Both the position numbers and the translations under genes were made by a program. From Leucobacter massiliensis (GTDB lineage: Bacteria; Actinomycetota; Actinomycetes; Actinomycetales; Microbacteriaceae): DNA of 64,000 bases. The stretch lies in assembly GCF_002982315.1 (NCBI RefSeq), contig NZ_MWZD01000014.1:124001-188000 (forward strand), in the 5' to 3' direction. The notes below the pieces were generated by a model. It saw only the letters and a list, made by a program, of their open reading frames with translations, was not told the origin of the DNA and did not search any database. Position 1 is the first letter of the stretch. Each line of letters opens with the position of its first letter. Positions 1 through 64,000 of the stretch are shown here, piece by piece.

Positions 1-1128
1 CAGGCGCCCTACGAGCAGGGCGCATACACCGGCGGACCGCAGGGCCCCGGCGGCCCGGCCGGCCCCGGCGGCCCCGCCGGTCCCGGCAGCCCCCAGGGCA
101 AGCGGGGACTCCCCACCGGCGCGCTCATCGGCATCATCGCCGGCGCGGTGGTCCTCCTGCTGCTCATCGTCGGCGGCGTCTTCTTCGTGAGCTCGGCGCT
201 CGGCCGGTCGCCCGCGGGCTCGGCGTCGGGCAGCGACTCCGAGCAGAGCTCCGCGAAGACCCCCTCCGCCGCCGTCGAGGAGTACCTCCAGGCGCTCGCC
301 GACGGCGATGCGACCACGGCGCGCAAGCTCGCCGGGGGGAGCACCTCCGACCGCCTGCTGAGCGATGAGGTGCTCGCGCGATCGAACGAGCTCGCTCCGA
401 TCACCAACATCTCGGTCGACGAGGAGCCGTCTTCGGAGAGCGACTACGACGCCGTCGTGTCCGCCACCTTCGATCTCGGCGACACCTCGGTGGCCCGTGA
501 TTTCCGCGTCTACAACTCCTACAGCAGCGGCTGGCAGCTCTCCGACGCGGTGCTCAGCACCTCGCTCTCGGCCTTCGACGGACTCGATCTGCAGATCAAC
601 GGCGTCGAGGCCGGCGGTGACCGCGTCACCTTCTTCCCCGGTGCCTACGAATTCGAGCTGGGCGCCGAGGCGTTCGAGCTCGACAGCGACGACAAGGTGT
701 TCGTGATCGCCGACCAGAACGACATCACGAGCCTGTACGACGTGCAGCCGACGCTCACCGAGGAGGCGACCCAGACCTTCCGCGAGCTGGTCCGCGCCTC
801 GCTGGAGGAGTGCCTCGCGTCCACCGCGCTCACGACCCCGTGCGGGCTCGACGTGTCGTCGGAGCTGAGCGACGGCTCGATCCCGGTGGCCGACACGGCC
901 AAGCGCACCCTCACCCCCGAGGGCGATGCGGCGCTGAAGTCGCTGAAGCCGCGCACCGACTACGACAACCCGACGCTGGTGACCTCCAGCGACTACATCC
1001 GCATCTCGACCTCCATCGAGGCCGACAAGGATGGTCAGCGTGTCAGCGGCGAGCTGATGTTCGGCGGCGATCTGCTGAAGCCCTACGTCGACTTCTCCGA
1101 GGACAAGCCGACGGTGACCTGGCAGTAG
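1..1128 (+). CDS. Pro/Gly-rich single-pass membrane protein of unknown function (5' end outside window)
   Basis: The reading frame is open from base 1, so the gene begins upstream; 375 residues are visible. It starts with a low-complexity, collagen-like stretch of Gly-Pro-Ala repeats (about residues 1-38). A Lys-Arg pair and one hydrophobic helix follow (about 43-64), and then an extracellular part of about 300 residues. Just after the helix, a segment reading PSAAVEEYLQALADGDATTA resembles the start of NTF2-like/DUF4878 domains of actinobacterial envelope proteins. That match is from memory of the family. The architecture (disordered cytoplasmic part, one helix, extracytoplasmic domain) is common in actinobacterial membrane proteins of unknown role. 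A strong hairpin follows the stop. The function is not known. Confidence 0.8.
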   Translation, partial: QAPYEQGAYTGGPQGPGGPAGPGGPAGPGSPQGKRGLPTGALIGIIAGAVVLLLLIVGGVFFVSSALGRSPAGSASGSDSEQSSAKTPSAAVEEYLQALADGDATTARKLAGGSTSDRLLSDEVLARSNELAPITNISVDEEPSSESDYDAVVSATFDLGDTSVARDFRVYNSYSSGWQLSDAVLSTSLSAFDGLDLQINGVEAGGDRVTFFPGAYEFELGAEAFELDSDDKVFVIADQNDITSLYDVQPTLTEEATQTFRELVRASLEECLASTALTTPCGLDVSSELSDGSIPVADTAKRTLTPEGDAALKSLKPRTDYDNPTLVTSSDYIRISTSIEADKDGQRVSGELMFGGDLLKPYVDFSEDKPTVTWQ

Positions 1129-1135
1129 CCGCGAG

Positions 1136-1186
1136 GCGCAACGCCCCCGGGGCGGTCGGTTTCGGCCGCTCTCGGGGGCGTTGCGC
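1136..1186. terminator. Strong hairpin between convergent genes
   Basis: The arm GCGCAACGCCCCCG (1136-1149) is the exact reverse complement of 1173-1186, giving a 14-bp stem. There is no T-run on either side. It lies between the stop of the membrane protein gene and the stop of rsmB on the other strand, so it probably terminates transcription in both directions. Confidence 0.75.
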
Positions 1187-1234
1187 ATTCCGGGGGCCGG
1201 ATCCCATCGGCTCGCGCGGCGGCAGCGGAGGAGC

Positions 1235-2788
1235 TCAGGCCTCGCGCTGCAGCAGGGCGATGAACATGGCGTCGGTGCCGTGTCGGTGCGGCCAGAGCTG
1301 CGCGCTCGGCGCACTCCCGGCGAGGTCGAGCGCGTCGCCCCCGCGGGCGACGCCCCGCACGGCCGCCTTCGCGTCCAGCTCGCGCAGCTCCGGCCGGCGA
1401 CGCAGCAGCCGATCGACGATCACCCGCGTCTCGGCGAGGTGAGGCGAGCAGGTCACATAGGCGAGCACCCCGCCCGGGGCGAGGCGCTCGGCGGCCGCGT
1501 CGAGCAGTTCGGCCTGCAGGGCGGTCAGCTCGGGCAGGTCCGCGGGGCGCTTGCGCCACCGCGCTTCGGGGCGCCGCCGCAGCGCGCCGAGACCCGAGCA
1601 CGGCGCGTCGACCAGGATCCGGTCGAACACGGCCCCACGGTCACCGAACGCCGCCGCGTCGCGGCCGTCGTGCGAGACCACCTCGACCGCCTCCGCGACC
1701 GCGGCGACCGAGCGACGCACCAGCTCCGCACGGTGCGCCGACACCTCGTTCGCGCGCACCGTCGCACCGCCCCGCAGCGCCTCCGCACCGAGCACCGCGG
1801 TCTTGCCTCCCGGCCCGGCGCACAGGTCGAGCCAGCGCTCCCCCGGGCTCACTGGCCTGAGACGGGTGAGCGCGAGGGCGGCGAGCTGCGAGCCCTGATC
1901 CTGCACCCGTGCGAGACCCTCGGGCACGCCCACGCGGGCGAGCACCCGTGCCGGGTCGCCGCCGGAGAGCTCGAGGCCGAGCGGCGAGGGGCCCGTCGCG
2001 GACAGCGCCGGGTACGCCTCGTCCGCGGCGCTCCCAGCGGCGAGCGTCTCGGGGTCGACCCCGGCTCCCGGCAGCAGCGCGATACTGACCCGCGGCGGCC
2101 GGTTGTCGGCGGCCAGCAGCTCGGCGAGCTCGCCCTCGCGCCCCTCGGCACGGAGCGCGTCGCGCAGCGCGCGCAGCACCCAGCTCGGGTGCGAGGTGAT
2201 CGCGGCGAGCGCATCGTCTTCGCTGCGCGCACGCTCGGCGATCCGGCGGTCCCACTCCTCGTTCGAGGAGCGCCCGATCGCGCGCAGTACCCCGTTCACG
2301 AAACCCGCCGCGTTCGCACGTCCCACGCGCCGCTGCAGCTCGACGCTCTCGTTGACCGCGGCGTGCGCGGCGGTGCGCATGCCGAGCAGCTGGTGGACGC
2401 CGAGGCGCAGCACATTGAGCGTGCGCGGGTCGATCTCGGCTGCGTCACGCCCCGCCGAGAGCTCGATGATGCGGTCGTAGCGGCCCCGTCCGCGCAGCGC
2501 CCCGGCCGCGAGCTCGGTGGCGAGCGCGGCGTCGCGGCCGTCGAGGCGGGCCTCGCGGATGCGGGAGGCGAGCGCCAGGTTCGCGTAGGCTTCACGGTCC
2601 TCCACATCGCGCAGCACGTCGTAGGCGACGAGTCGCGCGGGCGAGATGCTCGCCCGCTGCGGGCGCGCCCCGCGCTCCGGGCGCTGAGGTGAGCGCGCTC
2701 GCTGCCCACGCGAGCCGCGGCCGGCTCCCCCGGAGCGGCCGTGCTCACGATCCCGCGAGCGGTCCCGGCCGCCCGGCTCCCCGCTCAC
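1235..2788 (-). CDS. rsmB: 16S rRNA (cytosine-967 C5)-methyltransferase RsmB/Fmu
   Basis: 517 residues. It has an N-terminal NusB-like helical RNA-binding domain (roughly residues 40-185) and a C-terminal SAM-dependent RsmB/NOP2 methyltransferase domain. The motifs DLCAGPGGKT (SAM loop), DAPCSGLG (catalytic Cys of the PC motif) and a later TCSPH segment carrying the second conserved Cys are all visible. The enzyme methylates C967 in the small-subunit rRNA. The GTG start at 2788 was chosen because it overlaps the fmt stop (GTGA), so translation is probably coupled. The frame stays open further upstream inside fmt, but that part is only shadow. The first 35 or so residues are rich in Arg, Gly and Ser, which is usual for actinobacterial RsmB. 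Confidence 0.93.
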   Translation of the reverse strand: MSGEPGGRDRSRDREHGRSGGAGRGSRGQRARSPQRPERGARPQRASISPARLVAYDVLRDVEDREAYANLALASRIREARLDGRDAALATELAAGALRGRGRYDRIIELSAGRDAAEIDPRTLNVLRLGVHQLLGMRTAAHAAVNESVELQRRVGRANAAGFVNGVLRAIGRSSNEEWDRRIAERARSEDDALAAITSHPSWVLRALRDALRAEGREGELAELLAADNRPPRVSIALLPGAGVDPETLAAGSAADEAYPALSATGPSPLGLELSGGDPARVLARVGVPEGLARVQDQGSQLAALALTRLRPVSPGERWLDLCAGPGGKTAVLGAEALRGGATVRANEVSAHRAELVRRSVAAVAEAVEVVSHDGRDAAAFGDRGAVFDRILVDAPCSGLGALRRRPEARWRKRPADLPELTALQAELLDAAAERLAPGGVLAYVTCSPHLAETRVIVDRLLRRRPELRELDAKAAVRGVARGGDALDLAGSAPSAQLWPHRHGTDAMFIALLQREA

Positions 2789-3711
2789 CGCAGCACCGCC
2801 CGTCCGCCGCGTCCGCGCAACCACGCAGCACCGTCCATCGCGGCCTTGCCCGCGGGCTGCACGCGCACGAGTTCCAGACCGCCGTCGGCGAGACGCAGGA
2901 TCGCCGCTCCGCCCAGCAGCTCGACGGCACCCGCGTCCGCGGCGCTCGGCGCCGCAGCCTCCGGGCCCGCGTCGCGCAGCTCGTGCAGCTTCAGTGCCTG
3001 TTCCTCGTGCAGCGCGAACGCCCCCGGTTCGGGCGTCACGCCGCTCCAGTGCGCGAGCAGCTCCGAGGCGGGCCGGTTCAGGTCCAGGCGGCCGTCCTCG
3101 CGGCTGAGTTTCTGCGCATAGCTCGGCTCGCCGCGCTGCGGTTCTCCGGCCGCCGGATCGGCGGCGAGCGCCTCGACCGCAGAGAGGAGCGCGCCGGTGC
3201 CGAACTCGGCGAGCGCGCCGAGCGCCTCCCCCGCGGGCGTACCCGGGGCGAACACCCTGGCGTCCCGGCTGAGCACCGCGCCCGCATCGAGCTCGGCCAC
3301 GAGCCGGAAGACCGTCACCCCCAGTCGCTGCTCCCCGGCCTGCAGCGCGCGCTGCACGGGCGCGGCGCCGCGCCAGCGCGGCAGCTCCGAGAAGTGCAGA
3401 TTGATCCAGCCGAGCTTCGGCAGGCTGAGCAGCGGCTCGCGCACGAGCCCGCCGTAGGCGACGATGACGCCCAGCTCCGGTTCGCGATCCCGCACCCACT
3501 CCGTCGCCGCCTCGTCGAGCCTGTTGGCGCGAAGCACGGGAAGGCCCAGCTCCTCGGCGACGCGAGCGACCGGGGAGGGGGTGAGCACGCGCTTGCGCCC
3601 GAGCGGCGCGTCCTCGCGGGTGATCACCCCCACCACCTCGTGGCCCTCGCGCAGCAGGGCGCGCAGGCTCGGGACGGCGAACTCGGGGGTTCCGGCAAAG
3701 ACGATCCGCAT
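2785..3711 (-). CDS. fmt: Methionyl-tRNA formyltransferase
   Basis: 308 residues, the normal size. It transfers a formyl group from 10-formyl-THF to initiator Met-tRNA. The N-terminus MRIVFAGTPEFAVPSL is the family signature. The SLPKLGWINLHFSELPRWRG stretch carries the catalytic Asn-His region and the formyl-THF site, and a C-terminal OB-like tRNA-binding domain follows. The ATG at 3711 fits the conserved N-terminus. The stop overlaps the GTG of rsmB, giving the usual fmt-rsmB pair. The start faces the divergent trp leader only 42 bp away, so the two promoters must be very close. Peptide deformylase, the functional partner, is elsewhere in this window (51903-52400). Confidence 0.95.
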   Translation of the reverse strand: MRIVFAGTPEFAVPSLRALLREGHEVVGVITREDAPLGRKRVLTPSPVARVAEELGLPVLRANRLDEAATEWVRDREPELGVIVAYGGLVREPLLSLPKLGWINLHFSELPRWRGAAPVQRALQAGEQRLGVTVFRLVAELDAGAVLSRDARVFAPGTPAGEALGALAEFGTGALLSAVEALAADPAAGEPQRGEPSYAQKLSREDGRLDLNRPASELLAHWSGVTPEPGAFALHEEQALKLHELRDAGPEAAAPSAADAGAVELLGGAAILRLADGGLELVRVQPAGKAAMDGAAWLRGRGGRAVLR

Positions 3712-3740
3712 CCAGCTATTCTCGCACCCCGTCCGGCTGC

Positions 3741-3746
3741 TACACT
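3741..3746 (+). promoter_or_regulatory. -10 element of the trp leader transcript
   Basis: TACACT ends 7 bases before the ATG of the leader peptide at 3754. The transcript should therefore begin at or next to that ATG, making a leaderless mRNA. No good -35 is visible (ATTCTC at about the right distance). Confidence 0.5.
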
Positions 3747-3753
3747 CGCCGAC

Positions 3754-3786
3754 ATGCGTCTCGCGAAGCAGTGGTGGACCGCCTGA
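3754..3786 (+). CDS. trpL: trp leader peptide MRLAKQWWTA (attenuation)
   Basis: A ten-codon ORF, ATG to TGA, with two adjacent Trp codons (3772-3777), the classic sensor of charged tRNA-Trp. It has no Shine-Dalgarno sequence and begins about where transcription should start. The segment 3779-3783 (CCGCC, right after the Trp codons) can pair with 3788-3792 (GGCGG). If a ribosome stalls on the Trp codons, that arm is masked and 3788-3792 can instead pair with 3820-3824 (CCGCC), breaking the terminator at 3817-3845. This is the standard 1:2 / 2:3 / 3:4 attenuator logic. It controls the trpB-like gene at 3892. Confidence 0.88.
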   Translation: MRLAKQWWTA

Positions 3787-3816
3787 GGGCGGCCCCGCAC
3801 GCGCACGCATGCACCC

Positions 3817-3845
3817 ACACCGCCTGTTCACAGGCGGTGTTTTTT
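3817..3845 (+). terminator. trp attenuator: intrinsic terminator
   Basis: A perfect 10-bp stem, ACACCGCCTG (3817-3826) with CAGGCGGTGT (3831-3840), around a TTCA loop and followed by six T (3840-3845). It is one of very few hairpins in the window with a true T-run. It stands between the leader peptide and trpB. Confidence 0.9.
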
Positions 3846-3891
3846 CGTCTGCGAACGGCGCAATGCAGCACCGAAGCAAAGGAAGCACGAC

Positions 3892-5103
3892 ATGTCACAC
3901 ACCGACGCCCCCTCCGTCTACCGCGCCGATGCGGACGGGTTCTTCGGCGAGTTCGGCGGCGCCGAGCTGCCGCCGTTCCTCGCGGGCCCGATCGCCGAGG
4001 TCGCGGTCGCCTACGACGCCGCCTCGCAGGATCCCGGGTTCCAGGAGCAGTTCCAGTCGCTGCTCGCCAAGTACGTGGGGCGCCCCTCGCTGCTCTACTT
4101 CGCCGAGAACCTGAGCCGCGAGCTGGGCGGCGCGAAGGTCTACCTGAAGCGTGAGGATCTGAACCACACGGGCGCGCACAAGGTCAACCACTGCCTGGGT
4201 GAGGCGCTGCTCGCGAAGCGCATGGGGAAGACGCGGCTGATCGCCGAGACGGGCGCGGGCCAGCACGGGGTGGCACTCGCGACCGCCGCTGCGCTCGTCG
4301 GCCTCGAGTGCGAGATCCACATGGGCGCCATCGACGTCGCGAAACAGCACCCCAATGTGGTGCGCATGGAGCTGCTCGGCGCGAAGGTCGTGCCGGTCGA
4401 GGAGGGCGGGCGCTCACTGAAGGAGGCCGTGGACTCGGCCTTCGCCGTCTACGCATCGGCCCCCGAGGAGTACTTCTTCGCGATCGGCTCGGTGGTGGGT
4501 CCGCACCCGTACCCTTCGATGGTGCGCGATTTCCAGTCGGTCGTGGGGCGCGAGGCCCGCGCGCAGATCCTGGAGACCGAGGGCCGGCTGCCGGATGCGC
4601 TGGTCGCGGCCGTGGGCGGCGGCTCGAACGCGCTCGGGCTGTTCGACGCGTTCCTGGAGGACGAGTCGGTGCGCATCGTGGGCGTGGAGCCCGCGGGCGA
4701 GGGACTGGAGGGCGACCGTCACGCGGCGACCATGACACTCGGGACCCCCGGCACGCTGCACGGCATGCGCACGAAGGTGCTGCAGGGGGAGGGCGGCGAG
4801 CCCTCCCCCGTGCACTCCATCGCCTCGGGACTCGACTATCCCGGTGTCGGGCCGCAGCACGCGCAGCTGGAGCAGCTCGGGCGCGTCGAGTACCTCTCCG
4901 TGACCGACGCGGAGACGCTCGACGCCTTCCAGACCCTCTCCCGGGTGGAAGGCATCATCCCTGCGCTTGAGTCCTCGCACGCGATCGCCCAGGTGATGAA
5001 GCTGGCGCCCGAGCTGCCGGCCGACGCGGTCGTGATCGCAAATCTCTCGGGCCGCGGTGACAAGGACGTCGATTTCGTCGCGGAGCGGCTGCGCGAGGCC
5101 TGA
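3892..5103 (+). CDS. trpB: Stand-alone tryptophan synthase beta-chain-like protein
   Basis: 403 residues. This is a PLP enzyme of the TrpB family, which condenses indole with L-serine to give L-tryptophan. Visible motifs: [12 protein letters not shown] with the PLP lysine at residue 97, AETGAGQHG with the catalytic Glu, [10 protein letters not shown], the phosphate-binding GGGSNA, and [15 protein letters not shown]. It differs from operon-type TrpB: the N-terminus reads [15 protein letters not shown] where GGxxVPE is usual, and HKVNHCLGE replaces HKINNxLGQ. No trpA is adjacent. A Shine-Dalgarno-like AAAGGA precedes the ATG. The trp attenuator upstream shows that tryptophan controls it. It could be an indole-scavenging TrpB or the only TrpB of the cell; the window does not decide. 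Confidence 0.88.
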
Positions 5104-5113
5104 GCGGCGGCTC

Positions 5114-5167
5114 CGGATCCCGGGCGGCGCGCGGATCCCGAGCGGCGCCCGGATCCCGGGCGGCGGC
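5114..5167. repeat. Three 18-bp tandem repeats between trpB and priA
   Basis: CGGATCCCGGGCGGCG-type units begin at 5114, 5132 and 5150, exactly 18 bp apart, with one base changed in the middle unit (GAGCGG for GGGCGG). They fill most of the gap between two convergent genes. Each unit contains a self-complementary GGATCC. Confidence 0.85.
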
Positions 5168-5176
5168 GCCGGAGCC

Positions 5177-7258
5177 TCAGCCGTCGAAGACGCCGCGGTC
5201 GTCGAAGCGCAGTCGCAGCGCCTCGGGTCGCGCCCGGCCCGGGGCGCTGCGAGCCCTGGTCCGCGCGTGCGACCCTGCCGCGTCAGCGACGAGGGCGCCG
5301 CGCAGGCGGCTCGCGACCTCGTCTCCCTGGGCGTAGTCGAAGCGCACGATGGCGCGCACCGTGCCGTCCGGCGCGCGACTCGGACCGCCGGCCGGCACGG
5401 GCGTCGGACCGAGGTGGTCCACGCCGGGGAGATCCTGCAGCTGCCGCAGCGCACGGTCGACCTCTTCGGGGCCGCCGCTCACGCTCGCCACGCGGACGGC
5501 GGGCGGATAGCGCAGCGCACGGCGATCCCGCAGCTCCCCCCGCAGCCACTCCTCGGTGCGGCCCGTCACGAAGGCCTGCACCACCGGGCCGCCGCCGGAT
5601 GCCATGAGGCAGACCCCGTCGGGGGCGGTCAGCGCCGCGGCGTTCTCCCACCAGCGCAGGCAGTCCTCCCCGGCGCGCAGGGTCTCGATCCCGAGCAGAC
5701 GCTCTGCGTCGAGCAGCACGACCGCACGGTAGCCCCCGGCCGCGAGCGGCTCGGCGCCGCGGGTCGCGACGATCAGCGCCGGGCGTGCGTCGACGCGCTC
5801 GCGCGGGTGCTCACCGTCGCTGAGAATGACCCTCGCCCCCTCGAACTGCCGTTCGAACTGCTCGACGGTTCGCGCGGAGCCCATGCCGCGCTCCTCCAGC
5901 CGCGCGCCGTCGCATGAGGAGCAGCGCCAGCCCGCCGCGTACTCACCGCACCAGCGGCAGGAGGCACGCCCCACCGTACGGAAGCCGAGCGGGCCGCCGC
6001 AGGCGCGGCATCGGGCGGGGTCGCCGCAGTCGGCGCACACGGCGACGGGCGCGTAGCCGGGGGTGGCCACCTGCACGAGGACCGGACCGCTGCGCAGGCC
6101 CCCGCGGATCGTGCGCGCCGCGAACTCCGGCACCCGCCCGGCGAAGGCGTCCGGCGTGATCGAGGCGTCGGCGTGGCGCACCCGCGCCCGGCGCGGCGGA
6201 TTCTGATGCGCGCGCACGTAGCCGAGGTCGATGAGCCGCTGCACCTCCGCGCTGCGCGCGTGCCCGGCGAAGAACAGGCCGGCGGGCTCGGCGCTCTCCT
6301 GCTCCGCGCGCTCCGCGCTCTGCGCGGCGCGCATGAGCGCGGCGTCGCGGGCGTGCACGTAGGGGGTGAGGGGTTCTGCGAGCACGGGGTCGCCGTCGTC
6401 CCACACGATGATCGCACCGAGGCGGTGCGCGGGGGCGTAGACGGCGGAGCGGTTGCCCAGCACGATGCACGGTTCTGCGTCGAGCGCGCGCAGAAAGCCG
6501 GCGTAGCGCTCGGCGTTCGACTGCCGGGAGTCCACGCGCACGATGCCGGGATGCCCCAGCGCGGCGAGCGCATCGCGCAGCTGGTCGAGATCGCGATAGT
6601 CGGGGGCGATCAGGATCGCGCTGCGGCCGAGATCGTGCACGGCGATCGCGAGCCGCGCGAGGCGCGCTGCCCAGCCGCCCACCCACTCCCCCGTGTGCAG
6701 CCGCTCGGGACCGTGAGACGCGGTGAAGGCGAGACGGGCGCCCGTCACGAGCTCGGCCGCCATCTCCCGCTCCGCCGCGAAGGGATCCGGCGTCGCACCG
6801 TCCCGACCCGCTTCGCCCGGGGCCGCTCCGGGCGTCTCGTCCCGCCGCGCTGCCTCCGCCGCGAGGTGCTGCTTCTCGACCCGGACCTGCCGTGCGGGGA
6901 TGGCGAGACGCAGGATGTCCCCCGCCGATCCGCCCGCCCGGTCCGCGACGGCTCGCGCCAGCCGCCACACCTCGGGGGTGAGCAGCGGAACGCGCGTCAC
7001 GAGGTCGGCGATGGGCGAGAGCTCACCCCCGAAGTCGCTGCGCTCGGCGAACTCGACGATGTAGCCGAAGCTCTTGCGCTGCTGCGAGCGGAAGGGCACC
7101 CGCACGCGCTGCCCGATGCGCACCTCCTCGGCCAGCTCGGGCGGGATCGCGTAGTCGAAGAGGTGGTCGAGCTGCGGCAGCGCGGAGTCGAGCAGGATGC
7201 GCGCAACCGGCCGGCCGGCCGCACCCTCCGCCCGCTCGTAGGCGCCGCCCCAGCTCAC
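5177..7258 (-). CDS. priA: PriA-like primosomal protein, helicase core degenerate
   Basis: 693 residues. The N-terminal 3'-end DNA-binding domain is recognisable (LPQLDHLFDYAIPP, then IGQRVRVPFRSQQRKSFGYI). The Cys-rich zinc segment (CADCGDPARCRACGG, CRWCGEYAAGWRCSSCDG) and the C-terminal PriA domain are present. The helicase motifs are not. No GxGKT Walker A is found where expected, and the Walker B position reads VWDDGD. This loss is typical of actinobacterial PriA, annotated as probable replication restart protein. It is likely to act as a DNA-binding assembly factor rather than a helicase. The GTG at 7258 shares its G with the last base of the metK stop (TAGTG), so translation is probably coupled. 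Confidence 0.88.
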   Translation of the reverse strand: MSWGGAYERAEGAAGRPVARILLDSALPQLDHLFDYAIPPELAEEVRIGQRVRVPFRSQQRKSFGYIVEFAERSDFGGELSPIADLVTRVPLLTPEVWRLARAVADRAGGSAGDILRLAIPARQVRVEKQHLAAEAARRDETPGAAPGEAGRDGATPDPFAAEREMAAELVTGARLAFTASHGPERLHTGEWVGGWAARLARLAIAVHDLGRSAILIAPDYRDLDQLRDALAALGHPGIVRVDSRQSNAERYAGFLRALDAEPCIVLGNRSAVYAPAHRLGAIIVWDDGDPVLAEPLTPYVHARDAALMRAAQSAERAEQESAEPAGLFFAGHARSAEVQRLIDLGYVRAHQNPPRRARVRHADASITPDAFAGRVPEFAARTIRGGLRSGPVLVQVATPGYAPVAVCADCGDPARCRACGGPLGFRTVGRASCRWCGEYAAGWRCSSCDGARLEERGMGSARTVEQFERQFEGARVILSDGEHPRERVDARPALIVATRGAEPLAAGGYRAVVLLDAERLLGIETLRAGEDCLRWWENAAALTAPDGVCLMASGGGPVVQAFVTGRTEEWLRGELRDRRALRYPPAVRVASVSGGPEEVDRALRQLQDLPGVDHLGPTPVPAGGPSRAPDGTVRAIVRFDYAQGDEVASRLRGALVADAAGSHARTRARSAPGRARPEALRLRFDDRGVFDG

Positions 7259-8454
7259 TAGAGCCCCGCGGCCGCCCGCAGCTCGGCCACACGCGGGGTC
7301 GCCTCCCAGCTGAACTCGGGAAGCTCCCGGCCGAAGTGACCGTAGGCGCTCGTCTTCGCGTAGATCGGGCGCAGCAGTTCCAGGTCCCGGATGATGGCGA
7401 GCGGACGGAGGTCGAAGACCTCGCGCACCGCGCGCTCGATGCGGTCGAGCGGCACGGCCTCGGTGCCGAAGGTCTCGACGTAGAGGCCTACGGGGTGGGC
7501 ACGGCCGATCGCGTAGGCGACCTGCAGCTCGGCGCGGCGCGCGAGCCCGGCGCGCACGACGTGCTTGGCGACCCAGCGCATGGCGTAGGCGGCCGAACGG
7601 TCAACCTTCGAGGGGTCCTTGCCAGAGAAGGCGCCGCCGCCGTGCCGGCTCGCGCCGCCGTAGGTGTCGATGATGATCTTGCGGCCGGTGAGGCCGGCAT
7701 CGCCCATCGGCCCCCCGATCACGAAGGGGCCGGCAGGATTGATGAAGAACTGCGCGTCATCGCTGCGCAGCTCCACCCGGTCGAGCACGGGGCGGATGAC
7801 CTCGCGCTCCACGGCGTCGCGCAGCGCCGCCTGGGTGAGGTCGCCGCGGTGCTGCGTCGAGACGACGACCGCTTCGACGCTCACCGCGCGGTCTCCGTCG
7901 TAGCCGATCGTCACCTGCGTCTTGCCGTCCGGCCGCAACTCCGGCAGCACCCCGCTCTTGCGCACCTCGGTGAGCCGCTCGGCCATGCGGTGCGCGATCC
8001 AGCTCGGCAGGGGGTGCAGCTCGGGCGTCTCGTCGGTGGCGAAGCCGAACATGATGCCCTGATCGCCCGCACCCTGCGCGCTCAGTCCATCGTCCTCCCC
8101 GATCTCGCCGCTGCGCACCTCGAGCGAGGCGTCGACGCCGCCGGCGATCTCGGGCGACTGCTGCCCGATCGACACCGAGACGCCGCAGGAGGCGGCATCG
8201 AAGCCCATGTCGGAACTGGTGTAGCCGATCTCGCGCACCGCGTCGCGCACGATCTGCGGGATCTCGACGTAGCCGCTCGTCGACACCTCGCCGGCGACGT
8301 GCACGAGGCCGGTGGTGACGAGCGTCTCGACGGCGACGCGCGCACCCGGATCCTGTTCGAGCATCGCGTCGAGGATCGAGTCGGAGATGCGGTCGCAGAT
8401 CTTGTCGGGGTGGCCCTCGGTCACGGACTCCGAGGTGAACTGGCGCAGCGGCAC
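7258..8454 (-). CDS. metK: S-adenosylmethionine synthetase
   Basis: 398 residues, normal length. It makes SAM from methionine and ATP. Signatures: the N-terminal [14 protein letters not shown], the hexapeptide GAGDQG, and the glycine-rich [19 protein letters not shown] loop. The GTG at 8454 is preceded by AGGAG with 5-base spacing, and the protein then begins with the family N-terminus; the in-frame ATG upstream at 8532 would add 26 unconserved residues across the leader hairpins and is rejected. It overlaps priA by one base. Upstream lies rpoZ, with a 124-bp gap containing two overlapping hairpins that may regulate metK. Confidence 0.95.
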
Positions 8455-8495
8455 AGGGGCTCCTAGCGTGTGGGGTACAGGCGGGCTAGCGGTGC

Positions 8496-8552
8496 GGCGC
8501 CGCCGGAAAACGGCGGTGGCGCCGGACCCCATTCAGGGTATCCGACGCCACC
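8496..8552 (-). promoter_or_regulatory. Two mutually exclusive hairpins in the rpoZ-metK gap
   Basis: Hairpin A pairs 8496-8505 (GGCGCCGCCG) with 8511-8523 around GAAAA, with a small bulge. Hairpin B pairs GGTGGCG (8515-8521) with CGCCACC (8546-8552), with an inner CGGA/TCCG pairing. Both use 8515-8521, so only one can form. On the metK mRNA strand hairpin B comes first. It could be an rpoZ terminator, a processing site, or a switch; no known SAM riboswitch class is recognised. Confidence 0.4.
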
Positions 8553-8578
8553 GACAAGGCTGCGGGCGCAGCGGAAGA

Positions 8579-8878
8579 TTACAGCTCGACGCCGTCCTCG
8601 CTCGCCTCGTCGAGCTCGGCTGCGGCATCCGTCCGCCGCGTCATCGTCAGCTTGCCCTCGACGATCTCGTGCAGCGCGATCGACAGCGGCTTGTCGTCGA
8701 CCGACGAGTCGACCAGCGGGCCGACATTGTCGAACAGGTTGCCGTCGTGCAGATCCGTGTAGTAGTCATTGATCTGGCGAGCGCGCTGCGAGGCGAAGAT
8801 CACCAAGGCGTACTTCGAATCGACCTTCTCGAGCAGATCGTCGATGGGCGGGTCGATGATGCCGTTGGGGTTGGCCAT
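8579..8878 (-). CDS. rpoZ: DNA-directed RNA polymerase omega subunit
   Basis: 99 residues. Omega helps fold and hold the beta' subunit. The family core [20 protein letters not shown] and [15 protein letters not shown] is present. The ATG at 8878 was chosen because AGGAG stands 7 bases upstream; an in-frame GTG two codons earlier (8884) is too close to that site. Actinobacteria commonly have gmk before rpoZ and coaBC between rpoZ and metK; neither is found here. Confidence 0.95.
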
Positions 8879-8987
8879 GTACACACTCCTCTAGTTGACC
8901 CACCCATCCTAGCCGACGATCCCGGATCCCGCTGAGACGTGCCGAGTCGCGCACGGCGCCGGGCACCCGGCGCCCCTCCCAGAGGGA

Positions 8988-9635
8988 TCAGCCCAGCAGG
9001 GACCGGACGAGCACGTGCCCCCGCGAGGTGGTGAGCCGCGTCCACGTCAGCGAGCGCGCGAGGCGCACCGGCTCATCCTCGCGGAGCAGTCCCATCGACT
9101 CGGCGGCGAAGGCGGCGGCGGCGGGCAGCCCCGGGGCGACCTCGGCGCCCCACACCGTCGCCCGCACGCGGTGCACCACCGCCTCCCCCGGATCCTCGGG
9201 CAACTGCGCCGCGACCCGCGCGATCCCCTCGGCCGCGACCCCCGCGAGCGAGGCGGCGTCCACCGTCCCCGCCGGGGTCCAGCCGGAGAGCGGCGGCAGC
9301 ACGCCCGCCCACGCCACCATGCCCGAGGCCTCCGGCACGTCGAGCGCGAGACCGACGAGCCCCATCCGGGCGATGCGGTCCAGCAGGGCGCGCGCCGGAA
9401 CCGTCGCGTCCACCGGCACAGCCGGCTCCTCCGCGAGCTCGAATCCGCGCATGACCAGCACCACGGGCAGCTCGTCCGTGATCCCGCGCGGCGCCTGCGT
9501 GCAACCGTAGACGGCGAGCACCCGCCCCCGCACGGTCAGGCGCACCTCTTCGCGGCCGGCCCGCTGCAGGCGTTCGAGGAAGATCCGCAGGTCGTCGCGA
9601 GTCGCGTGGTCCGCGAGCGGCAGCGTGGCATTCAT
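8988..9635 (-). CDS. Conserved hypothetical protein
   Basis: 215 residues, not recognised. It begins MNATLPLADHATRDDLRIFL. It has no signal peptide, no convincing membrane helix and no known catalytic motif. The composition is rich in Ala, Val, Leu and Arg, as in a soluble actinobacterial protein. The motif RGRVLAVYGCTQAPRGI followed by PVVLVMRGF suggests a beta-rich N-terminal half. It lies upstream of rpoZ on the same strand with a gap of about 110 bp, and divergent from the thioesterase gene at 9757. Codon use is like that of its neighbours. The start is the first ATG after the divergent gene's promoter region; the frame is open further upstream, but that would overlap the neighbouring gene. 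Confidence 0.65.
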   Translation of the reverse strand: MNATLPLADHATRDDLRIFLERLQRAGREEVRLTVRGRVLAVYGCTQAPRGITDELPVVLVMRGFELAEEPAVPVDATVPARALLDRIARMGLVGLALDVPEASGMVAWAGVLPPLSGWTPAGTVDAASLAGVAAEGIARVAAQLPEDPGEAVVHRVRATVWGAEVAPGLPAAAAFAAESMGLLREDEPVRLARSLTWTRLTTSRGHVLVRSLLG

Positions 9636-9756
9636 CCACACCAGCTTAGAGCTCGCCGGGGCGGAGCGCTCCGTGCTGCGCGCCGCCGCCTCGGCGCCGA
9701 GCGGCGCCGCCATAGACTGAAAGCGTCCCGCCCCGCCGCAGACTCCTGGAGGAACC

Positions 9757-10638
9757 ATGACCGCCGCCGCCCCCGATCTGCTCACGATGCTGTCGGTGCT
9801 CGACTCGGGCGCGCGCACCCGCGAAGACATCCTCACCGGCCCGGCCTTCCCCACCCCCCACGGCCGCTCCTTCGGCGGCCAGGTGCTCGGCCAGGCCCTC
9901 GCCGCGGCGGGAACGACGGTCCCCGAGGACCGCGAGATCCACTCCATGCACGGCTATTTCCTCCGCCCCGGCGACAGTCAGGACCGGATGACCTTCGAGG
10001 TCGCACGCCTCTACGACGGCCGCTCCTTCTCGACCCGGCGCGTGCAGGCCTATCAGGGAGGTCAGGTGCTCATGTCGCTGATCTCCTCGTTCCAGACCTC
10101 CGACGAGGGACTGGAGCACCAGGAGCGGACGGACCTCGGCCCGGTGCCCGATCCCGAGTCGCTGCCGAGCGTGTGGCAGCGCTACGGCCACCTGGCGGAG
10201 CCCGGGGGCGGCGGCCGCGCCTCCTGGGTCCTGAACCGGCCCTTCGACATCAGGCACATCGAGCCGGACATCATCCTCGACGTGGCCGAGCCGAGCAGCC
10301 GTCAGCGGGTGTGGCTGCGCAGCCGCGACAGCTTCGACGCGCCGCCGCGGCTGCACGCGGCCGCGCTCGCCTTCGCGAGCGACTACCTGCTGCTGGAGCC
10401 CGTGCTGCGCCGGCACGGCGTGCCGTGGGCGACGCCGGGCCTGCGCGGCTCGAGCCTGGACCACGCGATGTGGTTCCACCGGCCCTTCCGCGTCGACGAG
10501 TGGCTGCTCTACGAGCTCGACTCCCCCACCGCGCAGGGCGGTCGCGGGCTCGCGCACGGACGCTTCTACGACCGAGACGGCGCGCTGGTCGCCAGCGTCT
10601 CGCAGGAGAGCACGATCCGGCTCCCCGGCGGCGACTGA
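9757..10638 (+). CDS. tesB: Acyl-CoA thioesterase II (TesB family)
   Basis: 293 residues, the usual TesB size, made of two hotdog folds. It hydrolyses acyl-CoA to the free acid and CoA. Visible family segments: GRSFGGQVLGQALAAA with the active-site Asp/Gln region, SMHGYFLRPGD, VARLYDGRSFSTRRVQAYQ, and in the second fold LDHAMWFHRPFRVDEWLLYE with ARGLAHG-like GRGLAHGRFYDRDG. GGAGG stands 5 bases before the ATG. A -10-like TAGACT (9713-9718) lies in the short region shared with the divergent hypothetical gene. Converges on the hotdog gene at 10706. Confidence 0.9.
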   Translation: MTAAAPDLLTMLSVLDSGARTREDILTGPAFPTPHGRSFGGQVLGQALAAAGTTVPEDREIHSMHGYFLRPGDSQDRMTFEVARLYDGRSFSTRRVQAYQGGQVLMSLISSFQTSDEGLEHQERTDLGPVPDPESLPSVWQRYGHLAEPGGGGRASWVLNRPFDIRHIEPDIILDVAEPSSRQRVWLRSRDSFDAPPRLHAAALAFASDYLLLEPVLRRHGVPWATPGLRGSSLDHAMWFHRPFRVDEWLLYELDSPTAQGGRGLAHGRFYDRDGALVASVSQESTIRLPGGD

Positions 10639-10705
10639 GGCGTCCCCGTGCCACGTGCTCCCGGCGGCCACGTCCCGCCGGACATCGCCGCCTCGCTCCC
10701 CTGCG

Positions 10706-11173
10706 CTACGCGCGCCGGAGCCGGACCGGCTCGTCCATCCACCACTCCACGGAGGCCCGGCCCTCGGCGGAGAGCCGCGTCGGGCGCATCGTCGTGCCGT
10801 CGACGATCACGATGTGCGAGACCGCCCGGGCGACGACGCTGCGCTCCGCCGCGCCTCCGTCGATGATCTCGTAGTGCACTTCGAGGCTGGATCCGCCCAG
10901 TTTCGCGACCCACAACTCCACCGTGATCGGCCGCTCGCCGTACTCGAGCACGCTCACGAACTCGATCTGCTGACTCGCGACGAGCATCTTGGGGCCGGAG
11001 GGGTCGTCTCCGCGGAAGTGCCGCTCCATGCCCGTGCGCTCTCGCCCGCTGCCCAGCCAGAAGGTGCGCACGCGCGCTTCCTCCAGGAACCGCGCGAACG
11101 CCACGTTGTTCACGTGCCCATAGGCATCCTGGTCGCCCCAGCGGAGCTCGATATCGACGTGCGTGCGCGCCAT
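10706..11173 (-). CDS. 4-hydroxybenzoyl-CoA thioesterase-like hotdog protein
   Basis: 155 residues, a single hotdog domain of the YbgC/FcbC type. The N-terminal LRWGDQDAYGHVNNVAFARF carries the conserved RWxDxDxxGHVNN motif with the catalytic Asp. It probably hydrolyses short or aromatic acyl-CoA thioesters; the exact substrate cannot be told. AGAGGA precedes the ATG at 11173; an upstream in-frame ATG would add six residues. It follows ettA on the same strand across a strong hairpin (11201-11236), so it may have its own promoter. Stop-to-stop with tesB, a second thioesterase, 67 bp away. Confidence 0.85.
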   Translation of the reverse strand: MARTHVDIELRWGDQDAYGHVNNVAFARFLEEARVRTFWLGSGRERTGMERHFRGDDPSGPKMLVASQQIEFVSVLEYGERPITVELWVAKLGGSSLEVHYEIIDGGAAERSVVARAVSHIVIVDGTTMRPTRLSAEGRASVEWWMDEPVRLRRA

Positions 11174-11200
11174 CGCACCATCCTCTCTCATGGGCTGAGC

Positions 11201-11236
11201 CGCCCGGTTCGGCCGCGCTCGCGGCCGAACCGGGCG
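11201..11236 (-). terminator. Perfect 16-bp hairpin after ettA
   Basis: CGCCCGGTTCGGCCGC (11201-11216) and its exact reverse complement (11221-11236) flank a four-base loop. It stands between the ettA stop and the thioesterase start, so it probably ends ettA transcription. No T-run. Confidence 0.75.
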
Positions 11237-11283
11237 GGCCGGGCATCGTGCGGGGGCGACGCTGGGCGCCGCCCCGTCGCGGC

Positions 11284-12966
<1,683 letters not shown>

Positions 12967-13134
12967 ATGCTCTCTCGGGCGCGACAGCGCCCCGGACTCC
13001 CTGAAGTGGACGGTTGAAAACGGATCGCCCCCACTCTACCGCCCGCGTCCGACGGCGGACCGCCGCCGCTCGCGCCGCAAGCGGGCTCCGTCGCGCAGTC
13101 CGGGCCGCCCGCTCAGCCGGGCCTGCCCCGGCGA

Positions 13135-13638
13135 TCACCAGTCGATGGGACGGGTCTTCCCGATCAGGCAGATGTCCTTGTTCGGGCCGACAGCCGGCTC
13201 GTTCTGCGCCACGAAGCTGCGGTCTTCGCTCACCAGCTGCCCGATGAGGCAGTCGCCGCCGATCCGGACCGACACGTAGATGCTGTCCGCCACGAGCCCC
13301 GTCTGCGTGCGGTCGAAACTCACCTGCATCGCAGCGCGGTCGAAGCCGGCGTCGGCGACGGCGTCCACCACGGGCTGACCCTCGATCGGCTGGGTCGAGG
13401 CGGCGTAGGCGCGCAGGACCTCGGTGAAGTAGGGCAGGTTCTGCTCAGCCGTGCCGCCCGGAACGAACTCCGGCGGGGCCTCTGGCGCAGGCGGGGTCTC
13501 GCGGCTCGGCGTCTCGGGAGTGGGCCCTTCGAGCACGCCCTGGATCAGGCTGCAACCGCTCAGAAGCGGGAGCGCGATGCCGATCGTCGCAAGGGCGCGG
13601 AGGAGCGGACGGCGGGGTCTTGACGGAGTTGCACGCAC
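13135..13638 (-). CDS. Putative lipoprotein (DUF6993-like)
   Basis: 167 residues from the GTG at 13638. The N-terminus is a lipoprotein signal: RPRR positive patch, a hydrophobic stretch, and a lipobox LLSGC (Cys about residue 29). A Pro/Glu/Thr-rich linker follows, then a compact domain with two Cys (GGDCLIGQL and KDICLIGKT) that probably form a disulphide outside the membrane. It resembles a small actinobacterial family I remember as DUF6993. Function unknown. The frame is open to an ATG at 13692, which would put 18 extra residues in front of the signal; the GTG gives a normal signal length. Confidence 0.8.
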   Translation of the reverse strand: MRATPSRPRRPLLRALATIGIALPLLSGCSLIQGVLEGPTPETPSRETPPAPEAPPEFVPGGTAEQNLPYFTEVLRAYAASTQPIEGQPVVDAVADAGFDRAAMQVSFDRTQTGLVADSIYVSVRIGGDCLIGQLVSEDRSFVAQNEPAVGPNKDICLIGKTRPIDW

Positions 13639-13861
13639 CCGCTCAGTGTACGCATCCGCTCCTGGATGCGTGCCTCGCTCACAATGAGACATCTATGGCC
13701 ACTTCGGGGGTTTCCTCCACATATCCGGTTCTCGGGCTTCCGTGATCGACGCGCGGAACTCACCCTGGAAACGAGCGGACGGATCGTCACTCGCACGGCA
13801 CGAGCCGTCCGCTCCCCGCACACCGACCACGGCCCGCCAGGGCCCAACGAAGGAGGCCTCC

Positions 13862-14437
13862 ATGTCCACCCCCATCTGCATCGTCGGCACCGTCGCCACC
13901 GAGCCCAGGTTCTCGCGCGGCAACGCGCAGGTGCCGTTCTGCTCCTTCCGCGTGGCGAGCACCGAGCGGCGTTTCGACCGCGAACAGGGACAGTGGGTCG
14001 ACGGGGAGACCAACTGGTACACGATCACCTCGTTCCGGGGACTCGCAGAGCACGCGCTCGGCTCCTTCGCGAAGGGCGACCGGGTGGTCGTGAGCGGGCG
14101 CCTGCGGATCAGGAGGTGGTCGTCCGGCGAGAAGTCGGGAACCAATGTGGAGATCGAGGCCGACGCCTTCGGCCACGACCTGCGCTGGGGCGTGTCGAGC
14201 TTCACGAAGCGACTGGGCGCGGAGACGAGCCCGCGCGGCGAGGTCACGCCTCCGCCGGAGACGAGCGGGAGCGCCGAGGATCCGAACGGGGCGGATCCCC
14301 GCGCCGCGACGGGGGCGGAGCTGCCGGCCTGGCTCGCAGCGCCCGCGGGAGACGGGCCCCGAGGCGATGACGGATTCACCCCGGCGGAAACGGCGCAGGA
14401 TCCAGAGCCGGCGGAGCAGCTGGCCGACGCCGCCTGA
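13862..14437 (+). CDS. ssb: Single-stranded DNA-binding protein (paralogue type)
   Basis: 191 residues. An OB fold (about residues 1-110) with the SSB pattern: ICIVGTVATEPRF, CSFRVASTERRFD, NWYTITSFRGLAEHALGSFAKGDRVVVSGRL. A disordered Gly/Pro/Glu-rich tail follows. The tail does not end in the acidic DDDIPF-type tip of the housekeeping SSB; it ends EQLADAA. This fits the second SSB of actinobacteria (SsbB-like), linked in other genera to DNA uptake, recombination or chromosome segregation rather than bulk replication. The ATG is preceded by AAGGAGG. It converges on msrA, with three bases between the stops. Confidence 0.87.
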   Translation: MSTPICIVGTVATEPRFSRGNAQVPFCSFRVASTERRFDREQGQWVDGETNWYTITSFRGLAEHALGSFAKGDRVVVSGRLRIRRWSSGEKSGTNVEIEADAFGHDLRWGVSSFTKRLGAETSPRGEVTPPPETSGSAEDPNGADPRAATGAELPAWLAAPAGDGPRGDDGFTPAETAQDPEPAEQLADAA

Positions 14438-14440
14438 GCA

Positions 14441-14971
14441 CTACCGCAGGTACTCGGCGAAGGCGGCCCGCACCTTGTTCACCTTGGGCACCGCCACGGC
14501 GAGGCAGTAGCCCTGAGTGGGGTTCTTGGCGAAGAAGTCCTGGTGATAGTCCTCTGCCGGGGTGACCTCCCCGAGCGGTTCGATGGTCGTCACGACGGGA
14601 CCGCGCTCCGCCCACGTCTCTGCTGCGCGCTCTCGCGCGGCTTCGAACAGCCCGCGCTGCTCGTCGTCGCGCGGGAACATCGCGGAGCGGTACTGGGTGC
14701 CGACGTCATTGCCCTGACGGTTGAGCTGCGTCGGGTCGTGCATGGTGAAGAAGGCGTCGAGGATCACCTCGGCGGGGATCACGGTGTCGTCGAAGGTCAC
14801 GGCGACCGCCTCGGCGTGACCGGTCGTACCCGTGCAGACCTGCTCGTAGTCCGGGTGCGCGGTGGATCCTCCCGTGTAGCAGGAGACCACCTCGACCACG
14901 CCGCGCAGCTGACGGTAGGCGGCGTCGAGGCACCAGAAGCAGCCTCCGGCGAGCACGAAGGTCGTCGTCAT
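14441..14971 (-). CDS. msrA: Peptide-methionine (S)-S-oxide reductase
   Basis: 176 residues. It reduces Met-S-sulfoxide in proteins and free methionine. The active-site motif GGCFWCLDA is near the N-terminus, followed by the [16 protein letters not shown] and HAEAV motifs. The C-terminal part lacks an obvious resolving Cys pair of the longer forms but has Cys in [14 protein letters not shown] stands upstream of the ATG at 14971. That ATG overlaps the nadE stop (ATGA), so the two form an operon. No MsrB in the window. Confidence 0.94.
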
Positions 14972-15804
14972 GCGCGTTCCCCCCTCCACCAGCCGTCCGC
15001 AGGCGAGACCGGGAGGCGGCGCTTGTGCTCGGTCGTCCGGTACCGCCGCTCGAGATTCTCGCGTGCCGTTCCCTCGATCTCTTCGCCGCGCAGATACGCG
15101 TCGATCTGGGCGTAGCCGACGCCGAGGCTCGCCTCGTCGCTCTGCCCGGGCTCGGCGTCGAGGAGGTCCGCCGTCGGAGCCTTCTCCCAGAGCCGGCTGG
15201 GAGCCTCCAGCACCCGCAGCATCTCGGCACCCTGCCCCTTGGTCAGCCCAGCCAGGGGGACCACGTCGGCCGCCCCGTCGCCGAACTTGGTGAAGAAGCC
15301 GGTGATCGCCTCCGCCGCGTGATCGGTGCCGATCACCAGAAGCTGCCGATCGCCTGCGATCGCGTACTGGGCGACCATCCTCAGCCGTGCCTTGACGTTG
15401 CCCTTGGTGAAATCGGTGACGGCTTCGCCCGTGCCCTCGGACACCGCATCCGTGATGCCGTCGACCCCCGCCGCGATGTTCACGACCACCGAGCGGTCGG
15501 GCCGGATGAAGGACAGCGCGAGCTGAGCGTCGTCCTCGTCGTGCTGCACCGCGTATGGGAGCCGCACGGCGACGAACTCCGCCTCGCCGCCCTCAGCGCG
15601 CCGCCGCTCCACGGCCAGCTGCGCCAGCCGCCCCGCGAGCGAGGAGTCCTGCCCGCCGGAGATCCCGAGCACGAAGCCTCGCGCACCCGGTACCGACGCG
15701 AGGTACTCGCACAGGAACGACACGCGCCGATCCACCTCGGCCGCCGCGTCGATCTCACTCCGCGCCCCCAGCGCCTCGATGATGTGCCGCTGCGTTTCGC
15801 TCAT
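14968..15804 (-). CDS. nadE: NH3-dependent NAD+ synthetase
   Basis: 278 residues. It amidates nicotinic acid adenine dinucleotide to NAD using ATP. The ATP-pyrophosphatase loop [14 protein letters not shown] is clear, and [22 protein letters not shown] is the NaAD/ammonia site signature. The nitrilase-like glutaminase domain of the long actinobacterial NadE is absent, so the donor should be ammonia. This is a shorter form than in Mycobacterium. Start at the ATG 15804, after which a typical N-terminal helix ([10 protein letters not shown]) begins. Translation is coupled to msrA by a 4-base overlap. Confidence 0.93.
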
Positions 15805-15893
15805 GCCCACCACCCTACTCCGCGCCCGTTTCACCGGGGTTACGCCCACGGCGAAGCCTGCGCACCGCTCCGCGCCGAGCCGCCCCGCCCCGC

Positions 15894-18800
15894 TCAGACG
15901 AGGACGTCCTCCACGGGGAGCAGGCACTTCGGCCCCAGCATGCCCTTCAGCTCGCCGAACAGATCAGAGCTGATCCGCACCTGCTCCCGGAGCTCGAAGA
16001 TCCGCACCGCGGTCGGGGTGATGAGGCTCAGTCGCACCTCGCTCGCGCCCGGGTGCCGCTGCAGCGTCGACCTCAGCTCCTCCATCAGCGGCTCGGTCGC
16101 CCGCGACTCGGTGAGCGTCAGCTCCAGGGTCGACTCGTCCTCCTGCACCCCCGCGTCGATCGGCTTCACTCCGTAGGCGTGCATCGACATGCCGTCGTCC
16201 CGGGCGTTGAGCTTGCCGCGCAGCGCCACGATGCTGTCCGGCTGCAGCAGACTGCCGAACTCCTGGTACGACTTCCCCATGAACAGCGCCTGGATCTCGC
16301 CCGTGAAGTCCTCGAGGGTGACCATGCCGTAGAGGTTGCCCGACTTCGCCGTCCGGTGCTGCACGCTCGTGAGAAGGCCGGCGAGGGTCACGATCTCCCC
16401 GTCGTATCCCCCGCTCGAATCCGGGTTCGTGACCTGCGCGACGGTCGCGCTCGCCTCCTTCGCCAGCGCCGATTCGAGACCCCGGAGCGGATGATCCGAG
16501 ACGTACAGGCCCAGCATCTCCCGCTCGAAGGAGAGCTTGTCCTTCTTGGTCCACTCGGGACGATCGGGGACCTGCGACACGGGCTCCACCTCCGCCCCTG
16601 CGGCCTCGGCGGCCTCGGCGAACAGACTGTCGAAATCGAAGCCGACGTCGCCCTTCTCCTCGGCTCGCTTCTCCTTCACGGCGCTCTCCACGGCCTGCTC
16701 GTGGATCTCGAGCAGCGCCCGCCGCGTGCCCCCGAGGCCGTCGAGAGCCCCCGCCTTGATGAGCGACTCGACGGTGCGCTTGTTCAGGGCCACCACGGAC
16801 ACCTTCTTCAGGAAGTCGTGGAAGCTCTCGAAGGCCCCGAGCCGCTCGCGCGCGTCGCGAATGGCCTCGACGACGTTGCTTCCCACGTTGCGGATCGCGC
16901 CGAGGCCGAAGCGGATGTCGTCGCCGACGGCCGAGAAGTTGGCGAAGGAGTCGTTGACGGCGGGCGGGAGCACCTTGATGCCCATGCGCCGGCACTCGTT
17001 CAGATAGATGGCGAGCTTGTCCTTCGAGTCGCCCACGCTGGTGAGCAGCGCCGCCATGTACTCCGCCGGATAGTGCGCCTTCAGGTAGGCCGTCCAGTAG
17101 CTCACCACACCGTACGCGGCAGAGTGGGCCTTGTTGAAGGCGTAGTCGGAGAACGGCAGCAGGATGTCCCAGAGCGCCTTGATCGCTGCCTCGGAGAAAC
17201 CCCGCTCCTTCATGCCGCCGGAGAAGCCCTCGTACTGCTTGTCGAGCTCGGACTTCTTCTTCTTGCCCATGGCGCGACGCAGGATGTCCGCCTGGCCGAG
17301 CGTGAATCCCGCGACCCGCTGAGCGATCGACATGACCTGCTCCTGATAGATGATCAGGCCGTAGGTCGTGTCGAGGATGTCCCGCAGGGGCTCTTCCAGC
17401 TCCGGGTGGATCGGGGTGATCGCCTGCAGCCCGTTCTTGCGCAGCGCGTAGTTCGTGTGCGAGTCGGCGCCCATGGGACCCGGCCGGTAGAGCGCAAGCA
17501 CGGCCGAGATGTCCTCGAAGTTGTCGGGCTTCATCAGCCGCAGGAGCCCGCGCATCGGGCCGCCGTCGAGCTGGAAGACGCCGAGCGTGTCACCGCGCGC
17601 CAGCAGCTCGTAGGAGGGCGCGTCATCGAGTTCGAGGCGCTCCAGGTCGAGTTCCTCGCCCCGGTTGAGCTTGATGTTCTCCAGGGCGTCGGAGATGATC
17701 GTCAGGTTGCGCAGCCCGAGGAAGTCCATCTTGATCAGCCCGAGGCCCTCACAGGTCGGGTAGTCGAACTGCGTGACGATCTGCCCGTCCTGCTCGCGCT
17801 TCTGCAGCGGGATGATGTCGATGAGCGGATCGCTCGACATGATCACGCCGGCGGCGTGCACGCCCCACTGCCGCTTCAGGCCCTCCAGCCCGAGCGCGGT
17901 CTCGTACACCTTCTTGGCGTCGGGGTCCTCCTGCAGCACCGCGCGGAACTCAGCCGCCTCCTTGTAGCGCGGGTGCTCCGGGTCGGTGATGCCGGAGAGC
18001 GGGATGTCCTTCGCCATGACCGCGGGCGGCATCGCCTTGGTCAGCTTCTCCCCCATGCCGAAGGGGAAGCCGAGCACGCGCGAGGCGTCCTTCAGCGCCT
18101 GCTTCGACTTGATGGTGCCGTAGGTGACGATCTGCGCGACCCGCTCGTCGCCGTACTTCTCGGTGACGTATTTGATGACCTCGCCGCGGCGGCGGTCGTC
18201 GAAGTCGACGTCGAAGTCGGGCATGGAGACGCGATCCGGGTTGAGGAAGCGCTCGAAGATGAGGCCGTGCTGCAGCGGATCGAGGTCGGTGATGCGCATC
18301 GCGTAGGCGACCATCGATCCCGCGCCCGAGCCACGGCCGGGCCCCACGCGGATGCCGTTGTCCTTTGACCAGTTGATGAAGTCGGCGACGACGAGGAAGT
18401 AGCCGGGGAACCCCATCTGGGTGATGACGCCGATCTCGTATTCGGCCTGCTTGCGCACCTCGTCGGGGATGCCCCCCGGGTAGCGGTAGTGCAGGCCCTT
18501 CTCGACCTCCTTCACGAACCAGCTGTCCTCGGTCTCCCCTTCGGGCACCGGGTAGCGGGGCATGTAGTTGGCCGAGGTGTTGAACTCGACGTTGCAGCGC
18601 TCCGCGATGAGCAGCGTGTTGTCACAGGCCTCGGGGTAGTCGCGGAAGATGTGCCGCATCTCTGCGGCGGTCTTCAGGTAGTAGCCGGTGCCGTCGAACT
18701 TGAAGCGGTTCGGATCGTCCAGTCGCGAACCGGACTGCACGCACAGCAGCGCCGAGTGCGCTTCGGCGTCGCCCTCGTGCACGTAGTGCAGATCGTTGGT

Positions 18801-19454
18801 GGCGACGAGCGGGATGCCGAGATCCTTCGCGATCCGCAGCAGATCGCTCTGCACGCGGCGCTCGATCTCCAGGCCGTGGTCCATGAGCTCGCAGAAGAAG
18901 TTCTCGCGCCCGAAGATGTCCTGGAACTCCGCGGCCGCCTGCCGCGCCTCGGCGTACTGCCCCAGGCGCAGGCGGGTCTGGATCTCGCCCGAGGGGCAAC
19001 CCGTCGTGGTGATGAGCCCCTTGCCGTACGTCTGCAGCAGTTCGCGGTCCATGCGCGGCTTGAAGTAGTAGCCCTCCATCGAGGAGTAGCTCGACAGCCG
19101 GAACAGGTTGTGCATGCCCTCCGTGGTCTCGGAGAGCATGGTCATGTGGGTGTACGCGCCCGCACCCGAGACATCGTCGCCGCCGCCGTCCCCCCAGCGC
19201 ACGCGCGTCTTGTCGCTGCGGTGCGTGCCCGGCGTGAGATAGGCCTCGATGCCGATGATCGGGTTCAGGCCGCGATCCTTCGCCTGCTTCCAGAAGTCGA
19301 AGGCGCCGAAGGTGTTGCCGTGGTCCGTGACCGCGATGGCCGGCATGCCCTGCGCCACGGCGGCGTCCATGAGCGGGCCCACCCTCGCCGCCCCGTCGAG
19401 CATCGAGTACTCGCTGTGCACGTGCAGGTGGACGAAACCGTCGTTTTCGGACAC
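15894..19454 (-). CDS. dnaE: DNA polymerase III alpha subunit (DnaE1)
   Basis: 1186 residues, the replicative polymerase. The N-terminal PHP domain ([17 protein letters not shown], then VTDHGN) is followed by the polymerase core with the catalytic aspartates in [13 protein letters not shown] and by [20 protein letters not shown] helix-hairpin-helix region and an OB-fold domain ([19 protein letters not shown]) follow. The PHP metal ligands look complete, which fits the intrinsic proofreading known for actinobacterial DnaE1. GTG at 19454 has AGGAG 7 bases upstream, and the protein then starts [13 protein letters not shown]; the longer frame upstream is not conserved. Downstream is nadE on the same strand, 89 bp away. 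Confidence 0.96.
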
Positions 19455-19548
19455 GCCTGAACTCCTCTCGCCGGCCCCCACCAGGATACCGCCCGCCACC
19501 GGCGCCGCCCGCCCGCCCGCCGGGAACGCGGAGCGGGGCGACACCTCC

Positions 19549-20616
19549 TCAGGAAAGGTACTTGCCCGCCCCGGGGATGCGCTGGATCGCGACGGCGGCG
19601 AGCGCGCTCGGCACCATGATCGCGATCACGAGCAGCGGCACGGAGAGGAACGGGGGCGCGAACTCCGTGGTGAAGCCGAACTGACGGTACACCCACTGGA
19701 AGAGCGGGTGGACGAGGTAGATCCCGAACGAGGCGCCCGCTAGGAAGACCACCGCCCTGCCCCGGCCGCCGGAGAGGGAATGCCGCTCGCCCCAGGCCTG
19801 CGCGAGGCAGAACACGGCGATCGCGGGCGCGGCCACCCCGGGCGTGAGAAAGCCGAAGAACAGCTCATCCCACTCGCCTCCGGCGCGCGACACGAGCACG
19901 GTGCCGAGGACGGTGCCGACGACGCCGGCCACGCCCGCCACGGCGAGCGCGATCAGCGCGCCGCGCCCGAGCACGGCGCCGCTCAGCAGATACCCCAGCA
20001 GGAAATAGGCCGAGTAGCCGAGCACGAGGTCGAAGCGCATGTCGTCGAGCATGCGGGCGAGCACCTCCCCCGCCACCGGCACCCGGGTGAGCAGCGGAAG
20101 CACCGAGGCGAAGGGGAGGGCGAGCCAGACGAAGTACCAGGCGACGCGCCGCTCGCGCACGACGAGCCGCAGGATGGGCGTTGCGAGGTACAGCCCGGTC
20201 AGCGCGAGCAGGAACCAGAGGTGGAAGTGCCCTTGGAAGAAGCGCGTCACCAGTTCGCCGAAGGACCCGCTGCCGCCGGGCCCGTAGACCTCGATCAGGC
20301 CGTAGACGAGGGACCACACGGCGAAGGCGACGAGGATCCTGGGAATCCGCTTCCGGAACAGCTCGCGAACGGTGACGGCGCGGTGGGGAGAGAGGAAGAG
20401 CGCGCCGGAGATCATGAAGAACACAGGCACGCAGAACCGCAGCGCCGCGTTGATCCAGGTGAGTTCCTCCCAGCGCTGAGCGGTGACGGGCGCCTGATGC
20501 CACTCCGTGATCGCGGCGTGGATCCCGACGACCGCGACGATCGCCACGGCGCGCAGCACATCGAAGTACTCGACGCGCCCCGCCCGCGTCCGCTGCTGCT
20601 CCGGCGCCTCGGTCAC
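19549..20616 (-). CDS. Acyltransferase family 3 membrane protein
   Basis: 355 residues with about ten hydrophobic segments, the pattern of the integral acyltransferase-3 (OafA/WecH-like) family. The family start is clear: VEYFDVLRAVAIVAVVGIHA with the conserved R/H pair, and FCVPVFFMISGALFLSP near the second helix. Near the end FGIYLVHPLFQW is also typical. Such enzymes O-acetylate or succinylate a cell-surface glycan or a peptidoglycan unit. GGAGG precedes the GTG at 20616. It is divergent from a glycosyltransferase at 20832, so both may act on the same surface polymer. The substrate is unknown. An in-frame ATG at 20652 is a less likely start. Confidence 0.88.
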   Translation of the reverse strand: MTEAPEQQRTRAGRVEYFDVLRAVAIVAVVGIHAAITEWHQAPVTAQRWEELTWINAALRFCVPVFFMISGALFLSPHRAVTVRELFRKRIPRILVAFAVWSLVYGLIEVYGPGGSGSFGELVTRFFQGHFHLWFLLALTGLYLATPILRLVVRERRVAWYFVWLALPFASVLPLLTRVPVAGEVLARMLDDMRFDLVLGYSAYFLLGYLLSGAVLGRGALIALAVAGVAGVVGTVLGTVLVSRAGGEWDELFFGFLTPGVAAPAIAVFCLAQAWGERHSLSGGRGRAVVFLAGASFGIYLVHPLFQWVYRQFGFTTEFAPPFLSVPLLVIAIMVPSALAAVAIQRIPGAGKYLS

Positions 20617-20831
20617 GGTCCCTCCGTTCGCCCATCGGATGCTCCCCGGCATCGTAGCAAGCACACCGAGGACGCGCTGCGGGCGGGGGCAGGCTCGGGT
20701 GGGCGCCGCCGCTCCCGCCACCGCGCCCGCCGCCGCGTGACAGGCTTCGCGGAGTCGCGGCCGATAGAGTTGCGGAGTCGTCCGATGAGGGGTGGCCGGA
20801 GAGAAAAGCCGGTCTGGAAAGGGGGCACGCC

Positions 20832-22358
20832 ATGTCCGATACCTCGATGCCGCTCGTCAGCGTGGTGATCCCGGTGTACAACTCGATGCCGTATCTCACG
20901 GCGACGCTCGAATCGCTGCTCGCCCAGGACCTCACCGACTTCGAGGTCATCGCGATCGATGACGGCTCCTCCGACGGCTCGGGCGAGGAACTTGACCGCT
21001 TCGCCGAGCGGGACGCACGCCTCACGGTGATCCACCAGCCCAACAGCGGCTGGCCCGGCATGCCGCGCAACCGGGGCCTCGAGCTCGCCCGCGGCGAGTT
21101 CGTGCTGTTCATGGACTCGGACGACACGGTCGCCCCCCAGGCGCTCAGCTCGATGGTCGCCATGGCCGAGGACCGCGACGCCGACGTCGTGATCCCGCGC
21201 TTCGCGGGAACCGGCGGCCGCGGGGTGCAGTCGCTCTTCCTGCGGCACCCGCACGGGGAGATCACTCTCGCGCGCGCCATGGAGACGCTCTCCCCCCAGA
21301 AGCTGTTCCGGCGCGAGATGATCGAGCGCGACGGGCTTCGGTTCCCCGAGGGGCGCGTGCGCCTGGAGGACGGGATCTTCGTCACGCGGGCCTACACGAT
21401 TGCGCGGCAGATCGTGTTCTGCGGTCGGGAGCCGCTCTACTTCATCCACAAGCGCGATGACGGCCAGAACATCTCCTCGCAGGCGATCGAGCCGGCCGGC
21501 TACGTCGACTCGTGCCGCCGGATCGCGCGGCTGCTGATGGACGGCGTGCCGGATCAGGATCGCGCACGGGTGCTGGTGCGGCAGTTCTTCACCCGCAAGG
21601 GCCTGCGCTTCTACGCGCCCCAGCGCTGGCTGCGCATGGATTCCGAGCGGAGGCGCGAGTGGGTGGCCCTCCACCGCGCCTTCCTCGAGGAGTTCGTCCC
21701 GCCGGAGCTGGCGGCCGGCACGGCTCACCCCACTGATCGGCGCAAGATGGAGCGCATCCGTGCCGCCGACGTCGCCGGGCTCGACGCCCTGATCGGCGCC
21801 GAGCACGGCCTGGAGCATTCGCCGCGCCACCTCGCGGCACGCGGGCTCGCGGGAGGCGGCGTTGAGCTGACCGTGCAGCTGACCCCCGCGCGCGACGCGG
21901 CGCTCCTGCGCGGCGCGCCGTTGCCGTCGCGAGCAGCGCAGCGCATGGCGGCCGGGCTCGCCCGTGCCCTGCGGCCGGCCATGCGCTGGCGGGCGGTCCG
22001 CGGAGCGGTGCGCCGCGCATTCACGGCGCTCTCTCCCGGTGCACCCCGCGCCTACCTCTACGCCGCCGGCCGGAAGACCGGGCGCGGGATCGCCGTTCCC
22101 GGACGCCTCAGCGGGGTCGACCCGGCTTCGGGGTCGCTCAGCTACGACTTCGCGCTGACACCGGCGCTGCTGCGACGCTTCGGCACGGACCGCGTGGACC
22201 TGTGGACGATCGCCGAGGTGGAGGGGATGAGCGGCCGGCTCACGCGCGTGGAGAGCGCAGCGCAGCTCTCGAAGCGCGTCTGGACGCTGCGGGTCTACGC
22301 GACGAATCAGGGCAATGTGAGCCTGGACCTCGCCCCGAAGAAGCGCCCGGCTTCCTGA
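20832..22358 (+). CDS. Family 2 glycosyltransferase
   Basis: 508 residues. The N-terminal GT-A domain (about 1-220) has the family 2 pattern: VSVVIPVYNSMPYLTATLES, AIDDGSSDGSGEELD, and the metal-binding DSDD in VLFMDSDDTV. A helical region and a beta-rich C-terminal domain (from about residue 340) follow; this overall size and layout resemble the wall-teichoic-acid GlcNAc transferases TarS/TarP, a comparison made from memory only. No membrane helix, so it is cytoplasmic or peripheral. AAAGGGGG precedes the ATG. Divergent from the acyltransferase gene. Codon use is normal. The acceptor is unknown. Confidence 0.85.
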   Translation: MSDTSMPLVSVVIPVYNSMPYLTATLESLLAQDLTDFEVIAIDDGSSDGSGEELDRFAERDARLTVIHQPNSGWPGMPRNRGLELARGEFVLFMDSDDTVAPQALSSMVAMAEDRDADVVIPRFAGTGGRGVQSLFLRHPHGEITLARAMETLSPQKLFRREMIERDGLRFPEGRVRLEDGIFVTRAYTIARQIVFCGREPLYFIHKRDDGQNISSQAIEPAGYVDSCRRIARLLMDGVPDQDRARVLVRQFFTRKGLRFYAPQRWLRMDSERRREWVALHRAFLEEFVPPELAAGTAHPTDRRKMERIRAADVAGLDALIGAEHGLEHSPRHLAARGLAGGGVELTVQLTPARDAALLRGAPLPSRAAQRMAAGLARALRPAMRWRAVRGAVRRAFTALSPGAPRAYLYAAGRKTGRGIAVPGRLSGVDPASGSLSYDFALTPALLRRFGTDRVDLWTIAEVEGMSGRLTRVESAAQLSKRVWTLRVYATNQGNVSLDLAPKKRPAS

Positions 22359-22382
22359 CCCGCCGCGCTCCGAGCGCGCACC

Positions 22383-23300
22383 CTACTGCGACAGCACGTC
22401 GAGGGCGTGCTGCAGATCAGCGGGGTAGACGCTGGCGAACTCCACCGGCTCACCCGTTCCCGGGTGCCGGAAGCCGAGGCGCATCGCGTGCAGCCACTGC
22501 CGTTCGAGGCCCAGCCGCGCGGTGAGCGTCGGATCTGCCCCGTACATGGAATCGCCGACGCAGGGGTGTCGCTGCGCCGACATGTGGACCCGGATCTGGT
22601 GCGTGCGCCCCGTCTCGAGCTGGATCTCCAGCAGCGAGGCGTAGGGGAAGGCCTCGAGGGTCTCGTAGTGCGTGATCGAGGGCTTCCCGTCCCGCGTCAC
22701 CGCGAACTTCCACTCGTGATGGGGATGACGCCCGATGGGTCCGTCGATCGTCCCCGAGAGCGGATCGGGGTGCCCTTGCACGACGGCGTGATAGATCTTC
22801 GAGACCTCGCGCTCCTTGAAGGCGCGCTTGAGCTGCGTGTAGGCGCGCTCGCTCTTCGCGACGACCATCAGGCCGCTCGTGCCCGCGTCGAGCCGGTGCA
22901 CGATCCCCTGCCGCTCGGCGGGGCCCGAGGTGGCGACGCGGAATCCGGCGCCGGCGAGCGCGCCGAGCACGGTGGGACCCTCCCAGCCGAGTGAGGGGTG
23001 CGCCGCGACTCCGGCCGGCTTGTCGACGACGACGATGTCGTCGTCATCGTGGATGATGCCGAGCTCGGGGAGGAGCACGGGCACGACCTCCGGGCCGCGC
23101 CGCTCCTCCCAGCTGACCTCGAGCCAGGCGCCCGGGCTGAGCCGGTCCGACTTGCCGATCTCCCGGCCGTCCAGGCGAACCTGACCGGCCTGCGCGAGCT
23201 CCGCGGCGAAGCTCCGCGAGAAGCCGAGTAGCTTGGCGAGCGCCGCGTCGGTGCGCTCGCCGGCGAGGCCGTCGGGCACGGGAAGGCTACGGTGCTCCAT
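22383..23300 (-). CDS. RluD-type 23S rRNA pseudouridine synthase
   Basis: 305 residues. An N-terminal S4 RNA-binding domain ([20 protein letters not shown]... [14 protein letters not shown]) and the RluA/RluD catalytic domain, with [20 protein letters not shown] carrying the catalytic Asp in HRLDxGTSG. Also GRTHQIRVH and a conserved C-terminal Leu-rich end. It converts specific uridines in 23S rRNA, most likely in helix 69 if it is a true RluD, but RluA/RluC types cannot be excluded. GAGGAG stands 7 bases before the ATG at 23300, which lies inside the end of lspA (14-base overlap). The order lspA-rluD is common in actinobacteria. Confidence 0.92.
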
Positions 23301-23985
23301 GCTCGCGCTCCTCGGGTCGCTCGACGGGCGACGCGGGATCCGGATCATACTCGGCGGCAGGATCCGCGTCCTCGGCGGCAGGATCCGCGTCCTCGGCGGC
23401 AGGATCCGCGTCCTCCGCGGGAGAGCCGCGGCGCGCCCGCGGACCCCCGTCGATGGGGAGCCCGAGCAGGCTGATGAGCACGAACAGGATCATGCCGGAG
23501 ACGATCCCGATGTCGGCGACGTTGTAGATGGCCGGGTTGAAGCCGAGCCACATCCAGGGCGTCAGGATGAAATCGACGACGTGCCCCTCGGGAAAGCCGG
23601 GCTCACGAGTAAGACGGTCGGTCAGATTCCCGAGGACGCCCCCGAGCAGCAAGCCCAGGAAGACGGCCCACGAGATCGAGCGCAGGCGCCGGATCTGCCA
23701 GAGGATCACGACGACGACGACCGCCGCAAGGATCGTGAAGACCCAGGTCGCTCCGCTCGCGAGGGAGAACGCCGCGCCGGGGTTGCGGACGAAGTGCCAC
23801 TGCAGGAAGCCGCCGAGCACGGGGACGGTGCGCCCCTCGGGCAGCTCCGCAACGACCCAGTTCTTGCTCAGCTGGTCGACCGCGAACACCACGATCGCGA
23901 CGGCGAACAGGAGCACGGGCACCAGTCGCCGCCGCGAGGCGGGGGCTGCGGGCGATGGGCCGCCCGCGGGTGTGGGGTCGTTCAC
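23287..23985 (-). CDS. lspA: Lipoprotein signal peptidase (signal peptidase II) with repeat tail
   Basis: 232 residues with four membrane helices. It cleaves prolipoproteins at the lipobox. Conserved pieces: [28 protein letters not shown] and [13 protein letters not shown], which hold the two catalytic Asp. The usual length is about 160-200. Here a C-terminal tail of about 50 residues contains three exact copies of the heptad AEDADPA followed by AEYDPDPA. That tail is coded by a 21-bp tandem repeat (23350-23412). The tail is acidic and cytoplasmic, and probably not needed for catalysis. ATG at 23985. Nine bases separate it from the divIVA stop. Confidence 0.93.
23350..23412 (-). repeat. 21-bp tandem repeat, three perfect copies, inside lspA
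   Basis: CTCGGCGGCAGGATCCGCGT-C units at 23350, 23371 and 23392, identical at all 21 positions. The unit is in frame and codes for AEDADPA on the reverse strand. Perfect identity suggests recent expansion by slippage. Confidence 0.92.
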
Positions 23986-23994
23986 GCTCCCCTG

Positions 23995-24681
23995 CTACTG
24001 CAGGCCGTCGGGCGCGCCGGCCGGCTCGGGCGAGTCGTCCAGGCCGCGCAGCTGCGACTGAATGTAGGAGCGCAGCGTCGAACGGTACTCGCTCTCGAAC
24101 TGGCGCAGATCCTTGATCTTGAACTGGAGATCGCTCCGCTCTTCGCCGAGGACGCGGAGCTCCTCGGCCCGCTGCTTCTGGGCGTCCTCGATGAGCTGCC
24201 GGGCAGTGCGCTCGGCGTCCTCGATCATCTGGTCGCGCTTCTGCTCGGCCTCGGCGATGAGCCGGTCGCGCGTGGTTTCGCCCTCGTGGACGTGCTTGTC
24301 GTGCAGCTCAAGCGCCAGCTGCAGCATCGCGCTGGACTTCACGGCGTCGGGCTGCGGCGCCGACTCGCTCGCGGGCGCGGCTGCGGGGGCCGACTGCACG
24401 GCAGGCGCGGGCGCGGGAGCCGGGGCGTCGACCACGATGGTCTGCTCCGAGGCGGCCTCCCCCGAATCGGATCCCGCACTCCCCTTCGACGCCTCGCAGG
24501 CCTCGAGCTTGGCGGTCAGTTCGGCGATCTCGGCGCGCAGGCGCTCTTTCTCCTGCTCGTGCTGGCGCAGCTCCTCGACGATGGTGTCCAGGAAGTCATC
24601 CACCTGATCGAGATCGTAGCCGTCGCGGAACTTGGTGATCGTGAACTTCTGGTTCACGACATCTTCGGGAGTCAGTGCCAT
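23995..24681 (-). CDS. divIVA: Polar growth/division protein DivIVA (Wag31)
   Basis: 228 residues. The N-terminal 50 residues are the DivIVA membrane-binding domain (TPEDVVNQKFTITKFRDGYDL, then DQVDDFLDTIVEEL). A coiled coil starts at about residue 35, is broken by a disordered Ala/Pro-rich stretch (about 75-115), and resumes with a long second coiled coil. It marks the cell poles and recruits wall synthesis in rod-shaped actinobacteria. It lies in the conserved ftsZ-yggS-sepF-yggT-divIVA order. The start codon follows a 90-bp gap after yggT, which holds a small hairpin and a hyphenated palindrome (24704-24719), so divIVA probably has its own promoter. Confidence 0.95.
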   Translation of the reverse strand: MALTPEDVVNQKFTITKFRDGYDLDQVDDFLDTIVEELRQHEQEKERLRAEIAELTAKLEACEASKGSAGSDSGEAASEQTIVVDAPAPAPAPAVQSAPAAAPASESAPQPDAVKSSAMLQLALELHDKHVHEGETTRDRLIAEAEQKRDQMIEDAERTARQLIEDAQKQRAEELRVLGEERSDLQFKIKDLRQFESEYRSTLRSYIQSQLRGLDDSPEPAGAPDGLQ

Positions 24682-24703
24682 CGTTACGTCTCTTTCGCTT
24701 CGG

Positions 24704-24719
24704 GACCACTTCCGTGGTC
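24704..24719. promoter_or_regulatory. Hyphenated palindrome upstream of divIVA
   Basis: GACCAC-TTCC-GTGGTC, six bases per arm, 22 bases before the divIVA ATG. It may be a transcript hairpin or a protein-binding site. Nothing else supports it. Confidence 0.35.
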
Positions 24720-24771
24720 ATGGGTCAACGCTAGCAAACAATGCGGGGTCCGCGCAGAACCCCGTCGGGCC

Positions 24772-25068
24772 TCAGAAGAAGCCCGGGATGATCGCCAGCA
24801 GGATCCAGCAGCAGATCAGGGTCAGGATCCAGCCCAGGTCGAGCATCACCTGCCCGAGCCGGATCGGGGGCAGCACGCGCCGGAACATCTTGATCGGCGG
24901 GTCGGTCACGGAGAACACGAACTCGACCAGGACCGCACCGACCCCGCGGGGCCGGAAACTCCGGTTGAACACCGTGATCCAGTCGATGATCAGTCGCACC
25001 CACAGCAGCAGGACGTAGATGCGCAGCACCACGCGCACCGGGGTGCCGATGAGTTCGAGGACGTCCAC
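24772..25068 (-). CDS. YggT family small membrane protein
   Basis: 98 residues with two membrane segments (near residues 10-35 and 75-95) and the family motif TDPPIKMFRRVLPP between them. YggT proteins are coded next to sepF/divIVA in many bacteria, and their role in division is not settled; a membrane adaptor is the usual guess. The start is the GTG at 25068, three bases after the sepF stop, which indicates coupling. It matches the gene called Rv2146c in Mycobacterium in both size and place. Confidence 0.92.
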   Translation of the reverse strand: MDVLELIGTPVRVVLRIYVLLLWVRLIIDWITVFNRSFRPRGVGAVLVEFVFSVTDPPIKMFRRVLPPIRLGQVMLDLGWILTLICCWILLAIIPGFF

Positions 25069-25071
25069 GCC

Positions 25072-25593
25072 TTACGCCGAGGGTGCCACGAAGAACGAAC
25101 CGCTGTCGCCCTGTCGCGTGTCCTCGCTGCCGGTCTCGATGTGCTCGGGCGAGAGCAGGAAGACCTTGCTCGTGACCCGCTCGATGCGGCCGTGCAGGCC
25201 CATGGTCAGGCCGCTCGAGAAGTCGATGAGGCGCTTCGCCTCACCCTCCTCCATCCGGGAGAGGTTGATGATGACCGGCACGCCCTCGCGGAAGCTCTCT
25301 GCGATGACCTTCGCGTCCTTGTACTCGGTCGGGTGCACGGTGAGGATCTCGTTCATGGGCTGCGGCGCGGGGGTCTGCGTGGGGGTGACGCGGCGCAGCG
25401 GCGTGACGGCGGCACGCGGCGGGGCAGCGGGGCGCTGCGGGGCCGCGGGACGGCTCGGCTCGGCTGCGGGCGCCGCGGTCGAGGCGCGCTGCGGCGCGGG
25501 GGCCTTCTGCTGTGGCGAGGCGGCGTCCTGCCCCTCGAGCTCTTCTTCGGCGAGCCCCAGGAACACCATCGTCTTCTTCAGCGGGTTGCTCAT
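25072..25593 (-). CDS. sepF: Cell division protein SepF
   Basis: 173 residues. It anchors FtsZ to the membrane. The N-terminal [14 protein letters not shown] is the short amphipathic helix. A disordered Ala/Pro-rich middle (about 20-85) is followed by the dimerising core with [21 protein letters not shown] and [12 protein letters not shown]. FtsA is absent from actinobacteria, so SepF is the main FtsZ anchor; it binds the conserved tail of FtsZ, seen here as DLDIPEFLR at the end of ftsZ. GGGAG lies 5 bases before the ATG at 25593. Confidence 0.95.
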
Positions 25594-25623
25594 TGTTTCT
25601 CCCAACGGTGCGGTGGTTCGAGG

Positions 25624-26349
25624 TTACCGGGGCTCCGGTCGGTTTCCGGTGATTGCGCTGCCAATGCGCAGGTGTGTCGCCCCGTGCGCGATGGCTTCGC
25701 GGTAGTCGTGGGTCATGCCCGCCGAGATGGCGGAGGCGGAGGGATCGAGTGCGCGCACGCGCGCCGAGTATCCAGCCAGCCGCTCGAATGCGCGGGCCGG
25801 CTCCTCCTCGAGGGGCGCCACCGCCATGACGCCGCGGAGGCGGAGTGCGGGCGCGGCGAGCACGCGCTCGGCGAGCGGTTCGAGGTCGGCCGGGGCGACT
25901 CCGCCGCGGCCCGGGTCGTCGGTGAGGTTGATCTGCACGAAGGCGTCGATCACCCGGTCCCCCTCGGCGAGCGCGTCGACGAGGCGCTCCCGGTCGATGG
26001 AGTGGATCGCGTGGGCGTAGCGGGCGGCCTGACGGGCCTTCTTCGTCTGCAGCTGACCGACGAAGTGCCAGTTGAGACCGAGCTGCGCGAGCTCCTCTGC
26101 CTTCTGCTGCGCCTCCTGATGCCGGTTCTCGCCGACGTCGCGCACGCCGAGCCCGGCGAGCGCGGCGACGAGGGACGCCGGATGGAACTTGGTCACGACG
26201 ATCAGGGTCGTCTCCGCGGGGTCCCGGTTCGCCTGGCGGCAGGCGTCGGCGATCCCGGCCCGCACCGTCTCGAGACGGTCGGACAGCCCGGGGAACGCCA
26301 TCGCGGCCTCGCCTGCTCCGGCCGTCGCTCCGCCCGCATCGATGGACAC
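25624..26349 (-). CDS. yggS: PLP homeostasis protein YggS (PLPBP)
   Basis: 241 residues, a single TIM-barrel PLP-binding protein. Motifs: VVTKFHPASLVAAL with the PLP lysine, GENRHQEAQQKAEEL, NWHFVGQLQTKK, and GMTHDYREAIAHGATHLRIG. It binds PLP and buffers vitamin B6 and amino-acid metabolism; it has no known enzymatic reaction. Most actinobacterial clusters have pgeF (YfiH) between ftsZ and this gene; it is missing here, and yggS starts 6 bases after the ftsZ stop. The start is a GTG at 26349; an ATG at 26301 in the same frame is also possible. Confidence 0.94.
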   Translation of the reverse strand: MSIDAGGATAGAGEAAMAFPGLSDRLETVRAGIADACRQANRDPAETTLIVVTKFHPASLVAALAGLGVRDVGENRHQEAQQKAEELAQLGLNWHFVGQLQTKKARQAARYAHAIHSIDRERLVDALAEGDRVIDAFVQINLTDDPGRGGVAPADLEPLAERVLAAPALRLRGVMAVAPLEEEPARAFERLAGYSARVRALDPSASAISAGMTHDYREAIAHGATHLRIGSAITGNRPEPR

Positions 26350-26355
26350 GCTCGG

Positions 26356-27585
26356 CTACCTCAGGAACTCGGGAATGTCGAGATCGTCGTCGTCATCGCC
26401 GTCGAAGGCGGGGTCCGAGAGCTGGGCCTCCACCGGAGGGTTCAGCACCTCGCCGAACTGGCCGGTCGGCGGGTTCTTCGTCTCCGCGCCCGGCTCGGGT
26501 GCAGCGGTGAAGCCGGGGAAGCCGAGCCCCGTCGCCTCGCTCGCGACGGCGCCGCGCGCCGTGGGAGCGGCGACCTCATCGAGACCCTCGACGTGGCTGC
26601 CGCGGCGGCCGCGCTCGGGCGAGGAGACCTGCGGCGAGGGGTCGGCGTCGAAGCCGGCGGCGATGACCGTGACGCGCACCTCGTCGCCGAGGGTGTCGTC
26701 GATGACCGTGCCGAAGATGATGTTCGCCTCGGGGTGGACGACGTCCTGCACGAGCGTCGAGGCCTCGTAGATCTCACTGAGCGCGAGGTTCGAGGAGCCC
26801 TGGATCGAGAGCAGCACGCCGTGCGCCCCCTCGACGGAGGCCTCGAGCAGGGGCGAGGCGACGGCGAGCTCGGCGGCCTTGATGGCGCGGTCCGCGCCGC
26901 GCGCCGAGCCGATGCCCATCAGGGCGGCACCCGCTCCCTGCATCACCGATTTGACGTCGGCGAAATCGAGGTTGATGAGTCCGGGCGTGGTGATGAGGTC
27001 GGTGATGCCCGAGACGCCGGCGAGCAGCACCTGGTCGGCGGCGGCGAAGGCTTCGATCATGCTGATGCCGGGCTCGCTGATGTCGAGAAGCCGGTCGTTG
27101 GGAACGACGATGAGGGTGTCGACCGCCTCGCGCAGGGTGTGGACGCCGACGTCCGCCTGCGCGGCGCGGCGCTTGCCCTCGAAACTGAAGGGGCGGGTCA
27201 CGACGCCGATGGTGAGCGCGCCGATGGACTTCGCGATGCGCGCCACGACCGGCGCGGCGCCGGTGCCGGTGCCGCCGCCCTCGCCGGCGGTCACGAAGAC
27301 CATATCGGCGCCGGCGAGCGCCTCCTCGATCTCCTCGGCGTGGTCCTCGGCGGCACGACGACCCACCTCGGGGTCGGCACCGGCGCCGAGGCCGCGGGTC
27401 AGCTCCCGCCCGATGTCGAGCTTCACGTCGGCGTCACTGAGCAGCAGCGCCTGGGCGTCCGTGTTGACCGCGATGAACTCGACGCCGCGCAGCCCGAGCT
27501 CGATCATGCGGTTGACGGCGTTCACCCCGCCGCCGCCCACACCCACGACCTTGATCACCGCGAGGTAGTTCTGGTTCCCTGACAC
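26356..27585 (-). CDS. ftsZ: Cell division GTPase FtsZ
   Basis: 409 residues. A tubulin-like GTPase that forms the division ring. GGGTGTG signature at residues 103-109, T7 synergy loop with [11 protein letters not shown], and the C-terminal conserved peptide DLDIPEFLR that binds SepF. The linker between core and tail is about 85 residues. ATG at 27585. The 175 bp upstream of it hold a promoter and a repeated operator-like motif (27602-27661). ftsZ is preceded by ftsQ and followed by yggS, the usual order. An AT-rich leader in a very GC-rich genome marks the regulatory region. Confidence 0.97.
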
Positions 27586-27601
27586 CTGGTCCTCCGCCCC
27601 A

Positions 27602-27661
27602 ACCTTAAAGCTCTACCTTAAGTTCAAAGTTAGTATCGTCGCATACGTTTACCGGGCTCAA
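27602..27661 (-). promoter_or_regulatory. ftsZ promoter and FtsR-like operator
   Basis: On the reverse strand, TTGAGC (27656-27661) and GATACT (27632-27637) with an 18-bp spacer make a good -35/-10 pair. Immediately downstream are two TTAAGGT direct repeats (in 27602-27623) within the 20-mer CTCTACCTTAAGTTCAAAGT (27611-27630, plus strand). Almost the same 20-mer stands upstream of a MerR gene at 60700-60719. In Corynebacterium the MerR regulator FtsR is known to activate ftsZ; its homologue is at 60751-61422. That this is its site is inference. Confidence 0.55.
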
Positions 27662-27759
27662 CGCTACGGGGAGGCGGCCCCGGCGCATCGCAGACACGCC
27701 GCGAGGCGGCATCGCAATCCGCGTTTTGCGCTGCAACACCAGGGAGACACGACGCCGCC

Positions 27760-28956
27760 TCAGCGGAACACCGGAGCGTGCGGCGAGGAGACGTCGATGA
27801 GTTCGATCGGCCGCTCCCCCAGCGAGGCGACCATGCGCTGCAGGACCACCGCCTTCATCGCCGTCTCCTCGGTGTCGCCCCACAGCACCCGCACACCGCT
27901 CGCCAGCGTCAGCGCAACATCCTGCGCGCTCGTCGCCTCCACCGAGACGATCTGCGCGCGCAGCTCGGCCGGCATATCGCGCAGGGTCTGCGCCGCCGAG
28001 CGGAACGCCGGGGAATTGAGGTCCGCCACCGAGCCGCCCGCCACGGGCACCCCGGCGGGCGGCGCATCTCCGCGTCCGAGGAGCACCCCGGCCGCATCGT
28101 AGAACGCGAAGCCGTCGTCGCCCTGCACCGACACCACGGGCACCCGTTCCACGATGCGGACCACGAGCGTGTGCGGCGGCACCCGCTCCACCGCATAGCG
28201 CTGGATCAGCGGAAAGGGCTCCAGCGCCCGATGCACTTCGGCGTCGTCGACGAGGGCCAGCGGGCGGCCGTCGAAGCGCGCGAGCGCCTGCGCCACCTCC
28301 GCCTCGTTCACCGCGGCCGCGCCCTCGACGCGCACCTCGCGCACCGCCATCAGCGGCGTGAACGCACCCGCCACCACGAAGAGCGCGAGCGCGCCGATCG
28401 CGGCGAGCACGATCAGCGCCGTGCGCCGACGGCGCCGCGCCTGCGCGGAGAAGCGGCGGCGCTCACGGCGGATGCGCGCCCGGTGCTGCCGCTCGGCCTG
28501 GCGCACCCGCCGCTCGGCCGCCCGCACCGGATCATCGTCGCGGGCGCGCAGGCGCGCGAGCGGCGAACGCCGTTCCGGCGAGACGTCGAGCTCGGCCTCG
28601 CGCGCCTCCCGCACCTCGCTGAGGTCCACGGTCGGGGCGAGCCCGGGATCACCGACGCGGCTCCCCGGGCCGAGCCGGGAGCCCGCCGGCGGATCCGCGT
28701 CCAGGATGGACGGCGCCGCGAGAGCGGAGGCCTCGCCGTCGGCCTCAGCAGCAGCCGCGCCCGGCTCACCGGGACCGGCCCCGCTCGAAGCGGGGCCGGG
28801 GCGCTGCCCGAGCCTCCGGCGCAGCAGCGCGGAAAACCGCCCGGTCGAGTCGCCGCCCGGCTCCGTTCCGGCCCCGGCTTCGGGCTCCGGCCCGGCCGGA
28901 GCTTCCCGCTCGGGCTCCGGTCCGGGTGCCCGGTCGAATCCGCTCGGTCGCTTCAT
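27760..28956 (-). CDS. ftsQ: Cell division protein FtsQ
   Basis: 398 residues, longer than the usual 250-330. The first 170 residues are cytoplasmic and disordered, rich in Pro, Gly, Ala and Glu, then in Arg. One membrane helix (about 175-200, TALIVLAAIGALALFVVAGA) is followed by a POTRA domain (MAVREVRVEGAAAVNEAEVA) and a beta domain. It connects the late divisome (FtsL, FtsB, FtsW, FtsI). It lies 19 bp after murC, as in most dcw clusters. The long tail is typical of actinobacteria but extreme here. Confidence 0.93.
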   Translation of the reverse strand: MKRPSGFDRAPGPEPEREAPAGPEPEAGAGTEPGGDSTGRFSALLRRRLGQRPGPASSGAGPGEPGAAAAEADGEASALAAPSILDADPPAGSRLGPGSRVGDPGLAPTVDLSEVREAREAELDVSPERRSPLARLRARDDDPVRAAERRVRQAERQHRARIRRERRRFSAQARRRRRTALIVLAAIGALALFVVAGAFTPLMAVREVRVEGAAAVNEAEVAQALARFDGRPLALVDDAEVHRALEPFPLIQRYAVERVPPHTLVVRIVERVPVVSVQGDDGFAFYDAAGVLLGRGDAPPAGVPVAGGSVADLNSPAFRSAAQTLRDMPAELRAQIVSVEATSAQDVALTLASGVRVLWGDTEETAMKAVVLQRMVASLGERPIELIDVSSPHAPVFR

Positions 28957-28975
28957 GCCTCCGCCCGCCGCTCGC

Positions 28976-30400
28976 TCAGCCGGCTGCCGGCTCGAAGCGC
29001 CGGCGCAGCGCTTCGACCAGCTGCGGAATGATCTGGTAGACCGTGCCGCAGCTCATCGTCACCATGACGTCGCCCGGACGCGCGATCTCCGCCAGATAGT
29101 CGGCGGCGTCCTGCCAGTCGGGACGGTAGGCCACCCGCCCCTGATCCGCGAAGTCGTCGGCGACGAGCGCCCCCGTGACGCCCTCCACCGGGTCCTCGCG
29201 CGCCCCGTCGACGGCGAGCACCACGGTGTGGTCGGCCCCCGCTTCGAGCACCCGGGCGAACTCACGATGGAACGTCTGCGTGCGGCTGTAGAGATGCGGC
29301 TGGTGAACCGCGATGAGACGCCCCTCCCCCACGACGGCGCGCGCCGAGTCGAGCAGCGCGGCAACCTCCGTGTGGTGGTGCGCGTAGTCGTCGTAGACCC
29401 GCACGCCGCCGACCTCCGCGTGGAACTCGAAGCGCCGCTTGGTGCCTGCGAAGCCGGCGATCGCGGCGAGCGCCGCCGCGGGCTCGATCCCGAGTCCCGT
29501 CAGCACCGCGAGGGCACCCACCGCGTTGACCGCATTGTGCCGCCCATACACGCGCAGCTGAGCGGCGTGGCGCGCACCGTCGATGTCGACCTCGAAACGC
29601 ACGGGGCCCGAGTCGTCGACCGAGACGATGCGCACATCGGCGTCGGGCGCGAAACCGAAGCTGCGGATCGGCGGCAGCTCGCCGCCCTGCTCGCGCAACG
29701 CGCGCAGCACCTCGAGCGCGCCCGGGTCGTCTGCCGAGATCACGAGCAGCTCACGGGCCCCGCGCGCGAACTCGACGAAAGCCGACATGAAGTTCTCGCG
29801 CGAGCCGTAGAAGTCGAGATGCTCCGGGTCCACGTTCGTGATGAGGGCGACAGCGGTGTCATAGAGCAGGAACGACTTGTCGGACTCGTCCGCCTCGATC
29901 ACGAAGAGATCGTCCCCACCCGGGGCCGAGCTCACGCCGATCCCCTCGATGACGCCGCCGTTGACGAATGAGGGATCGGCGCCCGCCCCGAGCAGGCCGG
30001 TGACGATCATTCCCGTCGAGGTCGTCTTGCCGTGCGCACCGGCCACCGCGACCACGCGTTTGCCGCGCGTCAGCCACGCGAGCGCCTGCGAACGGTGCAG
30101 CACCGGCAGCCCCCGGGCGAGGGCGAGCTGGTACTCGGGGTTGTCCTGCCACAGCGCGCCGGTGACGACGAGCGTGTCGGCGTCGCCCACGTTCTCCGCG
30201 GCGTGCCCGATCGCGACGGGGATCCCGATGCCTTCCAGTGCGGCCGTCGAGTAGCTGGCGCTGCGATCCGACCCGGTGACCGCGACGCCGGCCTCGTGCA
30301 TCATGCGCGCGATGCCGCTCATGCCCGAGCCGCCGATGCCGACGAAGTGCACCCGCCCCAGCTCCTCCGGAATCCCCATGTCGAGATCGGGATAGATCAT
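28976..30400 (-). CDS. murC: UDP-N-acetylmuramate-L-alanine ligase
   Basis: 474 residues. It adds the first amino acid of the stem peptide in the cytoplasm. [17 protein letters not shown] (N-terminal Rossmann fold), [11 protein letters not shown] (ATP P-loop, intact), [12 protein letters not shown] (Mg2+ region), and [14 protein letters not shown] are all conserved. In B-type walls, as in many Microbacteriaceae, position 1 can be Gly or Ser; the substrate cannot be told from sequence. GGAGG stands 4 bases before the ATG at 30400. An unexpected MFS gene separates it from murG. Confidence 0.95.
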
Positions 30401-30496
30401 CAGGCCTCCTCAGGACGAATCGACACCCCAGCGTACCGCCTCGGGGGCTCGCGTCCCTGAGACGCACCGCCCCTCCGTCTGGCGGTCGACGGCCCC

Positions 30497-31687
30497 TCAG
30501 TCGCGCGCTCGCTCGGCCGCGGGACCCGGCACGAGCGGCACCGCGAGCGCCGGCGTGAGCGCGAGGAGCGCGAGCGCGGCCGGGATGCCCGCAACGCCGA
30601 TCAGCCCGCCGACCACGGGGCCGACCGCCGCCGCGGCGAGGAACTGCCCGGTGTTCTGGATGCCGAGCGCACGCCCCGCCCACGCCGGCCCCGAGAGCTC
30701 GGCCACGGCGGTGAAGGCGAGGCCGTTGTCGGCGACGCTGATGCAGCTCGCCACCACGTACGCGAGCGCGGCCGCGGCGCCCCACTCCGCCCAGCCCAGC
30801 GCGCCGCAGGCGAGCATCGCGAAGACCCCCGCCACCGCCACGAGGCGCAGCGGCCGCAGACGCGACGCAGCCCGGTCGCTCCACACCCCCACGAGAATGC
30901 GCCCGGCCGCGCCCGCGAACTGCGCGACCGCCACCAGGGCGCCCGCCGCGAACGCGCTCCACCCGAATCCCACCGTGAACCACACCAGCCCGAAGGTCGA
31001 GAGCGCGAACTGCGGCACCACGAGCAGCACGGAGGCGGCGTGAATCCGCACGAGGGTGAGCGATCCGCGGTACGGGCTGCCCGCACCGGGAACGCCGCCT
31101 GCCGCACCCGGCCTGGGCGCCCGGTCGGGGTCCCGCACCACCAGTGCGCACACCACGAGGCTGAGCGCGCTCAGCGCTCCGCCGAGCGCGAGCGCCCCCG
31201 GCACCCCGAACGCCTCAGCGAGGGGTGGAACGCCGAGGGCTGCCACCGCCATGCCGAGCGGCTGGCACGTCTGGCGGATGCCCATCGCGAGCCCGCGCCG
31301 CTGCGCCGGGAACCACCCGGTGATCAGCCGGCCGCTCGCGCTGTTCGTGCACGCCGAGACGGCGCCGCTGAGCGCGAGCGCCGCCCCGAGCACCGCCGGC
31401 TCGCGCGCCGACATCGACCCGGCGACGGCCGCGACCGTGAGCGCGAGTCCGACGAGGATCACGCGCCGCTCGCCGAAGCGGTCGGTCGCCGCTCCCCACA
31501 GCACGAGGGTGAGGACGAGACCGAGGTTGGGGGCCCCGGCGAGCATCCCGGCCGCCACGAGGCTCAGCCCCCGTTCTGCGAGCAGGTGCGGGATCAGGAA
31601 GGCGGGCGCGGCGGCGACCACGGTGGTCGAGGCCTGCGCCAGCACCATCGCGGCGAGCATCGCCCAGGGGCGGGGTGAAGGGGTCAT
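30497..31687 (-). CDS. MFS transporter inserted in the dcw cluster
   Basis: 396 residues with about 12 hydrophobic segments. The loop after helix 2 reads GAATDRFGERRVILVG, the major-facilitator motif A. A short cytoplasmic loop (DRAPRPGAAGG) separates the two halves. The subfamily cannot be named: NarK- or CynX-like transporters share the pattern. It sits between murG and murC, a place where no transporter is expected. Gaps of 125 bp to murG and 96 bp to murC differ from the overlaps elsewhere in the cluster, so it may be a late insertion with its own promoter. GGAGA stands 7 bases before the ATG at 31687. Base composition is like that of the neighbours. Confidence 0.87.
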   Translation of the reverse strand: MTPSPRPWAMLAAMVLAQASTTVVAAAPAFLIPHLLAERGLSLVAAGMLAGAPNLGLVLTLVLWGAATDRFGERRVILVGLALTVAAVAGSMSAREPAVLGAALALSGAVSACTNSASGRLITGWFPAQRRGLAMGIRQTCQPLGMAVAALGVPPLAEAFGVPGALALGGALSALSLVVCALVVRDPDRAPRPGAAGGVPGAGSPYRGSLTLVRIHAASVLLVVPQFALSTFGLVWFTVGFGWSAFAAGALVAVAQFAGAAGRILVGVWSDRAASRLRPLRLVAVAGVFAMLACGALGWAEWGAAAALAYVVASCISVADNGLAFTAVAELSGPAWAGRALGIQNTGQFLAAAAVGPVVGGLIGVAGIPAALALLALTPALAVPLVPGPAAERARD

Positions 31688-31812
31688 GCGCGGGTCTCCG
31701 GTCGACGGGATCGTGGACCGGCACGACGACGGGGCCGCGGACGGGGCGCCGGTCGGTTCAGACCCCGTCGCGGCTCCGAAGCAGGAGCGCACAAGACATG
31801 GTGATGACGATC

Positions 31813-32901
31813 CTATCGCGCGGCGAGCGCCTCACGCACCAGGGCGAGCAGACGCTCGGTGCCGTCGAGAGAGCCCGCCGCTCGCGCGCGCTCCGACATC
31901 TGCGCGAGCCGCGCATCATCGCTCGCGAGCGGGATCAGGGTCTCGCGCACCCACTCGGGCGTGAGCTGCGCGTCCTCGACCAGCAGCGCACCACCGGCCT
32001 CCACGACGCCCGCGGCGTTGAAGCGCTGTTCCCCGTTGCCGTGGCCGTAGGGAACGAACACGGCGGGGATCCCGAGCCCGGCGAGCTCGCTCACCGTCGT
32101 GGATCCCGCACGCGACACGGCGAGATCGCAGGCGGCGAGCGCCAGGTCCATGCGATCGCAGTACGGGATCACCGTGTAGCCCGCCACTCCGGGATCCTGG
32201 AGCTCGGTGAGCCCTCCCCAGATGTGCAGCACCTGCAGGCCGGCTCCGGTGATCTCGGCCGCGGAGGAGGACACCCCGAGATTGATGGCGCGCGCCCCGA
32301 GCGAGCCGCCGGTGACGAGCAGCGTGCGGCGGGCGGGATCGAGGCCGAAGTGCGCTCGCGCCTCCGCGCGCAGGCCCGCCCGGTCGAGTCCCGTGATCTC
32401 CGGGCGCAGCGGCATCCCGGTGACCCGCGGAACCGCGCCGGCCGCGCGGATCGGCGTGCCGGCGAAGGTCACCGCGACGTAGGGGGTGGCGCGCGCGCCG
32501 AGCCTGTTGGCGAGGCCGGGCTTCGCGTTCGCCTCGTGGATCACGACGGGCACGCCCTCCTGCGCGCCGGCACGGTAGGCGGGAGCCGAGGCGTAGCCGC
32601 CGAAGCCCACCACCACGTCGATGCCGCGCTCGCGGATCAGGGCGCGCACCTCACGGACGGCGCGCCGGAAGCGCGCCGGGAAGCGGAGCGCGGCCGCGTT
32701 CGGCCTGCGCGGGAACGGCAGGCGCTCGATGTGCACGAGCTCGTAGCCGCGCTCGGGCACGAGCCGCGCCTCAAGCCCCTCGCGGGTGCCGAGCACCACG
32801 ATCTCGGCCTCCGGTTCCTCCGCGCGGATCAGATCGGCGAGTGCGAGCAGCGGGTTCACGTGCCCCGCGGTGCCGCCGCCCGCGAGCAGGTAGCTGGTCA
32901 T
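31813..32901 (-). CDS. murG: UDP-GlcNAc:undecaprenyl-PP-MurNAc-pentapeptide GlcNAc transferase
   Basis: 362 residues, a GT28 enzyme that makes lipid II from lipid I on the inner face of the membrane. LLAGGGTAGHVNPLLALAD is the N-terminal signature; VVGFGGYASAPAYRAG and HEANAKPGLANRLGA follow. The C-terminal domain has VTGGSLGARAIN and AVSRAGSTTVSELAGLGIPA with the UDP-binding residues. Start ATG at 32901 overlaps the ftsW stop (ATGA). Confidence 0.96.
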   Translation of the reverse strand: MTSYLLAGGGTAGHVNPLLALADLIRAEEPEAEIVVLGTREGLEARLVPERGYELVHIERLPFPRRPNAAALRFPARFRRAVREVRALIRERGIDVVVGFGGYASAPAYRAGAQEGVPVVIHEANAKPGLANRLGARATPYVAVTFAGTPIRAAGAVPRVTGMPLRPEITGLDRAGLRAEARAHFGLDPARRTLLVTGGSLGARAINLGVSSSAAEITGAGLQVLHIWGGLTELQDPGVAGYTVIPYCDRMDLALAACDLAVSRAGSTTVSELAGLGIPAVFVPYGHGNGEQRFNAAGVVEAGGALLVEDAQLTPEWVRETLIPLASDDARLAQMSERARAAGSLDGTERLLALVREALAAR

Positions 32902-34118
32902 CGAGTGGTCCTTCCTGCGGATGCGTCGAGCTCCGCGTGATACTTCGCGCCGTCGCGGGCGATCGAGATCACCACGCCGATCGCGCCGAGACAGGCGATG
33001 AGGGCGGTGCCGCCCGCGCTGATCAGCGGCAGCGGCACGCCCAGGACCGGGAACACGCCGATCACCACGCCGATGTTCACGAAGGCCTGCCCGACGATCC
33101 ACACCAGGATGCCGCCGACCACGGCGCGGCCGAAGCGATCCCGCGCCCGCGCGATGACGCGCAGCATCACGACGGTGAGGACGATGAACAGCACCACCAC
33201 GAGCAGCGCGCCGATCAGTCCCAGCTCCTCGCCGATGATCGCGAAGATGTAGTCGTTGTCCGCCGCGGGAAGCCACGACCACTTCGCCTTCGAGCCGCCG
33301 AGACCCACCCCGAACACGCCGCCGCCGGCGAGCGCCCACAGTCCGTGCAACGGCTGCCAGCCGAGGCCGCTGTAGTCCTCATTCCCGCTGGCGTGACCGA
33401 AGAGGCGGTTGAGGCGGTTCTCGCTCGTCACCACGAAGAAGACCACGGCGAGCGCTCCGCCGAGCGCGGTCACCCCGAGCGTCTTCCAGCTGATGCCGCC
33501 GAAGAACATCGCACCGAAGACCATTGCGGCCATGATGAGCACGGTCCCCAGATCGCGGCCCAGCAGCACCGAACCCAGCGCGATGATCGAACCGGGGATG
33601 ACGACCGGGATGAGCTCGTGACGCATCTGGCCGAGCAGCGGCTCCTTGCGCTGGAGCACCGCCCCCACCCAGACCACGAGCGCGAGCTTCAGTGCCTCGG
33701 AGGGCTGGGCTCCGAAACTGCCGATCTGGATCCAGTTCCGGTTGCCGTAGACCTCGATGCCGAGCGGCGTGAAGACGAGGGCCTGCAGCAGCAGGCCGGT
33801 GCCGAGCAGCACCCAGGCCCAGCGCTTCCAGAAGTCCAGCGGCATGGCCGCGGCGATCAGCATGAGCGGGATGCCGATCACCGCGAAGGTGACCTGGCGC
33901 CAGAAGCCGCCGAAGAAGCCCTGGTCGTCGAGGTAGGAAGTGATCGAGGAGGACGAGAGCACCATGATCAGCCCGAAGCCGACGAGCAGCAGTGTGATGG
34001 CGTAGAGCGCGACGACGGTGCGGTCGCTCCCGGTGCGCAGCACGGCTCCCAGGCGGATGCGCGCCTGGCCCGAACCGCGCCCCTGCGACGTCGCCCGCCC
34101 CTCGGACACGCCGCTCAC
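32898..34118 (-). CDS. ftsW: Peptidoglycan polymerase FtsW (SEDS)
   Basis: 406 residues with about ten membrane helices. It polymerises lipid II together with FtsI at the septum. Recognisable: GNRNWIQIGSFGAQPSEALKL, QPLHGLWALAGGGVFGVGLG, and NDYIFAIIGEELGLIGALL with the SEDS-conserved residues; VFPVLGVPLPLISAGGTA near the C-terminus. The start was set at the GTG 34118, which overlaps the murD stop (GTGA); this gives a cytoplasmic N-terminus of about 35 residues. Downstream murG overlaps by four bases. Confidence 0.95.
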   Translation of the reverse strand: MSGVSEGRATSQGRGSGQARIRLGAVLRTGSDRTVVALYAITLLLVGFGLIMVLSSSSITSYLDDQGFFGGFWRQVTFAVIGIPLMLIAAAMPLDFWKRWAWVLLGTGLLLQALVFTPLGIEVYGNRNWIQIGSFGAQPSEALKLALVVWVGAVLQRKEPLLGQMRHELIPVVIPGSIIALGSVLLGRDLGTVLIMAAMVFGAMFFGGISWKTLGVTALGGALAVVFFVVTSENRLNRLFGHASGNEDYSGLGWQPLHGLWALAGGGVFGVGLGGSKAKWSWLPAADNDYIFAIIGEELGLIGALLVVVLFIVLTVVMLRVIARARDRFGRAVVGGILVWIVGQAFVNIGVVIGVFPVLGVPLPLISAGGTALIACLGAIGVVISIARDGAKYHAELDASAGRTTR

Positions 34119-35185
34119 TCCCGCCCGCGGGACGCGTGATGGTACTGCAGGATCGCCTCGGCGATCTCCGCGGGCTCGGCGCCGCGCGCTCGCGCGAGCG
34201 CGCTGGCGGCGAGGAGGTCCTGCACGAAACCGGGCTCCGCGAGGCCGAGCTCGTGCAGCTCGTCGAGCGTGACGAGCTCGTAGGCTTCGCTGCGGCGCTC
34301 CGCGTGGTAGCCGCGGTCGACCAGGATCTCCTCGACGATGCCGAAGCCGCTCGGCGGCGGCGAGTCCAGCCCGAAGCTGATCGCTCGGGCCCCCTCCACC
34401 ACGTCGGCCTCCTCGACCATCCGCTCCGTCTCGGGGTCCGCGCGGTTGTACACGCACGCGATCTGCGTGCGCTCGTACACCCGCGCGGCGGTGGCCCAGC
34501 GGGAGGGGGCGTCCGCGGCGGCAGCGGCAGAGGCGTCGAAATCGAGGCGCACGCTGGCGTAGGGCGAGATCTCGCCGAGTCGCGCGAGCTGCAGCTCGCT
34601 GAGCTCCACGACCAGCGCGTCGTAGCCGTGCGGATCGCGCAGCGGGTCGAGGATCGGCGCACCGCTCCCGCCCGCGGGCGCGACGCGCAGGCCGGCCGCG
34701 GCGAGCATGTGCGCGGTCAGCCGAGCGGCGACCGCGGTGTCGCGGGACCCCGAGACGCAGATCCAGTCCGCGACGCGCGGGGTCTTGTCGCGGAGCCGCC
34801 ACGCGAGCTCCACGTCCCCCCACACGGGCAGTCCGCGCGAGGCGGCCCAGGCGGTGAGCGGATCGTCGGCCGGCACCTCGGGGCCGGCGATCACGAGCTC
34901 GGGCCCGAAGGCCGCGAGCTCGCCGAGGCGCGCCGCGCTGGTCTCCGCCAGCACCCGCTCCGCGCCGATCACGTCGAGCAGGCGCTCGTGGTCGGCGTCG
35001 GCCAGCTCGTGGATCACGCGTACCCGGGCCCCCAGCTCGGCGAGCGTGTCGGCTGCGGCGAAGCCGACGGCCCCGAGGCCGAGCACCGCGATCCGCAGCC
35101 CCGACCAGTCGTGGTGCCAGCTCCCCAGTTCCGCGACGCGCTCGGCCTCCGGCCGCCTCGCCCCTGTCGTCTCCGCCTCGCTCAC
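34115..35185 (-). CDS. murD: Degenerate, truncated MurD homologue (probably not an active ligase)
   Basis: 356 residues; active MurD has about 450-500. It occupies the exact murD slot between mraY and ftsW and keeps a 4-base overlap at both ends. The N-terminal Rossmann fold ([20 protein letters not shown]) and a central domain core ([14 protein letters not shown]) are recognisable. But the ATP P-loop GTNGKTT is replaced by SGSRDTAV (about 145-152), with no lysine. The metal-binding stretch equivalent to DHLDWHG is lost ([11 protein letters not shown]). The GxHN motif is also gone, and the protein ends just where the C-terminal substrate domain should begin. No frameshift is needed to explain this, because the stop overlaps the ftsW start. 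It could be a scaffold for other Mur enzymes or a relic. Confidence 0.85.
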
Positions 35186-36267
35186 TGCGACAGCAACCAT
35201 TCCCCGTAGAAGGCGCCGATCCCGGAGATCACGAAGAGCCCGGCGATGATCCAGAACCGCACCACCACGGTGACCTCGGCCCACCCCTTCAGCTCGAAGT
35301 GGTGGTGGATGGGGCTCATCAGGAAGATCCGCTTGCCCTTCGTGAGCTTGAAGTAGATGCGCTGCACGATCACCGAACCGGTCTCGATGATGAACAGCCC
35401 GCCGATGAGCACCAGCAGCAGCTCCGTGTGGGTGAGGATCGCGAGCGCGGCGATCCCGCCTCCGAGACCCATCGAACCGGTGTCGCCCATGTAGACGTGC
35501 GCGGGGCTCGTGTTCCACCACAGGAATCCCGCCAGCCCGCCGACGAAGGCGGCAGCGATGACGGCGAGATCCATCGGGTCGCGCACCTCGTAGCAGCCGG
35601 CCTCGTTCGCCGTCGCGGCGCAGGACTGAGCCGCCTGCCAGAAGCCGATGATGACGTAGGCGCCGAAGGCGAAGATCGAGGCGCCGCCGGCGAGGCCGTC
35701 GAGGCCGTCGGTCACGTTGACGGCGTTCGTGGTGGCGGTGACGATCACCATCACCCACAGCACGAACAGGCCAACGCCGAGGATGGGGCCCAGCGCCATG
35801 AAGTCGAACGGCAGATCACGGAAGACGGAGATGTGCGTCGAGGCCGGGGTCAGGCCCTGCTCGTTCGCGAACTGCAGCGCGAGCAGCGCGAACACCACGG
35901 CGATGAGGATCTGCCCCGCGATCTTCGCCCAGCCGCCGAGCCCGAGCGACTGCTGCTTGCGGGTCTTCATGAAGTCGTCGATGAAGCCTACGGCGCCGGC
36001 GCCGACCGCCATGAGGATCACGAGCAGCGCGGAGGGCGACGGCGTCTCCCCCATGATCAGCTTGCCGATGAAGTACGCGATCACCGACCCGGAAATGAAG
36101 ATGAGCCCGCCCATGGTGGGGGTGCCGCGCTTCGCGTAGTGCGACTGCGGGCCGTCCTCGCGAATGAACTGCCCCCAGTGCAGCTTGCGGAAGCCCCGCA
36201 CGAAGAGCGGCGTGAGCAGCAGTGAGTACAGCAGCGAGACGCCGCCGGCGATGAGCAGCGCGATCAT
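35182..36267 (-). CDS. mraY: Phospho-MurNAc-pentapeptide translocase
   Basis: 361 residues with about ten membrane helices. It attaches phospho-MurNAc-pentapeptide to undecaprenyl phosphate, giving lipid [22 protein letters not shown] (catalytic Asp pair), [34 protein letters not shown], and [12 protein letters not shown] are the family motifs. Its ATG overlaps the murF stop (ATGA), and its own stop overlaps the murD start (GTGA). Confidence 0.97.
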
Positions 36268-37673
36268 GCGTAGGCCTCCCCGAGACGGTCGCCGAGGCGC
36301 TGCAGTCCGGCCGCGTTCGACGACTTCACGAGCACCGTGTCGTGGGGCCGCAGGGTGCGCAGCAGATAGTCGTGCGCCTCGTCCTGCGTCTCGAAGAACA
36401 CGCTCTCCCCGTCCCACGAGCCCTCATTGATGGCGCTGATGTGCAGCTGGCGCGCCTCGCGGCCGACGACGACGAGCTCCGAGATGCGCAGGCGCACCGC
36501 TTGCAGGCCGACGCGGATGTGCTCCTCGATGGAGTATTCGCCGAGCTCGCTCATCGCCCCCAGCACCGCGACCGAGCGCCCCTCCGGCCTGCGGATCTGC
36601 GCGAGGGTGCGCAGCGCCGCGCTCATCGAGTCGGGGCTCGCGTTGTAGGCGTCGTTGATGATGGTCACCCCGTCCCGGCCGCCGAGCACCTCCATGCGCC
36701 CGGGGGCGGCGAGCGTCGCGCCCTCCAGTTCGGCGACGATGTCCGCGAGCGGGAGGCCGAGCTCGACGCCGATCGCGGCGGCGGCGAGGGCGTTCATGAC
36801 GTGGTGCTCGCCCAGCACGCGGAAGTGCACCGGCAGGGACTCCCCCGCTGCGTGGATCGTGAAGCGGGTGCCGTCTGCGGAGGGCTCCACCTCGGTAGCC
36901 CGCACCTCGGCGTCGCGGTGCAGCCCGAACCAGCGCACCCGCGCACGGGTCAGCTCCGCCATCTTCGCCACGCGCGGGTCGTCGCGATTGAGCACGGCGA
37001 CGGCCGTCTCCGGGAGTTCGCGCACCATCTCGCTCTTCGCGCGGAAGGTCGCCTCGATGCCGCCGAACTCACCGGCGTGGGCGAGACCCACCGAGAGCAC
37101 CACCCCGATGTGCGGGGGCGCCATGCGGGTGAGGCGGGCGATCTCGCCCTCTGCGCTCGCGCCCATCTCGGCGACGAGGGTGCGGGTGCGCTCGTCGACG
37201 CGGAGCATCGTGAGCGGGCCGCCCACCTCGTTGTTGAACGACTTCGCCGAGGCCACCACGGGCCCGAGCCGCGCGGCCATCGTCGCGACGAGGTTCTTCG
37301 TGGTGGTCTTGCCGTTGGAGCCGGTGATGCCGACGACGGTGAGCCCACCGCGCTCGCGCACCCGGCGTACGACCTCGGTCGCCAGCGCCCCGAGAGCCTC
37401 CGTGGTCTCCGCGACGATGATCTGCGGCACGCGGTCGTCCACCTCGCGCTCGGCGACGATCAGCGCCGCTCCGGCCTCGACGGCCTTCCCGGCGAAGCGG
37501 TGCCCATCGGTCTCCTCGCCGCGGCGGGCGAAGAAGATCTGCCCGGGCTGCAGCTCGCGGGAGTCGGTCTGCGACTCGCCGCGCACCACGGTCTCCGGGC
37601 CCGCCCCGCTTCCGCCGGGGACCAGCCGCCCCTGCACGGCATGGGCGATCTCGGCCAGCGTCAGTTCAATCAC
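36264..37673 (-). CDS. murF: UDP-MurNAc-tripeptide-D-Ala-D-Ala ligase
   Basis: 469 residues. It adds D-Ala-D-Ala to the stem. N-terminal domain ([25 protein letters not shown]), intact P-loop [46 protein letters not shown]. The start is a GTG at 37673 overlapping the murE stop (GTGA). In contrast to the neighbouring murD, every catalytic motif is present. Confidence 0.95.
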
Positions 37674-39235
37674 GGAAGCAATCCTGCCTCGCGGAGCGCT
37701 CCGCGTACCTCTTCACGCGCCGAGTAGGGAAGGATCCGCCCGGCGATCTCCTGATAGTCCTCGTGTCCGGGACCGGCATACAGGATAACGTCACCCGGCT
37801 GCGCGATCGAAACCGCGAGCCGGACGGCGGTGCGCGGATCCCCCTCCTCGAACACCCTCGCGTGGTTGGCCGAGCGCACGCCGGCGATGAGCTGCGCGCG
37901 GATCGCCTCGGGCGGCTCCGAGCGCGGATGGTAGTCGCAGACGATGACGGCGTCCGATCCGGCGCCCGCGATCCGGCCCATCTCCTCGCGTTTGGTGGTG
38001 TCGCGGTCGCCGTCCGCGCCGAAGAGGAAGATGATGCGGCCGGGAGCGACCTCCGCGAGCGCGTCGAGCATCGCCGCGAAGGCGCCCGGCGTGTGACCGT
38101 AGTCGACGAAGAAGCGGGGTCCCGCCTCGAGCGGCGTCTCCGGGTTCATGCACTCCAGTCGTCCGGGGATGTAGACCGGGATGCGCCCCCGGTCGAGCCC
38201 CGCCGCGACCCGCTCGAGGGGGATCCCCGCCTCGTGGAGCATGATGAGCGCGAGCGCGGCGTTCTCGGCCATGAAGCGCCCGAAGACCGGCACGCTGCCG
38301 CGGAAGTGCGCGCCCTCGGGGCCCTGCAGCACGAAGGAGACGCCGTCGAGGCTCTGCCGGGTGACCGCCAGATGCCACTCGGCGTCCTGCCCGTACTCGG
38401 TGGCGAGGCGCGTCACCGGGATGCGCGACTCACGGGCGACGCGCTGCCCCGCGGGCGCATCGACCACGACCACGCCTCGCTCCGCGTGCTCGGGGGCGAA
38501 GAGCGCGAGCTTCGCGGCGAAATAGCTCTCCATGTCCCCGAAGTCGTCGAGGTGGTCCTGGGAGAAGTTGTTGAAGGCCACGACGTCGAAGCGCACGCCG
38601 TCGATGCGGTGCCGCTCGACGGCGTGCGCCGACACCTCGAGCGCGACCGCGTCGACGCCCTTCTCGCTCATGCGTGCGAGCAGCGCGTGCAGTTCCGTGG
38701 CCTCGGGGCTGGTGAGGTTCGAGACGATGACTTCCTCGCCGATCCGCCGCTCCGCGGTGGAGCTGAGCCCGGGGGTCATGCCGGCCGCGCGGAGGAGCTC
38801 CGCGAGCAGGTAGACGACGCTGGTCTTGCCGTTGGTGCCGGTGATCCCGAACACGCGCGCGGGCAGCTCGGCGGTGCCGTACACGGCCGCGGCGAGCTCG
38901 CCGAGCGATTCTCGGGGCGGAACGGCCGACACGAAGACCGGGATCCCGAGTCCCTGCGTGGCCGTCACTTCGAGGCCGGCCGCATCGGTGAGCACCGCGA
39001 CGGCTCCGCTGCGCTCGGCCTGAGCGGCGAACTCGGCTCCGTGCCGGCGCGCGCCGGGCAGGCCGACGTAGAGGTCGCCCTCGCGCACGTCGCGGGAGTC
39101 GATGGTCACGCCGAAGGCCGCGGCGTCACCCGCGTGCCCTGATCCCGTCTCCCAGCCGAACTCCCGGCGCAGCGCCTCGAGCGGGCGCGGCGCGGGATGC
39201 TGCGGACGAATGCTCAGCGCGTCTCCGGTGCTCAA
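37670..39235 (-). CDS. murE: UDP-MurNAc-dipeptide-diamino acid ligase MurE, atypical specificity motif
   Basis: 521 residues. It adds the third residue of the stem peptide. P-loop GITGTNGKTSVVYLL and Mg2+ site NFSQDHLDDFGD are intact. The specificity motif, usually DNPR for meso-DAP ligases, reads DYHPRSEPP here: Arg is kept, but Asn is replaced by His and Asp is shifted. The third residue may therefore be another diamino acid; Leucobacter walls are known to contain 2,4-diaminobutyrate. TTG start at 39235 with AGGAGG 9 bases upstream. A 4-base overlap links it to murF. Confidence 0.92.
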   Translation of the reverse strand: MSTGDALSIRPQHPAPRPLEALRREFGWETGSGHAGDAAAFGVTIDSRDVREGDLYVGLPGARRHGAEFAAQAERSGAVAVLTDAAGLEVTATQGLGIPVFVSAVPPRESLGELAAAVYGTAELPARVFGITGTNGKTSVVYLLAELLRAAGMTPGLSSTAERRIGEEVIVSNLTSPEATELHALLARMSEKGVDAVALEVSAHAVERHRIDGVRFDVVAFNNFSQDHLDDFGDMESYFAAKLALFAPEHAERGVVVVDAPAGQRVARESRIPVTRLATEYGQDAEWHLAVTRQSLDGVSFVLQGPEGAHFRGSVPVFGRFMAENAALALIMLHEAGIPLERVAAGLDRGRIPVYIPGRLECMNPETPLEAGPRFFVDYGHTPGAFAAMLDALAEVAPGRIIFLFGADGDRDTTKREEMGRIAGAGSDAVIVCDYHPRSEPPEAIRAQLIAGVRSANHARVFEEGDPRTAVRLAVSIAQPGDVILYAGPGHEDYQEIAGRILPYSAREEVRGALREAGLLP

Positions 39236-39259
39236 CTGCTGGTGCCTCCTGGGCTCTGC

Positions 39260-41059
39260 TCAATACTCCGTCGGCAGGGGCTGGTACTCGCCCGACGACG
39301 GCGGGATCTGGAAGGTGCGGATGGTCGCCTCGGCGGCATCGTGGAAGGCGCGCAGAGCGGCCTCGGGCCCGTCCCCCGCCTTGGCGTACGCGATCGATGC
39401 TACCGCGACGTACTGGGGGTCGTCGGCCGGGAAGATCCCCGCGAAGGAGTTCACGAAGTCGGTGCGGTAGAGGCCCGTGTTCGGGTCGACCTGCTCGGCG
39501 GTGCCGGTCTTGCCCGCGATGCGGTACCCGGGGATGGCGACGATGTCCTTGAACCAGGCCTCGTTCGCCACGGTCTCGAGCATCTGCACGAGCTGCTGCG
39601 CGGTCTCAGAGGAGACGGCCTGCACCGGCTCGCCGTGTTCGAGCACCTGCTCGTTCCCGTCCGCATCGGTGCAGCTGTGCACGAGGGCGGGCGGCACGCG
39701 CGTGCCGCCGTTCGCGAGCGCCTGGTACACCCCGGCGGTCTGCACGATCGTGGAGGAGAGCCCCTGCCCGAACATGGTGTTGTAGGAGGTCTGCCGGTCC
39801 CACTGCTCCGGCGGGTAGAGGAGCCCGCTGTCCTCGACCGGCATGCCGGCCTGGGTGGCGACGCCGATCCCGAAGCGTTGCAGGTAGTCGTAGCGGACCT
39901 GTTCGCTGAGCGCGCTGCCGAGCATCGAGGTGCCCACGTTCGAGGACTGGGTGAGGATCCCGGTCAGGGTCCACTGCATGGGCGGGTGGTTGAAGGAGTC
40001 GCCGAAGCGCACATTCGGCTCCGGCTCGAGGTAGTCGGGGGTGAGGTTCTGGCTCGTCGGGGTGGCGGCTCCCTGATCGATGAGCGCCGCGGCGGTGATC
40101 GCCTTGAACGTCGAGCCCGGTTCGTAGGGCGAGGTGAAGGAGCGCGCCTCGCGCTTGGCGGGGTCGGAGGCGTCGACGTCGTTGGGATCGACGGATCCGT
40201 CCTCGGCGACCGCGACGAGCTCTCCGGTCTTCGCGTTCATGATGACGAGCAGGCCCCAGTCGGCGATGCTGCGCTCCACCTGTTCGTTGATGGCCTGCTG
40301 TGCCTCCCACTGCAAGTCCCGGTCGATGGTGAGCTGGACGGTGCCGCCGTCGACGGCCTTCTTCTCGACGACCACGCTGCCCGGCAGGGCGACGCCGTCG
40401 GCTCCGCGCTCGTAGACCTCCGAGCCGTTCGTGCCGGTGAGGCACTCGTTCTGCGAGAGCTCGACCCCCGCCTGGGGCTCCTCGTCCTGGCCGGCGAAGC
40501 CGACGACGTTGCCGGCGACCGCCCCGTTGGGGTAGGTGCGCTCGTGCTGCGCCGTGAAGGTGAGCCAGCCGATGCCGAGCTTCTTCAGCTCGTTGAGCTG
40601 GGAGAGGTCGATGCCCCGCTTCACGTAGGCGAAGTCGGAGTTCTTGTCCTTCGCGTAGGCGTCGTCGACGATCTTCCGGATCTCCTCGGCGCTCTGGCCG
40701 GTCACCGCCCCGATCTCCGCGTAGGCCTGATCGGCGGTGACCTCCACGGTCGCAGCTCCCCCCCGTTCCGGGTCCGGACGCCAGAAGCGCCCGTTGTTGA
40801 GCTTCGCGTTCTTCGGCGAGAGCTGCACGTCGTAGCGCTCATCCGTGGTGGCGAGCACATTGCCGTCGCGGTCGACGATGTCTCCGCGGACGCTGAGGAT
40901 GTCCACGGGCACGGCCCGCTTGTCGCGGGCGTCGTCGTTGAGCGCCGAGGCGGAGACCACCTGCACGTCGACGAGCCGCACCAGGAAGACGAGGGCGGCG
41001 AGGATGACGATCGCGAGTGCGACCGTCCGTCGCAGTGAGGTTCCGCGCAGTCTCAGCAT
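39260..41059 (-). CDS. ftsI: Septal transpeptidase FtsI (penicillin-binding protein)
   Basis: 599 residues. A short cytoplasmic N-terminus, one membrane helix (about 12-32), a PBP dimerisation domain with RGDIVDRDGNVLATT, and a transpeptidase domain. Catalytic motifs: S316-T-F-K, S372-S-N and K517-T-G-T. It cross-links new septal wall with FtsW. ATG at 41059; 24 bp separate its stop from the murE start. The gap after ftsL is 40 bp. Confidence 0.95.
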   Translation of the reverse strand: MLRLRGTSLRRTVALAIVILAALVFLVRLVDVQVVSASALNDDARDKRAVPVDILSVRGDIVDRDGNVLATTDERYDVQLSPKNAKLNNGRFWRPDPERGGAATVEVTADQAYAEIGAVTGQSAEEIRKIVDDAYAKDKNSDFAYVKRGIDLSQLNELKKLGIGWLTFTAQHERTYPNGAVAGNVVGFAGQDEEPQAGVELSQNECLTGTNGSEVYERGADGVALPGSVVVEKKAVDGGTVQLTIDRDLQWEAQQAINEQVERSIADWGLLVIMNAKTGELVAVAEDGSVDPNDVDASDPAKREARSFTSPYEPGSTFKAITAAALIDQGAATPTSQNLTPDYLEPEPNVRFGDSFNHPPMQWTLTGILTQSSNVGTSMLGSALSEQVRYDYLQRFGIGVATQAGMPVEDSGLLYPPEQWDRQTSYNTMFGQGLSSTIVQTAGVYQALANGGTRVPPALVHSCTDADGNEQVLEHGEPVQAVSSETAQQLVQMLETVANEAWFKDIVAIPGYRIAGKTGTAEQVDPNTGLYRTDFVNSFAGIFPADDPQYVAVASIAYAKAGDGPEAALRAFHDAAEATIRTFQIPPSSGEYQPLPTEY

Positions 41060-41099
41060 CCGCTCTCCCTTCTCCCGATTCCCGAGGCGACGTTACCCC

Positions 41100-41711
41100 C
41101 TAGTGCGTCTCCGGGGCTGGCAGTTTGCCCTTCCACCGCACCGGGGCGGCGGCGGGGCCCTCCGCGGCGGCGGACTGGTTCCGTGAGACGAGGAGCCCGG
41201 CGGCGTCCACGACGGGCATCGACTCGAGCGTGGCGTTCGGGATGCGGTTGCCCTGCACTTCCGAGGTCGGCGAGTCGAGCGAGCCGAGGATCGCGCCGTC
41301 GCTCAGGCGCAGCGCGGCGGGGCGGGTGTTCTGCACCATCCCGAGCGCGGCGGCGTTCTCGGCGAGATTCTGCGGGGAGGAGAGCCGGTCGACGTTCTGC
41401 GAGAGCACGCGCTCCACCCGCGCGAGGTCGCGCTGCTCGATCTCCAGGGCGCGCGCCTCGTAGGCGCCCTGGGAGACGGCGATGCTGAGCCCCAGCTGCG
41501 TCGCGAGGATGGTGAGCACGACCCCGACCGCGAGCAGCGCGCCCGCGAGGGGGTTGTGCGCCGGGCGCCGGGCGCGGCGCGGCTCGGGTGGCGCCAGCCG
41601 GAGGTGGCGTTCGCCGGGCGGAGCTCCCGCCGGTGCCTGCGGGAGCGGGTGCGCGGCGGCGGCCCCGCGCAGGCTGTCGCGATCCACGTCGATGGGTACG
41701 GTGGAGCTCAT
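41100..41711 (-). CDS. ftsL: Division protein FtsL-like
   Basis: 203 residues, identified mainly by position between rsmH and ftsI. It has a disordered cytoplasmic N-terminus, one membrane helix (about 53-80, AGALLAVGVVLTILATQLGL), then a short coiled coil (IEQRDLARVERVLSQNVDRL) and a loose C-terminal tail. It should pair with a FtsB-like protein and link FtsQ to FtsW/FtsI. The sequence is weakly conserved in this family, so the name is by synteny and shape. Its ATG overlaps the rsmH stop (ATGA). Confidence 0.8.
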   Translation of the reverse strand: MSSTVPIDVDRDSLRGAAAAHPLPQAPAGAPPGERHLRLAPPEPRRARRPAHNPLAGALLAVGVVLTILATQLGLSIAVSQGAYEARALEIEQRDLARVERVLSQNVDRLSSPQNLAENAAALGMVQNTRPAALRLSDGAILGSLDSPTSEVQGNRIPNATLESMPVVDAAGLLVSRNQSAAAEGPAAAPVRWKGKLPAPETH

Positions 41712-42694
41712 CGCGCGTCCCTCACTCGTTCGGCGGCGCGCAGCCGCACCGGGATGGCCCGCGGGTTGCGGGATCGTTCCGCTTCGCTCGCGAGTTCGGC
41801 GCCGCGGGTGAGCAGGCGGAACTCGGGGCGGTGCTCGGGGAGTTCCACCGGCAGGCCGGGGGGCGCGGTGGAGCGGCTGCGCTGCGTCAGCTCCCGTTTC
41901 ACCAGGCGGTCCTCGAGCGACTGGTACGACATCACCACGGCTCGTCCTCCGACGCGCAGCAGCCCGAGCGCGGCGGGGATGGCCCGTTCGAGCACCGCCA
42001 GCTCGCCGTTGACCTCGATGCGCAGCGCCTGAAACACCCGCTTGGCGGGGTGGCGCTGGTCGCGCACCGCCGCCGGCGTCGCCTGCTGCAGCACGTCCAC
42101 GAGCTGCGCACTGCGCTCGATCGGCGCCTCGGCGCGGGCCGCGACGATGGCGCGCGCGTAGCGCGCGGCGAGCGGCTCCTCCCCGTAGCGTTCGAAGATC
42201 GCCCGCAGCCGCCCCTCGGGCGCGGTCGCGAGCACCTCGGCCGCGGTCTCGCCGCGGCTCTGGTCCATCCGCATGTCGAGGGGCGCGTCCTGCGCGTAGG
42301 CGAAGCCGCGATCCGCTGCGTCGAGCTGCAGGGAGGAGACCCCGAGGTCGAAGAGCACCCCGTCGATCCTCGGGAATCCCGCCGCGCGCACCGCCTCAGC
42401 GATCTCGTCGTAGACGGCGTGGACCCGCACGGCCCGCTCGCCGAAGCGCGCGAGCCGCATGCCCGCGAGTTCGAGCGCTTCGGTGTCGCGGTCGAGTCCG
42501 ACGACGGTGAGCGCGGGGAAGGCGGAGAGCATCGCCTCGCTGTGGCCGCCCATGCCGAGGGTGGCGTCGACGACCACCGGGTCGCGGCCGGAGTCCGCAG
42601 CCCGTTCGATGGCGGGAGCGAGCAGTTCGATGCAGCGTTCGAGCAGCACCGGTGTGTGCAGCGCGCTGGGATCTCTGGTCTCGTGCTGTGTCAT
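41708..42694 (-). CDS. rsmH: 16S rRNA (cytosine-1402 N4)-methyltransferase
   Basis: 328 residues. N-terminal PVLLERCIELL, the SAM loop VDATLGMGGHSEAML, GLDRDTEALELAG, FDLGVSSLQLDAADRGFAY with the conserved DLG region, and HPAKRVFQALRIEVNGEL. It modifies the P-site region of 16S rRNA. It follows mraZ by 12 bp and overlaps ftsL. Confidence 0.96.
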   Translation of the reverse strand: MTQHETRDPSALHTPVLLERCIELLAPAIERAADSGRDPVVVDATLGMGGHSEAMLSAFPALTVVGLDRDTEALELAGMRLARFGERAVRVHAVYDEIAEAVRAAGFPRIDGVLFDLGVSSLQLDAADRGFAYAQDAPLDMRMDQSRGETAAEVLATAPEGRLRAIFERYGEEPLAARYARAIVAARAEAPIERSAQLVDVLQQATPAAVRDQRHPAKRVFQALRIEVNGELAVLERAIPAALGLLRVGGRAVVMSYQSLEDRLVKRELTQRSRSTAPPGLPVELPEHRPEFRLLTRGAELASEAERSRNPRAIPVRLRAAERVRDAR

Positions 42695-42706
42695 GCGTTC
42701 GCCGGG

Positions 42707-43138
42707 CTAGAACATGCCCGGGATCACCTCCTCCTCGATGTCGGAGAAGGCGGACTCCTGCTCCGCCAGGTAGCGCTGCCAGGCCTCGGCGTCCCAGATC
42801 TCGGCGCGGAAACCTGCTCCGATGACGGCGAGTTCGCGGTCGAGGCCGGCGTACTCGCGCAGCGCCTGCGGGATGGTGACGCGGCTCTGCTTGTCCGGGG
42901 TCTCGGGGTGCGCGCCGGAGAGGAAGACGCGCAGGTAGTCGCGTGCCCGCTTGGACGCGACGGGGGCCTGCCGGATCTGCTCGTGCATGGCGGCGAACTC
43001 CCGCTCGCTGAAGACGTAGAGGCACCGCTCCTGGCCCCGGGTGATGACGAGCCCGTCGGCCAGCTCTTCACGGAATTTGGCGGGGAGGATGAGTCGGCCT
43101 TTCTCGTCGAGCCGGGGCGTGAAGGTACCGAGGAACAC
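42707..43138 (-). CDS. mraZ: Transcriptional regulator MraZ
   Basis: 143 residues, two AbrB/SpoVT-like repeats: [18 protein letters not shown] and the second [15 protein letters not shown]. It forms a ring-shaped oligomer that binds short direct repeats in the dcw promoter. GTG at 43138, with AGGAGG upstream. Four GTGGAG-type boxes with 10-bp phasing stand just before the gene, which is what autoregulation would need. Confidence 0.95.
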
Positions 43139-43169
43139 GGCGCCCTCCTCTCCACGACTCGTCAGTGGA

Positions 43170-43215
43170 CCCCACCTTACTCCACTTTCCTCCACCAGAA
43201 CGGCTCGCGCCTCCA
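43170..43215 (-). promoter_or_regulatory. MraZ boxes upstream of mraZ
   Basis: On the reverse strand GTGGAG/GTGGGG boxes start (plus coordinates) at 43170, 43180, 43190 and 43210. The first three are exactly 10 bp apart and the fourth is 20 bp further, on the same helical face. Known MraZ operators are direct TGGGN-like repeats with 10-bp spacing. Confidence 0.75.
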
Positions 43216-43389
43216 CTTTTTGCCACGAGCCCGGCGTTTCCGCGCGATTCCGGCGCCCGCACCACGAATCCGGAGCCGCCGACACAGCCGGGCCACGGCC
43301 CGGGCGCGCCGTCCGCCACCGCCGGATGACGGGATTCACGCGGCACTCGGCGAGTCACGGGATGCGCCGCACGCTCCCCCAGCGCATCG

Positions 43390-43405
43390 GTGGAGCAAAG
43401 TGGAG
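43390..43405 (+). promoter_or_regulatory. Second, inverted pair of MraZ-like boxes
   Basis: GTGGAG at 43390-43395 and 43400-43405, 10 bp apart, in the orientation opposite to the mraZ-proximal group and about 175-220 bp from it. The spacing is the same. It may be an extra MraZ site allowing looping. The whole 43139-43510 stretch otherwise has no gene: it holds these boxes, presumably the dcw promoter, and the terminator at 43452. Confidence 0.45.
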
Positions 43406-43451
43406 GAATCCCGGGGCGGCGGGCCCGTCCCACTCCCGACAGACACAAAAA

Positions 43452-43482
43452 ACGGGGGCCGCGGAAACCCGCGACCCCCGTT
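43452..43482 (-). terminator. Terminator of the DUF3040 gene
   Basis: CGGGGG (43453-43458) pairs with CCCCCG (43475-43480), and GCGG with CCGC inside. On the reverse strand it is followed by a run of T (plus-strand A at 43447-43452). A true intrinsic terminator for reverse-strand transcription coming from 43511-43894, insulating the dcw promoter. Confidence 0.85.
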
Positions 43483-43510
43483 CGGAGATCAGAACACCAG
43501 CGCTCGCTAG

Positions 43511-43894
43511 CTAGCGCTCGCCTCCCATGCGCTCGTCCCAGCGCCGCTCCATGCGCTCGCTCAAGGACTCCCGTCCGGCACGATCGTGCGCGCCGCCCTT
43601 CGGCTCATCCGGCAGCCTGGGCTCGGCGTCCGGCTCGGATCCTCGCGCGAACATCAGCATCACGCCGCCCAGCATGACGGCGAAGCCGATGAGCCCGAGC
43701 CACAGCTGCTGCGCAGCCACGCCGCCCACGAGCACGCCGATCCCGACGAGGACCACGATGATGCCGAGGACCAGCGAGCGGTAGTTGAGACGACGCCGGT
43801 GACCCGGAGCGGTCTGCATCACGTCGGCCTCGCTCTGATAGAAGCCCCGCTCCATCTCGTCAAGCAGCCGCTGCTCGCGTTCTGACAGCGCCAT
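43511..43894 (-). CDS. DUF3040 small membrane protein
   Basis: 127 residues. The N-terminus MALSEREQRLLDEMERGFYQ is the DUF3040 signature. Two membrane segments (about 40-80) are followed by a charged, Arg/Glu-rich tail. DUF3040 genes are found next to mraZ or dnaE-type loci in many actinobacteria. Function unknown; a role in cell-envelope or division is a guess from position. It is separated from the dcw promoter by a terminator. Divergent from the polyprenyl synthase. Confidence 0.9.
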   Translation of the reverse strand: MALSEREQRLLDEMERGFYQSEADVMQTAPGHRRRLNYRSLVLGIIVVLVGIGVLVGGVAAQQLWLGLIGFAVMLGGVMLMFARGSEPDAEPRLPDEPKGGAHDRAGRESLSERMERRWDERMGGER

Positions 43895-43983
43895 GACGAT
43901 CCTCCCGCAGTTGTCCGTCCCGAAGGCGGTGATCCCTTCGTATCCTTCAGTCTACGTCTCCGGCCCGCCGATAGGCTAGTCGG

Positions 43984-45084
43984 GTGCATGAAACGACTCG
44001 ACTCGCAGGGCTTATTCAGGAGCGGATCGCGGACACGATCGACCGTCACCGCCGGGCCCTCCAGCCGCTCGGGCCAGACGCCTCGCCCCTCCTCGACGAA
44101 GCTCTCACCTTCCTCGCCGGGGGAAAGCGCTTCCGCGCGCAGTTCGCTGCGCTCGGCTACCGGGCCGTGCGGCCGCTGAACCTCGACGAGCGCGTCGGAA
44201 CCGAGCTCGGAGCGGTGCTCGACGCGGCCTGCGGGCTCGAGCTCTTCCACGCGGCGGCGCTGATCCACGACGACGTGATCGACCGCTCCGACACCCGCCG
44301 AGGACGCCCCTCCGTGCACCGGCTCTTCGAGGCCGGGCACCGAGAGCGTCACTGGCGCGGCGCCTCAGACCACTTCGGACTCGCCGGGGCGATCCTGCTC
44401 GGCGACCTCCTCCAGTCCTGGGCCGACGAGCTGCTGCAGGCCGCCTGCGACGCCCTGCCCGACAGGAGCGCCGCGGCGCGCGCACGCGAGCACTTCAACC
44501 GCATGCGCAGCGAGGTCGCGGTCGGACAGTACCTCGATGTGCTCGAAGAGCAGATCCCGGGCTTCGCGGAGCACGCCGAGCAGCTGGAGCGCTCGACCCG
44601 CGTGCTCGTCTACAAGTCGGCGAAGTACAGCGTCGAGGCTCCGCTGCTCATCGGAGCAGCGCTCGCGGGCGCAGACGAGGCCCAGGAGGACGCCCTCGCC
44701 TCATTCGGCCTCCCGGTGGGGGTCGCCTTCCAGCTCCGCGACGACCTGCTCGGCGTCTTCGGGGACGCGGAGCTCACCGGCAAGCCCATCGGCGACGACC
44801 TCGCCGAGGGCAAGCGCACCGTGCTCGTCACCCTCACCCGAGAGCGGCTGCCCGCCACCCAGCGGCGGATCTTCGACGATCTGCTCGGCACCGATCTCGA
44901 CCGCGAGCAGGTCGCCATCCTGCAGCGCACGATCCGGGAAAGCGGCGCGGTCGAACGCGTCGAAGAGATGATCGCCCGGAACGTGGACCGCGCGACGGGA
45001 GCGCTGCAGGGCGCCCCGGTGCGGGCGGAAGCGGCAGCGGCTCTGAGCGGCCTCGCGGAGCGGGCGGCCCGACGCAGTTTCTGA
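43984..45084 (+). CDS. Polyprenyl diphosphate synthase (short/medium chain)
   Basis: 366 residues. It condenses isopentenyl diphosphate with an allylic diphosphate. GGKRFRAQ, first Asp-rich motif HDDVIDRSD, KSAKYSVEAPLLIGAA, and second motif FQLRDDLLGVFGD are all present. The two residues before DDxxD are Ile-His, without bulky aromatics that would restrict the chain to C15, so geranylgeranyl diphosphate or a similar product is likely; this is inference. A TAGGCT -10 ends 6 bases before the GTG start, so the mRNA is probably leaderless. Its position before the Rv2175c-like gene recalls idsA2 of Mycobacterium. Confidence 0.9.
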   Translation: MHETTRLAGLIQERIADTIDRHRRALQPLGPDASPLLDEALTFLAGGKRFRAQFAALGYRAVRPLNLDERVGTELGAVLDAACGLELFHAAALIHDDVIDRSDTRRGRPSVHRLFEAGHRERHWRGASDHFGLAGAILLGDLLQSWADELLQAACDALPDRSAAARAREHFNRMRSEVAVGQYLDVLEEQIPGFAEHAEQLERSTRVLVYKSAKYSVEAPLLIGAALAGADEAQEDALASFGLPVGVAFQLRDDLLGVFGDAELTGKPIGDDLAEGKRTVLVTLTRERLPATQRRIFDDLLGTDLDREQVAILQRTIRESGAVERVEEMIARNVDRATGALQGAPVRAEAAAALSGLAERAARRSF

Positions 45085-45155
45085 GGCGCGCGGGCGGGCT
45101 CACGGTGCCCGCGGGTAGCTGCGGGCGCAGGCCTGCTCCGCGGAGCCGCGGGATC

Positions 45156-45503
45156 CTAGAAGGCGAGTGCCTGCGTTGCGCGGCGCACCGAGCTCTTCCG
45201 TCCCCCGCGCAGCGCGGCGATCGGCCGCTCACCGAGCTCCTCATTGTGGGCGAGCAGCCAGGACACGGCCTCGTCCTCGGCGAAGCCCGCATCGAGCAGC
45301 ACCAGCAGCGTGCCGCGCAGCGGCGGCAGCGGATGCCCGTCGACGATGAACTCGGCGGGCACTTTGAGCACGCCCTCGTGGCGGATGGCCGCGAGCTGGT
45401 GGTCCTCGATCAGGCGGTGGATCTTCCCCGGGGCGAGTCCCAGCTCGTCCACGAGCTCGGGGACCGTGAGCAGGGGTGTATCGGGTGCAATGTTCTCGGG
45501 CAC
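45156..45503 (-). CDS. Rv2175c-family DNA-binding protein
   Basis: 115 residues. A winged-helix N-terminal part (LLTVPELVDELGLAPGKIHRL) and the C-terminal Rv2175c domain (LRGTLLVLLDAGFAEDEAVSWL). In Mycobacterium tuberculosis, Rv2175c binds DNA and is a substrate of the kinase PknL coded next to it. Here a PASTA kinase gene is divergent, 94 bp away, the same pairing. The N-terminal Thr residues could be phosphorylation sites. Regulated genes unknown. Confidence 0.88.
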   Translation of the reverse strand: MPENIAPDTPLLTVPELVDELGLAPGKIHRLIEDHQLAAIRHEGVLKVPAEFIVDGHPLPPLRGTLLVLLDAGFAEDEAVSWLLAHNEELGERPIAALRGGRKSSVRRATQALAF

Positions 45504-45597
45504 GTCTCAACTCTGCCAGCGACGAGTCGCGATCGCAATCTGCGGGTGCGCGGCGCGGATCGGACGATTCACCGCACCCGTTCCGTAGACTCTCGTC

Positions 45598-47523
45598 GTG
45601 ACCTCTGCGCCTCCGGACCCGCTGATCGGGCAAACGCTCGACGGGCGATACGCCATCCGCTCGCGCATCGCGCGGGGCGGCATGGCGATGGTCTACCTCG
45701 CGAACGACCTGAGGCTCGAACGCCGGGTCGCGGTGAAGGTGATGCACGAGCACCTCGCGGAGGACGAGAACTTTACGCGGCGCTTCGAGCAGGAGGCCCG
45801 CAGCGCCGCGCGGCTCTCGCATCCGAACCTCGTCAACGTGTTCGACCAGGGGCACGACGCCGGGCGCACCTACCTCGTCATGGAGTACCTGCCCGGCATC
45901 ACCCTGCGCGACCTCCTCAAGCAGCAGCGCCGTCTCACCGCCGAGCAGACCCTCGAGATCGGGGAAGCGATCCTCTCGGGCCTCGCTGCGGCGCACCACG
46001 CCGGCATCGTCCACCGCGATCTCAAACCCGAGAACGTCCTGCTCGCCGACGACGGGCGCATCAAGCTCGGAGACTTCGGCCTCGCGCGTGCCGTCAGCGC
46101 GAACACCACCACCGGCCAGGCGCTCCTCGGCACGATCGCATACCTCTCCCCCGAACTCGTGACGCGCGGGGTCGCCGACGCTCGCAGCGACCTCTACGCC
46201 TTCGGGATCATGGTCTACGAGATGCTGACGGGCGCGCAGCCCTTCACCGGCGACCAGCCGATGCAGATCGCCTACCAGCACGCGCACTCGGAGGTGCCGC
46301 TGCCGTCCCAGGCGAGCGGCGAGGCGACGCCCGAGCTCGACGAGCTCGTGCGCTGGACCACGCAGCGCGACCCGGAGCAGCGACCGCTCAACGCGGGCGA
46401 AGCCCTCGACTACCTGAGACCCCTGCGCCGCGGCCTCGCCCCCGCCACCGCGACGCGCGTGCTGCCCGAGCTCTCCGGGGCCGCCACGCCTGCCACGGCC
46501 GTGCTCGACGACGCACAGCGGAGCCTCCTCGCCGCAGGCGACGGCGAGGAGCGCGAAGCGGAGACCGCCGATCCGCCCGCCTCGCCGCTCGAGGCGGCCG
46601 CGAGCGCGGAGCGTGCGCGTCGGCGGCGCGGCAGGATCACGGCCGCCGTGCTGGTGCTGCTGCTCGTGCTCGCCGGCGGAACCGGGTGGTGGTTCGGACA
46701 GGGTCCGGGCTCGCGGGTCACCGTGCCGGACGTCGCCGGCGAGGAGATGGCGGCCGCCCAGGCCCTGCTGGAGGAGCGCGAGCTGGTCGTCACCCCCACT
46801 GAGTGCGCGAGCCTGGAGGTGCCGGCGGGACGGGCCGTGAGCACCGAGCCGGCGGCGGGCGCCCGCCTCGACCGCGGAAGCGCCGTGCAGCTGTGCCAGT
46901 CGACGGGCCCGCGCCAGCTGCCCGTGCCGACGCTCGTCGGGCTCGCCCGGCCACAGGTCGAGGAGAAGATCCGCGATGCGGGTTTCAGCTTCGGCACGGT
47001 GCTCGAGGAGCGCTTCGACGACGCCGAGAAGGGCACGGTGCTCGCGGCGCTCGGCGAGGACGGCGAGGCGCTGGGCGACAGCTACCCCGAGCAGGGCAGG
47101 ATCGACCTGATCGTCTCCGCCGGTGCGATCCCGCAGGTCGCCGGCATGACCGCCGAGGAGGCGACGCGCGCCCTCGAGAGAGCCGGCCTGCGGGTCGACC
47201 CCTCCCTGGGCGCGGAAGCCCACGACCCCGAAGTGCCCAAAGGCAGCGTCATCGCCCTCCTCACCTCGACGGATCCGGTTCGCCCCGGCGATCCCGTCGG
47301 CCTCAACGTCTCTCTCGGGCCCGAGCTGTTCGAGATCCCGAGCGTCGCCGGGATGCCGCTGCAGGACGCGATGAACACGCTCTCGGCCGCAGGCTTCGCG
47401 CCGTCCACCCTCGTGCCGGAGGCACTGCGCGGTTTCGCCGAGGCGACCGGGACGGAGCCCGCCGCCGGCGAGCGCGTGCCTGCGGGCACCGAGATCCTCG
47501 TCCGCAGCACCATTCGTCTCTGA
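45598..47523 (+). CDS. pknL: Ser/Thr protein kinase with four PASTA domains
   Basis: 641 residues. Kinase domain (about 14-280): K47 (VAVKVM), HRDLKPEN at 139-146, DFG at 159-161, and activation loop with several Thr. A membrane helix is near 347-364. Four extracellular PASTA repeats follow from about 373 (VTVPDVAGEEM, PVPTLVGLAR, IPQVAGMTAEE, EIPSVAGMPLQD). It probably senses wall fragments or lipid II and phosphorylates division and metabolic targets. Mycobacterial PknL lacks PASTA, so the name is by position next to the Rv2175c-like gene, and PknB-type is possible. TAGACT is 6 bases before the GTG start: leaderless. Confidence 0.9.
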   Translation: MTSAPPDPLIGQTLDGRYAIRSRIARGGMAMVYLANDLRLERRVAVKVMHEHLAEDENFTRRFEQEARSAARLSHPNLVNVFDQGHDAGRTYLVMEYLPGITLRDLLKQQRRLTAEQTLEIGEAILSGLAAAHHAGIVHRDLKPENVLLADDGRIKLGDFGLARAVSANTTTGQALLGTIAYLSPELVTRGVADARSDLYAFGIMVYEMLTGAQPFTGDQPMQIAYQHAHSEVPLPSQASGEATPELDELVRWTTQRDPEQRPLNAGEALDYLRPLRRGLAPATATRVLPELSGAATPATAVLDDAQRSLLAAGDGEEREAETADPPASPLEAAASAERARRRRGRITAAVLVLLLVLAGGTGWWFGQGPGSRVTVPDVAGEEMAAAQALLEERELVVTPTECASLEVPAGRAVSTEPAAGARLDRGSAVQLCQSTGPRQLPVPTLVGLARPQVEEKIRDAGFSFGTVLEERFDDAEKGTVLAALGEDGEALGDSYPEQGRIDLIVSAGAIPQVAGMTAEEATRALERAGLRVDPSLGAEAHDPEVPKGSVIALLTSTDPVRPGDPVGLNVSLGPELFEIPSVAGMPLQDAMNTLSAAGFAPSTLVPEALRGFAEATGTEPAAGERVPAGTEILVRSTIRL

Positions 47524-47618
47524 GGGGCCTGCGCCGCCGCTCCCCCTCCCCCTCCCGATCCTGCTCCTGCTCGGGCGAGGAGCCGCTGAGGCGCCGCGCC
47601 GCCGGCCGGGCGGAACGG

Positions 47619-47656
47619 CAGCGGCCCCGGCCCCCGCAGGGGAACCGGGGCCGCTG
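47619..47656. terminator. Bidirectional terminator hairpin
   Basis: CAGCGGCCCCGG (47619-47630) and its exact reverse complement (47645-47656) with a loop that can itself pair CCCC/GGGG. It lies between the convergent kinase and aroG genes. No T-run. Confidence 0.75.
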
Positions 47657-47667
47657 ACGGGCACGAC

Positions 47668-49038
47668 TCAGCGAGCTGCGCGCTTCAGCTCCTCCGCCAC
47701 CAGGAAGGCGAGCTCCAGCGACTGCATGTGGTTGAGTCGCGGATCGCACAGCGACTCGTAGCGGGACTCGAGCGCCGCCTCGTCGATGTTCTCCGAGCCG
47801 CCCAGGCACTCGGTCACGTCGTCGCCCGTGAGCTCGACGTGGATGCCGCCGGGCACCGTCCCCACGGCGCGATGCGCCTCGAAGAAGCCCAGCAGCTCGT
47901 CCATCACATCGTCGAAGCGCCGCGTCTTGTAGCCCGTGGCGGTGGTGATCCCGTTGCCGTGCATGGGATCGGTGATCCAGAGCGGGGTGGCGCCCGCGTC
48001 GCGCACGCCCTCGAGCAGGCCCGGCAGCACCTCGCGGATCTTCCCGGCCCCCATGCGGGTGATGAAGGTCAGGCGGCCGGGCTCCCGCTCGGGGTCGAGC
48101 TTGTCGATGAGCCGGAGCGCGTCATCCACGCTCGCGGTCGGCCCGAGCTTCACGCCGATAGGGTTGCGCAGGTGCGAGAGGAACTCCACGTGCGCGCCGT
48201 CCAGATCGCGCGTGCGCTCGCCGATCCAGAGCATGTGGCCCGAGGTGCCGTAGAGCTCGCCGGTGCGGGAGTCGACGCGCACGAGCGGCCGCTCGTAGTC
48301 GAGCAGCAGCGCCTCGTGGCTGACGTAGAACTCCGTCTGCCGGAGCGCCGCGCTCTCCACGCCGCAGGCGCTCATGAAGCTCAGCGCCCGGTCGATTTCG
48401 GCGGCGAGCGATTCGTAGCGCTGGTTCGCCGGGTTCGAGACGAAGCCCTTGTTCCACTCCTGCACCTGCCGCAGATCGGCGAAGCCGCCCTGCGTGAAGG
48501 CGCGGATGAGGTTGAGGGTCGAGGCGGAGACGTGGTAGCCCTGCAGGAGCCGTCGCGGATCGGCGGTGCGCGAGGCCTCGGTGAAGTCGTAGCCGTTGAC
48601 GAGGTCCCCGCGGTACGCCGGCAGGGTGACGCCCTCGCGCGTCTCGCTGTCGCTCGAGCGGGGCTTCGCGAACTGCCCGGCCATGCGCCCGACCTTGATC
48701 ACCGGCATGGAGGCGCCGTAGGTGAGCACGACGGCCATCTGCAGCAGGGTCTTCACGCGATCGCGGATCTTATCGGCCGTCGCCGCGGCGAAGGTCTCGG
48801 CGCAGTCGCCGCCCTGCAGCAGGAATGCCTCGCCGCGCGCCGCGGCCGCCAGGCGCTCGCGCAGCTGGTCGGACTCACCGGCGAAGACGAGCGGCGGCTG
48901 CGTGGCCAGCTCGGCGGTGGCCGCGTCGACCGCTGCCGCGTCCGGCCAGCTCGGCTGCTGCTTGGCCGTGAGCCCGCGATACGCGTCGAGCTCCGCGAAC
49001 GCGCGAGTGGCGGCGGGGTGGATGCTCTGGATCGTCAT
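47668..49038 (-). CDS. aroG: Type II 3-deoxy-D-arabino-heptulosonate-7-phosphate synthase
   Basis: 456 residues, the plant-like class II enzyme. It opens the shikimate pathway from PEP and erythrose-4-phosphate. LLQGGDCAETFA, GRMAGQFAKPRS, SHEALLLDYERPLVR, LWIGERTRD, and ITDPMHGNG with metal ligands are recognised. No separate regulatory domain. Mycobacterium has the same gene (Rv2178c) near pknL; the enzyme there is inhibited jointly by aromatic amino acids. ATG at 49038. It may interact with chorismate mutase, which is not in the window. Together with the solo trpB, this is the second aromatic-pathway gene here. Confidence 0.95.
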   Translation of the reverse strand: MTIQSIHPAATRAFAELDAYRGLTAKQQPSWPDAAAVDAATAELATQPPLVFAGESDQLRERLAAAARGEAFLLQGGDCAETFAAATADKIRDRVKTLLQMAVVLTYGASMPVIKVGRMAGQFAKPRSSDSETREGVTLPAYRGDLVNGYDFTEASRTADPRRLLQGYHVSASTLNLIRAFTQGGFADLRQVQEWNKGFVSNPANQRYESLAAEIDRALSFMSACGVESAALRQTEFYVSHEALLLDYERPLVRVDSRTGELYGTSGHMLWIGERTRDLDGAHVEFLSHLRNPIGVKLGPTASVDDALRLIDKLDPEREPGRLTFITRMGAGKIREVLPGLLEGVRDAGATPLWITDPMHGNGITTATGYKTRRFDDVMDELLGFFEAHRAVGTVPGGIHVELTGDDVTECLGGSENIDEAALESRYESLCDPRLNHMQSLELAFLVAEELKRAAR

Positions 49039-49138
49039 GGGCTCTTCCGGATTCTCTGTGCGGCAGCCCGGCTGCCGGGGAGGTGAACGTCACGGCGGCT
49101 CGCCGCAACCACCCCAGCTTACTCGCGTGCGCTGGACG

Positions 49139-49810
49139 CTACGGCTTGCGTACGCTGGAGGCGTAGACGTCGGCGTACTGCTGACCGCTCAGCTTCTGGA
49201 TCTCGAGCATGATCTCGTCCGTCACGCTGCGGAGCACGAAGCGGTCCGCGCTCATCCCCTCGAAGCGGCTGAAGTCCAGGGGCTTCCCGATCACGGTCCC
49301 GATGCGCCGGATCCGGGGGACCTTCCGGCCGATCGGCATCGCCTTCTCGGTGTCGATCATGACGGCCGGAACGACGACGGCACCGGATTCGAGCACCAGG
49401 CGGGCGACGCCGGTGCGGCCGCGGTAGAGGCGCGCATCGGGGCTGCGGGTGCCCTCCGGGTAGATGCCGAGCACGTCACCGCGGTCGAGCACGCTGAGAC
49501 CGGTGTTGAGGGATGCCTCGGAGGCCTTGCCTCCCGAACGGTCGATCGGGAGCTGGCCGACGCCGAGCATGAAGTTCTTGACGAGCCAGCCGCCGAGACC
49601 CTTCCCCGTGAAGTAGTCGCTCTTCGCGAGGAAGTAGACCCGCCGGTCGATCATGAGCGGCATGAAGAAGGAGTCGATCACGGAGAGGTGGTTGCCGACG
49701 ATGATGACGGGTCCCGTCGCGGGGATGTTCTCGGCACCCTCGACCCACGGGCGGTAGATCGTCTTCAAGAACGGCCCGATGATCAGGTGTTTGAAAATCC
49801 AGTAGAGCAC
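49139..49810 (-). CDS. 1-acyl-sn-glycerol-3-phosphate acyltransferase (PlsC family)
   Basis: 223 residues. Motif I NHLSVIDSFFMP (HX4D), motif III YPEGTRSPDARLYRGRTG and a later VPAVMIDTE are the PlsC signature. It acylates lysophosphatidate to phosphatidate at the membrane. A short amphipathic or hydrophobic N-terminus (LYWIFKHLIIGPFLKTI) probably anchors it. In mycobacteria the homologous gene lies near fadD15 too. GTG start at 49810. Divergent from the acyl-CoA ligase gene, so the two may supply and use acyl-CoA. Confidence 0.92.
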   Translation of the reverse strand: MLYWIFKHLIIGPFLKTIYRPWVEGAENIPATGPVIIVGNHLSVIDSFFMPLMIDRRVYFLAKSDYFTGKGLGGWLVKNFMLGVGQLPIDRSGGKASEASLNTGLSVLDRGDVLGIYPEGTRSPDARLYRGRTGVARLVLESGAVVVPAVMIDTEKAMPIGRKVPRIRRIGTVIGKPLDFSRFEGMSADRFVLRSVTDEIMLEIQKLSGQQYADVYASSVRKP

Positions 49811-49887
49811 GGTGGCCGGTTCCTCTCGTCAGCACACACAATAGCGGAGCACGGGCGGGGATGCCCGTATGCGTCCCGCGGTGCGTA

Positions 49888-49974
49888 TAGGCTGAGTGCA
49901 TGATCGCGGCGCTGCGGGATCGCGGCCGCGTTCCCCTCACGAGGTATCGAAGGAGCTGCCGTGCAACAGTCTGA
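49888..49974 (+). promoter_or_regulatory. Possible leaderless 24-codon uORF overlapping the acyl-CoA ligase start
   Basis: TAGGCT (49888-49893) is a -10-like element. Six bases later an ATG (49900) opens a 24-codon ORF ending at 49974. It runs over the Shine-Dalgarno AGGAG and the GTG start (49961) of the ligase gene in another frame. Translation of it could couple to or block the ligase. No -35 is clear. Confidence 0.4.
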
Positions 49975-51787
49975 GACCCCGATCCTGATCCCCTCCGTTC
50001 CCGAGGACAACATCACCGATCTCCTTGAGCAGCGCGTGCAGGCCACGCCCGACCGTGCGCTCTTCTCCGTTCCGGCCGGCGAGGGCTGGCGGGACATCAG
50101 CGCCCGGGACTTCCGGGAGCAGGTCGTCGCGCTCGCGAAGGGCTTCGCCGCGGCGGGCGTCGAGCCCGGAGACCGGATCGCCTTCGTGTGCAAGACCAGC
50201 TACGAGTGGACGCTCGTCGACTTCGCGCTGCACTACGCCGGGGCGGTGATGGTGCCCGTCTACGAGACGTCTTCCGCGTTGCAGATGCACTGGATCCTCG
50301 AGGACTCGGGGGCACGGGGCATCCTCACGGAGACCGCCGAGCATGCTGCTCGCTTCGACGAGATCCGAGACCAGGCCCCGGGCGTGACGCTCGACTGGCG
50401 CATGGACGAGGGGGCGATCGACGCACTCCGCGGCTCCGGCAGCTCCGTCGCCGACGAGGAGATCGAGCGGCGCCGCGGGCTCGCGGTCGGCAGCGACATG
50501 GCGACGCTGATCTACACCTCCGGTTCGACCGGCAGGCCGAAGGGCTGCGTCCTCACTCACGCCAACTTCGTCGACCTCGCCCGCAACGCGGCGACCGCGC
50601 TCTCGGACGTCGTGCAGCAGCCCGGTTCCTCGACGCTGCTGTTCGTGACCCTGGCACACGTGTTTGCACGGTTCATCTCGGTGCTCGCGGTGCACGGCGG
50701 CGTGCGGGTGGGGCACCAGGCCGACACCACGCAGCTGCTGCCGGCGCTCGGCAGCTTCCAGCCGACCTTCCTGCTGGCCGTGCCGCGCGTGTTCGAGAAG
50801 GTCTACAACTCGGCCGAGCAGAAGACGGAGGCGGAGGGCAAGGGGAAGATCTTCCGCGCCGCCGCGAAGGTCGCGGTCGAGCACTCGGAGGCGCTCGACG
50901 CCGGCAAGGTGCCCTTCATGCTGGGGCTCAAGTTCAAGCTCTTCGACAAGCTGGTCTACGCGAAGCTGCGGGAGCGCCTGGGCGGCAAGGTCCGGTTCGC
51001 GGTCTCCGGATCGGCGCCGCTGAGTCACTACCTCGGTCACTTCTACCGCAGCCTCGGCGTGAAGATCCTGGAGGGCTACGGCCTCACCGAGACGACCGCG
51101 CCCGTGACGGTGAATCTGCCCGATAAGTTCAAGATCGGCACCGTCGGGCCCGCGCTGCCGGGCCACACGGTCCGCATCGCCGAGGACGGCGAGATCGAGG
51201 TGAAGGGCATCGACGTCTTCAAGGAGTACTGGAACAACCCCGAGGCGACGCAGGCGGTCTTCACCGAGGACGGCTTCTTCCGCACCGGGGATCTGGGCTC
51301 CCTCGACGAGGACGGCTACCTCTCGATCACGGGCCGCAAGAAGGAGATCATCGTCACCGCCGGCGGCAAGAACGTCGCCCCTGCCGCGCTGGAGGATCCG
51401 ATCCGCTCGAATACGATCATCGGACAGGTCGTCGTGGTCGGGGATCAGAAGCCGTTCATCTCGGCGCTCATCACCCTCGATCCCGAGATGCTGCCGGTCT
51501 GGCTCAACAACAACGGCGAGGATCCGAACATGTCGCTGGACGAGGCCGCGGTGCATCCGAAGGTGCTCGCCGAGGTGCAGAGCGCGATCGACCACGGCAA
51601 CGCCTTCGTGTCGCGCGCGGAGTCGATTCGCAAGTTCACGATCCTGCCCACCGAGTTCGTCGAGGCCAATGGTCACCTCACCCCGAAGATGAGCATCAAG
51701 CGGGACAACATCCTGCGCGACTTCGCGGGCGAGATCGCCGCCCTCTACGGCGACAACCCCCAGACCGAGTCCCTCTCCGTCAAGTAG
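49961..51787 (+). CDS. Long-chain acyl-CoA ligase (FadD15-like)
   Basis: 608 residues, an ANL-superfamily enzyme that makes fatty acyl-CoA via an acyl-adenylate. A3 motif TLIYTSGSTGRPKGCVLTH, A5 GYGLTETTAPV, A7 RTGDLGSLDEDGYLSITGR, and A10 lysine region (LTPKMSIKRDNI) are visible. Size and order of motifs match FadD15 of mycobacteria. GTG at 49961 with AGGAG 6 bases upstream. The short uORF before it and a large hairpin after it (51799-51870) frame the transcript. Adjacent to plsC, so probably in phospholipid synthesis or fatty-acid recycling. Confidence 0.92.
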   Translation: MQQSETPILIPSVPEDNITDLLEQRVQATPDRALFSVPAGEGWRDISARDFREQVVALAKGFAAAGVEPGDRIAFVCKTSYEWTLVDFALHYAGAVMVPVYETSSALQMHWILEDSGARGILTETAEHAARFDEIRDQAPGVTLDWRMDEGAIDALRGSGSSVADEEIERRRGLAVGSDMATLIYTSGSTGRPKGCVLTHANFVDLARNAATALSDVVQQPGSSTLLFVTLAHVFARFISVLAVHGGVRVGHQADTTQLLPALGSFQPTFLLAVPRVFEKVYNSAEQKTEAEGKGKIFRAAAKVAVEHSEALDAGKVPFMLGLKFKLFDKLVYAKLRERLGGKVRFAVSGSAPLSHYLGHFYRSLGVKILEGYGLTETTAPVTVNLPDKFKIGTVGPALPGHTVRIAEDGEIEVKGIDVFKEYWNNPEATQAVFTEDGFFRTGDLGSLDEDGYLSITGRKKEIIVTAGGKNVAPAALEDPIRSNTIIGQVVVVGDQKPFISALITLDPEMLPVWLNNNGEDPNMSLDEAAVHPKVLAEVQSAIDHGNAFVSRAESIRKFTILPTEFVEANGHLTPKMSIKRDNILRDFAGEIAALYGDNPQTESLSVK

Positions 51788-51798
51788 CCTCCGCCGCG

Positions 51799-51870
51799 CC
51801 CCGGCGCCGAGAGGGGAGAAACACACGCACCGCCCGCGGTGCTCACTGCGTTGTTCCCCTCTCGCCGGGG
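51799..51870. terminator. Large composite hairpin between convergent genes
   Basis: Outer arms CCCCGGCG (51799-51806) with CGCCGGGG (51863-51870), then GAGGGGAGAA-type pairing (51811-51820 with 51854-51861). A second small hairpin GCACCG/CGGTGC (51827-51842) sits in the loop. It should stop transcription from the ligase gene and from def. Confidence 0.7.
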
Positions 51871-51902
51871 ATCGAAGTTCAAGGGCTCAGGAGCTCAGGG
51901 GC

Positions 51903-52400
51903 TCAGAACCAGGCGGACTGGCGGATCTGGCGCATCGCCTCGCCGCGGGTCTCGCGGTCGAGGCGCGAGAGGTAGAGCTTCCCGTCCAGGTGATCGCACT
52001 CGTGCTGCAGCGCCTGGGCGAGAAGCCCCTCTCCCGAGATGACGATCTCCTTGCCGTCGAGGTCGATCCCGCGCACCGTCGCACGCGGGTGGCGCATCAC
52101 CGGGAACCACAGATCGGGCACCGAGAGGCAGCCCTCGCCCGTCGGCTCGGGCTCCCCCTCCAGCGCCACGATCTCCGGGTTGATGACGTAGCTGATCTCG
52201 CCGTCGATGTTCAGGCTGAACACGCGCTGCGTGTGTCCGATCTGAGTGGCCGCGAGACCGGCCCTGCCGTCCATGTCGACGGTCTCGCAGAGGTCTGCGA
52301 CCAGTCCGCGCACCCCCTCGTCGATCGATTCGACCGGATCGCACACCGTGCGCAGCACCGGATCGCCGAACAGCCTGATCTCCCGAATCGCCACGAGCAC
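51903..52400 (-). CDS. def: Peptide deformylase
   Basis: 165 residues. It removes the formyl group from nascent proteins. The three metal motifs are present: GLAATQIG (motif 1), EGCLSVP (motif 2, Cys ligand) and QHECDHLDG (motif 3, two His and Glu). The start is given as GTG at 52400; a GTG two codons downstream (52394) is equally possible. It sits 5 bp after pyc on the same strand. fmt, its functional opposite, is at 2785-3711, so the two are not linked here as in some bacteria. Confidence 0.93.
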   Translation of the reverse strand: MLVAIREIRLFGDPVLRTVCDPVESIDEGVRGLVADLCETVDMDGRAGLAATQIGHTQRVFSLNIDGEISYVINPEIVALEGEPEPTGEGCLSVPDLWFPVMRHPRATVRGIDLDGKEIVISGEGLLAQALQHECDHLDGKLYLSRLDRETRGEAMRQIRQSAWF

Positions 52401-52405
52401 CCAGC

Positions 52406-55400
52406 CTACGCGATGACCACGATGAGGTCTCCGGCCTCGAGGCCCCTGGTGCCCGCGAACACGATGCGCTCCACGGTGCCCGACACCGGCGCCGTGATCG
52501 CGGCCTCCATCTTCATGGCCTCGATCGTGGCGACCGGCTGACCCGCTTCGACCGCGTCGCCGACGGCTGCCTTCACGGTGACGGTGCCCGAGAAGGGGGC
52601 GGCGACGTGACCGGGAACCGTCCGGTCGGCCTTCTCGGCGACCGGCGCATCGACCGACACGCTCTCGTCCTTCACGAAGACCTGCCGCAGCTGACCGTTG
52701 ACGCGCACCATCACCGTGCGCACGCCCTTGTCGTCCGCCTCGCCGATCGCTTCGAGCCCCACGTACAGGCGCACGCCCTTCGCGAGGTCGATCGCGTGCT
52801 CCGCCCCCGCTTCGAGCCCGTAGAGGTAGTCGGGCGTGTCGAGCACGGAGAGGTCGCCGAACTGCTCGCGTGCCTGCTCGAACTGCCGGGTGGGCTGCGG
52901 GAAGAGCAGCCGGTTGAGCGCCGAGCGCCGCTCCGGCCCGCTGCTCGCGAGCGCGGCGGCGTCCTCCTCGCCCACCTGCGCGAGCTCGATGTTCACCGTG
53001 CGGCCCGCGAGCACCTTCGAGCGGAAGGGCTCCGGCCAGCCGCCGGGGATCTCCCCCAGCTCGCCGGCGAGGAAGCCGACGACCGAGTCGGGCACGTCAT
53101 AGTTCTCGGGGTGCGCCTCGAAGTCCGCGGGGTCCGCGTCGACGGCGGCCAGATGCAGGGCGAGGTCGCCGACCACCTTCGAGGACGGGGTGACCTTCGG
53201 GATGCGGCCGAGGATGCGATCCGCGGCCGCGTACATGTCCTCGATCTTCTCGAAGTTCTCGCTGAGGCCCAGCGCGATCGCCTGCTGCCGCAGATTCGAG
53301 AGCTGGCCGCCGGGGATCTCGTGCGTGTACACGCGCCCGGTGGGCGACGGCAGGCCCGACTCGAAGGGCTTGTACACCGCGCGCACCGCATCCCAGTAGG
53401 GCTCTAGCGCGAAGACCGCCTCCGCGTCGAGCCCCGTGTCGCGCGGCGTGTCGGCGAGGGCGGCCACGAGCGCGGAGAGCGAGGGCTGGCTCGTGGTCCC
53501 CGACATCGGCGCGCTGGCCGCGTCGACGGCGTCCGCACCGGCCTCGGCCGCCGCGAGCAGCGTGGCGAGCTGCCCGCCAGGCGTGTCGTGCGTGTGTAGG
53601 TGGACGGGCAGATCGAAGCGTTCGCGCAGCGCCGCCACCAGCTTCGCGGCGGCGGCGGGGCGCAGCAGGCCGGCCATGTCCTTGATCGCGAGCACGTGCG
53701 CCCCGGCCGCGACGATCTCGTCGGCGAGACGCAGGTAGTAGTCGAGGGTGTACTTGTCCTCGTGGGGCGAGAGCAGGTTACCGGTGTAGGCCATCGCGAC
53801 CTCGGCGACCGCGGTGCCGGTCTCGCGCACCGCGTCGATGGCGACGCGCATCTGCTTCACGTCGTTGAGCGCGTCGAAGATGCGGAAGACATCCACCCCG
53901 GTCTCGGCGGCCTCCGCGACGAAGGCGCGCGCCACGCTCTCGGGGTACGGGGTGTAGCCGACCGTGTTCTGCCCGCGCAGCAGCATCTGGATCGGGATGT
54001 TGGGCAGCGCCTCGCGGAGCACCGCCAGCCGCTCCCAGGGGTCCTCCCCCAGGAATCGCAGCGCCACGTCGTAGGTCGCCCCGCCCCACGCCTCGACCGA
54101 CCAGAGCTGGGGGGTGAGCCGCGCGACGTAGGGGGCGATGCGGGCGAGGTCCTTCGTGCGCACGCGCGTGGCGAGCAGGCTCTGGTGCGCGTCGCGGAAG
54201 GTCGTCTCCGTCACCGCGAGCGCGGTCTGCTCGCGCAGGCTGCGCGCGTAGCCCTCCGGTCCGAGCTCGAGGAGGCGCTGGCGGTAGCCCTCGGGTGCGG
54301 GCCGGGAGAGATCGGCGGCCGGCAGTTTCGCGGCGGGATCGATGGCACCGGGCCGCGGACCGTTCGGCTGATTCACGGTGACGTTCGCGACGTGCTGGAG
54401 CAGGCGGGTGGCACGGTCCTTGGGCTTGTTCATCTCCAGGAGCTCGGGCCGCTCCTCGATGAAGGAGGTGGCGATGTCGCCGGCCTGGAAGGCGGGGTCG
54501 GCGAGCACGGCCTGCAGGAAGGGGATGTTGGTGGCGACGCCGCGGATCCGGAACTCGGCGAGCGCGCGCCGCGCCCGCACGACCGCGTCGGCGAAGGTGC
54601 GCCCCCGGCAGGTGAGCTTTGCGAGCATCGAGTCGAAGTGCGGGCTGATCTGTGCACCGGCGTTGATGGTGCCGCCGTCGAGGCGCACGCCGCCGCCGCC
54701 CGGCGAGCGGTAGGCGGTGATACGGCCCAGGTCGGGGCGGAAGCCGTTCGCGGGATCCTCCGTGGTGATGCGGCACTGCAGCGCCGCGCCGCGCATCTCG
54801 ATGCGATCCTGCGTGAGCTCCAGCTCGGCGAGCGTGGCACCCGCTGCGATCCGCATCTGCGCGCGGACCAGGTCGACGTCGGTGATCTCCTCGGTGACCG
54901 TGTGCTCCACCTGGATGCGCGGATTCATCTCGATGAAGACGTGCTCTCCGGCGCGAGCACCCTCGGTGTCGAGCAGGAACTCCACGGTGCCTGCGTTCTC
55001 GTAGCCGATGCTCCGGGCGAAGGCGATCGCGTCGCGCGTCAGCTCGTCGCGCTTGGCCTGCGAGAGGTTCGGGGCCGGCGCGATCTCCACGACCTTCTGG
55101 TGACGCCGCTGCACCGAGCAGTCGCGCTCGAAGAGGTGCACGGTCTCGCCCGTGGCGTCTGCGAGCACCTGCACCTCGATGTGGCGCGGACGCAGCACGG
55201 CCTGCTCGATGAACATGGTCGGATCGCCGAAGGCCGACTCGGCCTCGCGCATCGCCGATTCGAGCGCCTCGCGCAGATCCTCCTCGCGCTCCACGCGCCG
55301 CATGCCGCGGCCCCCGCCGCCGGCGACCGCCTTGGCGAAGACCGGGAAGCCGATCTCGCGGGCACCGGCCACGAGCGCGTCCAGATCGGTCGACGGCGGC

Positions 55401-55804
55401 GTGGACCGGAGCACCGGCACCCCCGCGGCGATCGCGTGCTCCTTCGCGGCGACCTTGTTGCCCGCCATCTCGAGGGCCTGGCGGCCGGGACCGATGAACC
55501 GGATGCCCGCCGCCTCAGCGGCGGCGGCCAGCTCCGGGTTCTCGGAGAGGAAGCCGTATCCGGGGTAGATCGCGTCGGCCCCGGATTCCACGGCGACACG
55601 CACGATCTCGGCGACGTCCAGGTACGCCCGCACCGGGTGTCCCGGCTCCCCGATCAGGTACGCTTCATCGGCCTTCAGCCGGTGCAGCGAATTGCGGTCC
55701 TCGTACGGGAAGACGGCGACCGTCGAGGCCCCCAGCTCGTGGGCGGCGCGAAACGCCCGGATCGCGATCTCTCCGCGGTTGGCAACCAGAACCTTCTTGA
55801 ACAC
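52406..55804 (-). CDS. pyc: Pyruvate carboxylase
   Basis: 1132 residues. It makes oxaloacetate from pyruvate and bicarbonate for anaplerosis. Biotin carboxylase domain (1 to about 450: FKKVLVANRGEIAIRAF, GGGGRGMRRV ATP loop, EMNPRIQVEHTVTEEITDVD), carboxyltransferase domain (about 530-800: WGGATYDVALRFLGEDPWERL, HTHDTPGGQLATLLAA), and the C-terminal biotinyl domain with EAMKMEAAI and the biotinylated lysine. GTG start at 55804 with GAGGAG 8 bases upstream. With the aceA gene at the end of the window it is a second anaplerotic route. A small ORF precedes it by 28 bp. Confidence 0.96.
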   Translation of the reverse strand: MFKKVLVANRGEIAIRAFRAAHELGASTVAVFPYEDRNSLHRLKADEAYLIGEPGHPVRAYLDVAEIVRVAVESGADAIYPGYGFLSENPELAAAAEAAGIRFIGPGRQALEMAGNKVAAKEHAIAAGVPVLRSTPPSTDLDALVAGAREIGFPVFAKAVAGGGGRGMRRVEREEDLREALESAMREAESAFGDPTMFIEQAVLRPRHIEVQVLADATGETVHLFERDCSVQRRHQKVVEIAPAPNLSQAKRDELTRDAIAFARSIGYENAGTVEFLLDTEGARAGEHVFIEMNPRIQVEHTVTEEITDVDLVRAQMRIAAGATLAELELTQDRIEMRGAALQCRITTEDPANGFRPDLGRITAYRSPGGGGVRLDGGTINAGAQISPHFDSMLAKLTCRGRTFADAVVRARRALAEFRIRGVATNIPFLQAVLADPAFQAGDIATSFIEERPELLEMNKPKDRATRLLQHVANVTVNQPNGPRPGAIDPAAKLPAADLSRPAPEGYRQRLLELGPEGYARSLREQTALAVTETTFRDAHQSLLATRVRTKDLARIAPYVARLTPQLWSVEAWGGATYDVALRFLGEDPWERLAVLREALPNIPIQMLLRGQNTVGYTPYPESVARAFVAEAAETGVDVFRIFDALNDVKQMRVAIDAVRETGTAVAEVAMAYTGNLLSPHEDKYTLDYYLRLADEIVAAGAHVLAIKDMAGLLRPAAAAKLVAALRERFDLPVHLHTHDTPGGQLATLLAAAEAGADAVDAASAPMSGTTSQPSLSALVAALADTPRDTGLDAEAVFALEPYWDAVRAVYKPFESGLPSPTGRVYTHEIPGGQLSNLRQQAIALGLSENFEKIEDMYAAADRILGRIPKVTPSSKVVGDLALHLAAVDADPADFEAHPENYDVPDSVVGFLAGELGEIPGGWPEPFRSKVLAGRTVNIELAQVGEEDAAALASSGPERRSALNRLLFPQPTRQFEQAREQFGDLSVLDTPDYLYGLEAGAEHAIDLAKGVRLYVGLEAIGEADDKGVRTVMVRVNGQLRQVFVKDESVSVDAPVAEKADRTVPGHVAAPFSGTVTVKAAVGDAVEAGQPVATIEAMKMEAAITAPVSGTVERIVFAGTRGLEAGDLIVVIA

Positions 55805-55832
55805 TCGGAGGTCTCCTCTTCGTCGTCGGTGA

Positions 55833-55931
55833 TCAGCGGCTGCCCAGGCCGGAACGTCGTTCGATATCAAGATACATGGTCTTGACGTCCTCGCCCGCAT
55901 CCCCGATGAGACGCGGGAGCGCGACGGCCAT
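55833..55931 (-). CDS. Possible 32-residue small protein upstream of pyc
   Basis: ATG at 55931 to TGA at 55833, preceded by GAGGAG with 6 bases of spacing. The peptide begins MAVALPRLIGDAGEDVKTMY, and its end (LDIERRSGLGSR) is basic. It is not recognised. It ends 28 bases before the pyc start. It may be a leader peptide or small protein in the pyc transcript, or chance. The good Shine-Dalgarno is the main support. Confidence 0.4.
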   Translation of the reverse strand: MAVALPRLIGDAGEDVKTMYLDIERRSGLGSR

Positions 55932-56127
55932 CGCTCGCTCGCTCCTCTCCGAGCCCCGGTGACGACGCCGGAGCACCCCAGCCCGTCTGGAGGGGTCCAG
56001 CCGTGGCACCGCTCCGCGTCTTCTGCCGGAAACAGCTCCCGCGTATCGTGGGTCCCGGTTGACGGCGCGGTCACTGGGGATCCGCATGGTCGACCGAATG
56101 ATCGAAACCTCGAACCCGAAGGACACC

Positions 56128-58902
56128 ATGACTCCGACCAGACCGCCCAACGGCGCGCGACCGCGCCGCCACCTCTCGATTGCCGCGACGCTCGCCCTCG
56201 CCGCGGGCATGCTCGTGCTTCCCGCCCAAGCCGCCTTCGCCGCCGAGCCGATCGACGGCGCGCCGACCGCCGGTGACACCGTGTTCCCGAACGTCGGTAA
56301 CAGCGGGTACGACGCCCTGGACTACGCCGTCGCGATCGCGTGGTCCCCCGACACCGTGCAGTCGGACGGTCTGGTCAGCGGCACGATCGAGTCGGCGACC
56401 ACGACCATGACGGCGAACGCCTCGCAACCGTTGCGCTCGTTCACGCTGGACTTCGAGGGCATGGAGGTCGATTCCGTCACGGTGAACGGGGAACCGGCGA
56501 ACTGGGTGCGCGATGTCGACGCCGCAGCGATCAAGTACAAGCTGGTGGTGACCCCTGCGACCCCCGTGTCGGGCGAATTCACGACGACGATCTCCTATCA
56601 CGGGGTCCCGGTCACGCACATCGACGCCGATGGATCCGCGGAGGGGTGGAGCCGCACCAGCGACGGCGCGATCCTGCTGGGTCAGCCGGTCGGGATGATG
56701 GCCGGGTTCCCCCACAACAACACACCCGCCGACAAGGCGACGTACACCTTTACCGTCGACATCCCCTCGCAGCTCTCCGCAGCGAACGGGACGGGGCTCT
56801 CCGACGCCGCGGTCGTGAGCAACGGTGAGCTCGTCTCGCGCACCCCCTCCGAGGACGCCACCCGCACCACCTGGATCTGGCGCCAGAACCAGCAGATGGC
56901 CTCCGAGCTCGCCGTGATCGGCATCGGCCGCTACGACATCATCGAAACTCAGCTCGCCCTGAGCGACGGCCGGGTGATTCCGAGCTGGTCGTTCATGGAC
57001 TCGACGCTCTCGGCCGCGAACAAGACGACGATCACGAACCGCGTGAACCAGCTGGAGACGATCACGCGCAACCTCGAGAGCGTGTACGGCCCCTACCCCG
57101 GCAACAGCACCGGGGTGATCGTCGACACGGTGCCCGCCGAGATCAACTACGCGCTCGAGACGCAGGATCGCTCCTTCTTCCCCTCGGTGAACTCGGTGAA
57201 CGGGAACACGCTGATCCACGAGCTCGTCCACCAGTGGTACGGGGATCACGTCTCGCCGACCACCTGGACCGACATCTGGATCGGCGAGGGCATGGCGACC
57301 TGGGGGCCGACGCACTACAACAGCGCCGCGGGCTTCGGCTCCGGCTCGTCCACCGAGCAGACGTACTTCAACTCCTGGAACAGCGTCCCCGCGACAAGCG
57401 TCAACTGGTCGATTCCGCCCGGCGCGCAGACCGACTCCGCGGCGCTGTACGGCTACCAGACGTACACGCGGAGCGCCCAGTTCTGGGAGGCGCTGAAGAT
57501 CGCGATCGGAGACGAGGCGTTCTTCGGTGTCGTCCGGCAGTGGCAGGACCGCTTCGGGGGCACGAGTGTGTCCGGATCCGAGCTGAAGGCGCTGGCCGAA
57601 GAGCTCTCCGGGCGCGATCTCACCGCGTTCTGGGAGGACTGGATCCTCACCCCGGGCAAGCCCGACTGGCCCGAGAAGCTGACGGCCTCCCTCGCCTCGG
57701 ACCGCAGCGACGCCGTCGGGCGCGGCGACCGGGTGGAGTACACGCTGTCCGCCGAGAACACCGGACGGATCCCGCTCGCGAGCTCGGTCGTGACGGTGGA
57801 TGTGTCGTCCGTGCTGGCGCGCGCCGCGATCGAGGAGCCGCTCGCCGAGGGACTCACCCTCGACGGCACCACGCTCAGCTGGGCCGTGCCGGCGACAGCC
57901 ACCGGCGCGAGCTCGACGGTCGCCTTCGCGGCGGTCGTGGACGACGCGGCCTCGGGCGGCACGCTGGAGGCCCAGGCGACCGTGGCGACGCTCGGCGGCA
58001 CCTGCGTCAGCTGCGGCACCTCGCTCGAGGTGACGGAGTACGAGCTGTCGCCGGCCCCGAAGCCGACCGTCTCGGGCCCGGCCCGTGCGGGCGAGACCCT
58101 CACCGCGCAGGCTGCCGGCTGGCCGGAAGGAACGACGTTCGCGTATCAGTGGTCGGTCGGCGGGAAGCCGGTGGACGGGGCCACCGCGCAGACCTTCGCG
58201 GTGCCCGAGACCGCGGTCGGCTCGCCCGTAACAGTCACCGTCACCGGCACGAAGGCGGGCTATCTGCCGACGAAGGCCACGAGCGACCCGACCGCGCCCG
58301 TCGCACCGGCGCCGAAGCCCGGTCCGTTCCGCGATGTCACGCCGAGCACCAAGTTCTCGAAGGAGATCAACTGGATGGCGGAGGCGGGCCTGGCCACGGG
58401 TATCCGGAAGACCGACGCGAACGGCGCGGTCTACTTCGACTACGAGCCGAAGACCGCGGTCACCCGCGAGGCGGTCGCCGCCTTCCTCTTCCGGCTCGAA
58501 GCGCCCCGCGGCTACACCGCCCCCAAGGTCTCGCCGTTCGCGGACGTCCGGCCGGGAGACAAGTTCTACCGGGAGATCGCGTGGATGCACGAGGCAGGAC
58601 TGGCGAGGGGCATCAAGCAGCCGGCCGGCAAGCCGGACTACGCGCCGAAGGCGACGATCACCCGTGAGGCGATGGCCGCTTTCATGTACCGGAAGGACGC
58701 GCGGGGCGGCTTCGTCGCTCCGAAGTCGTCGCCGTTCGCCGATGTGCGGCCGGGGGACCGCTTCTACCGGGAGATCGCGTGGATGTACGATTCGGGACTG
58801 TCGACCGGCATCAAGCAAGCCTCGGGAAAGCCGGCGTACGCCCCGAAGGCGAACATGAGCCGTGAGGCCATGGCCGCCTTCCTCTACCGCGCCGAGCACT
58901 GA
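56128..58902 (+). CDS. Secreted M1-type metallopeptidase with SLH-like repeats
   Basis: 924 residues. Signal peptide (RPRR, hydrophobic core, AFA cleavage near residue 39). An aminopeptidase-N-like domain has the zinc site H364-E-x-x-H368 (LIHELVHQWYGDH) with the third ligand Glu at 387 (WIGEGMAT), 18 residues on. A DUF11/beta-sandwich domain and an Ig-like domain with VSGPARAGETLTA and FAYQWSVGG follow. Three SLH-like repeats close the protein from about residue 734 (each PFxDV ... F..EI.WM ... GL..GI). These should hold it at the cell surface. ATG at 56128 with AAGGA upstream. Substrate unknown. A strong hairpin follows. Confidence 0.88.
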   Translation: MTPTRPPNGARPRRHLSIAATLALAAGMLVLPAQAAFAAEPIDGAPTAGDTVFPNVGNSGYDALDYAVAIAWSPDTVQSDGLVSGTIESATTTMTANASQPLRSFTLDFEGMEVDSVTVNGEPANWVRDVDAAAIKYKLVVTPATPVSGEFTTTISYHGVPVTHIDADGSAEGWSRTSDGAILLGQPVGMMAGFPHNNTPADKATYTFTVDIPSQLSAANGTGLSDAAVVSNGELVSRTPSEDATRTTWIWRQNQQMASELAVIGIGRYDIIETQLALSDGRVIPSWSFMDSTLSAANKTTITNRVNQLETITRNLESVYGPYPGNSTGVIVDTVPAEINYALETQDRSFFPSVNSVNGNTLIHELVHQWYGDHVSPTTWTDIWIGEGMATWGPTHYNSAAGFGSGSSTEQTYFNSWNSVPATSVNWSIPPGAQTDSAALYGYQTYTRSAQFWEALKIAIGDEAFFGVVRQWQDRFGGTSVSGSELKALAEELSGRDLTAFWEDWILTPGKPDWPEKLTASLASDRSDAVGRGDRVEYTLSAENTGRIPLASSVVTVDVSSVLARAAIEEPLAEGLTLDGTTLSWAVPATATGASSTVAFAAVVDDAASGGTLEAQATVATLGGTCVSCGTSLEVTEYELSPAPKPTVSGPARAGETLTAQAAGWPEGTTFAYQWSVGGKPVDGATAQTFAVPETAVGSPVTVTVTGTKAGYLPTKATSDPTAPVAPAPKPGPFRDVTPSTKFSKEINWMAEAGLATGIRKTDANGAVYFDYEPKTAVTREAVAAFLFRLEAPRGYTAPKVSPFADVRPGDKFYREIAWMHEAGLARGIKQPAGKPDYAPKATITREAMAAFMYRKDARGGFVAPKSSPFADVRPGDRFYREIAWMYDSGLSTGIKQASGKPAYAPKANMSREAMAAFLYRAEH

Positions 58903-58921
58903 GGACGCACTCCGCTTCCCC

Positions 58922-58958
58922 GCAGCCGCGCGGCCGGGACCTCCCGGCGCGCGGCTGC
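58922..58958 (+). terminator. Terminator after the peptidase gene
   Basis: GCAGCCGCGC (58922-58931) pairs with GCGCGGCTGC (58949-58958), and GCCGGG (58933-58938) with CCCGGC (58943-58948), around ACCT. Weak T-tract. Confidence 0.7.
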
Positions 58959-59065
58959 TTCGCGGGTGCCGGCGGGCCCGGCTGCACCCGGCGGCGGGCG
59001 TTTCCGGAAGTCCACTCCGGGTTTCCCCTGGAAGTTTCACAATGGGCATCGACTAAACTCGTGCT

Positions 59066-59875
59066 GTGCATGTATTGAGTGTGAGTTCCCTCAAGGGCGG
59101 TGTCGGCAAGACCACCGTGACGCTCGGCCTTGCTTCGGCCGCGTTCTCCCGCGGCCTCCGAACGCTGGTCGTCGACTTCGACCCGCAGTCGGATGTGTCC
59201 ACCGGCCTCGCAGTCGACCCGGAGGGGTTCGCGAACGTCGCCGACGTGCTCGAGAGCCCGAAGGAGAAGACGGTGCGCGCCGCGATCGCGCACAGCGGCT
59301 GGAACGAGTACCACGAGGGCGGAACCATCGACCTCCTGGTGGGCAGTCCCTCCGCGATCAACTTCGACGGCCCCCACCCCTCGACCCGTGACATCTGGAA
59401 GCTCGAGGAGGCGCTCGCCATCGTCGAGTCCGAGTACGACCTCGTGCTCATCGACTGCGCGCCCTCGCTCAACGCGCTGACCCGCACGGCCTGGGCGGCG
59501 AGCGATCGCGTGCTCGTGGTCGCGGAGCCGAGCCTCTTCGCCGTGGCCGCCACCGACCGTGCCCTGCGCGCGATCGAGGAGATCCGCCGCGGGGTGAGCC
59601 CGCGCCTGCAGCCGCTCGGGATCCTCATCAACCGCACGCAGCCGCAGTCCATGGAGCATCAGTTCCGCGTCCGCGAGCTGCGTGAGATGTTCGGCCCCCT
59701 CGTGCTCAACCCCCAGCTTCCCGAGCGACCCTCGCTGCAGCAGGCGCAGGGCGCGGCGAAGCCCGTGCACATGTGGCCCGGCGAGGCCTCGCAGGAGATG
59801 GCCGCCAACTTCGACCTGGTGCTCGACCGGGTCATGCGTTCTGCGGGCATGGACGCCGCCCGCGCGGGCAAGTAG
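59066..59875 (+). CDS. ParA/MinD-type ATPase
   Basis: 269 residues. Deviant Walker A KGGVGKTT (10-17) with the signature lysine, VVDFDPQSDVSTGLA, and IDCAPSLNALTRTA (Walker B-like). No DNA-binding N-terminus and no ParB neighbour, so it is not the chromosomal parAB pair. It lies beside two MerR genes and garA, and may position a cell-pole or division component. The GTG start is 6 bases after TAAACT (59054-59059), a leaderless arrangement. Convergent with the MerR gene at 59981. Confidence 0.88.
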   Translation: MHVLSVSSLKGGVGKTTVTLGLASAAFSRGLRTLVVDFDPQSDVSTGLAVDPEGFANVADVLESPKEKTVRAAIAHSGWNEYHEGGTIDLLVGSPSAINFDGPHPSTRDIWKLEEALAIVESEYDLVLIDCAPSLNALTRTAWAASDRVLVVAEPSLFAVAATDRALRAIEEIRRGVSPRLQPLGILINRTQPQSMEHQFRVRELREMFGPLVLNPQLPERPSLQQAQGAAKPVHMWPGEASQEMAANFDLVLDRVMRSAGMDAARAGK

Positions 59876-59911
59876 GCGGCGCTCCGAGTTCCGCTCGCCG
59901 TCTCCGGCCTT

Positions 59912-59938
59912 CTCCCCTGAAGACGCTTCAGCCGGGAG
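59912..59938. terminator. Bidirectional hairpin between parA and merR
   Basis: CTCCC-CTGAAG-ACG-CTTCAG-CC-GGGAG, a near-perfect stem of 11 bp with a 3-base loop and a two-base bulge, between convergent genes. Confidence 0.65.
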
Positions 59939-59980
59939 CGGACGCGGGCGGTGCTGGCGGGGCGGGCCGCGCGCGGTGAG

Positions 59981-60592
59981 CTAGGAGATCTTCTGGCGGC
60001 TGCGCCGGCGGGCCGCGAGCTCGTCGACGGCCTCCGCCTGCTCGCGGTGCTCGTCCATGTCGACGAGAGAGGTCTCGACCTCGCGCAGCACCTTGCCGAC
60101 GGCGATTCCGAACACGCCCTGCCCTCGGCTCACGAGGTCGATCACCTCGTCGTTGGAGGTGCACAGGTAGACGCTCGCGCCATCGCTCATGAGGGTGGTC
60201 TGCGAGAGGTCGTGGACTCCTGCCTCGTGCAGCTGGGCGACGGCGGTGCGGATCTGCTGCAGCGAGATGCCGGTGTCGAGCAGCCGCTTCACGAGCTTGA
60301 GCACGAGGATGTCGCGGAAGCCGTACAGACGCTGCGAGCCCGAGCCCTTCGCGCCGCGCACGGTGGGCTCCACGAGGCCGGTGCGCGCCCAGTAATCGAG
60401 CTGACGGTAGCTGATGCCCGCGGCCCGGGCCGCCGTGGCGCCCTTGAAGCCCCCGTCTTGATTGGGCTTGGGAAGACCATCGTCGAAGAGGAGCTCGTCT
60501 CCCAGTGATCGGGGGCGCTCGTGCCGGACGCCGTCGCTGCGGTCGCCGGAGGGAGCTGCCTCGTCGCCCGGCGACTGCGGGGTGTGCTCCAT
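59981..60592 (-). CDS. MerR family regulator (Rv1830-like)
   Basis: 203 residues. After an acidic N-terminal tail of about 45 residues comes the MerR winged helix: ATAARAAGISYRQLDYWARTGL, then VKRLLDTGISLQQIRTAVAQL. A C-terminal domain follows without obvious Cys. In Mycobacterium the genes garA-Rv1828-Rv1829-Rv1830 keep the same order; the middle DUF151 gene is missing here. ATG at 60592 with GAGGA upstream. The 158-bp gap before it holds an operator-like motif like that of ftsZ. Confidence 0.9.
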   Translation of the reverse strand: MEHTPQSPGDEAAPSGDRSDGVRHERPRSLGDELLFDDGLPKPNQDGGFKGATAARAAGISYRQLDYWARTGLVEPTVRGAKGSGSQRLYGFRDILVLKLVKRLLDTGISLQQIRTAVAQLHEAGVHDLSQTTLMSDGASVYLCTSNDEVIDLVSRGQGVFGIAVGKVLREVETSLVDMDEHREQAEAVDELAARRRSRQKIS

Positions 60593-60698
60593 CGTGTTCC
60601 TCTCTGCGGGACCGCGCGCGCGGTGCCGGACTCCAACAACGGTACCCAGATGGGCACCCCCGTGCAACGACCGCCGCTCGCCAAATATCGCGTGTCGA

Positions 60699-60720
60699 CC
60701 TCTACCTCAACTTGAAGGTT
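60699..60720 (-). promoter_or_regulatory. FtsR-like operator upstream of merR
   Basis: CTCTACCTCAACTTGAAGGT (60700-60719) matches 16 of 20 bases of the motif upstream of ftsZ, including the leading CTCTACCT. It has the ACCTCAA/TTGAAGGT look of MerR-type operators. On the reverse strand a GATATT element lies 15 bp from TTGAGG. Confidence 0.5.
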
Positions 60721-60750
60721 GAAATCACGCCGAACGAGGGCGGAAAAAGC

Positions 60751-61422
60751 TCAGCCGAGCCGCCGGCGCAACACGCCGGAGCGCACCGTCTCCAGGTGCG
60801 CCGCGAGTTCGAGCGCCTCCTCCGTCCCTGCCGGGCTGCCGCTCTTGTGACCGCGCACGGACACCGCGTGGGCGATCAGCTCGGCCTCACGCTCGGCCGC
60901 GACGCGCAGCGCACGCAGATGCCGGGGCGTGATGCCCTGCTCGGCGAGGCGAAGCAGTGCCGTCACCTGCGCGACCGCGTCGTGCGGGAAGACCTCGGCG
61001 GCCGGCAGCAGCCCGGCTGCGATCGCCTCGCCCAGGAAACGGCTGCTCGCGCCCGTCGCGCGACGCAGCTCCTCACTGCTCAGCACGCGGCGCGGCGCGA
61101 GGATCGTGGACGCGCTGCGCGGCGCGGCGCCGGGGATGATCGGATCGCGGCCCGCGTCCAGCTCTTCGAGGAGTTCAGCGATGACCTTCAGCGGCAGGTA
61201 GTGCTCGCGCTGGAGCGTCAGGATGAGGCGCAGGCGCTCGATGTGCTCCTGCGAGAACTTGCGGTAGCCCGAGGGCGTGCGCTCGGGCGTGACGAGCCCC
61301 TGCTCCTCGAGGAAGCGAAGCTTCGACGGCGTGAGATCCGCGAAGTCGTCCTGCAGGCGGGCCAGCACCTGTCCGATGCTGAGCAGTTCGGGCGCGCGCC
61401 CCCCCGCCCGCGCGACCGCCAT
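60751..61422 (-). CDS. ftsR: MerR family regulator FtsR (Rv1828-like)
   Basis: 223 residues. N-terminal MerR helix-turn-helix and wing (LLSIGQVLARLQ, LTPSKLRFLEEQGLVTPERT, SGYRKFSQEHIERLRLIL), a linker, and a C-terminal helical domain (ITPRHLRALRVAAEREAEL). FtsR of Corynebacterium activates ftsZ transcription. Its ATG directly abuts the stop of garA (TAG-ATG), so the two are co-translated. The motif pair described for 27611 and 60700 fits its likely targets. The start is the ATG at 61422. Confidence 0.9.
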   Translation of the reverse strand: MAVARAGGRAPELLSIGQVLARLQDDFADLTPSKLRFLEEQGLVTPERTPSGYRKFSQEHIERLRLILTLQREHYLPLKVIAELLEELDAGRDPIIPGAAPRSASTILAPRRVLSSEELRRATGASSRFLGEAIAAGLLPAAEVFPHDAVAQVTALLRLAEQGITPRHLRALRVAAEREAELIAHAVSVRGHKSGSPAGTEEALELAAHLETVRSGVLRRRLG

Positions 61423-61887
61423 CTAGGCGTCCTCGCCGAGGTCGAAACGGGAAGCGAAGAAGGTGAAACGGAACTTCCCGACCTGCACCTCGATCCCGTC
61501 CTCGAGCTGAACTTCTCCGTCGATGCGCTTCCCGTCGCAGAAGGTCCCGTTCAGGGAGCCCAGGTCCGCGACCGAGAACTGCGTGCCGTTCCGGCGGAAC
61601 TCCGCGTGCCTGCGCGACACGGTCACATCGTCGAGGAAGATGTCCACGGCCGGGTGCCGCCCCGCCACCGTGACATCCTGGTCGAGCAGGAAGCGGGCGC
61701 CCAGATCGGGGCCCCGGCGCACCACCAGGAGCGCCGCCCCCGAGGGGAGCGCCTCGACGGCTTCCCGCTCGTCGATCGTGAGGTCGGTGGCGCGGGTGCG
61801 GATCATGGCGCCGAGGTCGTCGCGGAACTGCTGGGTGGACCGCACCTCGGTGCTGTCGGCTCGACGAGCATGATTCTCGGCGTTCAC
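61423..61887 (-). CDS. garA: FHA-domain regulator GarA/OdhI
   Basis: 154 residues. An N-terminal tail with the phosphorylation region STEVRSTQQFRDDL and a C-terminal FHA domain (DQDVTVAGRHPAVDIFLDDV, TVSRRHAEF, GSLNGTFCDGKRI). In its free state GarA/OdhI binds 2-oxoglutarate dehydrogenase and glutamate enzymes; phosphorylation of the tail Thr by Ser/Thr kinases closes it. The PASTA kinase at 45598 is a candidate. The mycobacterial double Thr motif is here a Ser-Thr pair. GTG at 61887 with AGGTGA upstream. Confidence 0.93.
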   Translation of the reverse strand: MNAENHARRADSTEVRSTQQFRDDLGAMIRTRATDLTIDEREAVEALPSGAALLVVRRGPDLGARFLLDQDVTVAGRHPAVDIFLDDVTVSRRHAEFRRNGTQFSVADLGSLNGTFCDGKRIDGEVQLEDGIEVQVGKFRFTFFASRFDLGEDA

Positions 61888-62021
61888 GTCATCTCACCTG
61901 CTTCGCTCGGGGGCCTCGATCGGCCGCGGGGCTTGGGCTTTCTACGCTATCGCAGCGATGGGCGGCGGCGCATCTCGGGACCGCGTTTCCGGGCAAATAC
62001 CCCGCCGGCCGCGCGCTGCGC

Positions 62022-63494
62022 TCACTCGTGCGCCTCGAGGAAGGCATATACCTCGTTCGCGTCGACCCCGGGGAAGGTGCCCGTCGGCAGTGCCGCGAGC
62101 AGGCTCGTGGGCGTCGCCGCCTCCGGCCACGCCGCCGCCTCCCACTTGCTCGTCAGCTCCCCCGACGCCCTCCGGCAGCACCGGTCGTCCGGGCAGAAGG
62201 AGCGCGAGCGATGCGGGGTCTCGCGACCGCGGAACCACTTCACGTCCTCGAAGCGCACGCCCACGCTCACGGAGTAGAGCCCCTCCTTCGCCTTCTCCAC
62301 GCGCGAGGTGCACCAGTAGGTGCCACCCGAGGCCATGTCCGTGTACTGGTACCAGGGATTGAAGCGGTCGGGCTGCGAGAAGATCGTCCGAGCCGTCCAG
62401 TTGCGGCACACCGTTGCGCCCTCGAGATTGCCCAGCGCGTCCGAGGGGAAGCACACCCCGTCGTTCTCGTAAGCCTTGATGAGCGTCCCCGACTCGTGCG
62501 CCTTCATGAAGTGGACCTGCAGCCCGAGCCGCTCGGTGGCGAGGTTCGTGAAGCGGTGCGCAGCCATCTCGTAGGAGACGGCGAAGGCGTCGCGCAGATC
62601 CTCCATCGAGATCTGACGCTGCTGCTTGGCCTCCGAGAGCAGCTCGACGGTCGCGTGCTCCGGGAGCAGCACCGCGCCGGCGAGGTAGTTGGCCTCCACG
62701 CGCTGACGCAGGAAGTCGCCGTAGCTGCGCGGCTCCTCGTGTCCGCACACGACACTCGCGAGGGCGCGGAGGATCGGCGCCCTCGCGTCGCGCGAGGGGA
62801 GGTTGTTGCCGAGGTACAGCCGCCCGTTACGACGGTCGATCACCGAGCGGGTGGAGTGCGGGATGTCGGAGACGTAGTGCAGGCTGAAGCCGAGTTTCTC
62901 CGCAATCGAGGAGATGGCCCGCTGGGACACCGGCCCGCCGGCGTAGCCCACGCTGTCGAGCAGCTCACGGGCCGCCTGCTCGAGCTCCGCGAAGTAGTTC
63001 CCGGCCACGCGCATCTCGCGCCGCAGCTGGGTGTTCGCGCGCCGGGCCTCCTCAGGCGTCGCCGCCCGCTCGCGGTGCAGGCGCTCGACCTCCTGGTGCA
63101 GACCGAGGATCGCACGCAGGGTCTCGTCGCCCGTCGCCTTGGAGACGCGGATCGGCTGAATGCCGAGCGAGCGGAATACGGCGCCGCGCTGAGCGCGCTC
63201 CACGGCGATCTCCAGCGCCGCTCGCTCGCTCGGCGGCTCGTCCACGAGCAGCTCGTCGACCGTCGAGTCGAGCGCGGCGGCGAGCGCCCGCAGCAGCGGC
63301 AGTCGCGGCTCGCGGCGGCCGTTCTCGATGGCCGACAACTGCGAGGGCGCGCGGTCGACCGCGGCGGCCAGCTGCTCGAGGGTGAGGCCGAGCGCCGTGC
63401 GCCGCTCGCGGATCCGGCGCCCGAGCGTGAGGGCGTCCCCGGCTTCCTCGGGCTGAGGCGCTGCCCCCGCGAGTTCGCTGTCGAGAAGAGTCAT
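62022..63494 (-). CDS. ramB: RamB-type regulator of acetate/glyoxylate genes
   Basis: 490 residues. An N-terminal HTH_3 (GRRIRERRTALGLTLEQLAAA, residues 25-85), a middle IrrE/ImmA-like domain (VEANYLAGAVLLPEHA), and a C-terminal Cys-rich domain (VCFPSDALGNLEGATVCRNW, TYWCTSRV, FCPDDRCCRR) that may bind Zn or acyl-CoA. RamB of Corynebacterium represses aceA, aceB and ack; the mycobacterial homologue lies beside icl1. It is divergent from aceA here, 152 bp apart. No Shine-Dalgarno is seen before the ATG. Confidence 0.9.
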   Translation of the reverse strand: MTLLDSELAGAAPQPEEAGDALTLGRRIRERRTALGLTLEQLAAAVDRAPSQLSAIENGRREPRLPLLRALAAALDSTVDELLVDEPPSERAALEIAVERAQRGAVFRSLGIQPIRVSKATGDETLRAILGLHQEVERLHRERAATPEEARRANTQLRREMRVAGNYFAELEQAARELLDSVGYAGGPVSQRAISSIAEKLGFSLHYVSDIPHSTRSVIDRRNGRLYLGNNLPSRDARAPILRALASVVCGHEEPRSYGDFLRQRVEANYLAGAVLLPEHATVELLSEAKQQRQISMEDLRDAFAVSYEMAAHRFTNLATERLGLQVHFMKAHESGTLIKAYENDGVCFPSDALGNLEGATVCRNWTARTIFSQPDRFNPWYQYTDMASGGTYWCTSRVEKAKEGLYSVSVGVRFEDVKWFRGRETPHRSRSFCPDDRCCRRASGELTSKWEAAAWPEAATPTSLLAALPTGTFPGVDANEVYAFLEAHE

Positions 63495-63520
63495 GGCCCC
63501 ATGGTGCCAGAGCAGAGTTC

Positions 63521-63535
63521 TTCCGGCAAGCGGAA
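63521..63535. promoter_or_regulatory. Inverted repeat between ramB and aceA
   Basis: TTCCG-GCAAG-CGGAA, five bases per arm, 26 bp before the ramB start and about 110 bp before aceA. It is a candidate operator for RamB or another regulator. The known corynebacterial RamB motif (AAAGTTTGCAAA-like) is not exact here. Confidence 0.4.
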
Positions 63536-63646
63536 AAATTCAATTTCTTCACCGCGGGATCTGCCCACTTGGCCGGTTGACCCGCCCCCAGGATGGAACT
63601 ACCCGCAAAAACCGCCCGCTCCGGGCACCGAGACACAGGAGTCATC

Positions 63647-64000
63647 GTGACGAACGACGCAACGCAGCAGACGCCGGATCAGAGCCCCGCCGAGCAGCTC
63701 GCGTGGGACTGGGAGAACGACCCCCGCTGGGAGGGCATCACCCGTGACTACAGCGCCGAGGACGTCGTCCGCCTGCGTGGCCGCGTGCAGGAGGAACACA
63801 CCCTCGCCCGCCGCGGCGCCGAGAAGCTGTGGGCCCAGCTCACCTCCGAGGCCCCGAACGGCGGCTACACGAACGCGCTCGGCGCGCTCACCGGTAATCA
63901 GGCCGTGCAGCAGGTGAAGGCCGGGCTCCGAGCGATCTACCTCTCCGGCTGGCAGGTCGCCGCCGACGCCAACCTCTCGGGTCACACCTACCCCGACCAG
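63647..64000 (+). CDS. aceA: Isocitrate lyase (3' end outside window)
   Basis: 118 codons are visible. GTG start with AGGAG 5 bases upstream, then [39 protein letters not shown], and [19 protein letters not shown], the typical actinobacterial isocitrate lyase N-terminal part. It splits isocitrate to succinate and glyoxylate for growth on acetate or fatty acids. The catalytic KKCGH lies beyond the window. Divergent from ramB. Confidence 0.92.

Follow-up and report, generated by a model that had tools for sequence, protein, structure and literature searches.

A shortened MurD homologue, apparently stripped of its ligase sites and probably kept as a pseudoenzyme, in Leucobacter massiliensis and other MurL-bearing Microbacteriaceae

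The described systems closest to the locus reported here are the MurD ligase (TIGR01087) and the MurD2-MurL pairs of Xanthomonas oryzae, Micromonospora and Salinispora. PMC8788868 demonstrates L-Glu ligation and epimerisation by such pairs in other species, and names four glutamate-site positions at which X. oryzae MurD2, with E, R, P and F, departs from E. coli MurD; these residues, the adjacency of the two genes and the failure to find MurI are shared by the locus described below. A precedent by analogy for non-catalytic function is offered by contacts of Mur ligases with division proteins and MurG. PMC3605390 describes an M-PFC network in M. tuberculosis, where Mur ligases bind FtsZ, FtsW, FtsQ, Wag31 and a SepF orthologue and MurD binds MurI, and PMC6420597, on MurG as scaffold, cites the binding of T. 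maritima MurD to MurG and MreB.

We analysed 64,000 nucleotides of Leucobacter massiliensis (NZ_MWZD01000014.1, positions 124,001 to 188,000; hereafter the window). The gene in its murD slot resembles MurD ligase in lying between mraY and ftsW and in the sequence of its N-terminal and central domains; it differs in that the C-terminal domain is absent and the P-loop and metal site appear dead, the profile match (E 3.2e-26) scoring 92 bits where the cut-off is 212. Compared with the known MurD2-MurL systems, the host belongs to the Microbacteriaceae and retains the dead MurD, whereas the Salinispora and Phytohabitans genomes read here are without a murD in the cluster. The interacting Mur ligases of the precedents are active, whereas in Leucobacter a putative role would be separated from catalysis. 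The MurD2-MurL route itself is known; what looks new is its occurrence among Microbacteriaceae, together with the retention of a pseudo-MurD. No report of a retained dead MurD was found by title or opening of the abstract in the open-access literature, and the words "truncated MurD" occur once in PMC12208494.

The short murD gene and the glutamate route of L. massiliensis

The short murD comprises 356 open codons from a GTG start (Table 1). Its residues 31-350 align to TIGR01087 positions 1-303 of 441, the final third of the profile being missing, and the D-Glu-binding C-terminal domain (E. coli 300-437) is absent; the end coincides with the domain hinge, as placed by aligning a live Leucobacter MurD to the E. 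coli MurD chain. This bears out the truncation recorded in a first-pass annotation of the window, as well as its claim that SGSRDTAV replaces the P-loop, since GTNGKTTT is kept in 51 of 51 long MurDs with intact motifs (mostly nearest matches to the window protein and not a random set). The window protein does not fit GxxGKT/S, by which the ATP-binding P-loop of MurD is defined (PMC4816537). In the same alignment, ASAAAAA- stands where live MurD has DDHLDWHG, and the carbamoylated-lysine region (E. coli K198) has gone from AKAKVY to TAARVY. The annotated loss of HLDWHG thus stands; that of GxHN stands only for H319, the textbook form being already altered in most live Leucobacter MurDs, which show P-H-x-V-x-N/D. 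Judged from its sequence, the ORF is a MurD homologue in which the ATP, metal and glutamate sites are lost. The neighbouring murC, murE and murF were rightly described as intact, and the overlaps at both ends of murD were confirmed.

Table 1 Features of the dcw region and of the MurD2-MurL pair. Positions are those of the window unless an assembly contig is named.
Feature	Position	Strand	Basis
murC, intact	28976..30400	-	TIGR01082, 404 bits, above cut-off
ftsW	32907..34118	-	ORF
GTGA overlap, murD stop / ftsW start	34115..34118	-	sequence
Short candidate pseudo-MurD, 356 aa, N-terminal and central domains only	34115..35185	-	ORF, TIGR01087 match, alignment
Retained segment, residues 240-304 (65 residues), central domain, strongest constraint	34274..34468	-	regional omega
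Metal/substrate motif relic, residues 218-224 (DHLDWHG region in live MurD)	34514..34534	-	alignment
P-loop relic, residues 146-152, GSRDTAV for GTNGKTT	34730..34750	-	alignment
GTGA overlap, mraY stop / murD start	35182..35185	-	sequence
mraY	35182..36267	-	ORF
murF, intact	36264..37673	-	TIGR01143, 393 bits, above cut-off
murE, intact	37670..39235	-	TIGR01085, 382 bits, above cut-off
MurD2, 448 aa, motifs intact	G000 C6:67622-68968		TIGR01087, 273 bits
MurL epimerase, overlaps MurD2	about C6:68958-70406 (L007:6959-8413(-))		NF041275, 336 bits, E 2.5e-100

The window's own assembly (G000; 3.14 Mb, 99% complete) holds six Mur_ligase_M proteins, namely MurF, MurE, MurC, MurD2, MurT and FolC, and no second full canonical MurD was seen among these six matches. 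The genome search for a second MurD or a MurD2/MurL pair proposed by the first-pass annotation returned an adjacent MurD2-MurL pair (G000:C6:67622-70406), about 88 kb from the short murD on the same contig. By alignment, this MurD2 has E, R, P and F at E. coli D182, K348, A414 and L416, and its motifs read GTKGKSTT, PEHLPWHG, GGAERDLP and SPGAPSFDEF. The MurL, like all seven matches of the genus, scores below the NF041275 cut-off of 700, the model being named for Xanthomonadales. MurI (TIGR00067) gave no match in G000 at E 1e-3, and no D-amino-acid aminotransferase (TIGR01121) came above cut-off in 54 Leucobacter genomes (best 38 bits vs 277). The cell wall of L. massiliensis is very likely built via this substitute pair, by which Glu would be incorporated, in line with the earlier suggestion that another enzyme of the MurD2/MurL type adds Glu; the adjacency of the pair, its glutamate-site residues and the failure to find MurI all point to this route. 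As a separate observation, a MurT-like gene (L009:4041-6190(-); NF045635, 166 bits, below the cut-off of 800) is followed by a frame that looks GatD-like by eye, so the D-Glu of lipid II may be amidated.

Distribution and origin of the short forms

The 54 Leucobacter genomes were searched for MurL, MurI (E 1e-3) and MurD. MurL was present in seven, none of which had a MurI match at that threshold. Among the 47 without MurL, 46 gave a MurI match (42 over cut-off; G279 none) and 43 a MurD whose match spans virtually the full profile; in the remaining four, MurD was cut by contig ends (G287, G279), frame-shifted (G263) or not found (G286). Five of the seven MurL-bearing Leucobacter have a short MurD (G000, G253, G278, G294, and G280 with an early TGA), and two (G273, G288) have a full-length MurD in which DDSKATN has become DDAAATN and the lysine of GGLLKG is gone. 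The short MurDs of G253 (L. celer), G278 (sp. wl10) and G294 have the same end as that of the window and no C-terminal domain. The P-loop differs in each of these four proteins: GARGKTTT in G253 and GDRGKTTT in G278 still fit GxxGKT, and those of G294 and the window do not. The metal region and the lysine are gone in all four.

Some further features of these clusters may be recorded. A Major Facilitator Superfamily gene (PF07690, window 30497-31690(-)) lies between murG and murC; at its place L. celer has a different sequence (L084, about 9.0-10.5 kb), and G278 and G294 have just a short gap. The mraY of G000 and G278 groups apart from that of G253 and G294, unlike the other dcw genes, and mraY recombination in these Leucobacter is possible. 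In G263 (L089), a single-contig, MurI-bearing genome, murD and murG are both frame-shifted, which probably reflects assembly errors.

Among 299 sampled Microbacteriaceae (MurI threshold E 1e-20), MurL occurred in 20, belonging to 9 of 85 sampled genera. A MurI match was absent from all 20 and present in 274 of the 279 others; no genome of the 299 had both, an exclusion with Fisher p 8e-27, uncorrected for kinship. Five of the 25 genomes counted as lacking MurI were derived by subtraction. In G015, G062, G176, G211 and G366 no MurL and no MurI passed the thresholds applied, through genome incompleteness or another D-Glu source. The dcw MurD of the 20 MurL-bearing genomes was short in 18 (including G195, where it is split between two frames) and full-length without the D-Glu lysine in two (G042, G184). 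In the MurL-free genomes the best MurD match was E 4.3e-100 or better in 272 of 279, scoring as full-length, whole-profile coverage having been seen in the best-scoring rows and the rest being judged by score; the other seven comprise G081, G094, G144, G146, G156 and G219 (78-88% complete) and G227, with MurD in two pieces. Together with six other Leucobacter and four named Microbacterium, 30 MurL-bearing Microbacteriaceae were read, and their dcw MurD was short in 26, full-length with the D-Glu lysine lost in four and intact in none. The alignment across related Microbacteriaceae that had been proposed as a check thus finds the loss recurring.

Outside the family, five short forms came from Pimelobacter, Nocardioides bruguierae, an Aeromicrobium MAG, Arachnia and a Propionibacteriaceae MAG. 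An intact MurD accompanies MurL in three Nocardioides and one Bifidobacteriaceae MAG, and no dcw MurD was seen in the MurL-bearing Bifidobacteriaceae MAG G307. For seven Micromonosporaceae and two mycobacterial genomes, the match ranking behind MurD2 had at most 112 bits. Nothing MurD-like was seen in the mraY-ftsW interval of the three MurL-bearing clusters read (Salinispora, Phytohabitans and Mycolicibacterium canariasense), so the role of the short form would be dispensable or replaceable there. MurL relatives (L095-L109, L137, L161) were met in Nocardioides, Microbacterium, Bifidobacteriaceae MAGs, Arachnia, Canibacter and Mycolicibacterium; none of these, nor the Microbacteriaceae as a family, appears in the list of the 2021 review (PMC8788868).

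TIGR01087 matches all 27 short forms scanned. GxxGKT/S still fits in eight of 30 and not in 22, so not every short form has lost ATP binding. The four full-length MurDs of MurL-bearing genomes have lost the D-Glu lysine, among other changes, and keep GxxGKT/S; from this gradation, decay seems to have run from the D-Glu site to the C-terminal domain and then the P-loop.

A tree built from the N-terminal and central columns of 86 MurDs places the 30 short forms in nine groups among long MurDs, and about nine separate truncations would be needed. A single ancient short family was rejected (one clade of the 30, AU p 7e-46), a test that long branches may bias. Given the long branches of the short forms, individual placements are uncertain, such as that of Canibacter with G280, and some short lineages may be wrongly joined or split. 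In a tree of five other dcw genes, the four Leucobacter genomes with the shared short form group together (bootstrap 96), apart from G280 and from G273/G288; MraY and FtsW alone, used as species tree, give a conflicting picture. The MurL proteins of Microbacteriaceae split into two or more deep groups, so truncation would have followed different MurL lineages. A pairs test of MurL against shortness on well-supported branches gave five pairs and was not significant (median p 0.25). G195 was left out of alignment and trees, as were the copies L227 (of L226), L052 (of G273) and L054 (of G288); G280, G241 (L234) and G162 (L239) were left out of alignments A3/A4 and kept in the trees.

Selection on the short forms

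The dN/dS estimate that the first-pass annotation had called for was obtained by codon maximum likelihood (GY94, F3x4), saturated fits with branch lengths above 20 being excluded. The four Leucobacter short forms (G000, G253, G278, G294) gave an omega of 0.067 (2dlnL of 559 vs omega=1), and simulation returned 0.90-1.17, 0.27-0.32 and 0.054-0.083 for true values of 1, 0.3 and 0.067 (six sets each). IQ-TREE, under an MG model holding kappa at 1, put these short forms at 0.115. For the same genomes, six neighbouring dcw genes range from 0.030 to 0.063 (MurE 0.063), MurD2 stands at 0.050 and MurL at 0.078; the live MurD of four other Leucobacter stands at 0.025.

The constraint is unevenly distributed. 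In the Leucobacter short forms, residues 240-304, a segment picked partly for its conservation in short forms, give omega 0.011 and 90% identity, the N-domain 0.077 and the remaining positions 0.065. The catalytic motifs, at 34% mean identity, give 0.49, which over 17 codons is not distinguishable from 1. The corresponding values in live Leucobacter MurD are 0.001 for the catalytic motifs, 0.018 for the segment and 0.029 elsewhere. The Leucobacter short MurDs are under purifying selection with their catalytic positions drifting near-neutrally; the segment is not relaxed at all, and outside it constraint is relaxed 2- to 3-fold. A preliminary list of the former active site, drawn from short-form divergence (20 codons, omega 1.76), was discarded as circular and replaced by the 17 codons known from catalysis. 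Four Microbacterium short forms give 0.011 for the segment, 0.055 elsewhere and 0.060 for the catalytic motifs, which are not neutral there, all four still matching GxxGKT/S; in the G080/G241 short forms the segment stands at 0.035 and the other positions at 0.095.

Across 27 short forms A260, V262, G265, R267, A268, P276, G282, V284, D290, R291, R297, A301 and E303 are invariant. Residues kept in at least 95% of 51 live MurDs and in at most 50% of 18 short ones are mostly those of the active site, namely the P-loop, N173, E194/S197, the HLDWH region, K233 and H319; the same list also holds G103, A249 and the last residues.

Possible role of the retained protein

As in a pseudoenzyme, the catalytic residues of the short MurD are lost and the rest is under purifying selection. 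We consider it probable that the protein is retained for a catalysis-independent role, most likely docking onto a further member of the cytoplasmic Mur/division complex. Canonical MurD catalysis would no longer be needed, the D-Glu-binding domain would have been deleted at the domain hinge, and the ATP and metal sites would have drifted. Segment 240-304 is proposed as the docking surface; docking is favoured because the segment is non-catalytic, common to the live MurDs of the actinomycetes studied and shorter in E. coli MurD.

The alternative that the protein has no function, its frame being kept open during slow decay by translational coupling to mraY and ftsW, agrees with the GTGA overlaps, with the complete loss of murD from the three MurL-bearing genomes outside Microbacteriaceae and with the broken copies in G280 and G195. 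Coupling, however, needs an open frame and not a protein sequence, and would predict neither the omega of the whole protein nor that of the segment; by a crude estimate, moreover, FtsW is expected to start 60 to 241 nt beyond the end of murD in 22 of 30 short forms, and the short form has been maintained through deep divergence, with identities of 37-68% inside genus g30. The regional pattern of constraint is not expected from coupling alone, which was rejected as the sole reason, and the explanation is on the whole unlikely. Of similarly low probability is a substrate-binding or regulatory subunit, one of the two roles offered by the first-pass annotation, that would bind UDP-MurNAc-L-Ala or another nucleotide and hand it to MurD2 or sense its level. 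The N-terminal Rossmann-like domain is kept, with V34, G36, D46 and G52 invariant in 18 representatives, and PF21799 (MurD-like_N) matches 18 of the 27 scanned; but the SPG loop is intact in just 12 of 30 and lost in 18, the N of GNIG is kept in two and lost in 28, and the N-domain is less constrained than the segment. The SPG loop and N138 of MurD take part in binding the substrate. Because of these losses the scaffold, the other role then offered, would fit better.

Heteromer formation of the short MurD with MurD2 or MurL, in support of the activity of these enzymes, would explain why every short form found sits in a MurL-bearing genome. Against this, the segment is about equally constrained in MurL-free Leucobacter, so it did not arise for MurD2/MurL, and PMC8788868 reports the Micromonospora and Salinispora pairs to work in vitro; we regard the pairing as quite improbable. 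A sequencing or assembly artefact, of which the G263 frameshifts may be an example, otherwise has in its favour the oddity alone. In four Leucobacter species the short form stops at one and the same place although its P-loop differs, and this architecture recurs in other genera, so that a frameshift or assembly error was rejected, in agreement with the earlier reading of the overlaps, and its probability is negligible.

Returning to the docking pseudoenzyme, a wider proposition, to which we give an even chance, is that actinomycete MurD has an old catalysis-independent second function in a segment of about 65 residues, to which MurD2-MurL lineages stripped the ligase in about nine cuts at the same hinge. 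The short MurDs would, if this is true, be natural separation-of-function mutants. It has long been asked whether Mur ligases play a structural part in the complexes for wall building and division; the question is hard to test, since cells need MurD for its catalysis, and a catalysis-free MurD could be deleted or mutated leaving precursor synthesis untouched. Overall, the MurD2-MurL route is extended to the Microbacteriaceae genera counted above, with a warning that occupancy of the murD slot need not mean a MurD ligase in the genome; the finding is also relevant to the choice of MurD or MurI as a drug target.
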